NCBI GenBank assembly: GCA_030747075.1 | Contig: JASLLL010000015.1 | Location: 1 to 57,769, forward strand | Length of the DNA stretch: 57,769 nucleotides | From: Gemmatimonadota bacterium | GTDB taxonomy: Bacteria > ARS69 | Reading direction: 5' to 3' | Part shown: piece by piece, positions 1 to 57,769 of the stretch | How the letters are laid out: each line of letters starts with the position of its first letter | Numbering within the stretch: the first letter of the stretch is position 1 | Notes under the pieces: generated by a model | Database searches by the model: none | Seen by the model: only the letters and a program-made list of their open reading frames with translations | What the model was told of the DNA's origin: nothing | Position numbers and translations under genes: made by a program

Positions 1-195
1 GGGTGGGCGCGTTCCCCGGTTTCCCGGGTGCGGATCGGAAGGGCCGAATCTACCCGGATCCGGCTCCGGGCGCAAGAAACGCCCCCGGACCGGGAAGTCG
101 GCCCTCCCCGTCAAGCCCGCTGCCGGGAACGCCGATGAAGAAGAGGGGTGTCGCTGCCGACCTCCACTCGCCCCGGAAACAAAGGAAGGCACGCC

Positions 196-1266
196 GTGGT
201 TTCAGGACACCGGCCCAAAGCCCTTGCGGGATTCATCGCGGCCGTCGCCGTGGCCTTTGGAATCGGCGCGGGCTGCCTGCGGGTACCGATCGAAGCGGAT
301 CATCTTCCCGCGTCCCCCCCCCACGCCCCCGAAGCCGCCGGGATTCCCGAGACCGGTCCGGACGAGATGTCCCTCTCAGAGTTCTCCGCCAGCGTGCGGA
401 ACCGGCCGGCCGGCGCGGAGGCCGTCGTGCATCACGAGGACCGCGTGCTGGTGTTCCGGCAAAGCGGCCTTGTGATTCGCGACGAGAGCGGGACTCCGCT
501 GGTGACGCTGTCGCCCACCCGGACCGTCGGCGTGGAATCGAACGGCGAGATTCGCTTCGACGGGATCTACGGGCCCGGGAGTTCACTCTCGTTTCACCCG
601 TACTCCGACCGACTCGATCACGCGCTCATTCTCGATGCGTCGTTCCCGCTGCCTGCGGGCGCGGGTTCGCTGGAAATGACCGAGACCATGGTCTATTCCC
701 GGGACCTGATCATCCAGACCGAAGAGGGCGAAGCCGTTCACGGCCAACCCACCGAGACCCCCGGTTGGCTCAACTTCGTGACCCCGGGAGGGAGAGTCGC
801 GTTCCATGTGCCAACGCCCTCCGCATGGGATGAATCGCACCTCGACATTCCGTGGATGACGGTGGAGGTCCACCCGCAGGGCGCGGGGCACGCCACGCTC
901 ACAACGAAGGTCCCGCTGGAGTGGTTGAACGACCCGGCCCGCCAGTTCCCCGTGTCAATCGATCCTTCGGTCAGCCCCGCGGAGCCCCCGCCAATCCTGG
1001 GGCCGCTCTTTCTCGCACCGGTCGTTCCGGGATCGCTGACCTATGTTGCGTCGGGATCGTTCACCAATCATGTCCACAGCGACATGGTCGTGAAGATCGT
1101 GTGGGGGGACGGAGACTCGATCGTCATCGGCCCGACCACATGGCCCTTCTCGGAAATACACACCTATCCGGCGCCCGGCCAGCGACGGGTGACCATCCGG
1201 GTGTCCAGCTACGAGCAGCCGGACAAGGCCGTCAGCGCAACGGTCTGGATCTTCCCCGGAGTGTAA
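196..1266 (+). CDS. Putative lipoprotein with C-terminal PKD-like domain
   Basis: This is a 356-residue protein if translation starts at the GTG at 196, which has an AAGGAAGG-type ribosome site a few bases upstream; an in-frame GTG at 148 lacks one. The N-terminus is a basic stretch, then a hydrophobic segment ending in G-A-G-C, which looks like a lipobox, so outer-membrane or periplasmic anchoring is likely. The middle is a beta-rich region ending in a D-P-A-R-x-F-P-V-x-I-D-P motif. From memory, this motif precedes the repeat portions of large RHS-like secreted proteins. The last ~90 residues contain W-G-D-G-D and an H-T-Y-x-x-P-G-x-x-x-V-T-I pattern typical of PKD folds. The function is unknown. 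It stands alone, with a divergent relic gene downstream. Confidence 0.72.
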   Translation: MVSGHRPKALAGFIAAVAVAFGIGAGCLRVPIEADHLPASPPHAPEAAGIPETGPDEMSLSEFSASVRNRPAGAEAVVHHEDRVLVFRQSGLVIRDESGTPLVTLSPTRTVGVESNGEIRFDGIYGPGSSLSFHPYSDRLDHALILDASFPLPAGAGSLEMTETMVYSRDLIIQTEEGEAVHGQPTETPGWLNFVTPGGRVAFHVPTPSAWDESHLDIPWMTVEVHPQGAGHATLTTKVPLEWLNDPARQFPVSIDPSVSPAEPPPILGPLFLAPVVPGSLTYVASGSFTNHVHSDMVVKIVWGDGDSIVIGPTTWPFSEIHTYPAPGQRRVTIRVSSYEQPDKAVSATVWIFPGV

Positions 1267-1298
1267 GAACGCCAAGGCGGACCTTCGAATGGCGGCCT

Positions 1299-1712
1299 CT
1301 ATACGGAGTCGCCGTTCGTCGGTTCGTCCGGGTCCGGGAAGTGGAAGTTGATGAGGGCCTGCGCTCCCCACACGGGGAAGGAGACCATGAGCCGGGTTCC
1401 GACAAAGTCCCCCTCCGGCCACCGGGCGCGCGCCAGAATCTGCCGTGTCATGGATGCCTGCCCGGGGAAGACATCGAGGTCGCCGTCCGCGTCGTAATCG
1501 AACACACCCCCGCCCTGCCCCGTCATCTCGGGGAAGTAGAACTCTCCGGACATTCCGTTGAAATGCGTGAAGGCCAGCCCCGATTCCAACGCGACCTCGC
1601 GAAACGCGGGCGCATCCTCCGTCGCAGTCGCGGGCAAGGCCGCGAGGAATGCGCACCCCACCGCCAGAAGACGGTACGCTCGGAGGGGTCGTTGTGTGGC
1701 TTTGCTTCGCAT
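1299..1712 (-). pseudogene. Truncated CRTAC1-family (FG-GAP/ASPIC-type) protein fragment
   Basis: The frame encodes 137 residues from an ATG at 1712 with a GGGAGGTG ribosome site about 9 nt upstream. It has a signal peptide (AVGCAFLAALPATATE region). The mature part begins like the N-terminus of CRTAC1/ASPIC-UnbV proteins: F-R-E-V-A-x-x-S-G-L-x-F-x-H, G-Q-G-G-G-V-F-D-Y-D-A-D-G-D-L-D-V. Normal members run for 500 or more residues with several FG-GAP repeats. This one ends about 65 residues after the first repeat at a TAG. The sequence beyond the stop belongs to the convergent lipoprotein gene, so the rest has been lost. I read it as a 3'-deleted remnant. An intact relative lies at 10346-13138. 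A short functional secreted protein cannot be excluded. Confidence 0.6.
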
Positions 1713-1958
1713 TGCCTCGCCGCACCTCCCGGTGCCGAGAGTACCAGACTCCGCAAAGCCGGGCGACGGCAGCGGAACAGCCCTCGGCGGAATCTCCGGC
1801 ATGGCCTCGCTGCGTCCGAATGCGGGAGCACTCGATCGGCTGGGACGGGCGGGATTGGCCCCCAGGCGCGAACATCGCGCGGGACTTCCGCCCCGTTTCC
1901 ACATGGCGCCCCCCGCATCCCCGGGCTAGTCTCTCCCGAAACCATGGAGGGAAAGCCC

Positions 1959-4697
1959 ATGAACACCGATTGCACAAAGCACTCCGCTGGGGTCTCCGCG
2001 CGGTTCCGCATTGCTGTCGCTCTCTTCGTTGTCGCCGTCATCGCTCCGGTGTCCGCCGACGCTCGCGCCGTCCCGCTGGGGGGAGGCGCGATCGCCGATC
2101 AGATTCCCGGAGGACCGGCGCTCCTGCTCGTCCCGCAGCATTCCGTCCCGATGTTCTCGCTGACGGTGATCGTACCCGCGGGTTCCGCGCTGGAAACACC
2201 CGAGACGAACGGCGCCGCCCACTATCTGGAGCACCTGCTCTTCAACGGAACCACCACACGCACCCGCGAACGCATCTACGCCGACGGGGACCTGCTGGGC
2301 GCGTACAACAACGCCTCCACGCAGCGCGAGAAGACCGTCTTCCAGTTGATGCTCCCGTCCGAGAACTGGCGCGAAGGCCTTCGCCTTCAGGCGGACATGC
2401 TGCTCCACTCGACGCTCCCTCCGGACATGTTCGAAAAGGAAAAGGGGATCATTCTGGAGGAACTCGCAAAGGACCGGTCGGATCCCGGCTACGACGCGCG
2501 CCTCTTCGCCGAGCGCGTCCTTTACGGCGAGGATGCACGCTCGCTGCCGGTACTCGGGACGGAGGAGTCGATCGCGAACATGGATCCGGCCGCGCTCGCG
2601 GCCTTCTACCGGGACCGCTACCATCCGGCGGGGATGACCATCCTCGCGATGGGCGACTTCCCCGTGTCCGAACTGCGCGACGAACTCACGGCCCTCTACG
2701 GAGGGCGGGACGGCACGCCCGATCCGCTCCCGCCGCGCCCTGACTTCCCGGCGGGTGCGGAACTTCACCGCATGGAAGCCGCGGGCCTGGGGAGCGTGGA
2801 ACTGCACCTTCGCATTCCGCTCCCGGGAGTCAGCGGGATCGAGGATCATGCCGCCGCGTCGCTGCTCGCAACGGTGCTGTCCGAGGGGGAAACGGACGGC
2901 ATCACACGCGCCGTCACTGCCGCGACCGGTGCGGCGCCTCACTCCGCGGGTGCCTCCTTCGACCCGGGAGACCCCTGGTCGGTGCTCCGGATCTCCGCGG
3001 ACCTTCCGGCGGATGTCGGGGTCGATGCCGCGCGTGCGGCCATTTCCGCGGTGGGTGCGCATCTCGCAAAACTCGCGAGCACCGGCGTGGCCTCCGCGGA
3101 TCTGGAGACCGCGCGCCTTGCCTTTGCCGTGGAGGAGATCTCCTACGGCGAGAAGATGCACTACTACGGCCTCATGCGGGCGGACCTGCTCGCCGTCGGC
3201 GGCCCCACCGCGCCGAACGCGCTGCTCGACGCCGTGGGTCAGGCCACCCGTGGCGATCTGGCCCGCGTCCTTGCGGGCATTGTGGCGGACGGGCGCGTGA
3301 CCGCATCCGCCGCCGGACCCGGAATGGGCGACGGCACGGAAGCGATCGGCGCCTTCACGGCAGGCAAGGGAGCCGACTGGCTGCCGGATGCCGCAGAGGC
3401 CACCACGCCACGCATCGACCTCTCGCCGCGACCCATGGTGGAGTCGCCCGTATTCCGCCGCGCGGCCCTGCCCGGCGGCGCGACGCTCATCGTTCACGCA
3501 ACGCCCGACTCACGCACATTCGCGGCACACGCGCTCTACCGCAACCGTTCTGCCCGGGAGCGCGCGACGGGCGTTCCTTCGGGCACGACCGACATCCTCC
3601 ACCGGATGATGGCGCTCGGCACGGAGACCATGACTCGCGATGAGCTGCGAGGGAGGCTTGCCGAACTCGGGGCCACACTCAAGACGACCGACTCCGACTG
3701 GATCCCCTACGACGACTACTCCTTCACGCCGGAGTTCTCCTACATCCGCCTGACGACTATCGACAGCTTCGGGGCGGATGCGATGGCGCTCCTCGGAGAG
3801 ATCGTCCGGTCGCCGCGCTTCGACCAGGAGACGCTGCGTGCGGCCATGAGTACCGCCGTCGCGCGCGCCGCGAAGGATGCCGGGTCTCCCCGTTCGCTCG
3901 CCTGGACGCTCTTCCATGACACGCTGGGCGAAGGCCACCCGCTGGCCGACCGGGTTCACGGAGATCTCGCGGCCGGTTCCGTCACGCTGGATGCCGCCCG
4001 CGCCCATCACGCGACCTACTTCCACCCGTCCAACCTCATCCTCTCCGTGTCCACAAGCCTCCCGCCCGAGGAGGTCATCCGGGCGGCGACCGACGCCTTC
4101 GCCACCCGCGCACCCGCCCCCACGGCACCCGGGGGCGCGTCCTTCCGACCCGCCCCTGCCGCCGGGCGCACGGAGGCCGTGCTGGAAACCGGGCGCGAGC
4201 AGTCCCGGATCCTCGTGGGGAGCACGCTCTCCGTCGACCCGGCGGACGAACCCGCGCTGCGCATGGCTGTCGCGGTGCTCTCCGAGAGACTCGCGGATCG
4301 CCTCCGTGAAAAGGAGGGGCTGGCGTACTCGATCGGCGCATCGCTCCGGCTGGATGAACCGGGGGCGTGCGTACGGCTGATCGCGGGGACCCGCCCGGAC
4401 AACCTCCCCCGCATGGAGGAAGGAATGCTGGAGATCGCGCGGGAACTGGCCGAGACCCCCCCGACCGCAGAGGAGCTTGACGGCGCGCGGAATCGCGGAG
4501 AGGGACGCCGACGGATGCGGCGCCTCTCCCGTATCGGGATGGCGTATTCGCTCGGCATGGCGGAGTTCCGCGGAGAAGATCCCGCCGCCCTCGACGAGGA
4601 CCTTCCCGCACTTCGCGCCGTGACTCCGGAGGATGTCGCCCGTGCTGCCGCCACCTATCTCACGCTGGAGGATTACACCTGCGCGATCGCCCGGTGA
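1959..4697 (+). CDS. M16 family zinc metallopeptidase, two-lobed (insulinase/pitrilysin type)
   Basis: This is a 912-residue exported protease. The ATG at 1959 is preferred over one at 1944 because a GGAGGGA ribosome site lies about 6 nt before it. Residues 14-34 form a signal peptide ending near S-A-D-A. The inverted zinc motif H-Y-L-E-H is at residues 88-92, and the distal zinc glutamate falls in the K-G-I-I-L-E-E-L segment near 165-168. The second half, from about residue 480, repeats the M16 fold without an intact HxxEH, as expected for the non-catalytic partner domain. It probably degrades peptides in the periplasm. Its stop overlaps the start of the next gene by 4 nt (GTGA), so the two are likely translated together. 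Confidence 0.92.
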   Translation: MNTDCTKHSAGVSARFRIAVALFVVAVIAPVSADARAVPLGGGAIADQIPGGPALLLVPQHSVPMFSLTVIVPAGSALETPETNGAAHYLEHLLFNGTTTRTRERIYADGDLLGAYNNASTQREKTVFQLMLPSENWREGLRLQADMLLHSTLPPDMFEKEKGIILEELAKDRSDPGYDARLFAERVLYGEDARSLPVLGTEESIANMDPAALAAFYRDRYHPAGMTILAMGDFPVSELRDELTALYGGRDGTPDPLPPRPDFPAGAELHRMEAAGLGSVELHLRIPLPGVSGIEDHAAASLLATVLSEGETDGITRAVTAATGAAPHSAGASFDPGDPWSVLRISADLPADVGVDAARAAISAVGAHLAKLASTGVASADLETARLAFAVEEISYGEKMHYYGLMRADLLAVGGPTAPNALLDAVGQATRGDLARVLAGIVADGRVTASAAGPGMGDGTEAIGAFTAGKGADWLPDAAEATTPRIDLSPRPMVESPVFRRAALPGGATLIVHATPDSRTFAAHALYRNRSARERATGVPSGTTDILHRMMALGTETMTRDELRGRLAELGATLKTTDSDWIPYDDYSFTPEFSYIRLTTIDSFGADAMALLGEIVRSPRFDQETLRAAMSTAVARAAKDAGSPRSLAWTLFHDTLGEGHPLADRVHGDLAAGSVTLDAARAHHATYFHPSNLILSVSTSLPPEEVIRAATDAFATRAPAPTAPGGASFRPAPAAGRTEAVLETGREQSRILVGSTLSVDPADEPALRMAVAVLSERLADRLREKEGLAYSIGASLRLDEPGACVRLIAGTRPDNLPRMEEGMLEIARELAETPPTAEELDGARNRGEGRRRMRRLSRIGMAYSLGMAEFRGEDPAALDEDLPALRAVTPEDVARAAATYLTLEDYTCAIAR

Positions 4698-6841
4698 ACC
4701 CCGCGAGTCCTTCCGACTCCGCATTGACCCGCGGCCTGGCGCGTGCGGCCGTGGGCGCCGCCGCAGCGTGGGGGCTCGCGCTCCTTGCCGTCCAGGTCCG
4801 CCACCCGGAGCCGTTCCTGAACGACGCCGTTCTCCATACGGGACTTCTCCGCGCCATGGCCGACGCTCCGGCCAACGGCCAGAGCCTTCTGGACCCGTGG
4901 GTCGGGGCGTGGGGTCTGGGCTTTCCGGTCTTCCACTACTACCAGAGCCTCCCCCACTTCCTGGTGCTCGGGCTGTGGAAGATGTCCTTCGGCGGGATGT
5001 CGCTGATCACCGCGTTTCAGACCGTCCTGTGGCTGGCGCTGGGGACCCTTCCCGTTCCGGTCTACCTGGGGTGTCGAAAGCTCGGTGCGCGACGAGCCGG
5101 TGCCGCCGCCGCCGCCGTGCTTCTGCCGCTCATCCGCACGGACTATCTCCACGGTCTGGAACTGGAGAGCTCCACCTGGCAGGGGCTCGGCCAGTTCACG
5201 CAGGCGGTCGGAATCTGGTTCCTGCCGCTCGGACTCGCCTGGAGCTGGATGGCGCTCCGTACGGGTCGCGGCCTCGCGCGGGCGGCGCTCCTCATGACCG
5301 CCACTTTCCTTTCGCATCTCGCACTCGGATACATGGCGTTCCTCGCGCTCGGACTCGCGGCACTTCTTCATCCGCGGGAGATTCCCGCACGAATCGCAAG
5401 GCTCGCTGCCGTCGCCTCCATCACGGTCCTGGCTTCCGCGCCCGTGGTGGTCCCGATTCTCCGCGAGTTCGCGTACTACAACATCAGCACCCTCGTCCCG
5501 ATGTGGAAGTACCTCTCGTTCGGGCACGCGGAAGTTCTCGCGAAGCTCGCACAGGGGGATCTTCTCGATTTCGGTCGCTTCCCCGTGATCACGATCCTCG
5601 CGGGAGCGGGACTGGTTCGCGCCGCAATCCTCGCGCGTCGCCGGGAGACGGAGCGAGGGCTTCTCGTCTTCTTCCTCTTCTTCCTCGCGCTCTTCTTCGG
5701 CCGCCCGACATGGGGCCGTCTGCTGGACCTTCTCCCGCTGGGGAGCGGCTTCCACTTCTCCCGGGCGCTCACGCTGGTTCAGTGGACCGCGGTCATCGCC
5801 GCCGGGCTTGCCGTCGGGGACGCACTGGAGCGGGTCGCGCGCGCACGCGCCGGGACCGTCGCCGCGCTCCTTCTCGCCGCCACGATCGCTGCCGTGCCCG
5901 TCGTGGAACGCACCGGCTACCTGCGGCGCAACGCGGCACTCATTCGGGAAGCCGCCGCGGAGTATGCCGCGGAGCGCGATGACCTGAACGCGGCGATCGC
6001 CGCCGCACGCGGGGATGGCGAGCGACGCGTCTACGCCGGACTCGGCGCGGCCGGGGACCCGCACGCGTGGGGCGGTTCGTTCATGGTCGGGTGGGTTCCG
6101 GTGTATGCGTACCTCCCCGTCCGGGGAGTTGATGCGTTCGGCTATCTCCACCATATGTGGTCCTTGAACTCGGACCTCTTCTCCGCATTCGACGAACGGC
6201 GCGAACACCACTATCGCATCTTCAACATCGGGGCCGTCATCGCCCCGCCGGGCCAGCCCACCCACCCGCTCGCGCAGGAGACTGCGTCGTTCGGACGCTT
6301 CACCGTCCACGAGTTCGACTCCGGGGGGTTCCTGGAACTGGTAGACACGCCCTACACCGTCGATGTTGCGAAGAAGGACATTCCCCGGCTTCACCGCACA
6401 TGGCTCACCGGGCCGCTCGCGCGCACAGGGCTCCACCCCATGGTTCACCTCCGCGAAGCCGGAGGTCAACCGCCCGGGACGGCGCACGCCATCGGCGGGT
6501 ACGACCTTCGCCTTCCGAGTGCGACGCCTCCTCCCGGCCCGCGTGGTGAGGTCCTCTCCGCCTCGCGTTCGGGAGACGACTTCTTCGCTCGCGTGCGCGT
6601 CGATCGAGAGTGCCGTCTCCTGCTGAAGATGACCTACCACCCCGCATGGAAAGCCACCGTCAATGGCGACGACGCCCCCGTGGCGCATCTCCTGCCAAGC
6701 TACTGTGCCGTTCCGCTGTCGCCGGGCACGCATGAGGTCCGCTTCCGATACAGCCCCGGGCGCGGGCGGCTCTTCCTGACGCTGGCCGGACTGTCCGTTC
6801 TTCTTGCCGCACTCGCCGCGGAGAGACGGTTCGGGCTTTGA
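4694..6841 (+). CDS. Polytopic membrane protein, PTPS-related / GT-C-like
   Basis: This is a 715-residue protein starting at a GTG that overlaps the upstream M16 stop. Roughly ten hydrophobic helices occupy residues 15-420 and a final one lies near 695-712. Between them is a large soluble region of about 270 residues. The N-terminal part has L-N-D-A-V-L-H-T-G-L-L-R followed by a G-L-G-F-P-V-F-H-Y-Y segment. This resembles the membrane proteins called 6-pyruvoyl-tetrahydropterin-synthase-related and YfhO-like, which have a GT-C-type layout in which an acidic residue after the first helix binds a lipid-linked sugar. A role in transferring sugars to a lipid or protein is a reasonable guess, but no substrate can be read from the sequence. 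Confidence 0.72.
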   Translation: MNPASPSDSALTRGLARAAVGAAAAWGLALLAVQVRHPEPFLNDAVLHTGLLRAMADAPANGQSLLDPWVGAWGLGFPVFHYYQSLPHFLVLGLWKMSFGGMSLITAFQTVLWLALGTLPVPVYLGCRKLGARRAGAAAAAVLLPLIRTDYLHGLELESSTWQGLGQFTQAVGIWFLPLGLAWSWMALRTGRGLARAALLMTATFLSHLALGYMAFLALGLAALLHPREIPARIARLAAVASITVLASAPVVVPILREFAYYNISTLVPMWKYLSFGHAEVLAKLAQGDLLDFGRFPVITILAGAGLVRAAILARRRETERGLLVFFLFFLALFFGRPTWGRLLDLLPLGSGFHFSRALTLVQWTAVIAAGLAVGDALERVARARAGTVAALLLAATIAAVPVVERTGYLRRNAALIREAAAEYAAERDDLNAAIAAARGDGERRVYAGLGAAGDPHAWGGSFMVGWVPVYAYLPVRGVDAFGYLHHMWSLNSDLFSAFDERREHHYRIFNIGAVIAPPGQPTHPLAQETASFGRFTVHEFDSGGFLELVDTPYTVDVAKKDIPRLHRTWLTGPLARTGLHPMVHLREAGGQPPGTAHAIGGYDLRLPSATPPPGPRGEVLSASRSGDDFFARVRVDRECRLLLKMTYHPAWKATVNGDDAPVAHLLPSYCAVPLSPGTHEVRFRYSPGRGRLFLTLAGLSVLLAALAAERRFGL

Positions 6842-6867
6842 GCGAGTCGTCCTTTCGCCGATACACT
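6838..6867 (+). promoter_or_regulatory. Possible sigma-70-type promoter before the radical SAM gene
   Basis: TTGAGC at 6838-6843 and TACACT at 6862-6867 are separated by 18 bases, with 29 bases between the -10 box and the ATG at 6897. Each box matches four of six consensus bases. The position, at the end of the M16/membrane-protein pair and before the next gene run, is sensible, but the match is weak. Confidence 0.33.
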
Positions 6868-6896
6868 CGGACGAACCCCTCTCCCGCGGAGTCTCC

Positions 6897-8423
6897 ATGC
6901 GCGTCACGCTGATTCAGCCGCCGCAGCTCATCTCGCCGACGAACTACATCTCCACGATCGCCATCCCTCCGCTGGGACTGGCGTATCTGGCGTCGTCGCT
7001 CCGAGAGGCGGGTCACGATGTGACGGTGGTCGACGGCGTGGGCGAAGGACTGGAGACCGTGTGGCGGCACGACGAGTCGCGCGATGTCTGGCTTCGGGGT
7101 CTTCCGTTCGAAGAAATCGCGGATCGCGCGCACGCGGAGTCTTCCGTGATCGGAATCGGGTGCATGTTCTCGTGTCAGTGGCCGTCCACGCGCGAACTGG
7201 TGGCGACGCTCAGGGAGCGCTTCCCCCGCGCGCTTCTCATTCTCGGCGGAGAGCACGCCTCCGCCCTGCCGGAACGAACGCTCGCGGAGTCACCGGTGGA
7301 CCTTTGCGTCCTGGGCGAAGGAGAGGAGACGCTCCTCGAAGTCGTCGCACGAGCGGAAGCCGGCGAGAATCCCGCCGACTCCACCGGACTGGCCCGACGC
7401 GCCGCAGGCCACGACGGACGCGTGGAGCGCACCCCGCCGCGCAAGCGCATCCGCGACATCGATGCCATCCCCGCACCCGCATGGGATCTCTTTCCCGTGG
7501 AATCGTACATCGACTACGGCAGCCCCCATGGCGCGGTGCGCGGCAGGTCCATGCCTATTCTCGCGACGCGCGGCTGTCCCTATCAGTGCACATTCTGCAG
7601 TTCGCCGCAGATGTGGACCACCACATGGATCCCGCGTGAGCCGAAGCTCGTCGTGGATGAAATGGAGTGGCTCCGAGAACGGTACGGCGCAGAGGACTTC
7701 CAGTTCGAAGACCTGACGGCCGTCGTGAAACGATCGTGGACCCTCGAGTTCTGCAGGGAAGTGCTGGACCGGAAGATGAATGTCACCTGGCAGCTCCCGT
7801 CGGGGACGCGCAGCGAGGCCATCGACCGGGAGGTGGCGGACCTGATGTTCGCCGCCGGATGCCGGAACTTCGCGTACTCCGTAGAGTCCGGGTCCACGGA
7901 AACGCTGGCCATCATCAAAAAGCGCATCCATCTGGACAAGGTGCACGCCTCCGCCAGGGATGCACTGGCCGCCGGAATCCGGCTGCAGTGCACCTTCATC
8001 CTGGGGTTTCCCCACGAGACCTGGCGACACGCGCTGGCAACCTACCGGGAGATCGCCCGTTGCGCCGCCATCGGATTCCACGAGATGAATGTCTGCGCGT
8101 TCTCGCCTCTTCCGAATACCGAGGCCTGCGCGGAACTTCAGCGTGCGGGGAAGATCCCCGACGGAGACGATTTCCTTTACGGGCTCTTTGGCTACATGGA
8201 CATCACCGAGTACCGCTCATTCCATCCTCGTTGGGGGGATCGGCGCCTGCGGTTCATGCTGTACTGCGCCTTCGCCCTGTTCTACGGACTGGCCGTCCTG
8301 ATGCGCCCGTGGCGGCTTCCGGCGGAACTCTTCCGCTATGCCCGCGGCACCTCGCAGGGAAAGCTGGGAAAACTCGTCCGGGAGCTTCTTCGAAACCGGC
8401 GGCTTCGCAACCGCGCGTCGTAG
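6897..8423 (+). CDS. B12-binding-domain radical SAM protein
   Basis: This is a 508-residue protein. The ATG at 6897 has a GGAG ribosome site 5 nt upstream. Residues 1-150 form a cobalamin-binding-type Rossmann domain: L-I-Q-P-P-Q at the start, G-L-A-Y-L-A-S-S-L-R-E-A-G-H, then L-I-L-G-G-E-H. The radical SAM domain follows, with the iron-sulfur motif C-x3-C-x2-C at residues 227, 231 and 234 (R-G-C-P-Y-Q-C-T-F-C). A hydrophobic stretch near the C-terminus (about 440-465) suggests membrane contact. Relatives include hopanoid and lipid-modifying enzymes of the HpnJ/HpnP type and many of unknown substrate. With a methyltransferase and an SGNH hydrolase directly downstream, a small lipid- or polyketide-modifying pathway is possible but unproven. 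Confidence 0.9.
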   Translation: MRVTLIQPPQLISPTNYISTIAIPPLGLAYLASSLREAGHDVTVVDGVGEGLETVWRHDESRDVWLRGLPFEEIADRAHAESSVIGIGCMFSCQWPSTRELVATLRERFPRALLILGGEHASALPERTLAESPVDLCVLGEGEETLLEVVARAEAGENPADSTGLARRAAGHDGRVERTPPRKRIRDIDAIPAPAWDLFPVESYIDYGSPHGAVRGRSMPILATRGCPYQCTFCSSPQMWTTTWIPREPKLVVDEMEWLRERYGAEDFQFEDLTAVVKRSWTLEFCREVLDRKMNVTWQLPSGTRSEAIDREVADLMFAAGCRNFAYSVESGSTETLAIIKKRIHLDKVHASARDALAAGIRLQCTFILGFPHETWRHALATYREIARCAAIGFHEMNVCAFSPLPNTEACAELQRAGKIPDGDDFLYGLFGYMDITEYRSFHPRWGDRRLRFMLYCAFALFYGLAVLMRPWRLPAELFRYARGTSQGKLGKLVRELLRNRRLRNRAS

Positions 8424-8515
8424 CCGGTCCACTTCCCCGTAGTCGACAGATCCTGCCGGTCGGGGCATCATGGGGGACGCCCTTGCCGACCCTGCCACCG
8501 TCCGGGAGTCCTGCG

Positions 8516-9265
8516 TTGGAACGGAGCTACTACGACGAGTACTTCCTCTTCGAACAGGACAACTGGTGGTTCGTCAGCCGCCGCCGCATTCTCTCGCGAG
8601 TGCTTCGCGACGCCCTCCCCCACGGAGATGATCGCGAGGTACTGGACGCGGGATGCGGCACGGGCATCAACCTGTCGCTTCTCAAGAGCTTCGGAAGGGT
8701 CACCGGCATCGACTGTTCACCGGACGCCATCCGATTCTGCGCGGAACGGGGCCATCGGGATGTGATTCAGGGAGACCTCCGCTCGCTGGACCTCCCGGAC
8801 GCTCGCTTCGATCTGGTGACCGCGCTGGATGTGATCGAACACATTGATGACGATGCCGCTACCGTTCGCGAGATGGTCCGCGTCACGAAGCCGGGCGGGC
8901 ACCTGCTCATTACCGTTCCCGCGTTCCCCGGGTTGTGGAGCGATCACGACGAAATCAACCACCACCGGCGAAGGTATCGAAGCGCGGAACTCCGCAGCCT
9001 CGTGGAAGCGGCAGGATGCGGGATCGTGAAGTTCTCCTGCATGAACACCGTCCTGTTTCCTCTGGCCTATGCGGTTCGCACCTACCAGCAACTGCGCCGC
9101 CGCCTCTTCGGTCCCCCGGCGCATGGACCGCGCACGGACTTTGTGGACTACCATCCGGTCGTGAACCGCGCCCTCGGGAGCATCTTCTCCTCTGAGGCCC
9201 CTCTGGTTTCCGGACCCGGGCTGCCGTTCGGCCTCTCACTCCTCTGTCTGGCGCGGAAGCAGTGA
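8516..9265 (+). CDS. Class I SAM-dependent methyltransferase
   Basis: The product has 249 residues. No ATG or GTG is available in frame near the conserved N-terminus. The TTG at 8516 has a GGGAG ribosome site about 8 nt upstream and gives the start M-E-R-S-Y-Y-D-E-Y-F. Motif I, V-L-D-A-G-C-G-T-G, is at residues 42-50. An acidic loop (G-I-D-C-S) and the D-V-I-E-H motif complete the Methyltransf_11 pattern. H-D-E-I-N-H-H-R-R-R-Y is typical of a subgroup often found in polysaccharide and lipid loci. The gene overlaps the next one by 4 nt (GTGA), so the two are translationally coupled. The substrate is unknown. Confidence 0.9.
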   Translation: MERSYYDEYFLFEQDNWWFVSRRRILSRVLRDALPHGDDREVLDAGCGTGINLSLLKSFGRVTGIDCSPDAIRFCAERGHRDVIQGDLRSLDLPDARFDLVTALDVIEHIDDDAATVREMVRVTKPGGHLLITVPAFPGLWSDHDEINHHRRRYRSAELRSLVEAAGCGIVKFSCMNTVLFPLAYAVRTYQQLRRRLFGPPAHGPRTDFVDYHPVVNRALGSIFSSEAPLVSGPGLPFGLSLLCLARKQ

Positions 9266-10332
9266 ACCTTCGTCGCGCGGGCATCGCGCTTCTGGTCCCC
9301 GCCGTCACGGCGGCGCTCTTTCTGCCAGCGGCGGAACTGATCGTCCGGCTGGCCGCTCCCCGCTCCCTTCCATCGCAGGAGTTCATTCGCGGCTTCGTGC
9401 TGAAGGACATGTATCTCGCCGATGAAGACTGCGGCTTCGTGCTCGCCCCCGGCTTTTCAGGACGCATCGAGCGCGACGGCGTCGTCACGGAGTTTTCGAC
9501 CAACTCACTCGGGCTTCGCGGACCGGAACCGGGACCGAAAACCGGCGCGCGCATTCTCGCACTCGGTGACTCCTTCACATGGGGATGGGGAGTTCCCGAT
9601 GACGAAGCATGGGTCCGGGCGGCCGCACGCGCGCTGGGGGAGAATGCGGCAGAGGGCATCAACGGCGGCGTGAACGGGTATGGCACGGAAGCGGAGCTGG
9701 AACTTCTCCGCAAGGTCGGACCGGCCGTTCAACCGGACCTCGTGCTGGTCGGGTTCTACACCAACGACTACATGGACAACTTCTTCGGTGCGCAAGGCTT
9801 CTATACCGTCCGCGACGGGTACCTCTTCAACCACTTCACGCACGAGTATTACCGCGAGAGCTGGCTCGCCCGGGAGAGCCACTTGTGGCGACTCCTCTCC
9901 GAGGCGCGCGAGAAGATCCGCACGAAGTGGTTCCACGGCATGCCCTCCTCCAGCCCGCATCGGGGCGTCTCTCAGGATGAGCTTCGCATGGGAATGGAAC
10001 GCACCGTGGAACTCATGGCCACCATGCGCGACGTCTCGGATTCCCTGGGTGCCGCGTTCGGGGTCGTCTGGATGGCGGCCGATGTCTATGCCTTCCCGAA
10101 GAACCCCCCGGACATCCCGCTTCGGAGCGAGTTGCGGGAACGGGTGGCTTCGCTCGGAATCCCGTCCCTCGACCTCCTCCCGGTGTTCCGGTCGGAACGG
10201 GACATCCCCGGCCTCTTCATCCCGGGCGACGGACACATGACCGTCCGGGGGAACCGCGTGGCCGGGCGGGCAGTGGCCGCGTGGCTTCGCGATGAAGAAC
10301 TCCTGTCGAGATCCAATCACCCGAACCCGTAG
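9262..10332 (+). CDS. SGNH/GDSL-type hydrolase, membrane-anchored
   Basis: This 356-residue protein starts at a GTG overlapping the methyltransferase stop. Residues 5-32 are an N-terminal membrane anchor or uncleaved signal. The nucleophile block L-G-D-S-F-T has Ser at about residue 104. A G-x-N-G-Y-G-T segment supplies the oxyanion glycine, and G-F-Y-T-N-D-Y contains the conserved Asn. The catalytic acid/base pair appears as P-G-D-G-H near residues 321-325. Such enzymes act as esterases, including sugar O-acetyl esterases, or as acyltransferase partners. It closes the radical SAM-methyltransferase-hydrolase trio, and only 13 nt separate it from the next gene. Confidence 0.85.
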   Translation: MNLRRAGIALLVPAVTAALFLPAAELIVRLAAPRSLPSQEFIRGFVLKDMYLADEDCGFVLAPGFSGRIERDGVVTEFSTNSLGLRGPEPGPKTGARILALGDSFTWGWGVPDDEAWVRAAARALGENAAEGINGGVNGYGTEAELELLRKVGPAVQPDLVLVGFYTNDYMDNFFGAQGFYTVRDGYLFNHFTHEYYRESWLARESHLWRLLSEAREKIRTKWFHGMPSSSPHRGVSQDELRMGMERTVELMATMRDVSDSLGAAFGVVWMAADVYAFPKNPPDIPLRSELRERVASLGIPSLDLLPVFRSERDIPGLFIPGDGHMTVRGNRVAGRAVAAWLRDEELLSRSNHPNP

Positions 10333-10345
10333 ACGAGAGACCGCC

Positions 10346-13138
10346 ATGACCCCACGATCTCTTCGCGCAACCGGCGCTGCCCTCCTCCTTCTGACGATGC
10401 TTCCCGGGCAGGCCTCCGCAGCCTCCCCGCCGACCGCCGATCCCGGCGCAACGCCGCGCTCCGGCCTGGAAGAAACGGAGGACCTCACCGAGAGCCTCGC
10501 GAACCATCTGCACGAAGTCTCCTTCGCCATTCTGGATCGCGACATGGAGAAGTTCGCGGAGCACTTCGCCCCGGACGCAACCGGCACCGATGTCCCGATC
10601 GGAGAGGGAGAACCCACGGCGGAGACTCGCTGGGTCCACACACGGCCCTTGCGGGAACCCGTGTCGCTGTCAGGGCGCGGCGCCCTCGCCACGGCCTGGG
10701 GCGAGTATCTGGACACCTTCCGCTCGCTGGAGGATGTGCGTCTGAAGGTGAAGTCCGCAGAGATGAATACTGACGGAAATGGAACCGTCTCCGCGTCCGC
10801 GTACATCAAGTACTTCTGGATCGGACGCGGGCCGGAAGGAGCACGCGAGTGGGTGAAAGGAGTGGGCCGCGTGAAGGCATCCCGCCCTCGGGACGGCCCG
10901 TGGACCCTCCATGAACTGACGCTCACCGACCTTCACCCTCGCGTTGCCACGGCCAACCTCTTCGATGAGGTGAGCGGTCCGGCGGGGACCGCGCTCACGG
11001 TCCCCCGCTGGGGGTCTCCCGGAAACGAGGAGTTCATGGCGCACGGAGTCGCGGTGGCCGACCTGGACGACGACGGGCTTCTGGAGATTTTCGTGACAGG
11101 TGGCGGAGAGAACCACCTGTACCGAAGCCGGGGTGACGGCACCTACGAAGACATCGCCATGAATGCTCTCGTCGGGGTGACCCCTTCCGCGACCGGCCCG
11201 CTCTTTCTGGACTTTGACAACGACGGCGACGAAGACCTCTTCCTCGCGTCGGTCGGACGCCAGATGTTCTTTGAGAACCGGTTCGTGCCGGAAGGGCGCG
11301 TGGAGTTCCTCGAACGATCGGAAGACGCCGGAGTGGCGCTTCCGGCGCACGGCTACAGCGCCGTCTCCGCCGATGTCAACTCCGACGGCTTCCCCGACAT
11401 CTATGTGTGCTCGTACAACGCCTACGGAACCGTCATGCCGAACTCATGGAGCCAGGCCACGAACGGCACGCCCAATCTCCTGCTCATCAACGACGGCGGA
11501 AGACGATTCGTCGAGGCGGCCGCCGACTGGGGAGTCGCGGATTCCCGCTGGACCTACGCGGCTCAGTTCGCGGATCTGAACGGAGACCACCGAGCGGACC
11601 TCTATGTGGCCAACGACTTCGGAGTGAACGCCTTCTACATCAACGAAGGGGACCGCTTCCGCGACGCCTCACGCGAGTTCGGCATCGACGACACGGGAAA
11701 CGGCATGGGGGTCTCCTTTGGTGACTACGACAACGACGGCCGCGTCGACCTCCATGTCACCAACATGTCGTCCACGGCGGGCAACCGGATTCTGGGCGTT
11801 CTGTTTCCCGACATGGAAGACTCTCCCGAGTACGCCCGCACGCTGAAGAAGTTGGCGTCCGGGAACACGCTGTACCGCAACACGGGAGACGGCTCCTTCC
11901 GCGATGTCACATCCGAAGTCGGTCCGTTTTCCGCGGGCTGGGCCTTCGGGGGCGGATTCCTCGACTTTGACAACGACGGCTGGCAGGACATTCACACGCC
12001 GAACGGTTTCATCTCCGGCAAGGGGCTTCGTGACACTTGAAGCCTCTTCTGGCGCCATGTACTGGCTGCCTCGGAGAAGCGGGACGACGCGGGAAGCGAA
12101 GACTACAAGGACGACCACTTCGGCAAGATTCTGAAGGAGGGGTTCTCGTTCAGCGGGTTCGAACGGGACCACCTCTACCTGAATGTGGACGGCAAGAGGT
12201 ATGCCGACATCTCCGGGCTTTCGGGAATCGACTCCGACACCGACGGACGGGGCGCCGCCTATGCGGACCTCGACAACGACGGCGATGTCGACATCTTCCG
12301 CACGGCGTTCCAGAGGAAGGCACACCACCTCTTCCGGAACAATGTCGGGCAACGCGCAAACTTCCTCCGCGTATCCCTGATCGGAACGAAGAGCGGCACC
12401 GACGCCTTCGGAACCGTGGTTCGCGTGGGCACTTCTCGCGGAGTACAGACGCGCTTCAAGTCGGGAGGGGCGGGCTTCGTCTCCCAGCACGACCCGCGCC
12501 TTCTCTTCGGGTTGGGGAGTGACACTTCGGTGGAGTGGATCGAGGTCGCCTGGCCATCCGGGTCGGTGGAGAAGTTCCGGGGAGTCGGCGCGGGGCTGTC
12601 CGTCCTGATCACCGAGGGCCAGGGCCGGTTGACGACGCTGGAGGATCGGGCCTTCGCGCTGCCGGACCCCCCGGCCGACCGGGAGGTCCTTCTGGCGAAA
12701 CTGGCCGTCCGGCCCGGCGACCGCTTCCCGGACCTTGCGCTCGGCACGCTGGCCGGAGACGCCACGACCTTTCGCGCGGAATCCGGCTCCGGCCGCGCCA
12801 CTGTCGTCAACCTCTGGGCCACCTACTGCGTTCCGTGTCGAAAGGAGATGCCCGAACTGGAGAGGCTTTCCGCGGAACTGTCCCGCGCGGGCGTGGATGT
12901 GATCGGCCTCAGCATCGATGTCGGCAAGGGGCGCAAGAAGGTCCCCGGCTTCGTGCGGAAGCAACGCCTGACTTACCCCGTCTACACCACGACCGACGGC
13001 GTCTTCGCCCGCATCTATTCCGGCGACGAGGTCTTCATTCCTCTGACCTACCTGGTTGGCGCGGACGGAATCGTGACGGAGGTCTTCACAGGATGGTCGA
13101 AGGAGGCCGAAGGGGCCATTCGGAAGCTGGCACAGTGA
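10346..13138 (+). CDS. Probable selenoprotein: NTF2-like / FG-GAP / ASPIC-UnbV / TlpA-thioredoxin fusion with in-frame TGA
   Basis: Read through the TGA at 12038-12040, this is one 930-codon frame with residue 565 as the presumed selenocysteine. Residues 1-28 are a signal peptide, about 35-200 an NTF2/SnoaL-like domain, and about 225-640 a series of FG-GAP/VCBS calcium-binding repeats (D-x-D-x-D-G patterns). An ASPIC/UnbV domain spans about 670-745 and a TlpA-like thioredoxin domain follows to the end, with C-V-P-C at 828-831. Both sides of the TGA are in the same frame. The sequence around it, G-L-R-D-T-(U)-S-L-F-W-R-H-V, continues smoothly into D-H-L-Y-L-N and another FG-GAP repeat, so a frameshift is not involved. 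A SECIS-like hairpin follows. Treated as a plain stop, the gene would give a 564-residue product plus an orphan frame from GTG 12185 with no ribosome site. Export to the periplasm is expected. Confidence 0.75.
12038..12080 (+). promoter_or_regulatory. Candidate bacterial SECIS element downstream of an in-frame UGA
   Basis: After the UGA (12038-12040), bases 12046-12050 (CUUCU) can pair with 12075-12079 (AGAAG). Then 12051-12054 (GGCG) pairs with 12067-12070 (UGCC, including one G-U pair), and 12055-12057 (CCA) pairs with 12063-12065 (UGG), leaving 12066 bulged. The apical loop is UGUAC at 12058-12062, with G as its second base. The loop begins 17 nt after the UGA. Known bacterial SECIS elements have a small loop with G among the first two bases, roughly 16-37 nt from the UGA. 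The structure was folded by eye and no energy was computed. Confidence 0.6.
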
Positions 13139-13214
13139 TCATCGGCCGGTCGGGTCTGGTCGTGCCCTGCCATCCGGGATAGACTCCATCGGGCTCTACT
13201 CAAGGGGAGGGATC

Positions 13215-15005
13215 ATGCCCGGAAGAGACCGATGTCTTCTCATTCTCGGCGGCGCGGGCCTTGTCGGAGTGCAGTGCGCAAAGAAGGCCGCGCGCGCCCT
13301 GCATCCCGGTCGGATCGTCCTGGTGTCACTCTTCCGAAAGGAGACGCGGGAAGCCATCGCTTCTCTTTCGAAGGAGTTTCCCGGGATTGAGTTCGCCGGG
13401 TATTACGGGAACCTCTTCGTTCGCGGAGAACCCACGCCCATCGAGACGCGCGTTCCGGAGCCGTCGCCGCGGGACTTCGTGGAGAACGCGGAGAACCGGC
13501 GCCACATCTTCGAAGACACCTTCACGGACTTTGAGTCCGCCTATCGGGAGTCGATGCTGGTCCGCCTTCTGCTCATGGAGAAGCCCGATGCGGTGGTGGA
13601 CACGGTCAACACCGCCACGGGAATCAGCTATCAGGACATCTTCTCCAGTTCGTTCGTCGTGTCGAAGGGGCTGGAGGAGGCCCGGGAGGGCGGCCTTGGC
13701 GAGGGCTTCGCAACGGATGTGGAGAAGCACCTGATCGCCGGGGGCATCCCGCAGCTCATCGTCCATGTTCGTCTCCTGCACCGTGCGCTCTCGGAGGCGG
13801 GTTCCCGGATCTATCTGAAGGTCGGGACAACCGGCACCGGCGGCATGGGTCTCAACATTCCCTACACGCACGGCGAGGACAAGCCCAGCCCCACACTCAT
13901 GGCCAAGACGGCCACGGCCTTCGCACAGACGGGACTGCTGTTCCTGATGGCCAGAACGCCGGATTCTCCCATCATCAAGGAGATCAAGCCCGCCGCCATG
14001 ATCGGCTACCGGGACATCGGCTACCACATCATCAGAGGGCCGCAATACCGGCCTGCCGGGAAAAGCGGCGGCATCACGGTCACGCACGGAGAGGCCTACG
14101 CGCTCTACGAAGCGCGGGGAGAACCGCTGGCGGACATCCTCGACAACGAACCCTGCTTTGACGGATATGAACGCCTCCAGGACAAGGACGGCCGCCCCGC
14201 AAAGCTCCTGCTTCCCTGCGTGAACACAGGGGAGAACGGGATCTTCACGCGTGGAGAGTTCGAGGCCATCACGGCCCTCGGCCAGATGGAGTTCGTCACG
14301 CCGGAGGAGATTGCCGACCTCGTGACGCTGGAGCTCGCGGGGAACAACACGGGAAGAGATGTCATCTCCGCCGTGGACTCCTCCGTGCTCAATCCGTCGT
14401 ACAAGGGAGGCCTCATTCGCGGAGTGGCCATCGAGGAGCTGGAGGAACTGGAGAATGAGAAGGGCGTTCCCTCGGTTGCCATCGGGCAGCTCGGGCCGCC
14501 GCAACTCGCGAAGTACCTGTACGAGGTCCACTTCCTGAAGCAGCTCCACGGGACCGTCGAGCGAGTTCTCGCTGACGAGGACGGCCACGCCCGCACGCCG
14601 GAAGACCTCTCGCGGGAGATGGAAGCGCTCGTCACGGAGAGCCCGCTCCGACACACCATCACATCCATCGGTATCCCCATCCTGCTGCCGGACGGAACCG
14701 GCATCCTTCGCGGACCGGTCATCAAGATTCCGCCGTACAACAAGAAGGCGCATCGGATTCCGCTGACGGAAGATGCCGTGGACGCATTCGCGAAGAAGGG
14801 CTGGGTGGATCTCCGCCCCGCACACATGTCATGGTGGCTGGACTGCTTCGCAAGCATGAGGCAAACGGTCTATCGGCGTGGTTCCAAGTGGAGTTCGGAA
14901 CGCTTGGACCATGCGTCCTATCTGCATTCGGAGATCCGGATCGGAGAGGTGGTGGCCTGGATCTTCAATAACCGGATTTCCCCCAGAGGCCATCGCATCA
15001 AGTAA
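13215..15005 (+). CDS. Large SDR-like NAD(P)-binding protein of unknown substrate
   Basis: The product has 596 residues, starting at ATG 13215 after an AGGGGAGGG ribosome site. The first 20 residues hold a Rossmann nucleotide-binding turn, G-G-A-G-L-V-G at 12-18. Further segments (V-V-D-T-V-N-T-A-T-G near 120, Y-L-K-V-G-T-T-G-T-G-G-M-G-L-N near 200, then D-K-P-S-P-T-L-M-A-K) fit an extended short-chain dehydrogenase. The ~300-residue C-terminal half has no motif I recognise. At nearly twice the usual SDR length, it may act on a large thioester or lipid substrate. It sits just before two acyl-CoA-synthetase-type genes, suggesting a shared acyl-chain pathway. The reaction itself cannot be assigned. 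Confidence 0.65.
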   Translation: MPGRDRCLLILGGAGLVGVQCAKKAARALHPGRIVLVSLFRKETREAIASLSKEFPGIEFAGYYGNLFVRGEPTPIETRVPEPSPRDFVENAENRRHIFEDTFTDFESAYRESMLVRLLLMEKPDAVVDTVNTATGISYQDIFSSSFVVSKGLEEAREGGLGEGFATDVEKHLIAGGIPQLIVHVRLLHRALSEAGSRIYLKVGTTGTGGMGLNIPYTHGEDKPSPTLMAKTATAFAQTGLLFLMARTPDSPIIKEIKPAAMIGYRDIGYHIIRGPQYRPAGKSGGITVTHGEAYALYEARGEPLADILDNEPCFDGYERLQDKDGRPAKLLLPCVNTGENGIFTRGEFEAITALGQMEFVTPEEIADLVTLELAGNNTGRDVISAVDSSVLNPSYKGGLIRGVAIEELEELENEKGVPSVAIGQLGPPQLAKYLYEVHFLKQLHGTVERVLADEDGHARTPEDLSREMEALVTESPLRHTITSIGIPILLPDGTGILRGPVIKIPPYNKKAHRIPLTEDAVDAFAKKGWVDLRPAHMSWWLDCFASMRQTVYRRGSKWSSERLDHASYLHSEIRIGEVVAWIFNNRISPRGHRIK

Positions 15006-15067
15006 CGAACCGGAGGGCGCGTCTGGCGAATCCCCGAGGGACCGCGGGAGATCCCCCCCGCCCGGAG

Positions 15068-18000
15068 GTGGACCCCGCACTGGTGAACCGCGTGCTGGAG
15101 TCGCTGGCGGTGCTGGAGCAACCGTCCGATGACGGCTCCCCCGCTCCTTCGGCGGCGGGTGCGCCTGCGGCGGCGCTGCTGCGCGCGACTCGCGACACGC
15201 TGGGCGCGCTCTCGGCCGCGCGGGAAGCCGGAGCCGAGTCCGCTTCCCGTTCGCACCGGACACTCCTGCATCGCATCCTGGAGGGCGCGCTTCGGCGACC
15301 GGTGCGTCTGGCTTTTCACTCCACCCCCTTTGCCGCGGAGTGGACCGATCTCCTTCTGGAAGTGGTGGTGGCGTCCGACTTCACGGTGGGATCGCTCTTC
15401 ACGGCCCGCGCAAAGACCCTCGGCGACCGCACGCTCTTCCTTCAGCCCCCGGGTCATGCGGACGAGCGCGTGTCCTGGCGGTCCGCGGCGGAGCGCATCC
15501 TGGGCATTTCCCGCGCACTCCTCGCGCTTCGCCGACAGATCCCCGGCGCGCCTGTCGCCATCCTCTCGGAGAACTCGCTGGAAGGCGCACTCATGGATCT
15601 CGCGTGTCTGGTCACGGGGACGCCGGACATTCCCGTCCCGGCCAACTCCCCTCCCGGGCAGGTGGACTACATCCTCCGCCACGCGAAGGCGGGTGCGCTC
15701 TTTGTCGGCTCGCCGCACATGGCCGAAATCGCCCGCGAGTCGATCGACGAAGGGGAAGTCGCCGGACGCGTCTACTGGCTGGACCGATCGCGCGACGGGA
15801 CCGGCGGCATCCGGCCCTTCGCGGAGTTCCTGGAAATGGGATCGGGCACCGAACCGGAAGAGGTTCGTACAGCCATCGAGTCGGTGCGCGCCACCGACCA
15901 CGCCACCACCATGTACACCTCCGGCACCACGGGAATGCCCAACGCCATCTCCTTTACGCAGGCCCATCTCGTGACAAAGCGTTTCGCGCGCGCCGCTGCC
16001 TGGCCGGATCTGGGGCGCGGCGATGTCTTCCTCTGTTACCTCCCGCTCTATCACACCTTCGGTCGCTTTCTGGAAATGCTGGGCTGCGTCTTCTGGGGGT
16101 CCATCTATGCGTTTGTGGAAGACCCGTCCATTGAGAGACTCCTCTACTCGTTCCAGTGGGCCCGCCCGACGACATTCATCAGCGTTCCGAAAAAATGGCT
16201 GGAGATCGCCGAAGCCGCCGCCCCGGTAACCGGCGAAGAAGACCCACCCGACCCGGACATCTCCCGCGCGGTCATCGAAGTGACCGGCGGGCGACTCCGG
16301 CGCGGCCTGTCCGCGGCGGGGTATCTTCCGCCTGCGGTGTTCCGGCGCTTTCATCGGGCGGGCATCGAACTGCACTCCGGGTTCGGCATGACGGAAGCCA
16401 CGGGTGGAATCACCATGACGCCCGCGGGCGAGTATCGCGAGGACTCCATCGGGACGGCACTCCCCGGCATCGAACTTCTGGTGGCGGAAGACCGGGAACT
16501 TCTCATTCGCGGGGCCTATGTGGCCCAGCCCGTGGACGCGGACAGCAAGTCCGAAGACGGCTGGTTTGCCACGGGCGACATCGTTCGCGAGATCGAAGAC
16601 GGACATCTTGTCATCGTGGATCGCAAGAAGGAGATCTTCAAGAACCTCCAGGGAGAGACCATTTCGCCCCGGCGCATCGAGCGAATGTTCGGAGAGTTCG
16701 ACACGATCGCGCGAACGCTGGTCATCGGGGATGGTCGCGAGTACTGCACACTGCTCATCGTACCGTCGGAGGATCTGTGCGCCGACTATGCCGATTCCGC
16801 CGCGGAGGATCCTGCCGTCCTGAGAGCCCCGGAACTTCGCGAACTCTACGCCGCTGCCATCTCCACGGTGAACCGTTTCCTCGCGCCCTACGAGCGAATC
16901 CTGGACTTCGCGGTGCTGGCGCGCGACTTCGACGCGGATGCCGGAGAGCTGACCGCCAAGGGAACGCCTCGCCGAAAGCGGATTGCGGAAGCCTACAATG
17001 CCATCATCGAACCCATGTACTCCCGCGGGCAGGCCACTTTCCAGCTGGGGGACCTGGAGGTGGTCGTCGGGCACTGGTTTTTCCGGCAGTCGGGGATTCC
17101 GTCGGGCGAGTTGCGGGCCGTGCCCGGCGGCCTCCGGATCGGGGCGGCCGGAAAGACGCTCACCGTCCGGCGCGTACCGGGAACGACGCGGGTACTGGTC
17201 GGCGACCTGGAATATGAACCGTGCGGGCCGGAACTCCTCCTGGGCGAGATCCTCGGCCGTGCCAGGCTCTGGCTCGGAAACCGCGCGGTCCGCGCCTTCG
17301 CGGGGAAGGAGATCGAACACTGGTGGAGGCGGGGTCGGCGCTTTGAGGTGCGTACGCGCCTCGCACTTGTTCCGGCGCGGGTCCCCGGTCCGGAAGGCAC
17401 TCCGGAGCCTCCTTCCGAAGAGGACGCGACCATCGACACGGCCCTTCTGCACGACCTCGCCGCGCGTGTTCGCCACCCGAAGGAGAGCGTTCGGCGCACG
17501 GCCATCGCCCAGTTGCGTTCTCATCTGACCGGACGCCGCACCGAACTTCGAAGCCTCATCCGCGACGCGCTGGCAAGCGCGCTGCCGGACCCGGAGGTTC
17601 GCCCTTACGCGCTGTGCGCTCTCCTTCCCGTACTCGACCGGGGAAGTCTCAGCCGGCTTCTGGACACATTCCTTTCGGACCCGTCGTTTCTTCAGCGGTC
17701 CGAAGCGCGGATCGTGGCCGGGCAGGAGCTACGGCCCGATCAAGTGAACGCGCTGATCAACCGCGTCCTGAAGGCCGCCTACCGGTCTCCGGGCCGCCCC
17801 CCGCGCGAGGTCCCCGGACTTCGACGCCTTCTGCGTTTCCTCACAATCCACGGCGTACTCCATCCGGCATTCTTCCGGCGCGTGCGAACACTGCTCGTGA
17901 AGCTCGAATCGGAGTGGGGCGCGGACACGGAGGCCGTCTCCTTCCTTCGTGAACTTCGCGCCGACCTCTCGCGCGAGTTCCGAGATCGACTCCCGAAGAC

Positions 18001-19819
18001 CGCGCGACCCCGTGAAGAGTGGAAGAGAATCGTCCGCTTTTCCCCGGAGATCACGGCGGCTCATCGTTCCCGCATCCTGCATGCGCTCTCTGGAAGTCCG
18101 ATCCTTCCCGAGGCGTCCCTTCTCTTCGGGAATGGAGTCCTCGTCGATCCGTCTTCGTTGGCCGAGGGGGCCATCCGCGTGTCCTGGCTGGGTGAAGGCA
18201 AGGGTCGCAGTGTCTTCCATCTCCAGTGCAGGGTTCGAGCCGAAGAGTCCGACCCGCTCTTCGAATGCGTGCTCAAGGCGAGCGATTCGCAGCGGCCGCA
18301 GGAGGTCGAGGCCGAGTTGGCGCTTCTCATCCGGGCGGCCGATCGTCTGGAGGGACGCCCGGTCGCCAAGGCGCAGGGCGGCTGGTATCCGGACTCCGGC
18401 ATGTGGACGGAGGAGTTCATCCCGAAGCCCACGCTGGATGTTCTGGCCGACCGTCTGGCGAAGGAGCCCGGATCCACCACAGGCGCCCGGCTCCCGGAGA
18501 TCTGGCGATACCTTCTGGCCGTCAGCACTTCTCTCGCGGTCGGATTCTGGGATCGGACGGGCGGGAAGTTCGCGCTGGAGGATCCTGCGCCGAGGAATGT
18601 CATTCTGCCGGAGCACGACTGGCAGGTGGGCGGGCGCCTGGTGTCGATTGCGGAGCGCGGGCCGTGCGAGCGCGTGTCGGAAGTACTGATCGGTGTCCAC
18701 ATGGGCGTGGTCGTGCCGCTGCAGCAGCGGTTCGCCGGCTTCGGACTTGGCGAGGAGTGGAATGTCCTGTTCTCCACGGTACTGGAAGTACTCGGTGAAG
18801 AGCGCGGACTGGAACTTCTCCGCGCCGAGAGCCATTTGATCGGCGACGAACCGCTTCCGGGAGATCCGGCCGGCACGCGCGTGACATTCGGGATGGCGCT
18901 GGCTCGTTTTCTCTCGTCCGTGCGCCGACACGGGTTCATGCCCGTTCGCCTTCGTTCGGCGGCTCGCCGCTACCGGCGCTGGAGCAACCTGAACCCGCAC
19001 GCCACGCTCGAAGCGCAGTCCGCGACGCTGGACCAGTTGGCCGTCGCGTATGGCATGGACGAACTCGAGGGCGAGCGCCCGGGATCGCGGCTGCGCTTTC
19101 TGCGGCATACCGCCTTTCGCCGCGCGCGGCCGGGCTTCACCATGGAACTGGACCGCATCATCGCCCAGGCCCCCCGGACGGAAGCCGAATCGCCGGGACA
19201 CTGGAAGAGGGAGATCGCCGCTCTCCGCGAGAGCTTCCCCATGGACGATCGCGAACAGTTCTTCCTGGCACGGACTCTCTTCCCGCACCTGGATCCCGCG
19301 CGCCCCGCGCTCCTCGTGCGCGAAGAGGACACACCCGGCGGCGTGGGCGCGGATGTCGAGGTGGAGCACCGCGACCAGCGCGGCGATGTATTCCGAATCC
19401 GCCGGCCCGGCCGACCCGAGGAAGTCTCCGCGCTCTATCGAATCTTCCGGGAAGAGAACTTTCGCTGGCTTCCCCCCACCGAAGAGACCGATCATCTTCT
19501 GGTATTCGACGATGCGGGCCGCGTTCTCGGCGGGATCATCTACCGCTTTCTCGGTGAAGCATTCGCCCAGATCGAGTGGCTCGTGATCTCGCACGCGCGA
19601 AGATCGCACGGTCTCGGGTCGGTCCTGTTCATGGAGTTTCTCGGCAGAATGCGGGGCCGGGGGATCCGCGTCGTGTCGACCGGCTTCTTCCGACCGTCGT
19701 TCTTCCGCAAGTTCGGATTCGGGGTGGATCCCCGGTTCGCCGGACTGGTCCGAATGCTGGGTGACGAATCCGCCCGTGAAGAACCGAATGAACCATCCCC
19801 CAAGGAGTCCTCACCATGA
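15068..19819 (+). CDS. Multidomain acyl-CoA synthetase-like / kinase-like / GNAT fusion protein
   Basis: This 1583-residue protein starts at GTG 15068. GTG 15083 is an alternative, with GGAGGTG at 15064-15070 as its ribosome site. Residues ~105-650 are an ANL-type adenylation domain: Y-T-S-G-T-T-G-M-P at 283-291, G-F-G-M-T-E-A-T at 438-445, D-G-W-F-A-T-G-D at 497-504 and D-R-K-K-E-I-F-K-N at 518-526. Residues ~790-870 look like alpha-helical HEAT-type repeats. Residues ~1040-1200 contain L-G-E-G-K-G-R-S, a V-L-K-A-S segment and D-P-A-P-R-N-V-I-L, resembling a degenerate phosphotransferase fold. Residues ~1430-1565 are a GNAT acyltransferase with R-R-S-H-G-L-G-S as the acetyl-CoA loop. The substrate is unknown; acyl activation and transfer could be linked. 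Its stop overlaps the next start (ATGA). Confidence 0.78.
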   Translation: MDPALVNRVLESLAVLEQPSDDGSPAPSAAGAPAAALLRATRDTLGALSAAREAGAESASRSHRTLLHRILEGALRRPVRLAFHSTPFAAEWTDLLLEVVVASDFTVGSLFTARAKTLGDRTLFLQPPGHADERVSWRSAAERILGISRALLALRRQIPGAPVAILSENSLEGALMDLACLVTGTPDIPVPANSPPGQVDYILRHAKAGALFVGSPHMAEIARESIDEGEVAGRVYWLDRSRDGTGGIRPFAEFLEMGSGTEPEEVRTAIESVRATDHATTMYTSGTTGMPNAISFTQAHLVTKRFARAAAWPDLGRGDVFLCYLPLYHTFGRFLEMLGCVFWGSIYAFVEDPSIERLLYSFQWARPTTFISVPKKWLEIAEAAAPVTGEEDPPDPDISRAVIEVTGGRLRRGLSAAGYLPPAVFRRFHRAGIELHSGFGMTEATGGITMTPAGEYREDSIGTALPGIELLVAEDRELLIRGAYVAQPVDADSKSEDGWFATGDIVREIEDGHLVIVDRKKEIFKNLQGETISPRRIERMFGEFDTIARTLVIGDGREYCTLLIVPSEDLCADYADSAAEDPAVLRAPELRELYAAAISTVNRFLAPYERILDFAVLARDFDADAGELTAKGTPRRKRIAEAYNAIIEPMYSRGQATFQLGDLEVVVGHWFFRQSGIPSGELRAVPGGLRIGAAGKTLTVRRVPGTTRVLVGDLEYEPCGPELLLGEILGRARLWLGNRAVRAFAGKEIEHWWRRGRRFEVRTRLALVPARVPGPEGTPEPPSEEDATIDTALLHDLAARVRHPKESVRRTAIAQLRSHLTGRRTELRSLIRDALASALPDPEVRPYALCALLPVLDRGSLSRLLDTFLSDPSFLQRSEARIVAGQELRPDQVNALINRVLKAAYRSPGRPPREVPGLRRLLRFLTIHGVLHPAFFRRVRTLLVKLESEWGADTEAVSFLRELRADLSREFRDRLPKTARPREEWKRIVRFSPEITAAHRSRILHALSGSPILPEASLLFGNGVLVDPSSLAEGAIRVSWLGEGKGRSVFHLQCRVRAEESDPLFECVLKASDSQRPQEVEAELALLIRAADRLEGRPVAKAQGGWYPDSGMWTEEFIPKPTLDVLADRLAKEPGSTTGARLPEIWRYLLAVSTSLAVGFWDRTGGKFALEDPAPRNVILPEHDWQVGGRLVSIAERGPCERVSEVLIGVHMGVVVPLQQRFAGFGLGEEWNVLFSTVLEVLGEERGLELLRAESHLIGDEPLPGDPAGTRVTFGMALARFLSSVRRHGFMPVRLRSAARRYRRWSNLNPHATLEAQSATLDQLAVAYGMDELEGERPGSRLRFLRHTAFRRARPGFTMELDRIIAQAPRTEAESPGHWKREIAALRESFPMDDREQFFLARTLFPHLDPARPALLVREEDTPGGVGADVEVEHRDQRGDVFRIRRPGRPEEVSALYRIFREENFRWLPPTEETDHLLVFDDAGRVLGGIIYRFLGEAFAQIEWLVISHARRSHGLGSVLFMEFLGRMRGRGIRVVSTGFFRPSFFRKFGFGVDPRFAGLVRMLGDESAREEPNEPSPKESSP

Positions 19820-21507
19820 CCGAACGCGTCTGGCATCGCCACTACGACCCGGGAGTCCCGAAACACATCGCGCCCGACGGGCCGTCGCTTCCGGAAATGC
19901 TCGCGACCGCGGCTGCGGACCACGGCGGCCGAAATGCACTCCACTTCGTGAACCACACGATGTCGTGGGCACAACTGGCGGAGGAAGTGGACCGACTGGC
20001 GGCGGCGATGGCCAACGCCGGAGTGGAGCGCGGGGATCGCGTCGCCATCCATATGCCGAACCTCCCGCAGACCGTTCTGGCGTTTCAGGCCACGCTGCGA
20101 CTCGGTGCGGTGGCGGTGATGACGAATCCGCTCTACACCGCGCCGGAGATCGAGCACCAGTGGAACGACGCCGGGTGCCGCATGGCGTTCACCACCGACT
20201 TCCTCTACAAAAGCCGCCTCGCGCCGATCCGTGACCGGCTCCCCGTCACCGACTTCGTGGTCGCGTCCATTCCCGAGTACCTGCGCTTCCCGCTGTCCCT
20301 GCTTGCACCGCTGAAGCTTCGTCGCGCGGAACCACCCCTCATTGCCCGCGTTCGCCCGGAGAGAGGCGTCCACCTCTTCCGCGCCTTCCTGAAGAGCGCC
20401 GGAGGGCCGACTTCGGCGGAACTCCCCGCGCCCGAGGATCTCGCGGCGCTGCAGTACACCGGCGGCACGACCGGCGTCTCGAAAGGCGCCATGCTCACCC
20501 ACGCGAATCTCTCCGCCAACGCGCGGCAGGTGGCGTCGTGGATACCGGACCTGACTCGCGGAACGGAAGTGTTCCTCACCGTCCTGCCGCTCTTCCATGT
20601 GTTCGGTCTGACGGTCGCCATGAACTTCCCTCTCGCCATCGCGGGCGCCATGGTCATTGTCCCGAACCCGCGCGACATCGACGGCATCATCAAGGGCCTG
20701 CGCAAGCATCGCGTCACGGTATTCCCCATCGTTCCGGCCATCTTGAACCCGCTCTGCGACCACCCCGACCTGAACGCCCGGTGTACGGAGAACCTCCGCG
20801 TCTGTGTCTCGGGGTCCGCTCCGCTTCCGGAGAAGGCGCTTCGCAGGTTTGAGAAGATCACGGGCGGCAAGATCATCGAGGGCTTCGGCTTGACGGAAGC
20901 GTCGCCGGTCACTCATGTGAATCCCGTGGACGGCACGCGCAAGGTCAACACGATCGGATTGCCTCTGCCGGACACGGACTCCCGGATCGTTGCCATCGAC
21001 ACGGGGAAGGAGGTCCCCGCCGGAGAAGAGGGCGAACTCCATCTCGCCGGGCCGCAGGTCATGCGCGGTTACTGGAACCGCCCGGAGGAGACTGCGACCG
21101 CCCTCCGGGACGGATGGCTCTGCACGGGAGACCTCGCGACGATGGATGAAGAGGGCTACCACCAGATCGTCGGGCGGAAGAAGGACATGATCCTCGCGAG
21201 CGGATACAACATCTACCCGGATGAAATCGATCAGGTACTCGTCTCGCACTCCGGCGTCCTGGAAGCCGCGACCATCGGGCTTCCGGACGAGAAGCGCGGA
21301 GAGACGGTGAAGTCCTTTCTGGTCAGAGAGACCGGGTCCTCCGTCACGGAGGACGAGGTTCTCTCGTGGTGCCGGGAACGACTCGCGGCCTACAAGGTGC
21401 CGCGCGCGATCGAGTTCAGGGACGAACTCCCGAAGAGCGCCGTGCTGAAGATCCTCCGCCGCGAACTCCGCGACGAGGAGCTGCGAAAGAGGTCGGGGGA
21501 GTCGTAG
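19816..21507 (+). CDS. fadD: Long-chain fatty acid-CoA ligase
   Basis: This 563-residue ANL-family ligase activates a fatty acid with ATP and transfers it to CoA. The start ATG overlaps the stop of the preceding fusion gene. Visible motifs are Y-T-G-G-T-T-G-V-S-K-G (about 214-224), G-F-G-L-T-E-A-S-P, D-G-W-L-C-T-G-D, and G-R-K-K-D-M-I-L-A-S-G-Y-N-I-Y-P. The C-terminal L-P-K-S-A-V-L-K-I-L-R-R-E-L carries the catalytic lysine. It is full length and has no signal peptide, so it acts at the cytoplasmic face. Coupling to a second adenylation protein and an SDR suggests use of the acyl-CoA in a dedicated pathway instead of, or besides, beta-oxidation, since no other beta-oxidation gene is nearby. 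Confidence 0.92.
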   Translation: MTERVWHRHYDPGVPKHIAPDGPSLPEMLATAAADHGGRNALHFVNHTMSWAQLAEEVDRLAAAMANAGVERGDRVAIHMPNLPQTVLAFQATLRLGAVAVMTNPLYTAPEIEHQWNDAGCRMAFTTDFLYKSRLAPIRDRLPVTDFVVASIPEYLRFPLSLLAPLKLRRAEPPLIARVRPERGVHLFRAFLKSAGGPTSAELPAPEDLAALQYTGGTTGVSKGAMLTHANLSANARQVASWIPDLTRGTEVFLTVLPLFHVFGLTVAMNFPLAIAGAMVIVPNPRDIDGIIKGLRKHRVTVFPIVPAILNPLCDHPDLNARCTENLRVCVSGSAPLPEKALRRFEKITGGKIIEGFGLTEASPVTHVNPVDGTRKVNTIGLPLPDTDSRIVAIDTGKEVPAGEEGELHLAGPQVMRGYWNRPEETATALRDGWLCTGDLATMDEEGYHQIVGRKKDMILASGYNIYPDEIDQVLVSHSGVLEAATIGLPDEKRGETVKSFLVRETGSSVTEDEVLSWCRERLAAYKVPRAIEFRDELPKSAVLKILRRELRDEELRKRSGES

Positions 21508-21530
21508 CGAGGCGGCCGGGGGGAGCCGGG

Positions 21531-22727
21531 TCAGACTCCCGCCACCCACCGGCAGAGAAGCGCCGCCAGGAAGGCCGCCGGGTTTCCGATGGCGTAACCC
21601 AGCATCGCCATGAGAATGGAGACCGGAACGAGCGAAGGCCGGTGATGCGCCGCGACGATCGGCGCAGATGCCGCCCCGCCGATGTTCGCGGCCGACGCGA
21701 TGGCCGCAGTATGAACATCCACACGAAAGACGCGTGCCGCGGCCAGCAGGAAGGCCCCGTGGATGAAGATCCACACGAAGGCGCCACCCACGAACCACAG
21801 GCCCGCGCCGCCGATGTTCGACAGATCCGCCTTCGCGCCCATGCGCGCGACGAAGAGGTAGACGAGTGCCATGGAGAACGCACGCGTGCCGGGGATGCGA
21901 CTGGCGGGCGTAAACGACAGCGAGATTCCGAAGACTGTGACCAGCAGGATCTTCCAGGTTCCCGCCGTGATGAAGGGCGACTCCGAACCCGCGGGGAGCG
22001 CGGGGAGCACACGGGAGGCCGCCGCTGCCCCCGCCGCCACCGCAAACCCGATGCAGGTCAGGTAGAGCAAGTGCCGCATCTCGACCGGACCCTTGTCGAT
22101 GGTCAGTTCGCGGGCGGCGCTCTCCATTCGCTGCAGTCGGTCCTCTCCGACCCTCGTGAACGCGTGGAACCGGCCGGCAAGCTGCTTTGACCCCAGGAGA
22201 AGCGGAAGCCAGACGAGATACACGGCATTGTCGGCGATGACCGCGTACCCATACTGCACCGATGAATCATCAAGACCGACCATCTGCGCGACCGCGAGCA
22301 TATTCCCGGTGCCGCCGATCCAGCTCCCCGCGAGCGCGCCGAAGCCCTGCCATGCTTCCGGGTCGAGGCCTCTCCGGACAAGCAGGAACCCCGCGGGCGC
22401 GCCGACCACCACGCCGAGCGTCCCGAGCAGCATGACGAAAACGCCCCGCCCCATGACACGCACGGTTGCGAGAAGGTCCACATCGAGCAGCATGACGGCC
22501 AGAAAGACGGGGAGCAGCGTCGTCCCCATGAAGTCGTACGCCGGAGACGATGTGGGAAGGACTCCCGTGTTGGAGAGAGCCACCGGCACGAGATAGATGA
22601 AGATGAGCGGCGGAAAGAAGTGAAAGAGACGCCAGCCGGTCTTTCGTTCCAGGAGGAAGAAGAGCGAGGCAACGCCCGCCAGCACCGCCACGACTCCGGC
22701 GGGACTGGTGATCCATGGATTCTGCAC
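21531..22727 (-). CDS. DUF819 family integral membrane protein
   Basis: The product has 398 residues, starting at GTG 22727 with AGGAGAG just upstream; no ATG start fits the first helix. About ten to eleven hydrophobic segments span the whole protein. The first half has G-S-W-I-G-G-T-G-N-M and the second A-N-I-G-G-A-A-S-A-P. These paired glycine-rich re-entrant-like motifs fit an inverted-repeat transporter fold, as expected for DUF819 (YjcL-like) proteins. The transported substrate is not known for the family. It ends 23 nt from the convergent fadD stop and is transcribed divergently from the BNR-repeat gene. Confidence 0.88.
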   Translation of the reverse strand: MQNPWITSPAGVVAVLAGVASLFFLLERKTGWRLFHFFPPLIFIYLVPVALSNTGVLPTSSPAYDFMGTTLLPVFLAVMLLDVDLLATVRVMGRGVFVMLLGTLGVVVGAPAGFLLVRRGLDPEAWQGFGALAGSWIGGTGNMLAVAQMVGLDDSSVQYGYAVIADNAVYLVWLPLLLGSKQLAGRFHAFTRVGEDRLQRMESAARELTIDKGPVEMRHLLYLTCIGFAVAAGAAAASRVLPALPAGSESPFITAGTWKILLVTVFGISLSFTPASRIPGTRAFSMALVYLFVARMGAKADLSNIGGAGLWFVGGAFVWIFIHGAFLLAAARVFRVDVHTAAIASAANIGGAASAPIVAAHHRPSLVPVSILMAMLGYAIGNPAAFLAALLCRWVAGV

Positions 22728-22754
22728 GCGCTCTCCTGACTCTGGCGGAAGCGG

Positions 22755-22785
22755 CTGACGGACGAGTGGCGCATCATGGTACAAT
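22755..22785 (+). promoter_or_regulatory. Possible promoter for the BNR-repeat gene
   Basis: TACAAT at 22780-22785 matches five of six -10 bases and stands out in GC-rich surroundings. CTGACG at 22755-22760 is a four-of-six -35 match with a long 19-base spacer. It lies in the 96-base gap between the divergent DUF819 gene and the exported BNR protein. A GAGAGGAGAG ribosome site follows before ATG 22824. Confidence 0.38.
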
Positions 22786-22823
22786 GGAACGCCCGATGGG
22801 TCGCCTCCTGAGAGGAGAGTTCC

Positions 22824-25331
22824 ATGTTTCGCCGCTTCGCCATGCTCGCCCTTGCCACGGCGCTTTCCGCTCCGTCTCCGCACGCGCCGGAGCAACCCGC
22901 CGGCAGCGTAGTCCTCCATCCGCAACCTCCGCCCACCGAGCACCTTCTCGACGCGGATGCCGAGCGGCGGCATCGGGAAGACCGCGAGGAGTGGATCGAG
23001 CAGATGCACCGGGCCGCGCCGGGGGTGGACTGGGGGAGCATCGAACGCGCGAACGGGCTGGCGCTTCAGGAGCAACGCCGCCGGGCTGGAGGAAGCCGTG
23101 CGGGCACGGGCAGCCCGTGGGTGGAGGTAGGCAGCCGCAATCTCGCCGGTCGGATGCACGCGGCCGTCCTCTCCCCCGCCGGAGACAGCCTGTACGCGGG
23201 GTCGTCCCGCGGGGGGGTCTGGAAGGCCGACCTCGACGGCGCCGGATGGCGACCGCTGGGCGACAACCTGTGGGGCGGCGCACACACGATCGCGGCGGCC
23301 CCCGGCCCACCGGAGACGGTGACGCGCGCCACGGACGGCGGCGACCTCCACTACACGACCGACGGCGGCGCCACCTGGAACGCTCCGGCCGGGCCAGTGG
23401 CCGGTCTCTCGGAAGTGCGGCGCATCGTGGTGGATGCGGCTTCCCCGAACCGGCTCTATCTGGTCGCCCGAAAGAACATCGCGTGGAAGATCTACCGCTC
23501 GGACGACGGCGGCGCGAGCTACTCACTGGTGCGCGGGCTCGGCGGCCATCCCGGCGATGTCTGGATCGACCGACAGGCCGGCGGCGCGGTGTATGCGCTG
23601 GAAGGCCACTCCGTGCTGCGTTCGACGGACGCGGGCGTGTCATGGACTTCTGTCGGCACGCTGCCCGTCGCCGAGTTCGCGGATGTTCTCCTGACGGGAT
23701 CGGAGGCCGGAGCGCCGACCCTCTACGCGGCTTCCGACGACGGCGGCTGGAAGCTCTACCGATCCACGGACGCGGGAGCCTCATGGGAATACCGCTCCGA
23801 CATCCACGACTTCTGGGAGACCATGACGGCCGCCATCGCCGATCCCGACATCGTCCTCTTCGGCGGAGTGGAGTGCTGGAGGTCGACCGACGGCGGAGGT
23901 TCCTTCGCGAGAGTCAACTCGTGGGGATCGTACTACAACGACATGGCGAACAAGCTCCACGCGGACCTTCCGGGAATGGACGCGGTCTGGACGCCGGACG
24001 GCGCGGAAATCCTCTTCATCGCGACCGACGGCGGGCTGTACCGCAGCGACGACCGCGGCGAGACCGTCCGGAACCTCTCGCTCTCCGGGCTTCAGGTCAG
24101 CCAGTACTACTCCACGCACACCAGCGCCAACGACCCCGACCTCATCCTCGCCGGGGCGCAGGATCAGGGGTATCAGCGAAGCACCGGCCCGGCAGTCGGC
24201 GGCGCGCGCGACTTCACGCAGCTCATCAGCGGCGACTACGGACACATCACTTCCGGCGACGGCACACACGAGTGGGTCTATTCGAACTACCCCGGGTTCG
24301 TGCTGGTGCAGCAGGGGGAGTTGTTTCCCGCGCTGCCGTACACGCTGGACTTTCCGGTCGGCGAAGACTACCCGTGGATCCCGTTCATTCTTGGCGACCC
24401 CAACCGGAACAAGGCGTTCTACTTCTGCGCGACGCATCTGTACCGATACCGGAAGTCGGGAGTGAGCTGGCTCGTGGACCCCGTATCCTCGCAGGACTTC
24501 ACCGTGAACGGCGGGAGCTACCTCACGGCGCTTTCGATCTCCCCCGCGAACGACTCCCGGTGGATCGCATTCACGAACAGCGGCATCCCGTGGCACTCGG
24601 CCGACGCGGGAACCACATGGGCCGCATCCGCGAGCACGGGGCCGTCCGCGCACTACTTCTACGGGACCGCCATCACGCACTCCCCCACCGATCCGCTCAC
24701 GGCCTACGCGGGCGGCAGCGGGTACAGCGGCCCCGCCGTGTACCGCACCACCGACGGCGGCGCCACCTGGACGCCGGTCGGAGACGGGCTGCCGTCGACG
24801 CTCGTGTACGGGCTGGTCCACGAGAGTCCGTCGAGCGAGGTCGTGTACGCCGCGAGCGAAAGCGGCCCGTACCGGCTGAACCTCGCGACCGACGAATGGG
24901 AGTATCTGGGCGGTACCACAGCCCCGCTGACGACCTACTGGAGCGTGGAGTCGGTGCCTGCGGCCGGGGTCGTGCGCTTCGCAACCTACGGGCGCGGGAT
25001 CTGGGACTACGAGACGGATTTCGCGACCTCCGCGGAACCGGTCGCGTCGATCCCGCCCGGCACGCCGCTTCGCAACCACCCGAATCCGTTCCGCGACGCG
25101 ACCGTCTTCCGCTACCGGATGGACGAAGCGGGGCGCGCCGCGCTTCGCGTGTACGATGCGGGAGGACGCCTCGTGCGCGTGCTGACCGAAGGAGATCGCG
25201 CGGACGGCGACCACAAAGTCGCGTGGGACGGAACGGATCGGGACGGGCGGCGCGTGGCGGCGGGGGTGTATGTCGCCCGGCTTGAGCACGCGGGGCGCGT
25301 CAGCGTGCGGAGAGTCACGCGACTCCGATAA
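22824..25331 (+). CDS. Secreted BNR/sortilin-type beta-propeller protein with C-terminal sorting domain
   Basis: This is an 835-residue exported protein with a ribosome site GGAGAG at ATG 22824. A signal peptide covers residues 1-21. Repeated S-x-D-x-G-x-x-W/Y boxes (S-D-D-G-G-A-S-Y, S-T-D-A-G-V-S-W, S-T-D-A-G-A-S-W, T-T-D-G-G-A-T-W and others) from about residue 165 to 690 mark the BNR/Asp-box repeats of VPS10/sortilin-like propellers. The last ~85 residues start with N-H-P-N-P-F and form a FlgD-like Ig domain (A-L-R-V-Y-D-A-G-G-R-L-V-R, G-V-Y-V-A-R-L) of the kind used for type IX-like secretion or surface attachment. The function is unknown; surface adhesion or glycan binding is possible. 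Confidence 0.87.
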   Translation: MFRRFAMLALATALSAPSPHAPEQPAGSVVLHPQPPPTEHLLDADAERRHREDREEWIEQMHRAAPGVDWGSIERANGLALQEQRRRAGGSRAGTGSPWVEVGSRNLAGRMHAAVLSPAGDSLYAGSSRGGVWKADLDGAGWRPLGDNLWGGAHTIAAAPGPPETVTRATDGGDLHYTTDGGATWNAPAGPVAGLSEVRRIVVDAASPNRLYLVARKNIAWKIYRSDDGGASYSLVRGLGGHPGDVWIDRQAGGAVYALEGHSVLRSTDAGVSWTSVGTLPVAEFADVLLTGSEAGAPTLYAASDDGGWKLYRSTDAGASWEYRSDIHDFWETMTAAIADPDIVLFGGVECWRSTDGGGSFARVNSWGSYYNDMANKLHADLPGMDAVWTPDGAEILFIATDGGLYRSDDRGETVRNLSLSGLQVSQYYSTHTSANDPDLILAGAQDQGYQRSTGPAVGGARDFTQLISGDYGHITSGDGTHEWVYSNYPGFVLVQQGELFPALPYTLDFPVGEDYPWIPFILGDPNRNKAFYFCATHLYRYRKSGVSWLVDPVSSQDFTVNGGSYLTALSISPANDSRWIAFTNSGIPWHSADAGTTWAASASTGPSAHYFYGTAITHSPTDPLTAYAGGSGYSGPAVYRTTDGGATWTPVGDGLPSTLVYGLVHESPSSEVVYAASESGPYRLNLATDEWEYLGGTTAPLTTYWSVESVPAAGVVRFATYGRGIWDYETDFATSAEPVASIPPGTPLRNHPNPFRDATVFRYRMDEAGRAALRVYDAGGRLVRVLTEGDRADGDHKVAWDGTDRDGRRVAAGVYVARLEHAGRVSVRRVTRLR

Positions 25332-25344
25332 CGACCGCGCGCCG

Positions 25345-26847
25345 CTACTTCACACGCACGAGGCGCCGGGAAGAGACGGTCCCTTCCGCCTCCAGCCGAA
25401 GAAAGTAAACGCCTGCGGGAAAGGCCGACGCAGCGCTCTCGTTCCATGTCGCGCGGTGCATCCCCGCCGCGAACTCCCCGCTCGACAGGACGCGGAGAAG
25501 CCGCCCGGAAGCATCGTGGATGGTGAGGCGCGCGGGAGAGGCATTCGTCAAATGGAAGGGAACGCCCACCGCCCCCCGGAAGGGATTCGGAAACGGCAGG
25601 CCCAGCCGCGCTCCCGGCCCGGCCACCGGTGCCGCCGCGGACGCGGTGCCGAAGGCGTCGCGGAGAGCCGCCCACAGCTCGGGGCGGGCGCCGTCGTAAC
25701 CGAGCGCCCAGATCCCGACACCCGCCAGCGACTCCGCTTCCGCATAAGCGTACTTGAGCGCGAGGCTCTCGGCGTCCTCGTACCAGCACTGCGTCCATCC
25801 CGGCGATTCATAGCGATACCAAGGCGTCCGGCTCTCCGCGTCCCAGAGTCTTCCGTGAGTCGCGGCTTCCGAGTAAGCCTGATCGTAGGTGCGCGCAGTG
25901 GCGGAACCGGTCGTCGCGGAGCCGGGATCACCCGACGCGGCGGGCCACCGGTACCCGTAGTACGGCACGCCCAGAAGCATCCCGCCGGGAGTCGCCCCCG
26001 ATGACTGATAGTCCGCAACCGTCCACGGCACATTGTACGGATCCCACCCGGAGAGCGGCGCCACCGGGCCGGTCGTCGGAGCGGATGTCCAGTGGTAGTC
26101 GTAGGCCATGATCATGAGGTGGTCGGTGCGCGCTTCGAGTTCGTCGTAGTCGAAAGCGTCGGACCAGTCCACCGCGGGCGTGGCGATCGACACATACGGA
26201 TCCGCAAGCGCACCCGAAAGCGCCGCGCCGAGTTCATCCATGAACAGCAGGAGGTTCGTCTTCTGGCTTCCCGAGACGCCTTCGAAGTCGATGTTGACGC
26301 CGTCGGCCCCGCCATCGGTGACCGCAGTCACGAGGTTTGCAACCGCCGTAGCCCGATTCGCAGGACTCGAAAGAAGCGAGGTGATCTCCGCCTGGGAGAA
26401 GAGCGTCGCGGTGACCAGCACGCGCGTCCCGCCCGCGTGCGCCGCTGACACCAGACCGGTCCACGGCCAGCCGTGATCGTTCACGATGATTCCCGACCAG
26501 TGCAACTCCAGCGAAAAGAAGGCGACCGTTGAAAGAAGCGACCAGTCGTATCCCGCATACGCCGACCCCATCCAGTAGGGATGATATCCGTGGACTTCCC
26601 GGGACGGGCCGCCCGGAGCGCCTGCCAGCGGTTGCGTCGGAAGATCCCGGGGATCGGCCCACGGTGCCCACCCGGCCGCTTCGCGCGCCTTCCACGCGTC
26701 CAGTTCGATCCGGTGGATGGAAGGCGACGGGTCGACCGGGCGATCACCGGCGGGAATGACGACGGGCGCGTCCGCACGCACTACCGCCCCGGACAGCAGG
26801 AGCGCGACGAGAGCCGCGACGGCGGAGAAAGGGGATGCACCACGCAT
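25345..26847 (-). CDS. Secreted GH18 glycoside hydrolase (chitinase/ENGase-like) with C-terminal sorting domain
   Basis: The product has 500 residues from ATG 26847; an in-frame ATG at 26865 is an alternative. The signal peptide ends near V-V-R-A-D-A at about residue 27. Residues ~85-395 form a GH18 barrel: H-G-Y-H-P-Y-W at the first strand, and the catalytic D-G-x-x-x-D-x-E as D-G-V-N-I-D-F-E at 182-189, with Glu189 as acid. M-A-Y-D-Y-H-W follows near 270 and a G-I-W-A-L-G-Y-D strand near 390. The C-terminal ~80 residues begin F-P-N-P-F and form a FlgD-like Ig domain. It should cleave beta-1,4-linked GlcNAc polymers or act as a spore-cortex/YaaH-like hydrolase. It ends 13 nt from the convergent BNR gene, and both are exported. 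Confidence 0.88.
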   Translation of the reverse strand: MRGASPFSAVAALVALLLSGAVVRADAPVVIPAGDRPVDPSPSIHRIELDAWKAREAAGWAPWADPRDLPTQPLAGAPGGPSREVHGYHPYWMGSAYAGYDWSLLSTVAFFSLELHWSGIIVNDHGWPWTGLVSAAHAGGTRVLVTATLFSQAEITSLLSSPANRATAVANLVTAVTDGGADGVNIDFEGVSGSQKTNLLLFMDELGAALSGALADPYVSIATPAVDWSDAFDYDELEARTDHLMIMAYDYHWTSAPTTGPVAPLSGWDPYNVPWTVADYQSSGATPGGMLLGVPYYGYRWPAASGDPGSATTGSATARTYDQAYSEAATHGRLWDAESRTPWYRYESPGWTQCWYEDAESLALKYAYAEAESLAGVGIWALGYDGARPELWAALRDAFGTASAAAPVAGPGARLGLPFPNPFRGAVGVPFHLTNASPARLTIHDASGRLLRVLSSGEFAAGMHRATWNESAASAFPAGVYFLRLEAEGTVSSRRLVRVK

Positions 26848-26852
26848 GAGAT

Positions 26853-26858
26853 GATTAT
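26853..26858 (-). promoter_or_regulatory. Perfect -10 hexamer close to the GH18 start
   Basis: Read on the minus strand, these six bases are TATAAT, only five bases before the ATG at 26847. Its usual transcription start would fall at or next to that ATG, giving a nearly leaderless message. No convincing -35 box precedes it. If ATG 26865 were the true start, this hexamer would lie inside the gene and be chance. Confidence 0.25.
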
Positions 26859-26903
26859 ACCTCATCGAGGGCCGGGGCGCGCCGGGGGGACGAATCAACT
26901 GCG

Positions 26904-26932
26904 TTGTATTCGAAAGGAGCGCTTTCTATACT
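26904..26932 (+). promoter_or_regulatory. Sigma-70-type promoter for the secreted protein at 26976
   Basis: TTGTAT at 26904-26909 and TATACT at 26927-26932 are separated by exactly 17 bases. The boxes match four and five of the six consensus bases. Transcription would begin near 26939, leaving about 35 bases before ATG 26976, which include the AGGAGA ribosome site. This is the best promoter match I saw in the window. Confidence 0.55.
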
Positions 26933-26975
26933 GACCTCCATGCCGCCCGCGTCCCTTCTCGTCAGGAGAATCCCA

Positions 26976-28058
26976 ATGCTGCCAATCGCCCTGACCCTTC
27001 TTCTCATCGCAGCCCCGTCGTTCGCGCAGGTCACCATCACGACCGCAGATCTCCAGTACGACATTGGCCAGTCCTACAGCATGTACAACATCCCGTCCCC
27101 GCATGGCGTGATCGGCATGACGGGACTTCAAGGCGGGCCGCATGTCTTCGACTTCTCTTCAGGAAACACATCCGTGGAATGGACCTTCGACTATGTCGAT
27201 GTCACCGACGGCGGGCACCAGGCGGACTTCCCGTCCGCCACGATTGCCGAGAAGAGAGTCAGCGCCGAAGGATCCGCATGGATGTACATGGACTTTCAGG
27301 CGGGTACCGGCCGCGTCAACTACGGGTTCTACGACGAAGTCGGCCTCCCCGAATCGCCCAGCGTTCCGTTCAACCCGTCGATCGTGGACTTCCCCACCCA
27401 CATCTCCTACCAGTCCTTCTTCTCGGGTGCGACGAACTTCGATGTCACGAGTTCCGGAGTCACCATGAACATCGACTACGAATACACCGGCTTCGTCGAT
27501 GGCTATGGCACCGTCGTTCTCCCGGACAGCCTGGACGAACTGAACTGCATTCAGGTCAACTACGAGGAGAAGTACACCTACTACTGGATGGGAGTCCCGA
27601 TTCAGTATTCTTACCTGCGCTCGTATTACTACATCGCGGAGGATGTGGGCATTGTGGCCATCATCACTTCGCGCGAGGAAGACGCGCCGGTTCCAAACAA
27701 CTTCAACATCGCCAACACCATCGCCCGGCTGTTTGAGAGTTCCAAGCTGAACACCGACACGGCGGTCGACGATGCGCTGGTGACGGATATGCTGGGCGGA
27801 AACTACCCGAACCCGTTCACCCCGCAGACCCGCATCCGCTACCACCTGCCGTCTGCGGAGGTAGTGCGTCTGGGTGTCTACGACATCGCCGGTCGACTCG
27901 TGAAGACGCTGGTCGATGGCCCGACGGCTGCGGGAAGCCACGAGGTGATCTGGTCGGGAGCGAACCGGAGCGGGCACCCTGCCCCCGCCGGAGTCTACTT
28001 CTACCGGATCGACGCCGGGGACGCCTCGCAGAGCCGGAAGATGACGCTGGTGAGGTAG
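26976..28058 (+). CDS. Exported protein of unknown function with FlgD-like C-terminal domain
   Basis: The product has 360 residues. ATG 26976 is chosen over ATG 26940 because AGGAGA lies 7 nt upstream and the protein then opens directly with a signal peptide (L-P-I-A-L-T-L-L-L-I-A-A-P-S-F-A). The body, about 20-265, is rich in Tyr, Thr and Asp with several Y-x-Y segments and looks beta-rich; I recognise no family. The last ~85 residues begin N-Y-P-N-P-F-T-P and contain V-Y-D-I-A-G-R-L-V and G-V-Y-F-Y-R-I-D, the classical sorting/FlgD Ig domain. It is the third such protein in a row. It ends 6 nt before the convergent ZIP gene. Confidence 0.83.
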   Translation: MLPIALTLLLIAAPSFAQVTITTADLQYDIGQSYSMYNIPSPHGVIGMTGLQGGPHVFDFSSGNTSVEWTFDYVDVTDGGHQADFPSATIAEKRVSAEGSAWMYMDFQAGTGRVNYGFYDEVGLPESPSVPFNPSIVDFPTHISYQSFFSGATNFDVTSSGVTMNIDYEYTGFVDGYGTVVLPDSLDELNCIQVNYEEKYTYYWMGVPIQYSYLRSYYYIAEDVGIVAIITSREEDAPVPNNFNIANTIARLFESSKLNTDTAVDDALVTDMLGGNYPNPFTPQTRIRYHLPSAEVVRLGVYDIAGRLVKTLVDGPTAAGSHEVIWSGANRSGHPAPAGVYFYRIDAGDASQSRKMTLVR

Positions 28059-28064
28059 CGCCCC

Positions 28065-28877
28065 CTAGAGCGCCACCTGCACCAGCACCATCAGGCCGAA
28101 GCCCGCCAGGAACGACCACGCGATCTCGGGAGGGTCGTGGCGCTTCAGCGCGTCGGGGATCAGTTCCAGCAGTACGAGGTAGATCATCGCGCCCGCCGCG
28201 AACCCCAGAAGCGGCAGCATGAGCGGCTCCGCGAGCCATACGAGCCACGCGGCCGGGACCGCCGCGATCGGCTGCGGCAGGCTCGTGAGGAATGCGAGGA
28301 GGAAACACCGCCCCAGCGACGCGCCCCCCAACCGAAGCGGCAGCGCGACAGCCAGTCCTTCCGGGATGTTGTGAATGCCGATTGCGATGGCAATGTAAGT
28401 GCCGAGCCCCCCGTCGCACCCGACATGCGCCTCTGAACCGTACCCGACCCCGACCGCAATCCCTTCCGGGATCGAGTGAAATGCCATCGCAAGGAAGATC
28501 AGCGTCCCCTGCCGCCCTCCGACACTACGGAAGACCGACGACGCCAGCCTGTCCGGAGTCAGCCATCCGTCCACCGCCCACAGGAATGCCGCCCCCAGCC
28601 CCATCCCGGCGAGCGTCTTCGCCACGGGGAGGAGGCGGGATGCACTGTCACCCCCCATCGTGAGGGCCGGCATGAGCAGGTTGTAAAACGCCGCCGCGAA
28701 CATGAGACCGCCCGCAAAGGCGTAGGCGAGGCCGATTCGCTCTTCCAGACGCAGCCCGCGAAACGCCACGGGAATCGCGCCCAGCCCGCACGCGAGGCTC
28801 GCGAGCAACCCCGCGACGAACCCGCGCAGCACAAACCCCATCTCGCCCGCACTCCCCACCGCGCTCAACGCATCCAT
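28065..28877 (-). CDS. ZIP family divalent metal transporter
   Basis: The product has 270 residues; ATG 28877 has GGGGGA about 9 nt upstream, and ATG 28841 is an alternative. About eight membrane helices are visible. The metal-binding helices carry H-S-I-P-E-G-I-A-V-G and H-N-I-P-E-G-L-A-V-A, the paired H-x-x-P-E-G motifs of ZIP transporters (ZupT-like). It should import zinc or another divalent metal across the inner membrane. It is the last gene of a ten-gene minus-strand run, 4 nt after the glyA stop. Confidence 0.9.
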   Translation of the reverse strand: MDALSAVGSAGEMGFVLRGFVAGLLASLACGLGAIPVAFRGLRLEERIGLAYAFAGGLMFAAAFYNLLMPALTMGGDSASRLLPVAKTLAGMGLGAAFLWAVDGWLTPDRLASSVFRSVGGRQGTLIFLAMAFHSIPEGIAVGVGYGSEAHVGCDGGLGTYIAIAIGIHNIPEGLAVALPLRLGGASLGRCFLLAFLTSLPQPIAAVPAAWLVWLAEPLMLPLLGFAAGAMIYLVLLELIPDALKRHDPPEIAWSFLAGFGLMVLVQVAL

Positions 28878-28881
28878 GCCG

Positions 28882-30168
28882 CTAGTCCCCCGCTTCCACC
28901 GGACTGCCGGAGTCTTCGAGATCCGGGTACAGCGGGAACTCCCCGGCCAGTTCACGGACATCCGCCGCGATCCGGCCCTTGGTGCGCTCGTCCTCGTCGA
29001 GATTCGCGAGTGCCCGCCCGACAAACGATGCCACGCGCCTCATCTCGTCCGGCCCCATCCCGCGCGTCACGAGCGCGGGCGTGCCGATCCGAATGCCGCT
29101 GGTCAGCGTCGGCTTCTTCGGATCGAAGGGGATGGCATTCTTGTTCACGGTAATGTCCACTTCGCCCAGAAGCCGCTCCGCCTTCTTGCCGGAGATGCCC
29201 TTCGGCGTCATGTCCACCAGCATCAGATGGTTGTCCGTGCCCCCCGACACAAGCCGGAACCCTTCTTCGGTCAGCCCCTCCGCCAGCGCCGCCGCGCTCG
29301 ACACGACGCGCCTGGCGTACTCCGTAAACTCCGGCCGCATCGCCTCCCCGAAGCACACCGCCTTCGCCGCGATCATGTGCATGAGCGGTCCCCCCTGCAT
29401 CCCGGGGAAGTTGGTCTTGTCGACCGCCTTCGCGTGTTCCTCGCGGCAGAGGATGAGCCCGGCACGCGGGCCGCGCAGCGTCTTGTGTGTGGTCGAGGTC
29501 ACGATATCGGAATGCGGCACCGGCGAAGGATGAACGCCGGCCGCCACAAGCCCCGCGAAGTGCGCCATGTCGGTCATGAAGTACGCGCCGACCTCATCCG
29601 CGATCGACCGGAACGCCTCGAAGTCCCAGTGACGCGGGTATGCGCTCGCTCCCGCGACGATCATCTTCGGCCGGTGCTCCCGCGCGAGATCACGCACGCG
29701 GTCCATGTCGATTCGTTCGGTCTCGCGGTCCACTTCGTAATGCGCCACATCGAAGAAGCGCCCGCTGAAGTTCACGGGATGCCCGTGCGTCAGATGTCCG
29801 CCGTGCGCGAGGCTCATCCCCAGCACGCGGTCCCCCATCTCCAGCAGCGAAAAGTACGCCGTCATGTTCGCGGTGGAGCCCGAGTGCGGTTGCACATTGG
29901 CGTGGTCCGCGCCGAACAGTTCCGTCGCGCGCTCGCGTGCAAGCTCCTCCGCGCGGTCCACCTCCACGCATCCGCCGTAGTACCGCTTCCCGGGGTACCC
30001 CTCCGCGTACTTGTTCGTGAGCGGGGAACCCATCGTGTCCAGTACGGCACGGCTGACGAAGTTCTCCGAGGCGATGAGTTCCAGCCCGTCGTTCTGGCGG
30101 CGGATCTCCGCAGCCACCGTTGCGTGAACGGCGGCGTCTCCTTCCCGAAGTGATGCGAATCGGTCCAT
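28882..30168 (-). CDS. glyA: Serine hydroxymethyltransferase
   Basis: The product has 428 residues and interconverts serine plus tetrahydrofolate with glycine plus 5,10-methylene-THF using PLP. ATG 30168 matches the usual SHMT N-terminus; an in-frame GTG at 30192 overlaps the previous stop. Motifs include [29 protein letters not shown] and [12 protein letters not shown]. The PLP lysine is in [11 protein letters not shown] at about residue 229. It makes glycine and one-carbon units used by PurD and the later purine steps, which fits its linkage to purD and purE in the same run. Confidence 0.97.
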
Positions 30169-30188
30169 CGAATGATGCCCCCGGCCGG

Positions 30189-30662
30189 TCACTGCCCGGC
30201 CATCTCCCGGATGCGCGCGAGCCCTTTCGACAAGAGGTCGGCGATCCGTCCGAAGGTCTCCCGGTACGACTCCGTGGAACTCCCGAAGGGATCCCCCACG
30301 GCGGCGTCCGGGCCTGATTCCCCGGCGAACTCGCCGAGGACAAAGGTCCTGGTGTCTGCGGCGGGATCTGCCGCGAGCACTCCGGCACGATGTGCGGGTT
30401 CCATCACCAGCACAAGATCCGCCTCCGCCACGATCTCCGGGGTGAGCAGGCGGCTCTGGAAGGCGTCGAGCCGGAGTCCCTCTTCGCGTGCCACTCCCTG
30501 CGCGCCTTCCGACGCGAAAGTACCATCCCGACCGAACACTCCCGCCGAAGAGACGGTGAACTCCCCGTTCGCCCCCGGCTCAAGCAGCCGCCTCGCCGCC
30601 ACCTCCGCCATCGGGCTTCGGCAGGTGTTGCCGGTGCAGACGAAGAGAACATGGAACGCCAT
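30189..30662 (-). CDS. Low-molecular-weight protein phosphatase / arsenate-reductase-like
   Basis: The product has 157 residues; ATG 30662 has GGGAG 5 nt upstream. The phosphatase loop C-T-G-N-T-C-R-S follows C-x5-R with the nucleophile Cys9 and Arg15. A later G-D-P-F-G segment supplies the general-acid aspartate. This is the YwlE/Wzb type, which removes phosphate from tyrosine or arginine residues of proteins. In other genomes ywlE also lies beside the ywlC/sua5 gene, as here, which favours a YwlE-like role over a capsule Wzb role. Confidence 0.88.
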
Positions 30663-30670
30663 CGTCTCCC

Positions 30671-31297
30671 TCACTCCGTGGTGAGATCCGAGGCGCCCAA
30701 GGCCACGACCCCCGGCCGGAGGATCTCTGCGGGATCCGTGGTGCAGTCCACGATGGTCGAAGCCTTCCGCCCGGTGCCCTCTCCGCCATCCAGCACGAGA
30801 TCCACCCGGTCTCCGTAGGTCTGGTGGATGTCCTTTCCGCATACCGCGGGTGGCGCCCCCGCGACATTCGCGCTCGGTGCGGCCAGCGGGGCGCCCACGA
30901 TCTCCAAGAGCGCCGTCACGAAGGCGTTGTCAGGAATGCGAACCGCGATCGTTCTTCCACCCGCCGTCACCTCCTTCGGGAGGCCGTGGTCCGCCGGGAG
31001 AACCATGGTCAGCGGGCCCGGCCAGAAGCGATCGCCCAGGCTTCTCGCCACCGCCGGCAGGTGCCCCGTGACGGCACGCACCCCCTGCCAGTCGGACGCG
31101 AGCACGATGAACGGCTTCGTCTTCGGCCGCTTCTTGAGGCGAATCAGTTTTCGGATTGCATCCGGGCGGTTCACGCTCCCGACAAAACCGTACACGGTGT
31201 CTGTCCGCAGGGCCACCACGCCGCCGCCCAGCAGAACGCGCCCCACCTCTTCCACGATGACCGGGTCAGGAGACTGATGATCCACCTCAATGAGCAT
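30671..31297 (-). CDS. tsaC: L-threonylcarbamoyladenylate synthase (Sua5/YrdC/YwlC type)
   Basis: The product has 208 residues. It makes threonylcarbamoyl-AMP from threonine, bicarbonate and ATP for the t6A37 modification of ANN-decoding tRNAs. Visible motifs: G-G-V-V-A-L-R-T-D-T-V-Y-G, K-K-R-P-K-T-K-P, W-P-G-P-L-T-M-V-L and S-A-N-V-A-G. The length fits the single-domain YrdC form, without the extra Sua5 C-terminal domain. Its stop lies 8 nt from the phosphatase start and its start 10 nt from the purE stop, inside one operon. Confidence 0.94.
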   Translation of the reverse strand: MLIEVDHQSPDPVIVEEVGRVLLGGGVVALRTDTVYGFVGSVNRPDAIRKLIRLKKRPKTKPFIVLASDWQGVRAVTGHLPAVARSLGDRFWPGPLTMVLPADHGLPKEVTAGGRTIAVRIPDNAFVTALLEIVGAPLAAPSANVAGAPPAVCGKDIHQTYGDRVDLVLDGGEGTGRKASTIVDCTTDPAEILRPGVVALGASDLTTE

Positions 31298-31307
31298 TGC
31301 TTCCCCC

Positions 31308-31772
31308 TCAGCGAGATGCCAGTTCCGTCTTGAACTCCGTCAGGCGTTCGCGCGTGTCCTCGTCTGTCAGCGCGATCACCTGCGCGGCGAAGATGGCGGC
31401 ATTCCGGGCGCCCGCCGTTCCAATGGCCATGGTCGCCACCGGCACTCCCGCCGGCATCTGCACGATCGACTGGAGGCTGTCCATCCCGGAGAGCGCCGAA
31501 CCCGGGAGAGGAACGCCGATCACGGGAAGAGTCGTCTCGGCGGCCACCGCTCCCGGCAGGTGCGCGGACATCCCCGCCCCGCAGATGATGATGCGCACCC
31601 CGCGCTCCGATGCGGACTGCGCGTACTGGCGCGTTTTCTCCGGCGTACGATGCGCGGACGACACGACGAACTCGTACGGAATCTCGAACCGGTCGAGATA
31701 ATCCACACATCCCTGCATTTGTTCGCGGTCGCTCTCGCTCCCGATCATCACGAGAACCCTGGGATCAGCCAT
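31308..31772 (-). CDS. purE: N5-carboxyaminoimidazole ribonucleotide mutase
   Basis: The product has 154 residues, the class I PurE length. It moves the carboxyl group of N5-CAIR to make CAIR in purine synthesis. Visible motifs: M-I-G-S-E-S-D at the N-terminus, S-A-H-R-T-P-E-K with the catalytic histidine, and G-A-G-M-S-A-H-L-P-G. The start ATG overlaps the purD stop by one base (TGATG), so re-initiation is likely. No purK was seen in the window. Confidence 0.95.
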   Translation of the reverse strand: MADPRVLVMIGSESDREQMQGCVDYLDRFEIPYEFVVSSAHRTPEKTRQYAQSASERGVRIIICGAGMSAHLPGAVAAETTLPVIGVPLPGSALSGMDSLQSIVQMPAGVPVATMAIGTAGARNAAIFAAQVIALTDEDTRERLTEFKTELASR

Positions 31773-33073
31773 CAGACGGTCTCCTCCTGTCTGGTGTTGG
31801 CCTGGAGTCCTCTCCGGCCAATGTCGTTTCGGTGGAACATCCCGTCAAAGCGGATCTCCGAGAGACGCCCGAGCGCTGCGCCCCGAGCCGTCTCGATGTC
31901 GGAGCCGAGCCCCGTCACCGAAAGCACCCGCCCGCCGGAAGTGATGATTGTACCGTCATCCAGCCTCTTCGTCCCCGCATGAAACACCAGGGTGTCGCCC
32001 TGGTCGTCCTCTCCGGAAAGCCCCGTGATCTCCGCTCCGGTGGAGTAGTCCCCCGGGTACCCGCCGGAAGCCGCGACAATCGTCAGCGCGGCTCCGGGCC
32101 GAAGGCGAAACTCCGGCGCCCCCGCCAGCTCTCCCCGGGCGCAGGCCTCAAAGGCGGCGAGAAGGTCCCCATCGAAGAGCGGGAGAACCACCTGCGTTTC
32201 CGGATCTCCGAACCGGACATTGTATTCCAGCACGCGAAGACCCTCCGGTGTCATCATGAGACCCGCGTAGAGGACGCCCCGGTAGTCCACCCCCCGGCGG
32301 GCGAAGCCCGCGGCCACCGGCTGGAGACAGGACGCCACCGCGTCATCCAGTTCCGCGCCCGTGAGTCGCGGGAAGGGCGCGTACGCACCCATGCCGCCGG
32401 TGTTGGGCCCGGTGTCGCCATCGAACGCGCGCTTGTGGTCCTGGCTCGGCACCAGCGGCCGAACCTCTTCCCCGTCGACAAGCGCAATCAGCGAAACTTC
32501 CTCGCCCTCCAGCCACTCCTCCAGCAGGACGGCGTGCCCCGCCGCGCCGAAGGCATCGCGCTCCAGCGCGTCCCGCGCCGCCTCGATGGCCTCGTCGCGA
32601 TTCTCCGCCATGACGACGCCCTTCCCCGCAGCCAGCCCGTCCGCCTTGACCGCCACGCGCTCACCCGTCCTCTCCAGCGCCGCCTCGACCTCCGCCATGC
32701 TGCGCACCGTCGCGCCGCGTGCGGTGGGGATTCCCTCGGCGCGCAGGAACTCCTTCGCGTAGACTTTGCTCCCCTCCAGCCGCGCACCCTCCGCGCCCGG
32801 CCCGAAGACGGCCACGCCGCTCCCGCGGAGCGCGTCGGCCAGCCCGTCCACGAGCGGCGCTTCCGGCCCGATGAGAACAAGAGCCACATCCTCATTCCGG
32901 CAAAACGAAAGCAGTTCCCCCGGCTTCGCCATGGGAATCGACACATTCTCGGCAATGCGATCCGTCCCGGCGTTTCCCGGGGCCACCAGCAACCGGTCGA
33001 GGTTCGCGCTCCGCGAGACCGCCCACGCCAGTGCGTGCTCGCGACCGCCCCCTCCCAGAATCAGTGCGTTCAC
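31772..33073 (-). CDS. purD: Phosphoribosylamine-glycine ligase (GAR synthetase)
   Basis: This 433-residue ATP-grasp enzyme joins glycine to phosphoribosylamine, the second step of purine synthesis. It starts M-N-A-L-I-L-G-G-G-G-R-E-H-A and has G-P-E-A-P-L, K-A-D-G-L-A-A-G-K-G-V, and E-Y-N-V-R-F-G-D-P-E-T-Q-V-V, all standard for PurD. The start overlaps the NlpC gene stop by 4 nt. The glycine substrate can come from glyA in the same operon. Confidence 0.97.
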   Translation of the reverse strand: MNALILGGGGREHALAWAVSRSANLDRLLVAPGNAGTDRIAENVSIPMAKPGELLSFCRNEDVALVLIGPEAPLVDGLADALRGSGVAVFGPGAEGARLEGSKVYAKEFLRAEGIPTARGATVRSMAEVEAALERTGERVAVKADGLAAGKGVVMAENRDEAIEAARDALERDAFGAAGHAVLLEEWLEGEEVSLIALVDGEEVRPLVPSQDHKRAFDGDTGPNTGGMGAYAPFPRLTGAELDDAVASCLQPVAAGFARRGVDYRGVLYAGLMMTPEGLRVLEYNVRFGDPETQVVLPLFDGDLLAAFEACARGELAGAPEFRLRPGAALTIVAASGGYPGDYSTGAEITGLSGEDDQGDTLVFHAGTKRLDDGTIITSGGRVLSVTGLGSDIETARGAALGRLSEIRFDGMFHRNDIGRRGLQANTRQEETV

Positions 33074-33648
33074 GGCTCCCTCCTTCTCCCGGTCGGAGAA
33101 ACGCGAACGCGCCGTGCGCCCGCGACCCGATTCGAATAGTACTCGCTCATCAGATGATCCACGACCACGCCGCGCGACACCGACGCGTGAACGAAGCGCG
33201 TACGATCCAGCGCCACACCCACATGATCCACGCGGGCCGACCGCATTCGGAAGAAGAGGAGGTCGCCGGGAGACACTTCCTCCAGCCCGACTTCTCGTCC
33301 CATCTTCCTTTGTTCAGCCACCGTGCGCGGCAGAGTCACGCCCAGTTCTCCGAGAATGCTGAGCGCCAGCCCCGAACAGTCGATGCCGCGACGGGAGATT
33401 CCTCCATAGCGATACGGCACCCCAAGCCAGGGGTCGGCCAGCGCTTCGACTTCCCCGGTGCGCTCCGTCGATGCCTTCCCGGGAGCGCGGTGCGATGAGG
33501 TGTCCTTCGTCGCCTCGGTGCCCAAGGGCGGCAGCGGCGTCGTCCGGAAGACGGGTTTCGGCCCGCATCCCGTGGCCGCGAGCGCCACCATAACGAGAAG
33601 CGCAGCCGAAGGAAAGACGACTCGACGCGCGGGGCAGCCTTCGATCAT
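33070..33648 (-). CDS. NlpC/P60 family cell-wall endopeptidase, lipoprotein
   Basis: The product has 192 residues. The N-terminal signal ends in a lipobox (L-A-A-T-G-C, Cys28), so it is probably anchored to a membrane facing the periplasm. The C-terminal NlpC/P60 domain has the catalytic Cys91 in G-I-D-C-S-G-L, His142 in V-D-H-V-G-V and a polar third residue near His154. It should cleave peptide stems of peptidoglycan. It sits between gatB and purD with 4-nt overlaps on both sides, which is odd company but translationally coupled. Confidence 0.92.
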   Translation of the reverse strand: MIEGCPARRVVFPSAALLVMVALAATGCGPKPVFRTTPLPPLGTEATKDTSSHRAPGKASTERTGEVEALADPWLGVPYRYGGISRRGIDCSGLALSILGELGVTLPRTVAEQRKMGREVGLEEVSPGDLLFFRMRSARVDHVGVALDRTRFVHASVSRGVVVDHLMSEYYSNRVAGARRVRVSPTGRRREP

Positions 33649-35099
33649 GACGGACCTCCCTCCCCGAGCCGCGCCCGCAGCGCGTCGCGCGCACGCTCCG
33701 GGTGCGCCTTCCCGCCGCCGGCCTCCATCAGGCGCCCCATGAAGAAGCCGAGGAGCTTCTCCTTCCCCGCCCGGAACTCGCGAACCTCGGCCGGGTGGGC
33801 CGCGAGGACTTCGTCCGCAAGCACGCCCAGCGCCGCTTCATCCGACACCTGCGCCAGCCCTTCCTCCGCGACAATACGCTCCGCGGATCGTCCCGTCTCC
33901 ACCATCCGCGCGAAGACGGCTTTGGCCGCCGTGCCCGACACCGCGCCGCACCCGACCAGCGCGACCAGTTCCGCAACGGACGCGGGCGAGAGCGGGAAGG
34001 CGGCCATTCTCCCGCCGCGCTCACGGGCGGCTCGCAGCACTTCCCCGACCGCCCAGAGGGCCGCGGTGCGGGGATCTCCGGTGAGGTGCGCGAGTTCCTC
34101 ATACCAGTCGGCGAGTTCACGAGTGTCGGCAAGAACCGCGGCGTCCGCGGGGCGAAGACCGTGGTCGCGGACGAAACGATCGCGCCGCGCAAGAGGCAGC
34201 TCCGGGACCGACGCGGCGGCGCGCTTCCTCCGCGACCCGGTCACGACAAGCGGCGGCAGGTCCGGCTCGGGGAAGTAGCGATAGTCTCCCGCCTCCTCCT
34301 TCGAACGCATGGGCCGCGCCTCGGCCCGCTTCTCGTCCCAGAGAAGCGTGGCGGACCGGACCACGCCGCCGGAGTGCCCGAGTTTCGTCTGCCGGGCAAT
34401 CTCGAACGCCAGCGCCCGCTCCACGCTTCGGATGCTGTTCAGGTTCTTGAGTTCGGTCTTCGGGCCGGGCGCGTCCGATTCACTTCGACGCACGGAGACA
34501 TTTGCGTCGCAGCGAAGGCTGCCTTCGTTCATGTTCCCGTCGGACACGCCCAGGGTTCGCACGATCCGTCGCAGGGACCGAAGACACGCTCCCGCCTCCT
34601 TTGGGCAATGCAGCGCCGGTTCGGTGACGATCTCCACCAGCGGCGTCCCGCACCGGTTGAGATCCACGCGGGTTTCATCCCGGCCGCCCGCCACCCCGTG
34701 CGTGAGCTTCCCCGCGTCCTCCTCCAGATGAACGCGAGTGAGCGGCGCGATGCGGCGCTGCCCGGCCACTTCAAACGGGATGCCCCCGCCGGTCGCGAGC
34801 GGGTGCTCGTACTGGCTGATCTGATACCCTTTCGGAAGGTCCGGGTAGAAGTAATGCTTCCGCGCGAAGACGGATCTGCTCGCGATGTCGCAGCCCAGTG
34901 CATGGGCCGTGGCGACCGCAAACTCCACGGCGCGGTCGTTCAGCACGGGAAGCGCGCCCGGCATCCCCAGGCAGACCGGACAGACCCGCGTGTTCGGCGC
35001 TGCGCCGTATTCCGACGCGCACGCGCAGAACGCCTTGGTGGCCGTGGCAAGGCGCACATGGATCTCCAGCCCGATCACCGGGAAGACGCCCGCGTTCAT
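33645..35099 (-). CDS. gatB: Aspartyl/glutamyl-tRNA amidotransferase subunit B
   Basis: The product has 484 residues. GatB binds mischarged Glu-tRNA(Gln) or Asp-tRNA(Asn), phosphorylates the acyl group and hands it to ammonia from GatA. It opens V-I-G-L-E-I-H-V-R-L and has the zinc-site cysteines in F-C-A-C and C-P-V-C. H-Y-F-Y-P-D-L-P-K-G-Y-Q-I-S-Q-Y-E and R-C-D-A-N-V-S-V-R-R are also present. The C-terminal YqeY-like tail (M-G-R-L-M-E-A-G-G-G-K) is complete. It overlaps gatA by 4 nt. Confidence 0.97.
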   Translation of the reverse strand: MNAGVFPVIGLEIHVRLATATKAFCACASEYGAAPNTRVCPVCLGMPGALPVLNDRAVEFAVATAHALGCDIASRSVFARKHYFYPDLPKGYQISQYEHPLATGGGIPFEVAGQRRIAPLTRVHLEEDAGKLTHGVAGGRDETRVDLNRCGTPLVEIVTEPALHCPKEAGACLRSLRRIVRTLGVSDGNMNEGSLRCDANVSVRRSESDAPGPKTELKNLNSIRSVERALAFEIARQTKLGHSGGVVRSATLLWDEKRAEARPMRSKEEAGDYRYFPEPDLPPLVVTGSRRKRAAASVPELPLARRDRFVRDHGLRPADAAVLADTRELADWYEELAHLTGDPRTAALWAVGEVLRAARERGGRMAAFPLSPASVAELVALVGCGAVSGTAAKAVFARMVETGRSAERIVAEEGLAQVSDEAALGVLADEVLAAHPAEVREFRAGKEKLLGFFMGRLMEAGGGKAHPERARDALRARLGEGGPS

Positions 35100-36580
35100 G
35101 AGCCGCCCTCCACAGCCAGCGCGGGGGCAGGCGCGGGGCCGGTTTCACACTCCAGGGCGGCTGCGGCGCGGAGCATCCCGTCCTCCCCGAGGGGCGGCGC
35201 GAGAATCTGGAGCCCGGCGGGGAGTTCCCCCGGCGCGGTGGGGCACGGCACCGACATGGCCGGAATCCCAGCGAGCGAGGCGGGAATGGTCAGCGCGTCG
35301 GTCCGATACATGGACAGCGGATCCGAAAGGCGTTCGCCCAGTGGGAATGCCGTCGTCGCCGCGGTCGGCGAGACGAGAAGGTCCACGGCGGCGAATGCCC
35401 GGGCGAAGTCGTCGCGGATGAGTTCGCGCACGGCCTGCGCTCGTTCGTAGAAGGCTTCGCGGTAGCCTGCGGAGAGCGCGTGCGTCCCGATCATGACGCG
35501 GCGCTTCACTTCGTCGCCGAAGCCCGCGCCGCGAGTGGCGGCGATGAGTTCGTCCGGCGAGGAAGCGCCTCGTGCGGCGCGCCCGTAGCGAACTCCGTCG
35601 TATCGCGAAAGGTTGGATGACGCCTCCGCGCTCGCGATCACATAGTACGCGGACAGAGCGTGCCCCGCGTTCGGGAGCGACACGCGCACGGTCCGTGCGC
35701 CCAACGATTCCAGTCGCGCCACCGACTCCGCGAACCGCTCCGCGACGACGGAATCCGCTTCGGCATCCTCCGGAGAGTCGAGAATGCCGAGCGTCAGGCC
35801 CGCGAGCGAGGGGCGTTCCACCGGAGAGGCCGCCTCGGCGCACGGCGGCGGGGCGGAGAGTGCCGTGGCGTCGGCGGGGTCCGCTCCGGCGACGGCCGCC
35901 AGCCCGAGGGCCGCCCCCTCGACGGTGCGTGCCGTGGGCGCGATCTGGTCCAGCGATGACGCGAACGCAACCAGCCCCGACCGCGACACGCGGCCGTATC
36001 CGGGCTTCACGCCGACGACCCCGCAGAATGCGGCGGGCAGGCGCACGGACCCGCCGGTGTCGCTGCCGTACGCCAGCGGGACCATGCCGCACGCGACGGC
36101 CGCGCAACTCCCGCCGGAGGAACCGCCGGGGACGCGTTCGGCATCGTGCGGGTTCCGGGAGGGTCCGAATGCGGAATGCTCGTTCGACGAGCCCATGGCG
36201 AACTCGTCGAGATTCGTCTTGCCGACCAGCACCGCACCGGCCGCCCGCAAACGCGCGACGGCCGTGGCGTCGCTCAGCGGGACGAATCCTTCCAGCACCC
36301 GTGAGGCGCAGGTTGTCGGCATTCCGCGCACCGCGATGTTGTCCTTGAGCGCCACGGGGATCCCGTCCAGCGGGGATCGCGCATCCCCCTTTTCGCGCCG
36401 GGAGTCCGACGCGGCGGCCGCTTCCCGCGCACCTTCCGCATCCACATGAAGGAAGAGGTTCAGCGTTCCATCGAGTTCGTCGATCCGCGCAAGGCAGTCC
36501 TCCACAAGGTCCGCGGAGGAGAGCTCCCCGAGCGCCAGTGCCCGCGAAAGCTCCGGGACTGACCGGAGACCGGGCCTCAT
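35096..36580 (-). CDS. gatA: Aspartyl/glutamyl-tRNA amidotransferase subunit A
   Basis: The product has 494 residues of the amidase signature family. It releases ammonia from glutamine for GatB. The catalytic Lys is in V-A-L-K-D-N-I-A-V. The serines are in the G-S-S-G-G-S stretch (G-G-S-S-G-G-S-C-A-A) and in G-S-D-T-G-G-S-V-R-L-P. The GatB and GatC partners flank it, and starts and stops overlap by 4 nt (ATGA) on both sides. It is full length. Confidence 0.97.
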   Translation of the reverse strand: MRPGLRSVPELSRALALGELSSADLVEDCLARIDELDGTLNLFLHVDAEGAREAAAASDSRREKGDARSPLDGIPVALKDNIAVRGMPTTCASRVLEGFVPLSDATAVARLRAAGAVLVGKTNLDEFAMGSSNEHSAFGPSRNPHDAERVPGGSSGGSCAAVACGMVPLAYGSDTGGSVRLPAAFCGVVGVKPGYGRVSRSGLVAFASSLDQIAPTARTVEGAALGLAAVAGADPADATALSAPPPCAEAASPVERPSLAGLTLGILDSPEDAEADSVVAERFAESVARLESLGARTVRVSLPNAGHALSAYYVIASAEASSNLSRYDGVRYGRAARGASSPDELIAATRGAGFGDEVKRRVMIGTHALSAGYREAFYERAQAVRELIRDDFARAFAAVDLLVSPTAATTAFPLGERLSDPLSMYRTDALTIPASLAGIPAMSVPCPTAPGELPAGLQILAPPLGEDGMLRAAAALECETGPAPAPALAVEGGS

Positions 36581-36873
36581 GCGTCCTCCCCGGAGCGATC
36601 GAGAACGGGCGGCACGCGGTAGGATTCGCCATCGGACTCGGGCGCGAGCGCCATCACCTCTGCGCGGGAGAGAGATGGACGGACCTCATCCGGGCGAAGC
36701 GGGCACTCCCCGTCCCCCGCCGATGCGGAACCCGCCGGGGCCGGAGCCTCGTTCAGCGCCGCCATGTGCTGGAAGATCCGGCCGAGTTCCACCGCCAGGC
36801 GATCCGCTTCGGCAGGGGACGGATCGAGCCGCGCGAGACGCGCCACCCGGAGGACTTCTTCGCGAGTCATCAT
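36577..36873 (-). CDS. gatC: Aspartyl/glutamyl-tRNA amidotransferase subunit C
   Basis: The product has 98 residues from an ATG with GGAGG 5 nt upstream. GatC wraps around GatA and stabilises the GatCAB complex. The N-terminus (V-L-R-V-A-R-L-A-R-L, then L-A-V-E-L-G-R-I-F-Q-H) fits the helical family, and the C-terminus has L-R-P-D-E-V. It is the first gene of the ten-gene run ending at the ZIP transporter. The promoter should lie in the 113 bases upstream, but I see no clear match there. Confidence 0.92.
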   Translation of the reverse strand: MMTREEVLRVARLARLDPSPAEADRLAVELGRIFQHMAALNEAPAPAGSASAGDGECPLRPDEVRPSLSRAEVMALAPESDGESYRVPPVLDRSGEDA

Positions 36874-36986
36874 GGTGTCCTCCGATTCCCGGACTGCGGA
36901 GGAGGGGCGAGGGTGCAGAATACACGCTGTCCCCGCTCAGGGGAAGATCGGCAGTCGATGAACGGGAGAGGCAGAGCGTGTGCGGG

Positions 36987-37316
36987 TCAACCGCGCTCGA
37001 CATCCTCGGTGGCGATGACCTCGACGGTCACCGTCGGGGGGGTCCAGCCCAAAGCGGCGAGGCTTCCCGCGACGCGCCAGAGGTGGTCGGAGAGTTCTTC
37101 ATCCTCCACGGGGCCGCCCCCGCGAATGACCTGATAGATCTCCCAGCGGCGCTTCTCCTGCAGGAAAGACGGGCTGTCCGGAGAGGGGGCTTCGATTCGC
37201 ACGGGGGTCTTGCCGGGAGAATCCGGAGCACTCCGCGCCACGGCGGTGCCCGGCAGAATGAGACCGGTCCCGAGGAACAGCATCATGAGAAGGAGCGCGA
37301 AGAAGCGGATCATCAC
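36987..37316 (-). CDS. Small exported protein of unknown function
   Basis: The frame encodes 109 residues, with GTG 37316 or the adjacent ATG 37313 as start. A hydrophobic signal peptide covers residues 2-27 (ending near T-A-V-A-R). The remainder is a short soluble region with no family I recognise; residues 50-100 look alpha/beta. It lies 113 bases before gatC on the same strand. On the minus strand CATAAT at 37394-37399 (read as ATTATG on plus) could serve as a -10 box, but without a good -35. Confidence 0.55.
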   Translation of the reverse strand: MMIRFFALLLMMLFLGTGLILPGTAVARSAPDSPGKTPVRIEAPSPDSPSFLQEKRRWEIYQVIRGGGPVEDEELSDHLWRVAGSLAALGWTPPTVTVEVIATEDVERG

Positions 37317-37513
37317 CTTGAAGTCTCAGCAAAGGTAGGGGGACAGCTTCCGAACCGGCCGCTGCCGATCCGATCGAGTACTCACTTTGCCCATTATGTC
37401 CGAGATCGTCCACTGATCCGAGAAGAATCGACACTCCCGGCCGGGCGGGGCCGGAAAACCGGCCAGTATGTGTAAGTATCTGCAAGGCGGGACGGGCGAA
37501 TCCGACGGCAGGA

Positions 37514-38125
37514 TCAGCGGAGCGAAGGGCCCGACGCAGCGGAAATCCGGGACTCCAGCGCCCGGAATGCCGCATGAGCGCTCTCCTCCCGGGCTGAGGG
37601 CGGTCGTCCGCTCTCCGGGGAGTATTCGGACCAGGCGGCCCGGAGCGCGGCCCGAAGTTCCACGCACTCCGGGGAGGCGGCCCGGTCCGCAAGGGCCGCA
37701 TCGTCCGGGAACGGGAAGGCCAGCGACGCCACGCGCGGCTCCCAGCGGGAGCCTTCGGGCAGATCCCGCAAGATCAGGACGACCCCGTCCGTCGTGGGGG
37801 GGGCGTGGAGAATGGTGGGGAGCTTCCCGGGAGCAAAGGCCGCCAGGACGGCGGTCGCTCCCGCGCCCCATGGAAGCGGCAGCGGTTCGCGGGCGGAGAC
37901 GGGGACCTCGCCCGCCGCCCCGGTGCGGGCGGTCAGAAACCCGATCGGCCCGTCCGGCCCGACCGCCTCCGCATAGACGACCGCCCCCGGCACGGGCGCC
38001 CCTCCCGAATCGAGCACGGTGCCGCGAAAGTCCCGGGAGGGCGAAGAGCAGCCGGGCATTGCCGACAGGAGCGCCGCCGAGCACGCGGCGGCACAAAGAA
38101 ACGAGCGGGTGACGATCGTCGGCAC
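37514..38125 (-). CDS. Lipoprotein with carboxypeptidase-regulatory-like domain
   Basis: The product has 203 residues. GTG 38125 is chosen because GGAGGGA lies 6 nt upstream and the signal peptide follows at once, ending in a lipobox (S-A-M-P-G-C, about Cys25). Residues ~30-110 start F-R-G-T-V-L-D-S-G-G-A-P-V-P-G-A-V-V-Y, the typical opening of a carboxypeptidase-regulatory-like/transthyretin-type beta-sandwich. The remaining region is charged and helical. The role is unknown; such domains usually mediate binding at the cell surface. The next 197 bases downstream hold no gene. A perfect inverted repeat, GGCCGG-AAAA-CCGGCC, lies there at 37449-37464. Confidence 0.72.
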   Translation of the reverse strand: MPTIVTRSFLCAAACSAALLSAMPGCSSPSRDFRGTVLDSGGAPVPGAVVYAEAVGPDGPIGFLTARTGAAGEVPVSAREPLPLPWGAGATAVLAAFAPGKLPTILHAPPTTDGVVLILRDLPEGSRWEPRVASLAFPFPDDAALADRAASPECVELRAALRAAWSEYSPESGRPPSAREESAHAAFRALESRISAASGPSLR

Positions 38126-38280
38126 GGCTTCCCTCCGGGCGACTGCGGGCGCGTGGAGACTAGCACGGGTCCGGGGCGGGCGCATTGTCGTGGACAATCC
38201 GCGGGGCGCGGGATAGAACGCATCAGGACTGATTCCGTTCCCTGGCGTCTTGCACGCCGCAACCTGCCGTGGAGAACGCC

Positions 38281-39321
38281 ATGCAGAGAGACCGCCCGCG
38301 ACGGGACCGGCCCGTCGCACTCGTGACCGGAGGCGCCGGGTTCATCGGCGCGCATCTCCTCCGCGAACTGCAGGAGATGGACCGCTCGGACCTGGTCGCG
38401 CTGGACGACCTCTCCGGAGGGTTTCGCGACCATGTGCCCGACGGCGTGCCCTTCGTGGAGGGTTCCATCACAGACTCCGCGCTGGTGGACGCGCTTTTCG
38501 ACGAGCACGCCTTCGACCATGTCTACCATCTGGCGGCGTATGCCGCGGAGGGACTCAGCCACTTCATCCGGCGCTTCAACTACACAAACAACCTGATCGG
38601 CAGCATGAACCTCCTGAACGCGTCGATCCTTCACGGCACGAAGTGCTTCGTCTTCACCAGTTCCATCGCGGTCTACGGCAAAGGGCAGCTGCCGATGCGG
38701 GAAGACATGACGCCCGAGCCGGAGGATCCCTACGGGATCGCGAAGTACGCCGTGGAGATGGACCTGCGCGCCGCGAAGGAGATGTTCGGGTTGGATCATG
38801 TGATCTTTCGCCCGCACAATGTCTATGGCGAGTTCCAGAACATCGGCGACCGGTACCGCAATGTCGTCGGCATCTTCATGAACCAGATCCTGCGCGGGGA
38901 GCCGATGACGCTCTTCGGCGACGGCGAACAGCAGCGTGCGTTCAGCTACGCGGGGGACATCGTCGGGCCGATCGCGCGGGCCCCGTGGATGGAGAGCGCG
39001 CAGGGCCGTGTGTTCAATGTGGGCGCGGACCGCCCCTGCACCGTCAACGAGCTGGCGGCCGCGGTCGCGGAAGCGATGGGCGCGGCGGACCATCCGGTAT
39101 CCTACCTCGATGCCCGGAACGAAGTCGTGCTGGCGTACAGCGACCACACCGCGGTCCGCGAGTGCTTCGGGGACGCGCCGGACACCCCGCTGGCGGACGG
39201 GCTCGCGAAGATGGTGAGCTGGGTGAAGCGGGTCGGATCACGCACAAGCCCTGTCTTCGGGAACATCGAGGTGGACCGCAACATGCCCCCGTCGTGGCGG
39301 GCCGCGATGGAGTCGGGCTAG
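38281..39321 (+). CDS. NAD-dependent sugar epimerase/dehydratase (GalE-like, extended SDR)
   Basis: The product has 346 residues from ATG 38281, with GGAGA 5 nt upstream; GTG 38269 is an alternative. The NAD turn G-G-A-G-F-I-G is at residues 17-23, the active-site serines (T-S-S) near 126-128, and Y-G-I-A-K with Tyr151 and Lys155. It should act on a nucleotide-activated sugar, most likely as a UDP-hexose 4-epimerase, although the exact substrate cannot be read. It opens the surface-polysaccharide region, and sugar precursor supply is the obvious role. Confidence 0.88.
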   Translation: MQRDRPRRDRPVALVTGGAGFIGAHLLRELQEMDRSDLVALDDLSGGFRDHVPDGVPFVEGSITDSALVDALFDEHAFDHVYHLAAYAAEGLSHFIRRFNYTNNLIGSMNLLNASILHGTKCFVFTSSIAVYGKGQLPMREDMTPEPEDPYGIAKYAVEMDLRAAKEMFGLDHVIFRPHNVYGEFQNIGDRYRNVVGIFMNQILRGEPMTLFGDGEQQRAFSYAGDIVGPIARAPWMESAQGRVFNVGADRPCTVNELAAAVAEAMGAADHPVSYLDARNEVVLAYSDHTAVRECFGDAPDTPLADGLAKMVSWVKRVGSRTSPVFGNIEVDRNMPPSWRAAMESG

Positions 39322-39423
39322 GGAAGAACGAACGAAGCGGACCGGGGCGCTACGAGGCGACGCGTTCCGGGTGGGCTTCCGGTTCGATTGCGGGCCCGAG
39401 CGCCGGGAAGGGGACTCACTGGA

Positions 39424-41040
39424 ATGAGAATACGAGCCTGCCCATACCGGGACTCTTCGGCTGTCCTGTCTTCGCTGAACGGTACGGGGAAAAGGTTCTG
39501 CGTCGTTGCCGCACTCGTCGCAATGACGATGGCCGCAAGTGCAGGAGATGCCGCCGCCGAAGCCCGGGAGTTTCTTCCGGCCAGCCACTGGGCGTATCGG
39601 GATGTGGATCATCTGTGGACGCGCGGGCTTGTCGATTCGCTGAACCTCTCCGTGAAACCGTGGAGCCGCCAGGAGGTCGCGCGCGCGCTGGCATCGGTCG
39701 CGGAAAAGGACACGCTCCCGGCCGACCCGATTCTCCTGCGACTCCTTCGAGAATTCGCCGACGAACTCCACGATCTGGCGCCGGAGACATTCGAGGCGGG
39801 TCCGGACGCGACGCTGACCATGCGGGAAGCCGGGGGGGGATGGCTTCGCGCGTCCGTCGGGTTGAGCGCGGCGACGACGCGGGACGAACCCGGCAAGCTC
39901 GGAGTGCGCGCGGAGAGCGGCGGGTATGCGTCTGTGCGGGCGGCGCTGGGGCCGGACCTGCTGGTGGCCACGGAGATCCGCCTGCACCGGACGGGCACCG
40001 ACCGCGAGATCGGGGATTCGCTCGTCAAGAACCACGACCTCTTCGTGGACGCCGGAGAAGCCTATGCGGCCTTCGCTCCGGGTGCGGCCGCCGTGACGGC
40101 GGGGTTCGTCCGGACGCGCTGGGGACCGGGCACCACGGGGACGCTGCTTCTGTCGGATGCGGCGCCTCCGTTCGCCGCGCTTCGGGTCTCGCGGAGGTTT
40201 GCGGGGGTGGTCGACTTCCGTGCGCTGACCGGCGTCCTCGCGGAACCGGACACGCGGTACCTGGCGACGCATCGCCTATCGCTCCGGCTGTCGCCCTCCC
40301 TGTGGGTGGGGGTCGCGGAATCCGCCCGCTACGATGCGCGCCATCCGGAGTTCCTCTATGTGCTGAACCTCCTGCCGTACACCTTCGTGGAGCAGATCTC
40401 CAACAAGGACCGTTCGCAGGCGCCGGACATCCTCCACCGGAACAATGTGATGATGTCCGCGGACGCTGTATGGCGCGTGCGTCCGGGGTTTCGCCTGCAT
40501 GCGGAGTTCCTGGTGGATGATCTCGCTACGGAAACCGCGACCATGCCTCACCGTCTGGCATGGCAGGCGGGTGCGCGGTGGTGCGTGCCCCGGCTCCCCT
40601 TCCCCGCGGACTTCTTCGCGGAATACACGAAGGTGTTCCGATACACCTACTCCACCTACTACGGCAGGAACTACGACCACAGTGGGCGGCCGCTGGCCTA
40701 CGGCGACGGTCCCGATGTGGAGCGGCTTCTTCTGCGATGGACGGCGGACCCGCGCGTGGACTGGTCGGTCGGCGCGGAGTTCGAGCGGCGCCGCAAGGGG
40801 AACAGCGCCATCGGGGATGCGTGGGATCCCGCGGATGGCGGCGAGCCGTGGGACGGCGCGACGCTGACCGACCCGATCGCGACCGTGACCGCGGCACGCG
40901 TGACGACCGCCTGGTTCCCCCGGGCCCATGCGCGCGTGGCCGTGTCCGCGGGATGGGCGCGCGTGACGAACGAAGGCCACGAGAGCGGACGGACGAAGGA
41001 CGGTCCGGAGGTCGCTCTGGCCGTGGCGTACAGGAGATGA
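39424..41040 (+). CDS. Wzi-like capsule assembly outer-membrane protein
   Basis: The product has 538 residues. ATG 39424 has AAGGGGA about 9 nt upstream. A signal peptide ends near A-S-A-G-D-A-A-A at about residue 40. The N-terminal segment H-W-A-Y-R-D-V-D-x-L-W-x-R-G-L and the long beta-strand-rich remainder (G-F-V-R-T-R-W-G-P-G, P-E-F-L-Y-V-L-N-L-L-P, F-F-A-E-Y) match the Wzi capsule-assembly barrel. It probably helps bind or organise polysaccharide at the outer membrane. Its stop overlaps the following glycosyltransferase start (ATGA). Confidence 0.82.
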   Translation: MRIRACPYRDSSAVLSSLNGTGKRFCVVAALVAMTMAASAGDAAAEAREFLPASHWAYRDVDHLWTRGLVDSLNLSVKPWSRQEVARALASVAEKDTLPADPILLRLLREFADELHDLAPETFEAGPDATLTMREAGGGWLRASVGLSAATTRDEPGKLGVRAESGGYASVRAALGPDLLVATEIRLHRTGTDREIGDSLVKNHDLFVDAGEAYAAFAPGAAAVTAGFVRTRWGPGTTGTLLLSDAAPPFAALRVSRRFAGVVDFRALTGVLAEPDTRYLATHRLSLRLSPSLWVGVAESARYDARHPEFLYVLNLLPYTFVEQISNKDRSQAPDILHRNNVMMSADAVWRVRPGFRLHAEFLVDDLATETATMPHRLAWQAGARWCVPRLPFPADFFAEYTKVFRYTYSTYYGRNYDHSGRPLAYGDGPDVERLLLRWTADPRVDWSVGAEFERRRKGNSAIGDAWDPADGGEPWDGATLTDPIATVTAARVTTAWFPRAHARVAVSAGWARVTNEGHESGRTKDGPEVALAVAYRR

Positions 41041-42161
41041 CAGGCGGCGCGGGGCGGCGGATCGCGATCCTCGGAAGCCGGGGGATTCCCGCCCGATACG
41101 GCGGCTTCGAGACCTTCGCGGAGGAGCTGTCGGCCGGGCTCGCGGAGCGCGGCTTTCGCGTCACGGTCTTCTGCGAGCGGGAGTCCGGGGAGACTCCGCC
41201 GCGGGAGCACCGCGGGGTGCGCCTCGTCCATGTCCGGGCGCTTCCCGCGGGGCCGCTGCGCACGGTGCTGTACGACCTGGCCTGCCTGGCCCGTTCGCTC
41301 CGTGGATACGACGCCGTGTACATGCTCGGCTACGGGATCGCGTGGGCGTTTGGACTCCCGCGTCTGTTCGGAACGCCGCTGTTCGTGAACATGGACGGCG
41401 TGGAGTGGTGGCGCGCGAAGTGGTCGCCATTCGCGCGGCTCTACCTGCGCTCGATGGAAGGCGCGGCGGTCCGACTGGCGCACGGCGTGTTCGCGGACGC
41501 GGAGGGAATCCGCGACCACCTGGAATCACGACACGGAGAGATGCGGCGCGCGTGGACGATCGCCTACGGAGCGGAACTCGTGGAGGACGCCGACGAAGCG
41601 AAGCTGTCGCCGTTGGGCGTACGCGCCGGAGAGTACCATCTGGTGGTCTGCCGCATAGAGCCGGAGAACCATGTGCTGGAGATTGTCCGCGGGTACCGGG
41701 CGTCGGGGTGCCGCCGCCCGCTGCTTGTCGTCGGGAACGCGGACGGGACCGCTTACAGCGCGGCGGTGCGCGCGGCCGCCGCCGAGGGCGAAGACGCCGC
41801 CGGGCGCGTGCTCTTCCCGGGCGCGGTGTACGACGGGGGCGCACTCACGGCGCTGCGCTTCCACTGCCGCACCTATATTCACGGGCACAGCGTCGGGGGC
41901 ACGAACCCGTCGCTGCTGGAAGCACTCGCCTGCGGGAACGAGGTCATCGCGCACGACAACCCGTTCAACCGGGAGGTACTGGGCGGCGGCGCGGATTACT
42001 TCGCAGGAGAAGCCGCCCTGTCCGCCTGCCTGAGCCGTACGGAGGGGACGCCGCTCGCTCCGGAGCGTCGCGAGGTCGCGTGGCGGATCGTTCGCGAGCG
42101 TTACACCTGGCCGCAGATCGTGGAGCAGTACGCCAGCGTGTTCGCGGATCAGGGCGCGTAG
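41037..42161 (+). CDS. GT4-type glycosyltransferase with DUF1972-like N-terminus
   Basis: The product has 374 residues, starting at an ATG overlapping the Wzi stop. It opens I-A-I-L-G-S-R-G-I-P-A-R-Y-G-G-F-E-T, the hallmark of DUF1972 rhamnosyl/galactosyl-transferase-like enzymes. The C-terminal GT-B half contains G-A-V-Y-D, H-G-H-S-V-G-G-T-N-P-S-L-L-E-A-L-A, the nucleotide-sugar-binding E-x7-E-type region. It is cytoplasmic and adds a sugar, possibly rhamnose, to the lipid-linked glycan. It overlaps the convergent sulfotransferase gene by 13 nt at the 3' end. Confidence 0.9.
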   Translation: MTGGAGRRIAILGSRGIPARYGGFETFAEELSAGLAERGFRVTVFCERESGETPPREHRGVRLVHVRALPAGPLRTVLYDLACLARSLRGYDAVYMLGYGIAWAFGLPRLFGTPLFVNMDGVEWWRAKWSPFARLYLRSMEGAAVRLAHGVFADAEGIRDHLESRHGEMRRAWTIAYGAELVEDADEAKLSPLGVRAGEYHLVVCRIEPENHVLEIVRGYRASGCRRPLLVVGNADGTAYSAAVRAAAAEGEDAAGRVLFPGAVYDGGALTALRFHCRTYIHGHSVGGTNPSLLEALACGNEVIAHDNPFNREVLGGGADYFAGEAALSACLSRTEGTPLAPERREVAWRIVRERYTWPQIVEQYASVFADQGA

Positions 42162-43147
42162 CCCAGTCGCTCCATCATCCGGACGAACGCCGGTGCGATG
42201 GCGGGGTGCAGCTTCGCCGGAGCGCGGCGGGGACGCGGGGAGAGCGCCGTCCGCGCGTAGCCGAGCGTCGCCGGATCGGATTCGAGCCCGCAGAAATCCA
42301 AGAGCCCGGGAACCGTGCTGTCCGGATCCGCGGCCAGTTCCTCGTATCGCAGGATGCGGACCGCCCCGGGAAGGCGCTCAGCCCACGCCAGCCCTTCCCG
42401 CATCGTGACAATCCACTCGACGGCGGCACGGTCCTCGTCCCGGGCGAACGCCCGAATCTCTTCCGCCGAACTCCGCAGCTCCGGATCCGCGCCCACCACC
42501 TCGTCCACGAGGGTCGACCACTTGCGGCCGTCCACTCCCCACCAGTCGTGACGCGGCCCGCCGACCTCAGACGCGTGTCGCGCATCCCACCGGCGCACGG
42601 ATTCGCAGAGATCCCACCCGTTCCGCACGATCAGCACGAAAAGCGCGTCCGGGAAGATCGCGCGAACGAACGGCACTCGAAAGACGAGTTCCGGGTACTT
42701 GTCGAGAACGCGCCGTCGTCCCGTCCAGCGAAGGTAGTGGCCAAAGAGCGCATGGGCCCGCTCGACCGTTTCCGGATCCGCGTCGTCCGCGCCGAGACGG
42801 AACCGCCCGCGCTCCCGCGCATAGCTCCCGATCACATCCTCGCCGGAGTGGACGACATGCCAGAGAGCCTTCGGTTCGTTCAGGAATGCCACGCGCGGAT
42901 GCAGCGACAGCACCTTGCCGAGAATCGTCGTGCCGCTTCGCCCGACGCCGACGATGAAGACAGGGCGGCGCACCGGGCGCGCCCCCGGAAGACGCCGCAG
43001 AAGCTGCAGGTTCGCGAAGACGACCCGGTTGATCCAGCGCCCACGGGTCGTGACCGGCCGCCCTTCGAAGAGCGCCCAACTCGCGATCCGCTCCGCCACC
43101 TTGCCGGGCCTCGCGCGGGCGTAAGCCGCGTCCAGTTGCGCGATCAT
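42149..43147 (-). CDS. Sulfotransferase family protein (first of three)
   Basis: The product has 332 residues. The PAPS 5'-phosphosulfate loop V-G-V-G-R-S-G-T-T-I is at residues 66-75. V-R-N-G-W-D and the downstream L-R-Y-E-E-L-A-A-D-P fit the 3'-phosphate-binding region and the conserved Y-E-D/E-L block. It should transfer sulfate from PAPS to a carbohydrate hydroxyl. It lies 24 nt after the minus-strand glycosyltransferase gene, so the pair probably work on the same glycan. Confidence 0.88.
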   Translation of the reverse strand: MIAQLDAAYARARPGKVAERIASWALFEGRPVTTRGRWINRVVFANLQLLRRLPGARPVRRPVFIVGVGRSGTTILGKVLSLHPRVAFLNEPKALWHVVHSGEDVIGSYARERGRFRLGADDADPETVERAHALFGHYLRWTGRRRVLDKYPELVFRVPFVRAIFPDALFVLIVRNGWDLCESVRRWDARHASEVGGPRHDWWGVDGRKWSTLVDEVVGADPELRSSAEEIRAFARDEDRAAVEWIVTMREGLAWAERLPGAVRILRYEELAADPDSTVPGLLDFCGLESDPATLGYARTALSPRPRRAPAKLHPAIAPAFVRMMERLGYAP

Positions 43148-43171
43148 GATGCGGGCACCGCGCGCGACTCG

Positions 43172-44389
43172 TCAGAGCACACGCCGGTACACCTCAAGGA
43201 TCCGGTCGTAGTGAAGGTCGGCGTCGTAGCGCTCTTCGGCCCGTCTCCGTCCGGCCTCTCCCATGCGAACCGCGGCCGAAAGATCCCCTGTTGCGCGTTC
43301 CAGCGCATCGCGCAGCGCCTCCACATCTCCGGGCGGGAAGAGGAACCCGTCCGTGCCGTCGTCGATCATCTCGGGAATCCCGCCGATGATGGCGCCGATC
43401 ACGGGTCGGCTTCGAGCGTGCGACTCCATGATGGCCAGCGGGTAGTTCTCGTACCATTCGGACGGCAAGACCGTGGCGATGCTCTCCCGGATGAGGCGCT
43501 CCAGATCTTCGCCGGACTGAAACCCCACAAAGCGGATGTGGTCCCAACCTTGCCGCTCCACCAGGGACTCCATCTCCGCCTTTCCCCCGCCCCGCCCGGC
43601 AATCACAAGGCGGCACTCGCGCAGCGGTCCCGCCGCCTCGATGAGCGTGCGCACGCCCTTCACCGACTCGATCCTGCCGAAGTACAGAATGTGCTTCCCG
43701 GGAGCGGGGGATTCTTCTCGGGGCGGCAGGTCAACATGGTGAGGAATCGCCGTGATCCGGTCCGGGTCCACAAGGTCCAGTTCAATCATCTTCCGGCGCA
43801 TGAAGTCACTCGGGGCGATGAAGTGGTCCAGTTCGTGGCAGCGACCCTTGAGGCGCGACACATAGGACTCCGCGACGCTGACGAGAGTCCGTGCCAGCGA
43901 TCCCCGGTTGCAGCGGCGCGGCAGCGCGGGAAGGAACGACTTTCCCCGACACGCCTCGCAGATGCGATCCCCGGCGACCATCGTGTACACGGGGCAGGCG
44001 AGTTTGTAGTCGTGAAGCGTCTGCACGATCGGGATTCCCCGTTCGCGGAGAGGCCGGAGAATGGAGGTCGTCAACTGCCCGTAGTAGATGTGCAGATGCG
44101 CCACATCCACGGGAGTGTCGGAGAGGATGCTCCGGAGCGCGCGTTCGGCGGGGCGCGAATACAGAAACTGCGCGGCATCGCGCAGACCGCCGTTTTGAAC
44201 ATCCACGGGATCCGGGAACCGGTCCGTCCACGGGGACTCTCGATTCTCGGGGTCGCGCACCGCAAAGGGAACGACCGTATGCCCCTTCGACTCCAGAAGT
44301 TCCCCGAGGGACACCATGTACCGATCGGACCCCCCGCGGACATGGTAGTAGTGTCCCGCGTTCAATACGGCTGGATTGCGTTCGCGCAC
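43172..44389 (-). CDS. GT4-family glycosyltransferase
   Basis: The product has 405 residues. GTG 44389 is chosen because CGGAGG lies 6 nt upstream; ATG 44404 is five codons earlier with its purine stretch too close. The N-terminal half has H-Y-Y-H-V-R-G-G-S-D-R-Y and H-D-Y-K-L-A-C-P-V-Y, typical of capsule GT4 enzymes. The C-terminal half has Y-F-G-R-I-E-S-V-K-G-V and S-E-W-Y-E-N-Y-P-L-A-I-M-E, with the nucleotide-sugar-binding glutamates. A cysteine pair (C-E-A-C-R-G-K) seen in many relatives is present. Divergent from the Wzz-like gene, it is part of the polysaccharide locus. Confidence 0.92.
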   Translation of the reverse strand: MRERNPAVLNAGHYYHVRGGSDRYMVSLGELLESKGHTVVPFAVRDPENRESPWTDRFPDPVDVQNGGLRDAAQFLYSRPAERALRSILSDTPVDVAHLHIYYGQLTTSILRPLRERGIPIVQTLHDYKLACPVYTMVAGDRICEACRGKSFLPALPRRCNRGSLARTLVSVAESYVSRLKGRCHELDHFIAPSDFMRRKMIELDLVDPDRITAIPHHVDLPPREESPAPGKHILYFGRIESVKGVRTLIEAAGPLRECRLVIAGRGGGKAEMESLVERQGWDHIRFVGFQSGEDLERLIRESIATVLPSEWYENYPLAIMESHARSRPVIGAIIGGIPEMIDDGTDGFLFPPGDVEALRDALERATGDLSAAVRMGEAGRRRAEERYDADLHYDRILEVYRRVL

Positions 44390-44582
44390 AGAAGTCCTCC
44401 GCATCTCCGATTCATGTCGCCGGGGGAGTGGTCAATCTACCGGCAGAATGCGCGTCTGTCTGCCGCAATGGCCGCCGGTGGATGCATTCGCCCTGTGGCG
44501 CAAAAGCCCCTCGAGTTGTACGATCCGTCCCGGGTGAGGTTCCATCCCCCGGCATCATCGCAATCCGACAGGAGCAAGAGGC

Positions 44583-45686
44583 GTGAGCGATCAGGATCCC
44601 CGCAGTCCCCGGACAGCCCCGGACGGCGTGCCGGGCAGCGGCCCACTCGCGGCGGAGTCGCCCGCATCTGATTCGATCGGTATCCTCGGCATCCTGGTCG
44701 TTTTCCTGCGTTACCGAAGGGCCTTCTTCGGCCTCCCGGTGATTCTGGCCGTCGCTTTTCTGCTCGCGAGCCTTCTCCTGCCATCCCGGTTCACTGCCAC
44801 CAGCGCGTTTCTCCCCGAAGCCGCCCAGGACGAGTCGGGACTTCCTGCGGGACTGGTCGGACTCGCCGGGCAGTTCGGGGTGACCGTTCCCGTGGGAGGG
44901 TCGAGCCCCCAACTCTACCGGGCCGTCCTGGAGAGCCGCTCTCTTCGGGACGACCTTCTGCTCTCGCACTTCGCACACGGAGAAGAGGACGCCGCACTGA
45001 TCGACATTCTCGGAGTCGACGGCGACGACCAGCCGGAGCGAATGGAGAAGGGCCGAAAGACGCTCGAAAAGCGCGTGGCCATCACTCTGGATACGGAGAC
45101 GGGCATCGTGTCCGTTTCAGTCGAGACCCGCCACCCTCCACTTTCCGCCGCGGTCGCCAACCGGGCCGTCGATCTCGTGAGTTCGTTCGACCTCGTCCAG
45201 CGGCACTCCCATGCACGGGAACGCCGGACCTTCGTCGAGAGCCGCCTGCGTACCGCGGAGGCGGAACTGGAGTCTGTGGAACACGCCCTCATGGCATTCA
45301 TGGAAGCCAACCGGCTCTTCCAGGAAAACCCGCGCCTCCAGTTCGAGCACGATCGCCTGGAACGACGCGTATCGATCAAGCAGGAAGTCTTCACCACGCT
45401 CCACCGCGAACTGGAAGAAGCGCGCATTCAGGAAGTGAACGACACGCCGGTCATCACCGTGATCGACCAGGCGACCGCCCCGCGAAAGCGATCCAGCCCG
45501 AATCTTCCCCTGAATGCGGCGGCCGGGCTTTTACTCGGCGTGGTGCTGGCGTTCATCGCCTCGTTCGGAAGGGAGTTCCTCCTGCGGGAGGAGGAACTGG
45601 ATCCGGACACTCACAGTGCTCTCACCGGGGAGATGAGATCTCTGCCACGGAGCGTCCGTCAACTTCTCGGCGGCCGGAGAACTTGA
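44583..45686 (+). CDS. Wzz-type polysaccharide chain-length / co-polymerase protein
   Basis: The product has 367 residues from GTG 44583, with AGGAG and AAGAGG upstream. A helix at about 40-63 and another near 320-340 flank a periplasmic domain with a long coiled coil (about 205-290). The second helix is preceded by A-T-A-P-R-K-R-S-S-P-N, the proline-rich Wzz motif. There is no cytoplasmic tyrosine-kinase domain, so it is the Wzz/co-polymerase-only form. It should set chain length together with the downstream polymerase-like gene, 34 nt away. Confidence 0.88.
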   Translation: MSDQDPRSPRTAPDGVPGSGPLAAESPASDSIGILGILVVFLRYRRAFFGLPVILAVAFLLASLLLPSRFTATSAFLPEAAQDESGLPAGLVGLAGQFGVTVPVGGSSPQLYRAVLESRSLRDDLLLSHFAHGEEDAALIDILGVDGDDQPERMEKGRKTLEKRVAITLDTETGIVSVSVETRHPPLSAAVANRAVDLVSSFDLVQRHSHARERRTFVESRLRTAEAELESVEHALMAFMEANRLFQENPRLQFEHDRLERRVSIKQEVFTTLHRELEEARIQEVNDTPVITVIDQATAPRKRSSPNLPLNAAAGLLLGVVLAFIASFGREFLLREEELDPDTHSALTGEMRSLPRSVRQLLGGRRT

Positions 45687-45720
45687 CGCCTCCGCGGGGC
45701 AAACCCGGGGAGCCGTTCCC

Positions 45721-47046
45721 ATGATCGTTCTGCTCTGCGTCACGATGCTCTTTGCCGGGCTTGCGCTCCTGCACTTGCGCGGCGCGGTCCTTCTCTTCCT
45801 GTTCCTCTTCCATGCGTTTCCGGAAGCGATGGCGTTCGGAGTCGGCGGTGAGGGATTCGCGTTGACGCTCCAGCGACTCTCTCTGTACGCACTGCTCATC
45901 GCCTGGACGGTCCGCGTCCTGCTCCATTCGCCGGACACCATGCGCGGGATTCGAATCCTCCGGAGCGGACGCACGGTGTCGTTGCCGCTCACCGCGCTCA
46001 TGGGAGTCGCCTTCGTGTCGACACTGATCGGGAGCGGGTTCGGCATCGGCGCGGTTTCCGGTTTCGCGAATCTCCTGCTGTTCTCGCTGTTCCCACTTCT
46101 TCTCATCGTGACGACGGTCCGGAACGAGGGAGATGTCGTCACGGTCTTTCTCGTCCTTGCCGCCGCGGCGGCCTTCAACGAGGCGTTCGCTTTCGTGGAG
46201 CACGCCCTTGGCCGAAGCCCCCTGCACGGCGTGGTCGATGTCGCCTACAGGACTCACCGGGATCTCGACCAACTGGCCGGACGGTTTCGCGGCGGCGAAT
46301 ACCGGGTGATGGGGAGCTTTACAAATCCACTGAAGCTCGTCGCGTTTCTCTGCCTGTCCTGCCCCCCGCTTCTCTTTCTCGCGGGCGAACGCAAGGGAGG
46401 ACTCACGACGATTCTCATCGGGGGAACCCTCGTCCTTCTGGTCCCTGTCCTCCTGTGGACGCAATCCCGAACGGGGCTCGCCCTTCTGGTTGCGGCTCTC
46501 TGGGCGTGGATGGTGTTTCGGCCACGAACGGGCGCAGCCCAGAGAAGCCGCGCGGCAGTTTTCCTGGCGTCCACTTCAGCACTGGCCCTGCTCGTGATGG
46601 TGTTCCGCACCACGCTGCTCCGCCGCGCGGTCCTGGACGCGGAGGCCATGCAGAGTTTCTTCATGCGCCTGCAGCAGTTGACCGACGGTCTGGGCCTCCT
46701 GGCCGGAGCCTCCCCGCTGGGCTACGGGATGAGCCGGAACATCCTCGATGTCGTGCAACTCGGCAGCCTCGACAACTGTTACCTCCGCGTCGGTCTGGAA
46801 ACGGGCGCGGTCGGGCTAATGCTGTATGTCCTGTACTGGACCGGTGCATGGCGTCTCACCGGGCGGATCGTGAAACGCGCCGAGACGCTCTCCGGCAAGC
46901 GCCTCGCCTTCGCACTCCGACTGTCGCTGGCAATCGGCCTCCTCCTCCAGATCGCGGTGTCGCAGCTTTCGTCATACTTGCTGCTGCACGCGCTGGTGGG
47001 GTGTGCACTGGTACTGGAGTCGTCGGCACGGAAGAGTGCGGGCTAA
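45721..47046 (+). CDS. O-antigen ligase/polymerase-like membrane protein
   Basis: This 441-residue polytopic protein has about eleven helices and one large loop. The region W-T-Q-S-R-T-G-L-A-L-L-V-A is the S-R-x-G motif found in WaaL/Wzy-type proteins. A large periplasmic loop follows (about 300-360), with G-Y-G-M-S-R-N and N-C-Y-L-R-V-G-L-E-T-G. Whether it polymerises repeat units (Wzy) or ligates them to a lipid (WaaL) cannot be decided. Co-transcription with the Wzz-like gene favours Wzy. Its stop overlaps the convergent sulfotransferase stop. Confidence 0.82.
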   Translation: MIVLLCVTMLFAGLALLHLRGAVLLFLFLFHAFPEAMAFGVGGEGFALTLQRLSLYALLIAWTVRVLLHSPDTMRGIRILRSGRTVSLPLTALMGVAFVSTLIGSGFGIGAVSGFANLLLFSLFPLLLIVTTVRNEGDVVTVFLVLAAAAAFNEAFAFVEHALGRSPLHGVVDVAYRTHRDLDQLAGRFRGGEYRVMGSFTNPLKLVAFLCLSCPPLLFLAGERKGGLTTILIGGTLVLLVPVLLWTQSRTGLALLVAALWAWMVFRPRTGAAQRSRAAVFLASTSALALLVMVFRTTLLRRAVLDAEAMQSFFMRLQQLTDGLGLLAGASPLGYGMSRNILDVVQLGSLDNCYLRVGLETGAVGLMLYVLYWTGAWRLTGRIVKRAETLSGKRLAFALRLSLAIGLLLQIAVSQLSSYLLLHALVGCALVLESSARKSAG

Positions 47047-47846
47047 CCCACGGTCGTGCAGGTTCGTGACAGGTCTTCGACCCCCCGCTTGAACCGGCAC
47101 TTCCACTCTTCGAGTTCCCGCTCCGGCACATCGGCGGGAACTCGAACTCCCGTGCGGGTCCGATCCAGACGGCCTGTCCGGATCACGGGCGAAGGATCCC
47201 CGATGAGGGCCCGCCCGGTGGCCGGCGTCAGTTCGTATTCTTCCGTCAGCGGAGTGGAGAGGTCCAGGTGCGTCTCGATGGCCCGAAACACATCTTCTGT
47301 CTGCTCCACCAGTTGCCCATAGGTCACGAAGAGAGCCCGGCCGGGATCTCCGACTCGCGCGGCCATTTCGACCAGCGTGTCCAGGCGATCGCGAAGGTAC
47401 GGAACCGCCCGTTCCATTCGTGACAAGCGCGCCCCGGGGACATGTTCCTGCAGGCGGTGCATGCTGGAAAGCGTCTCTTCCGGATCCCGGAGAAGAATGA
47501 GGAAGGAGACGCGCTCCGACCGAAGGACATCGTCTCCGAGAAGGAGCCAGTCGTGGAGCATCTTGTCGTACAGCCAGGGAACCCCGGCTGCCTCGGTCCC
47601 CAGTTCACGCCGTACATTCGACATCAGTCCGGCAAGCCGGGGCACGCTGCGATACGAAGTGAGCGTCTCCCCATACCCTGAAACCTCCGGGTTGGAGTTC
47701 AGGATGTGACCGAGAACGGTCGAGCCGGAACGAACCGTGCCCAGTATCAGGAGAACCCGCGTATCGCTCTCCCGAAAGCGCCGCGCCATGGCGAAGCTCC
47801 CGACGATCGTCCGCATCTCGCGCAGCGTCCGCCCGGCCCTTCGCAT
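47043..47846 (-). CDS. Sulfotransferase family protein (second of three)
   Basis: The product has 267 residues. ATG 47846 overlaps the stop of the preceding sulfotransferase by one base (TAATG), so it is translated by re-initiation. The PAPS loop is L-G-T-V-R-S-G-S-T-V-L-G-H. The 3'-phosphate region is L-L-R-D-P-E-E-T-L-S-S. It is short but complete. Like its neighbour it is probably a carbohydrate sulfotransferase acting on the locus product. Confidence 0.85.
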   Translation of the reverse strand: MRRAGRTLREMRTIVGSFAMARRFRESDTRVLLILGTVRSGSTVLGHILNSNPEVSGYGETLTSYRSVPRLAGLMSNVRRELGTEAAGVPWLYDKMLHDWLLLGDDVLRSERVSFLILLRDPEETLSSMHRLQEHVPGARLSRMERAVPYLRDRLDTLVEMAARVGDPGRALFVTYGQLVEQTEDVFRAIETHLDLSTPLTEEYELTPATGRALIGDPSPVIRTGRLDRTRTGVRVPADVPERELEEWKCRFKRGVEDLSRTCTTVG

Positions 47847-48853
47847 TACGCCCGTCCCATGCGGCGGGCCAGCGTCGAGCGAAGATCCCGCATCCGACCC
47901 AGGTTCATCAGGAAGGCCGCCCCCAGACGCACCGGGAGAGTGGCCGCGTAACAGGCAAACCCCGGCCATGACCCGCTGCGGGTCGAATCCGCATATCCGT
48001 GGGCGGCCCGGCCCGTTCGTGTGGCCCGGTCGCACAGGGCGATCTCCGAATCGTTCAGTCCGCCCCGGCTCCATGCGCGAACGCGATCCTCCCGCACTCC
48101 CCGGTCCGCTGCGTCATTCGCGGCCGAAGAACCCCTGTGCGGAACATCCAGCATCCCGACTTCGCGCCGGATCCCGAGAAACGCGCAGATGCCGTCCACC
48201 GTCCCGTCCGGGTCGTGCGCCAGATCCTCGTACTTCACCCACCGATGCCGCGGGTCCATGGCCACCCGCCGCCCCGCCGCAAGCGACGCCTCCCAGAATC
48301 GGCCGACGAGAAGCGGATGGTAGTTGATCCACGACCGCAGTGCTTCCCGTCGTGGAATCCGCGTGGCCCCGAGTTTCCGCCGCCGCCACTTCCGCTTCTG
48401 GGACAGAAGCACATCCCTGGGATCGCGAACCATCTGGATGATCCGCGCATCCGGGAAGAGGTCGAGGATCTCCTTCGCGTAGTAGGCATTCCGGGGGGTT
48501 TGATCGCAGGGGATCGACGCTTCGGAATTCGCGGCCTCCCGGTGCAGAAAGGCGCGGAACACACTCTCCTTCGTGAGTGCGGAAGGGTCTTCCCGGGCCA
48601 GCATCTCTTGAGCGTCCACCTCGAACGCCGACGGATCCTGGCGCCGAAGGTACCCGTGCCGCTCAATGGCGAAGAGGCGCGCCCCCAGTTCCCGTGCGTC
48701 TTCCATCGACAGAATGCGCCCCCGGTCCGCGGGCGCCCAGAGCTGTTCGAAGAAGTGCAGCTCATGAAAGAAGTGAACGGCTGAGTGGCGACCGAGGATT
48801 CTACCCATGAGGGTTGTGCCGCTCCGGCTGCTGCCGACGACGAAGATCATCAC
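47846..48853 (-). CDS. Sulfotransferase family protein (third of three)
   Basis: The product has 335 residues. It starts almost directly with the PAPS loop, F-V-V-G-S-S-R-S-G-T-T-L-M-G-R. The second block is M-V-R-D-P-R-D-V-L-L-S-Q-K-R, and V-K-Y-E-D-L-A-H-D-P is the Y-E-D-L motif. The last ~60 residues, including a weakly hydrophobic stretch, are an extension beyond the core fold. It lies 19 nt after the SLBB export gene, linking sulfation and export on one transcript. Confidence 0.88.
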   Translation of the reverse strand: MMIFVVGSSRSGTTLMGRILGRHSAVHFFHELHFFEQLWAPADRGRILSMEDARELGARLFAIERHGYLRRQDPSAFEVDAQEMLAREDPSALTKESVFRAFLHREAANSEASIPCDQTPRNAYYAKEILDLFPDARIIQMVRDPRDVLLSQKRKWRRRKLGATRIPRREALRSWINYHPLLVGRFWEASLAAGRRVAMDPRHRWVKYEDLAHDPDGTVDGICAFLGIRREVGMLDVPHRGSSAANDAADRGVREDRVRAWSRGGLNDSEIALCDRATRTGRAAHGYADSTRSGSWPGFACYAATLPVRLGAAFLMNLGRMRDLRSTLARRMGRA

Positions 48854-48872
48854 GCCCCGACATCTCCCTCCG

Positions 48873-51191
48873 CTACCCGCCCACGCGATCGATCACGAGT
48901 ACCGTCGTCGCAAGGCTGGCCAGCACGGCGGTCACATCCCTCACGACCTCCCCCCAGTCGGTGCCCTCTTCCTCCGCCATCGCCGGGACGACGATCTGCG
49001 ATCCCGGCTCCACACCCGGGTCGAACCAGAAGCGCCGTACCTTCTCCGCGCGCCCGGTGGAGTACACGATCTTGACCTCGCTCCGCTTCGCCGTGTCCAG
49101 ATATCCGCCCGCGTTCCGGACATAAAACCCGATCCCCTTCCCCGCGCGGTACACAAGGCTCGTCGGCAGCCCGACGGCTCCCGAGACCTTCACCGTCATC
49201 GGGCGCTCCGGCACCATCAGTTCATCTCCGGACGCCAGCACGAGATTCTGGTCGCTGTCGCGGTCCGCCAGCGCCTTCACAAGGTCCACCGACACGCGTC
49301 CCGCGCCCCCGAACTTCCGCTCCATGCGAAACCCCTCCGGGTACGCGGTCTCCAGGAGTCCGCCCGCGCGGTCGAGCACATCCGCCAGCGTCTCGGTCGG
49401 GGTCCGCAGCGTGTACGCCCCCGGGAAGAGCACCTCTCCCGTCACCATCACATTCCGTTGCAGCTCCCAGTGGGGAAGCTTGCGCACGAAGACATGGTCG
49501 TGGTTTTCCAGCGCGAACGCGGGCAGATCCCCGCTCTCCAGAAAACCCTCCGCAATCTCCACACGGAACACATCCGCGATCCGGGTCCGGTCTCCGTTCT
49601 CCGGGTAAACGCGCGACACCTCCACTTCCTCCGTAAACGCGTGCTCCTCGAAGCCTCCCGCGCGCACGAGAAGTTCCCCCAGCGTCATGCGGTCCGTGCG
49701 CTCGTACTCGCCGGGTCTTCGCACGGCCCCGGTGACGCGCACGGTCTCTCGATCTCGCAGGTCCCAGATGGAGTACACGGCCACCTCGTCCCACGCTTCC
49801 AGCGGGATGTTCTCCGCGTCGGCCCCCGCGATCGCCGCGCCCAGATCGAAGGTCAAGGTCTCGCGCGTAAAGTCCTCGCGCGTCCGCACGACAAACGCCC
49901 GGGCCAGGTACGCCTCGCCCTTCAAGCTGTCGGCGCGCATCACGAGATCCCGCACGCGCATCCCTTCCTTCAGCTCGAAGGTGCCGGGCATCCGTACATG
50001 GCCACGAATCTCCACATAGTTCCGCTTGAGATCCGCGACCGAGAGGAGCTTCACATCGTCCAGGTCCTGAAGCGCAAAGGACTCCTCTCCGGCCAGAACG
50101 CGGCCCAGGTGCACATCCACGACCACCCGGTCCTCGCGCATGAGATCCCTCTCCCGGGGCGGCACGACGCGGTTCACATGCGCCCGGTCGAGATAGGTTG
50201 TCCCGGTGATCCCCCCCGCCATCTTCACGGCATCGGCGAGCGTCTCTCCCGCGAGCAGTTCGTACAGCGCCGGTCGGCGCACTTCCCCGCGCAGCGCGAT
50301 CCGCTTTCCGCGCACCGGGAGGAACACGGTGTCGTCATCCTCCAGGCGAATGTCGCCGTCGCGCGTACCGTGCAGGAGGTAGTCGTACACATCGAGATGC
50401 GCCACGACTTCCCCGCCACGCACCACGCGCACATCGCGCAGCGAACCGCGCGGAGACGCACCCCCCGCATAGTAGAGCGCGTGGAACACCGTGGACGCGG
50501 CGGACAGATCGTACGCCCCCGGGCGGCGCGTTTCCCCGACCACGAACACCTTGATGGGCCGCAGCTTCCCGAGCGAGACATCCAGAAACGCGGTCTGCGG
50601 GGTCGAACCCAGCCCGGAGTACGCTTTCGACAACTGCCCGTGGACGCGCTCCTCCGCTTCGGCCAGCGTAAGCCCCGAAAGGCTCACCTGCCCGACATCG
50701 GCCAGCAGCACGGTCCCCTCGCGGGAGACGACCTTCTCCAGCCGGAAGACCGCGTCCCCCCACAGATCGATCACGATCTCGTCGCCGGGTCCGATCCGGT
50801 AGCCCGGATCGATCGGGCCGTACGCGGGAGGGGCGAAGGTCGAGGGAGCCAGGCTGAAGAGGCTCTCGCCGAAACGGGCGAGATCGGAGCCACCCTTCAC
50901 GGGCGGCGGAGGCGGCGGAGGCGGCGGCGCGGCACTTCCTTCCTCCAGAACCTCACGCGCGGGTTCAGGGATGTCGGCCGGGGCGGTTCTCCCCGGCTCG
51001 CTCCCGCCGCCTCCCGAGAGGGCGGCCTGGATCGCGCCGTCGTCCATGCCGCGTGAGCGGAGTTCCCGCAGAACATCTTCTTCCGAAACGCCGGGCGGCA
51101 ATCCCGCGGCGAGAGCGCCCGCGGCGCAGGCGCACCCCACAACAACCCCCGCGATCCCGCGGCGAACCCGTTTCCCAAAGCGCATCATCAT
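48873..51191 (-). CDS. Wza-like polysaccharide export protein with multiple SLBB domains
   Basis: The product has 772 residues, about twice the length of E. coli Wza. GGGGGAA lies 7 nt before ATG 51191. A signal peptide (G-V-V-V-G-C-A-C-A-A-G) is followed by a low-complexity linker with ten consecutive prolines near residue 90. The Poly_export domain begins Y-R-I-G-P-G-D-E-I-V-I-D-L-W-G. Five to six SLBB-type repeats follow (V-F-V-V-G-E-T-R-R-P-G-A-Y, I-A-L-R-G-E-V-R-R-P, V-E-I-R-G-H-V-R-M-P-G-T-F, V-T-G-A-V-R-R-P-G-E-Y, V-T-G-E-V-L-F-P-G-A-Y, V-S-G-A-V-G-L-P). A hydrophobic helix ends the protein (about 748-768), a layout of long SLBB exporters in some deep-branching Gram-negatives. It should form the outer-membrane channel of the locus. 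Confidence 0.9.
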   Translation of the reverse strand: MMMRFGKRVRRGIAGVVVGCACAAGALAAGLPPGVSEEDVLRELRSRGMDDGAIQAALSGGGGSEPGRTAPADIPEPAREVLEEGSAAPPPPPPPPPVKGGSDLARFGESLFSLAPSTFAPPAYGPIDPGYRIGPGDEIVIDLWGDAVFRLEKVVSREGTVLLADVGQVSLSGLTLAEAEERVHGQLSKAYSGLGSTPQTAFLDVSLGKLRPIKVFVVGETRRPGAYDLSAASTVFHALYYAGGASPRGSLRDVRVVRGGEVVAHLDVYDYLLHGTRDGDIRLEDDDTVFLPVRGKRIALRGEVRRPALYELLAGETLADAVKMAGGITGTTYLDRAHVNRVVPPRERDLMREDRVVVDVHLGRVLAGEESFALQDLDDVKLLSVADLKRNYVEIRGHVRMPGTFELKEGMRVRDLVMRADSLKGEAYLARAFVVRTREDFTRETLTFDLGAAIAGADAENIPLEAWDEVAVYSIWDLRDRETVRVTGAVRRPGEYERTDRMTLGELLVRAGGFEEHAFTEEVEVSRVYPENGDRTRIADVFRVEIAEGFLESGDLPAFALENHDHVFVRKLPHWELQRNVMVTGEVLFPGAYTLRTPTETLADVLDRAGGLLETAYPEGFRMERKFGGAGRVSVDLVKALADRDSDQNLVLASGDELMVPERPMTVKVSGAVGLPTSLVYRAGKGIGFYVRNAGGYLDTAKRSEVKIVYSTGRAEKVRRFWFDPGVEPGSQIVVPAMAEEEGTDWGEVVRDVTAVLASLATTVLVIDRVGG

Positions 51192-51271
51192 GTTCGTTCC
51201 CCCGCTTGCTGTTCTGTCCGGCCGGTCGAAAGTCTAGGGGGGATTCCCGAACCGCGCCACCATCCGCTGGG

Positions 51272-52027
51272 CTACGCCCGCAACTCCTGCCGGAAAGCTT
51301 CCGACAGTTCCGCCAGTTCCGCCAGATGCGCGGCCTGCTCCGGGGCGTCGCGGCGTTGCTGAAACGCCCGATACGCGCGAGAGAGCGTCCATTCCGGGTG
51401 AGGCCGCTCCACCAGGCGAAGAGCCATCCCCGCCTCCACCGTCCCTTCCTCCGACACTCGCAGGTACCATCCGGTTGCGCCCATGCGGTCCACCGCGCGG
51501 GGAAGCTCCCGGACGCCCCAGCGTTTCGCCAGAATCCAGCACGGTTGCCGGGGCTGCGTGACCTGAAGGAGGGCGCCGCCCCCCCCACCGCCATGGCCCC
51601 CGGTCTCTCCGTCTGTGGCCGACGCACGGAACACATCTCCGATGCAGACCGTTTCCTCGTCCATCCCTTCGACAGTCAGGTTTTCGCCGAACGCCCCGTG
51701 CGGGAACTGATCGGCCGGGAGCACTCCCTCTACGCCGCCCAGCACCTCCGCCAGTTCGCGCCGCCAGTGATCATAGTGCGCCGAAGCGTGCGCCAGCACA
51801 GCCTTGTCGGGGCCACCGTGATGCACACGGTCCGCCTGCCCGTCACCCGCGAGACCTTCCCGACCGACGCGCACCGCTCCTTCCACCGCCCGCTTGACAA
51901 TGCCGCTCTGCCACGAGCGCCCCCCCGGGCCGGGACCGTACTCCGCCGTCATGTCCTTCGGCATCCCGACCTGCACGGAGAGGATCCGACCTCCGCCCGC
52001 ATGCGGCCGGCCTCGCTCATGCGTCAT
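51272..52027 (-). CDS. MOSC domain protein (YiiM-like)
   Basis: The product has 251 residues. ATG 52027 has GGAG 7 nt upstream and overlaps the helicase gene end by 11 nt. Motifs are G-D-G-Q-A-D-R-V-H-H-G-G-P-D-K-A-V, G-A-F-G-E-N-L-T-V-E-G and Q-P-R-Q-P-C-W with the conserved MOSC cysteine, followed by the YiiM-type C-terminal helices. The domain binds a molybdenum-cofactor-like ligand and in YiiM reduces N-hydroxylated compounds. A run of six glycines (about residue 148) is an unusual insertion. Confidence 0.9.
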   Translation of the reverse strand: MTHERGRPHAGGGRILSVQVGMPKDMTAEYGPGPGGRSWQSGIVKRAVEGAVRVGREGLAGDGQADRVHHGGPDKAVLAHASAHYDHWRRELAEVLGGVEGVLPADQFPHGAFGENLTVEGMDEETVCIGDVFRASATDGETGGHGGGGGGALLQVTQPRQPCWILAKRWGVRELPRAVDRMGATGWYLRVSEEGTVEAGMALRLVERPHPEWTLSRAYRAFQQRRDAPEQAAHLAELAELSEAFRQELRA

Positions 52028-54326
52028 CGGTCTGCTCCGCCGGTCGGAGTTTCGCGTACGCGGCCAGCACCTTCTTCCGCGACCCGTCCGGAAAGCGGAG
52101 CGTCACCTTCAGGTTCTCGCCACGGCCTTCCGCCGCCTCAACCTCGGCTTCCCCGAAGTGAGGATGGACGACCCGCATCCCCTTCTCGAAGGAGGAACTC
52201 CCCGCATCCTGGTTCTCGTTTTCGTAGTCCGGCTCGTAATCCGGCTCCGGAGTCCGCACCACCGGTCCGACCGGGGCCCGTTTCCGAACCGGGGCCGTGG
52301 CCCCTCCCGTGGCACGGCGCCCCCCCCACGCACGCTGCGGTGTACTCGAACCGCGCCCCATTCCCCGCCGTTCGGAGCGCACTTTCCGCCACTCGACGCA
52401 CTTCTCGTCGATCTCGTCCAGAAACCGCGACGGCAGCGACGAATGGAACCCGCCGAACCGCATCCGCTCTCCGGCCGTCACGAGTACCACGCGCTGCTCC
52501 GCCCGCGTCAGGCCGACATAAAAGAGCCGCCGCTCCTCCTCCAGCCCCGCGGCATCTTCCGAAGAGTTCGCGTGCGGGAAGAGTCCTTCCTCCATGCCCG
52601 TAATGAACACGCACGGGAACTCCAGCCCCTTCGCCGTGTGCAGCGTCATGAGCGTAACGCGGTCCGTCTCCTCCTCCATGTCGTCGACATCGGTGGCCAG
52701 CGACACTTCGCGAAGGAACCCGGCCACCGTCGCGTCTCCGTCCTCGTGTTCGTCGGTGAACTCCTGCATGGCCGCGAGCAGTTCCGTCACATTCTCCCAG
52801 CGCGCCTGTGCCTCTTCCTCCGACTCCTTCCCGAGGTACGCCTGATACCCGATGTCCTCCAGAAGCCGCTCCGTGGTCTCCCCCACCGGCGTCTCCCCGG
52901 CGCACGACGCGCGATCCAACCCCTCCAGAAACGCCGCGAGCTTCTTCCGCACCCCCGGCCGAAGAGCCGCGCCCCCGTCCTGGGCGACCGCCATGCGAAT
53001 GGCTGCCAGGAGCGGCGTCCCGGCTGCCGTGGCCGCTGCGGCAAGATCCTCCAGCGTCTTCTTGCCCACGCCGCGTGCCGGCACATTCACCACGCGCCGA
53101 AGAGCCACATCGTCCGCCGGATTCGCCACGATCCGCAGGTACGCCAGCACATCCTTGATCTCTCGTCGCTCATAGAACCGCTGCCCGCCCACGACCTGAT
53201 ACGCCACACCTCCCATGCGGAAGGTATTCTCCAGCGTCCGACTCTGCGCATTCGTCCGGTACAGCACGGCGAAGTCCTCCGCCGTGTGCCCTCCCTCTGC
53301 TTGCGCGGACTTCACCATGCGGAGAATGGACATCGCCTCCGTCTGGTCATCCGGCACCTCCAGCACCAGCACGCGATCCCCGCTTCCGTTCTCCGTCCAC
53401 AGTTCCTTGCCCTTGCGAGCGGAATTGTTCCGGATGACGCTGTTCGCCGCGTCCAGAATGGTCCCGGTGGAGCGATAGTTCTGCTCCAGGCGAACGGTAG
53501 TCGCGTCAGTGTAATCGCGCTCGAAGTCCAGAATGTTCCGAAGGTCCGCTCCTCGCCATCCGTAGATCGACTGGTCGTCATCCCCCACGACGAAGAGGTT
53601 CTGGTGGTCCCGGGTGAGCGCGTGCAGGAACTCGTACTGGCAGCGGTTGGTGTCCTGGTACTCGTCGACCAGCACATGACGGAAGCGCCGCGCGTACTTC
53701 AGGCGAATGTCCTCATCGCGAAGCAGCAGCACCGGGCGCATGAGAAGGTCATCGAAGTCGAGCGCACTCTGCGCGGTCAGCGACTCCGCATACGACGCGT
53801 AGATGTCCGCGACCAGCCGTTCCCACGGCCCGCGCGCCTTTTCGAGAAACTCCGCCGGGGAGACAAGATCGTTCTTCGCGCGTGAGATCACTCCGAGGAA
53901 CGACTCCGGCTTGTGCTCCTGCGGGGAGATTCCCTTTGCTTCCAGCACGCGCCGTACGGCGGTCGTCTGGTCCGCCCGGTCGAAGATGGAAAAGTCCGGA
54001 TGAACGCCCGCGTGCGCTGCTTCCCGGCGAAGAATGCGAACACCGATCGAGTGGAATGTCCCGATCCACGCGCGGCGGCCTGCGTCGCCGACGAGCGACA
54101 CGATCCTCTCGCGCATCTGTCCCGCCGCCTTGTTCGTAAAGGTCACGGCCAGCACGGAAGACGCGGCCGTCCCCCTCACGCCGATCAGGTGGGCCACGCG
54201 TCGCGTCAGAACACGCGTCTTCCCGGACCCCGCGCCCGCGAGCACAAGAAGCGGCCCGTCTTCGTGCAGAACGGCTTCACGCTGCCGGTCGTTCAAGTCC
54301 GCAAGGACTCCCTCTTCGGACACCAT
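52017..54326 (-). CDS. pcrA: UvrD/PcrA-type superfamily 1 DNA helicase
   Basis: The product has 769 residues from ATG 54326, which places the conserved L-N-D-R-Q-R-E-A-V about ten residues in, as in PcrA. A TTG at 54392 would add 22 residues. Walker A is A-G-A-G-S-G-K-T at about 30-37; motif II is V-D-E-Y-Q-D-T-N. Q-S-I-Y-G-W-R-G-A, Q-N-Y-R-S-T and the late T-L-H-T-A-K-G-L-E-F and Y-V-G-L-T-R-A are all present. The C-terminus carries the Tudor-like PcrA tail (G-M-R-V-V-H-P-H-F-G). It is a 3'-5' helicase in nucleotide excision repair and replication restart. Confidence 0.95.
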   Translation of the reverse strand: MVSEEGVLADLNDRQREAVLHEDGPLLVLAGAGSGKTRVLTRRVAHLIGVRGTAASSVLAVTFTNKAAGQMRERIVSLVGDAGRRAWIGTFHSIGVRILRREAAHAGVHPDFSIFDRADQTTAVRRVLEAKGISPQEHKPESFLGVISRAKNDLVSPAEFLEKARGPWERLVADIYASYAESLTAQSALDFDDLLMRPVLLLRDEDIRLKYARRFRHVLVDEYQDTNRCQYEFLHALTRDHQNLFVVGDDDQSIYGWRGADLRNILDFERDYTDATTVRLEQNYRSTGTILDAANSVIRNNSARKGKELWTENGSGDRVLVLEVPDDQTEAMSILRMVKSAQAEGGHTAEDFAVLYRTNAQSRTLENTFRMGGVAYQVVGGQRFYERREIKDVLAYLRIVANPADDVALRRVVNVPARGVGKKTLEDLAAAATAAGTPLLAAIRMAVAQDGGAALRPGVRKKLAAFLEGLDRASCAGETPVGETTERLLEDIGYQAYLGKESEEEAQARWENVTELLAAMQEFTDEHEDGDATVAGFLREVSLATDVDDMEEETDRVTLMTLHTAKGLEFPCVFITGMEEGLFPHANSSEDAAGLEEERRLFYVGLTRAEQRVVLVTAGERMRFGGFHSSLPSRFLDEIDEKCVEWRKVRSERRGMGRGSSTPQRAWGGRRATGGATAPVRKRAPVGPVVRTPEPDYEPDYENENQDAGSSSFEKGMRVVHPHFGEAEVEAAEGRGENLKVTLRFPDGSRKKVLAAYAKLRPAEQTDDA

Positions 54327-54490
54327 GGCGCCGGAAAGCGCGCCGTCCGTCGGGGTCTCCCCCAGGGACGCAGGATTCCACCATTCGGACAAGGGATGCC
54401 CCGCTCAGATGGGAAGAAGGGTGACGGAAAGAGCGGGAGAGTATCACGAATGGTCGGGCGCGTGGGTGTCGGGAAGCGGGCCGGGCGCGA

Positions 54491-57481
54491 TTACCACTCG
54501 GTCCCCATCGAGAAGTGCCAGCGCGGCTTCCCCGAGTGGACGAAGTCGGTCGGCCAGCCGACATCCAGACGCACCGGGATAAACGCCAACCGGGATCGGA
54601 GGCCGATACCGTAGCCCACCTTCAAGTCGGCAAGACCCTCGTGTCCGCCATGAGCTTCCCCCACCGGATGGAACCCGTCCGGGTCGTCAAACGCCGCACC
54701 CACATCCACGAAGAGGTTGCCGCGAATCCTCCGGAACACGGCCCGGAAAGGCCAGCCCGTGCGCAGGTACTCCACGAACGGATACCGGAACTCCGCCGAG
54801 GCCAGAAACGCCGTCCGTCCGCGCAGTTCCCGGTAGGGGTGGCCGCGCAGCGTATGCGGGCCGCCAAGCTGGAACTCCTGCGGGTCTTCGCCGAAGGAGG
54901 TGACGGCCAGACCGCGAACCGCCGCCACGGTGCCGCCACCCCGGGGCGAGTACGCCCGAAAGTCCGCAAGCGCGGTCCCGTACGAAAGAGATTCACCGCC
55001 GAGCGTGAGGGAATGCTGGAGCGACACCGTCCACCGGTTCCCCCGCACCGGGCCGGTCCATCCCCAGCGCGTGTTGTCAAAGGTGTGGGAGACCCGAGGG
55101 AGGAGGATCGCGCTCCCGGAAGTCCCCGTCTCGACGAACCCGGCCGCCGGGTCCACGGACTCCCGGTCGAAGTGTGTCCGGTTCACCTGCATCACGCGAA
55201 CATCGAACCCGACTCGCCGGAAAGTATGGAACGGGTATCTCACCGCGCCCGACACGCCCCATCTCTGCTCGGAGAAGTACGCTCTCTCGCCGCTGTCCGA
55301 AATCGGCTGCCCCAGCGACGACCGGTCCGTCAGAAGGAAGTTCTTCACATGGAAGAGACCGGTCTCCCAGTGAACCCTTCCTCCGAGGTAGGAATAGGAC
55401 GCGAACGCATTGGAGTTGCGCGCCGCACGGAACACCTGCGCCCCGATCTGAATGCGGTGGTCACCGAGAATGTCGGTGATGGTCGTCCGGAACGCGCCGC
55501 TGGTTCCGAACGGACTGTAGCCCAGCATCCCCTGCACCCACTCCGGGCGAAAGCGCGGTTCGTAATCGATGACGAAGGGAGTCTTGCGCGCGGGCGGTTC
55601 GGCGGGCGGGGGCGCGACAGGTTCGGCGTCCGCCGAGCGGTCTGCGGCGGCGGTCTCCTCCGGTGCCGAAGGGGTGTCCGGGGCCTCTGCGGGCGACGGG
55701 GTCGGCGCTTCGCAGATCTCCCGCCCGTCCCACGGGATCGCGGGCCAGGTCACGGACTCCGCTTCCGGAATCCCCAGCGTGTCCGGATTCTCCACCAGCA
55801 CCACATCCCACCGCCCGTTGGAGTACGCGGGAAACACCACGCGGCTTCCGGCGCGCGCGGCGGTCGGCGCTCCCGCGCCTCCGAGGAGTGCGGTCAACCG
55901 GCGCGTCTGCCCGGTTGCGAGGTCCATCATCGTCAGATCCCGTGTGCCCTCGGCATCCGACACAAAGACGACCGACGCGCCGCCGTTCGTCCAGTCCGCG
56001 CCCCACTGATCTCCCGGCCCGACGCGCAGATTGCGCACTTCGCCCGTCTCCACCTCCAGCACACGCAGGTCCAGCCCGCTCGCGCCGCCAAAGTCGGACG
56101 CAAAGAGTACGCGCTTCCCGTCGGGGCTCCATCGCGGGCGTTGTTCCCGCACAAGATCGTTCGTCAGACGCACCAGATTCGTCCCGTCGGCATCCATCGC
56201 CCACAGGTCCACTCGATCGCCCTTCATCCCCGTGAAGACAAACCGCCCGTCCACCGGAGACCAGTCCGGCTCCTCCAGCGTGTCGAGTCCCGGGTCGAAC
56301 TCGGCCAGCGTGCGTCCCGTCTCGGCACTCACGATGATCAGCGCGTCCCGCGACCCCGCCCGTGCCGCCAAGGCCACCATGCTCTCATCGGCGGACCACC
56401 CCACCGAGCTCCGCATGGGGTGCAGCGACTCCATCTTCCCGCCGCGATTGCCCCGGGCCAGAAGTCGTGGCTCGGTGCCCGCGCCCGGCTCGATGACCCA
56501 CAGGTCCGGCGTGCCTTCCCGGTCGGACAGGAACACCACTCGCTCTCCCGACGGGGAGAGGCACGGGTGGTGATTGAACGACCCGCCCATGCCTTCCGGG
56601 GAAGTCAGAACCTCTCCGAACGACTCCGGATCTTCCAGAAACCCGTAGGTCGGCCAGTGAATGCGCCGCACATCCCGCACCCAGTCGGCGGCCATGTCCG
56701 GGACCTTCTCACCCGTGACCGTCTCCACGGCTTCGACGAGATCCCGCGTGGAAGCCAGCTCCGCGAGAATCCGGGGGATCACCTCTTCGCCATGGCGCCG
56801 CGCGAGGTACGCAACCGCGGACCAGCCCGCCTTGTAGACGAAGTACCCGCCGGGCGACCGATCGAACGGCGCCAGCTTCCCGGTAACGGCCGCGTCGCGA
56901 AGCATCATCTCCGCTTCGGAATCCCACTGGTTCGACAAGTACTCCGCCAGCCCCTCCGCGAACCAGAGCGGGATGTTGAACGCGAACCGGGCCATGAAGG
57001 AGTTCGCCGCCGACCCGGCGTCCAGCATGTCGAACATGTAGGCGTGCACGAGTTCGTGGTGAATGACATGGCGGAAGTCCGCTTCGGAACCGGTGTACGG
57101 AAGCACCACGCGGTTCTTGAAGAACTCGGTGAACCCGCCCGTACTCTCTCCGACCATCCCTGGACTCACATTGTTCTGCCGGAAGTGATGGTGCGACTTG
57201 AAGACAACCAGCGGAATCCGGGATGAAAGCTCGTGCTTCAAGTCCTGATCGAGCTTGCGGCAAGCCTTCTCCGCATAGTCCGCGGCGCGCCACGCCAGTT
57301 CCTCTTCTTCCGGGTAGAAGTAGATGTCGGCGTGATCCGTGACGAGAACGCGCCAGCGGAAGTCCTCGTACCGCACCTTGTTCTGGCCGAACGCCGCCGG
57401 AGATTCCGTCGGAACGCAAGACAGAATCAAGCTGAGTGCTATTGTCGGGGGTGCCAGCTGCCGAAGACCGCCAAGAACCAC
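54491..57481 (-). CDS. Exported gluzincin peptidase / TolB-like propeller / outer-membrane beta-barrel protein
   Basis: The product has 996 residues from GTG 57481, with GGGAG 7 nt upstream; in-frame ATGs at 57517 and 57553 are alternatives. A signal with lipobox-like L-I-L-S-C lies near residue 22. Residues ~40-270 form a gluzincin domain with H-E-L-V-H at 142-146 and W-F-A-E-G-L-A-E-Y at about 174-181 supplying the third ligand. Residues ~300-570 hold PD40/TolB-type repeats (L-S-P-S-G-E-R-V-V-F-L-S-D, W-S-P-D-G-K-R-V-L-F-A-S-D). A Pro/Ala-rich linker leads to a C-terminal region of about 330 residues resembling the BamA/surface-antigen barrel (G-G-P-H-T-L-R-G-H-P, G-Y-G-I-G-L-R). It ends in Trp, as outer-membrane proteins do. 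Outer-membrane location is expected; the substrate is unknown. Confidence 0.85.
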   Translation of the reverse strand: MVLGGLRQLAPPTIALSLILSCVPTESPAAFGQNKVRYEDFRWRVLVTDHADIYFYPEEEELAWRAADYAEKACRKLDQDLKHELSSRIPLVVFKSHHHFRQNNVSPGMVGESTGGFTEFFKNRVVLPYTGSEADFRHVIHHELVHAYMFDMLDAGSAANSFMARFAFNIPLWFAEGLAEYLSNQWDSEAEMMLRDAAVTGKLAPFDRSPGGYFVYKAGWSAVAYLARRHGEEVIPRILAELASTRDLVEAVETVTGEKVPDMAADWVRDVRRIHWPTYGFLEDPESFGEVLTSPEGMGGSFNHHPCLSPSGERVVFLSDREGTPDLWVIEPGAGTEPRLLARGNRGGKMESLHPMRSSVGWSADESMVALAARAGSRDALIIVSAETGRTLAEFDPGLDTLEEPDWSPVDGRFVFTGMKGDRVDLWAMDADGTNLVRLTNDLVREQRPRWSPDGKRVLFASDFGGASGLDLRVLEVETGEVRNLRVGPGDQWGADWTNGGASVVFVSDAEGTRDLTMMDLATGQTRRLTALLGGAGAPTAARAGSRVVFPAYSNGRWDVVLVENPDTLGIPEAESVTWPAIPWDGREICEAPTPSPAEAPDTPSAPEETAAADRSADAEPVAPPPAEPPARKTPFVIDYEPRFRPEWVQGMLGYSPFGTSGAFRTTITDILGDHRIQIGAQVFRAARNSNAFASYSYLGGRVHWETGLFHVKNFLLTDRSSLGQPISDSGERAYFSEQRWGVSGAVRYPFHTFRRVGFDVRVMQVNRTHFDRESVDPAAGFVETGTSGSAILLPRVSHTFDNTRWGWTGPVRGNRWTVSLQHSLTLGGESLSYGTALADFRAYSPRGGGTVAAVRGLAVTSFGEDPQEFQLGGPHTLRGHPYRELRGRTAFLASAEFRYPFVEYLRTGWPFRAVFRRIRGNLFVDVGAAFDDPDGFHPVGEAHGGHEGLADLKVGYGIGLRSRLAFIPVRLDVGWPTDFVHSGKPRWHFSMGTEW

Positions 57482-57639
57482 AGGGAATCTCCCGGATGCG
57501 TAACATGGTGTCAACATTGTCGATCCAACGAGGAACGATGCCCACCCACTCATAGACTAACGGCAGGTCCGCTCCAGATATTAGCTGGTACTTATATTAG
57601 CAGATTTCGGGGACTTGTGTTGGACGGGTTTTCTCCTCT

Positions 57640-57736
57640 GAGTCCGGGGGGGCGGCAGGGTTCGTCGCGAGGGTTCGTCGCGAAGTTCCGCGCGAGGAGT
57701 CCGGGGGGGCGGCAGGGTTCGTCGCGAGGGTTCGTC
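57640..57736. repeat. Direct repeat, 57-bp period, G-rich, at the window edge
   Basis: A 40-base segment at 57640-57679 recurs exactly at 57697-57736. Each copy contains a run of seven G and shorter internal repeats of GGTTCGTCGCG type. The rest of the 216 bases upstream of the last gene contains an AT-rich patch at 57577-57605 that could hold its promoter. Because long G-runs and repeats are at the very end, a contig-end assembly artefact is a real possibility. Confidence 0.6.
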
Positions 57737-57769
57737 AGGGGGGGTGCGGCAAGGAGCGGGGGGGGGAAA

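Follow-up and report, generated by a model that had tools for sequence, protein, structure and literature searches.

A probable selenocysteine codon in the beta-propeller of bacterial CRTAC1-type proteins with a fused TlpA/ResA-like thioredoxin domain

The stretch of DNA analysed here, referred to as the window (57,769 nucleotides), contains on its forward strand a frame of 930 residues that opens with an ATG at 10346, ends with a TGA stop at 13136-13138 and is interrupted by a single internal stop, a TGA at 12038-12040. This raises the question of whether the internal TGA terminates a protein or is read as an amino acid, and in the latter case what that residue might do. A first-pass annotation, made from the letters of the window, had proposed a probable new selenoprotein with CRTAC1 and TlpA domains, encoded by one frame that is broken only by this codon and shows domain homology on both sides of it. 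The translation agrees with the single frame, so that the coding sequence would span 10346-13138 (930 amino acids if the TGA specifies selenocysteine, Sec); a further in-frame ATG is located upstream at 10292. Pfam likewise places FG-GAP repeats before the TGA and ASPIC/UnbV and Redoxin/AhpC-TSA domains after it in the same frame. The FG-GAP beta-propeller, which is CRTAC1-like, covers 11060-12403 (PF13517, 8e-38; PF01839), the ASPIC/UnbV domain 12404-12592 (PF07593, 4e-15) and the TlpA/ResA-like thioredoxin domain 12713-13102 (PF08534, 1.7e-15; PF00578). The protein thus combines the propeller and the ASPIC/UnbV domain by which the CRTAC1 family is defined. An AlphaFold model of it has a mean pLDDT of 85 and a pTM of 0.85, and its best solved structural relatives in Foldseek are murine CRTAC1 (9etn_A, E 2.7e-27) and ResA/TlpA thioredoxins, which match the C-terminal domain. 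The N-terminus (10346-10420, MTPRSLRATGAALLLLTMLPGQASA) resembles a signal peptide in translation, and the product is therefore probably exported. Directly 3' of the gene lies an ORF of 596 amino acids (13215-15005, forward strand) with no Pfam match.

The first-pass annotation had suggested aligning homologues at the TGA codon, and this comparison speaks clearly for its proposal. An independent search of a public genome collection gave seven nearest homologues with 43-53% identity, representing six distinct lineages since two of them (L012 and L017) are near-copies, and all seven carry TGA at exactly this codon. Their source labels are Latescibacterota, Acidobacteria, Chloracidobacterium and Gemmatimonadetes. 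The TGA is the only internal stop in all six of these homologues with an intact frame; the seventh, L016, contains a run of N. We then built a profile of the Sec region and ran it across whole genomes, with small samples for the phylum of L015 (n=2) and for the window's own phylum (n=5). In the latter, four of the five genomes (G000, G014, G016 and G017) match, with one TGA each. In the phylum of L014 (396 genomes), the 29 best matches (E <1e-34), which include two of the seven nearest homologues, all have exactly one TGA, and the weaker matches represent a more distant subfamily in which about half have one TGA. The profile also matches 89 of the 392 genomes in the phylum of L020, up to seven times per genome, and most of these matches have one TGA. 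Some genomes of the G011 phylum (e.g. G582, G803, G476 and G527) have an expanded set of paralogues, with five to seven matches each, mostly with one TGA.

Reading the codon in the fetched loci and removing copies left 79 distinct homologous genes with TGA in the same column, spread over Acidobacteriota, Planctomycetota and several candidate phyla. After the TGA, the frame of these genes runs on without a stop for 146 codons or more (median 368). That the family extends beyond the window gene is, on this evidence, practically beyond doubt. Cysteine, which the first-pass annotation had named beside TGA as a codon that would support Sec at this column, turned out to be rare: the residues of non-TGA genes are E (19), S (4), D (4), A (3), N (3), G (3), C (3), P (2), Q, M and V. 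TGA thus recurs widely and Cys in only three genes (two at L171, one at L175; genomes G293 and G269), in which Cys replaces Sec (DYCTVFWRHDIYTD) and the hairpin described below is gone. One gene of another CRTAC1 subfamily, whose remaining members have Glu, contains a TGA in the same column as well (L157 in genome G254, codon at 2657, DLULPYILGAV); its hairpin looks plausible, and it is a single case. Paralogues from the same genome were considered and set aside because they cannot be aligned through the Sec loop; two of them have flagged TGAs, but at other sites.

Downstream of the TGA, the RNA can form a hairpin (12051-12070) with an upper stem of 12054-12057 paired to 12063-12066 and an apical loop UGUAC (12058-12062) that starts 17 nt after the TGA and has G in its second position, as the first-pass annotation had described. 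Published constraints for bacterial SECIS elements (bSECIS) are a loop of 3-9 nt, an upper stem of at least 4 bp, a UGA spacing of 16-37 nt, an MFE of -7.5 kcal/mol or lower, and a G at loop position one or two with G or U after it (PMC13188914). The window hairpin, folding at -15 to -17 kcal/mol, lies within these limits, so that the folding and bSECIS search proposed as a check came out in favour of the element. The z-score relative to shuffled sequences was -2.6 for the 43-nt hairpin and -0.3 for a wider frame, and because of the latter value folding energy alone is weak evidence. An Rfam scan of the region returned nothing relevant.

What makes the selenoprotein case compelling is that both the codon and the hairpin are found again in the 79 distinct genes. 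Counted from the T of the TGA as 0, the stem is formed by positions +16 to +19 and +25 to +28, which enclose a loop of five bases, and in nearly all members across phyla the loop reads NGUNN and the spacing to the TGA is 17 nt. The conserved stem is short, nearly always 4 bp and often 5-6 bp. The outer stem CUUCU/AGAAG of the first-pass annotation, or the slipped variant UCUUC/GGAGA that folds instead, falls outside this consensus, and only the upper stem and the loop are conserved. In a set of 28 sequences, 94.6% of the pairs are formed, the covariation score was reached by none of 500 shuffles, and sliding the pairing partner destroyed the covariation; for 22 non-Sec homologues, these columns are 62% paired, which is the level of shuffled sequences. 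In the pair +17/+27 (18-28 in this set), the silent third position of an Arg codon faces the first position of a codon for A, T, P or S. This pair occurs as CG (15), GC (4), GU (4), UA (3) and AU (2) and hence varies but stays paired, so that a silent base and an amino acid change together. Further changes on both sides of the stem are found in L198 and L199 (+15/+29, C-G to U-A) and in L211 (+18/+26, C-G to G-C). The 4-bp upper stem is complete in 73 of 76 TGA genes (49/51 plus 24/25), compared to 4 of 22 non-Sec genes and none of the three Cys genes (Fisher p 4e-13 for TGA versus non-TGA genes, relatedness ignored).

The genome of the window also encodes the machinery that such a codon would need. 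A search for selA, selB, selC and selD found all four, with 535 bits for selA, 357 bits for selB and 73 bits for a tRNA-Sec with the anticodon UCA. The selD gene (G000:C4:62873-63799, outside the window) itself has one in-frame TGA, which indicates independently that this organism reads UGA as Sec; the selenophosphate synthetase is thus probably a selenoprotein, too, judging from its gene. Among genomes with TGA genes, selB was found in 52 of 55 and selA or selB in 53 of 55, and the two genomes that lack both carry a TGA-containing selD and are probably incomplete. Genomes with only non-TGA forms had selA or selB in 13 of 23 cases (p 4e-5 versus TGA genomes, relatedness ignored); this association is significant only in the wider sample, in which related genomes are not independent. 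The presence of selA alone does not discriminate because selA is common in these phyla, and it was present in five of five comparison genomes as well. In G293, we found selA and a TGA-containing selD and did not find selB, and a selA match in G011 (C34:3687-5054) contains one in-frame TAG. The gene neighbourhoods gave no conserved neighbour as a clue to a substrate, except that the distance between the gene and selA is only about 5 kb or less in two genomes (G018 and G048). In these two genomes (L184:5324-10337 and L185:5706-13764), the selenoprotein gene is located close upstream of selA, and next to selA comes a gene for RNase G on the opposite strand.

Could the TGA have arisen or be read in another way? 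As the draft genome consists of 61 contigs, a sequencing or assembly error might be suspected; the identical codon occurs, however, in dozens of independent assemblies, several of which have the gene on megabase-long contigs, so that this source was rejected and its probability is negligible. A true stop, with the locus as two proteins, a split gene or a pseudogene, would account for the ORFs of 560-580 and 350-380 amino acids that standard gene calling yields in each genome. Against it, the interrupting codon is always TGA, never TAA or TAG, and always in one column, protein conservation runs through both sides, and the covarying hairpin is present only alongside the TGA. We thus regard termination as very improbable. 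Readthrough of TGA by ribosomes is possible in other contexts, and insertion of another amino acid by a changed code, a suppressor tRNA or programmed readthrough would also keep the frame open. But at least four long ORFs that neighbour the gene in the window end with TGA, which upholds the earlier judgement that a code change is unlikely; W is absent from the column in all homologous genes whose codon was read; and a dedicated tRNA-Sec(UCA), selA, selB and a Sec-type selD are present. This makes such decoding highly improbable, if slightly less so than a true stop. The proposal of a probable new selenoprotein is in line with the conserved TGA, the covarying hairpin and the sel machinery, all of which are genomic evidence, and we consider it nearly certain that Sec is inserted at UGA 12038-12040. 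SelB and tRNA-Sec would read this codon under the direction of the bSECIS hairpin, which starts 10 nt downstream.

What the Sec does is a separate matter. It would be residue 565 of 930, within R-D-T-U-S-L-F-W-R-H-V, and the model puts it in an insertion of the propeller at the N-terminal end of a helix (residues 565-576, DT-U-SLFWRHV), with low confidence around the Sec loop (block means 56-74). Thiols and selenols at the start of a helix are often activated, and D, S, N and G, which are among the replacements of Sec, are common helix caps. In this family, Sec usually gives way to helix-capping or acidic residues and not to Cys, an unusual pattern for a redox site. The first-pass annotation had assumed that the residue forms a site separate from the CxxC of the thioredoxin domain (CVPC, 12827-12838). 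This is probably not the case, as the Sec appears evolutionarily tied to that motif: the CxxC is intact in all 70 Sec proteins that keep the thioredoxin domain, and among 19 non-Sec proteins with the thioredoxin fold both Cys are kept in two and one or both are lost in the other 17. The motif is invariant in full-length members, and in six close ones its two Cys are, Sec aside, the only invariant ones. From the counts of 70/70 and 17/19 we infer an internal redox relay between Sec and CxxC, for which these sequence patterns leave about even odds. The phylogeny contributes few independent data points. Non-Sec forms are nested inside Sec clades (L163, L166 and L213), so that loss of Sec is the likely direction, and a clade of 20 non-Sec members adjoins Sec forms. 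Among these nested cases, the CxxC is gone from L213 and the whole domain from L166, but L163 retains the motif; there are three phylogenetically independent Sec/CxxC pairs, about two of which agree with the relay.

Alternatively, the Sec may act alone, as a metal- or ligand-binding or peroxide-reactive residue of the propeller, and the thioredoxin domain may have a substrate of its own. Several Sec members without a thioredoxin domain (L157, L158 and L198-L200) favour this possibility, replacement by D, E, S or N is more easily reconciled with a ligand or helix-capping role than with a thiol, and the propeller blades of the window protein contain metal-binding-like DxDxDG motifs. The joint disappearance of Sec and CxxC from most non-Sec homologues argues against it, and we consider a Sec acting on its own possible, if rather doubtful. 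L158 has the motif U-T-C, and L198 and L199 have a Cys five residues after Sec; whether these replace the CxxC is speculative. In the relay that we favour, the exported product would join a CRTAC1-type FG-GAP propeller to a TlpA/ResA-like thioredoxin domain at its C-terminus, the Sec most likely being the reactive selenolate of a periplasmic oxidoreductase that the fused CxxC would reduce or oxidise intramolecularly. We infer the periplasmic redox relay with moderate confidence. For the explanation as a whole, namely a gene with a Sec-UGA encoding an exported CRTAC1-thioredoxin fusion in which Sec most likely relays with the CxxC, we estimate a probability of roughly 0.93.

The genes appear to form a large family that occurs in many bacteria of soil and water and seems to have escaped the catalogues, and standard annotation would split each of them into two. 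The broadest claim, that one of the largest bacterial selenoprotein families has so far been missed and that it is the first beta-propeller selenoenzyme, with a Sec outside any thioredoxin fold that pairs with the CxxC of a fused thioredoxin and with several paralogues per genome in some Planctomycetota, may equally well hold or fail. Under this claim, the family was overlooked because annotation splits the gene and almost no Cys homologues guide the searches; searches guided in this way miss families in which Sec gives way to other residues, a point that matters for how large bacterial selenoproteomes are and for why Sec decoding is kept in some lineages. The family would add a widespread member to the known selenoproteins, with a fold not linked to selenium before in the catalogue (PMC13188914). 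It also offers a testable function for bacterial CRTAC1-type proteins, the candidate Sec-CxxC relay.

The 2026 review of prokaryotic selenoproteins catalogues 119 families, among which there is no entry for FG-GAP, UnbV or CRTAC1 and no matching Sec motif (PMC13188914). Neither this catalogue nor the PMC texts searched contain a Sec-containing CRTAC1 or FG-GAP protein, and the literature searched has no paper that combines selenocysteine with UnbV and no relevant one on CRTAC1 with selenoproteins. None of the NCBIfam selenoprotein models matches the window protein above its cut-off. Among the closest known systems are the UGC-containing TlpA disulfide reductase family and the WAxxUGC ResA-like proteins of NF041054, which are likewise bSECIS-decoded selenoproteins of the TlpA/ResA thioredoxin type. 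In these proteins, however, the Sec is part of the thioredoxin active site, whereas the window protein has a CxxC there and its Sec about 260 residues upstream in the propeller; it scores 29.4 bits against the NF041054 model (cut-off 300) and thus falls outside that family. With CRTAC1 (cartilage acidic protein 1; murine structure 9etn) and the bacterial 'CRTAC1 family protein', it shares the architecture of propeller plus UnbV. Its hairpin agrees with the bacterial SECIS of Zhang and Gladyshev in loop size, position of the G and range of spacing (constraints as given in PMC13188914), but, unlike that general range, the element of this family is unusually constant, with a spacing of 17 nt and an NGUNN loop. 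The decoding is thus ordinary bacterial Sec insertion, and what is new is the fold, the position of the Sec and the pattern of its replacement.
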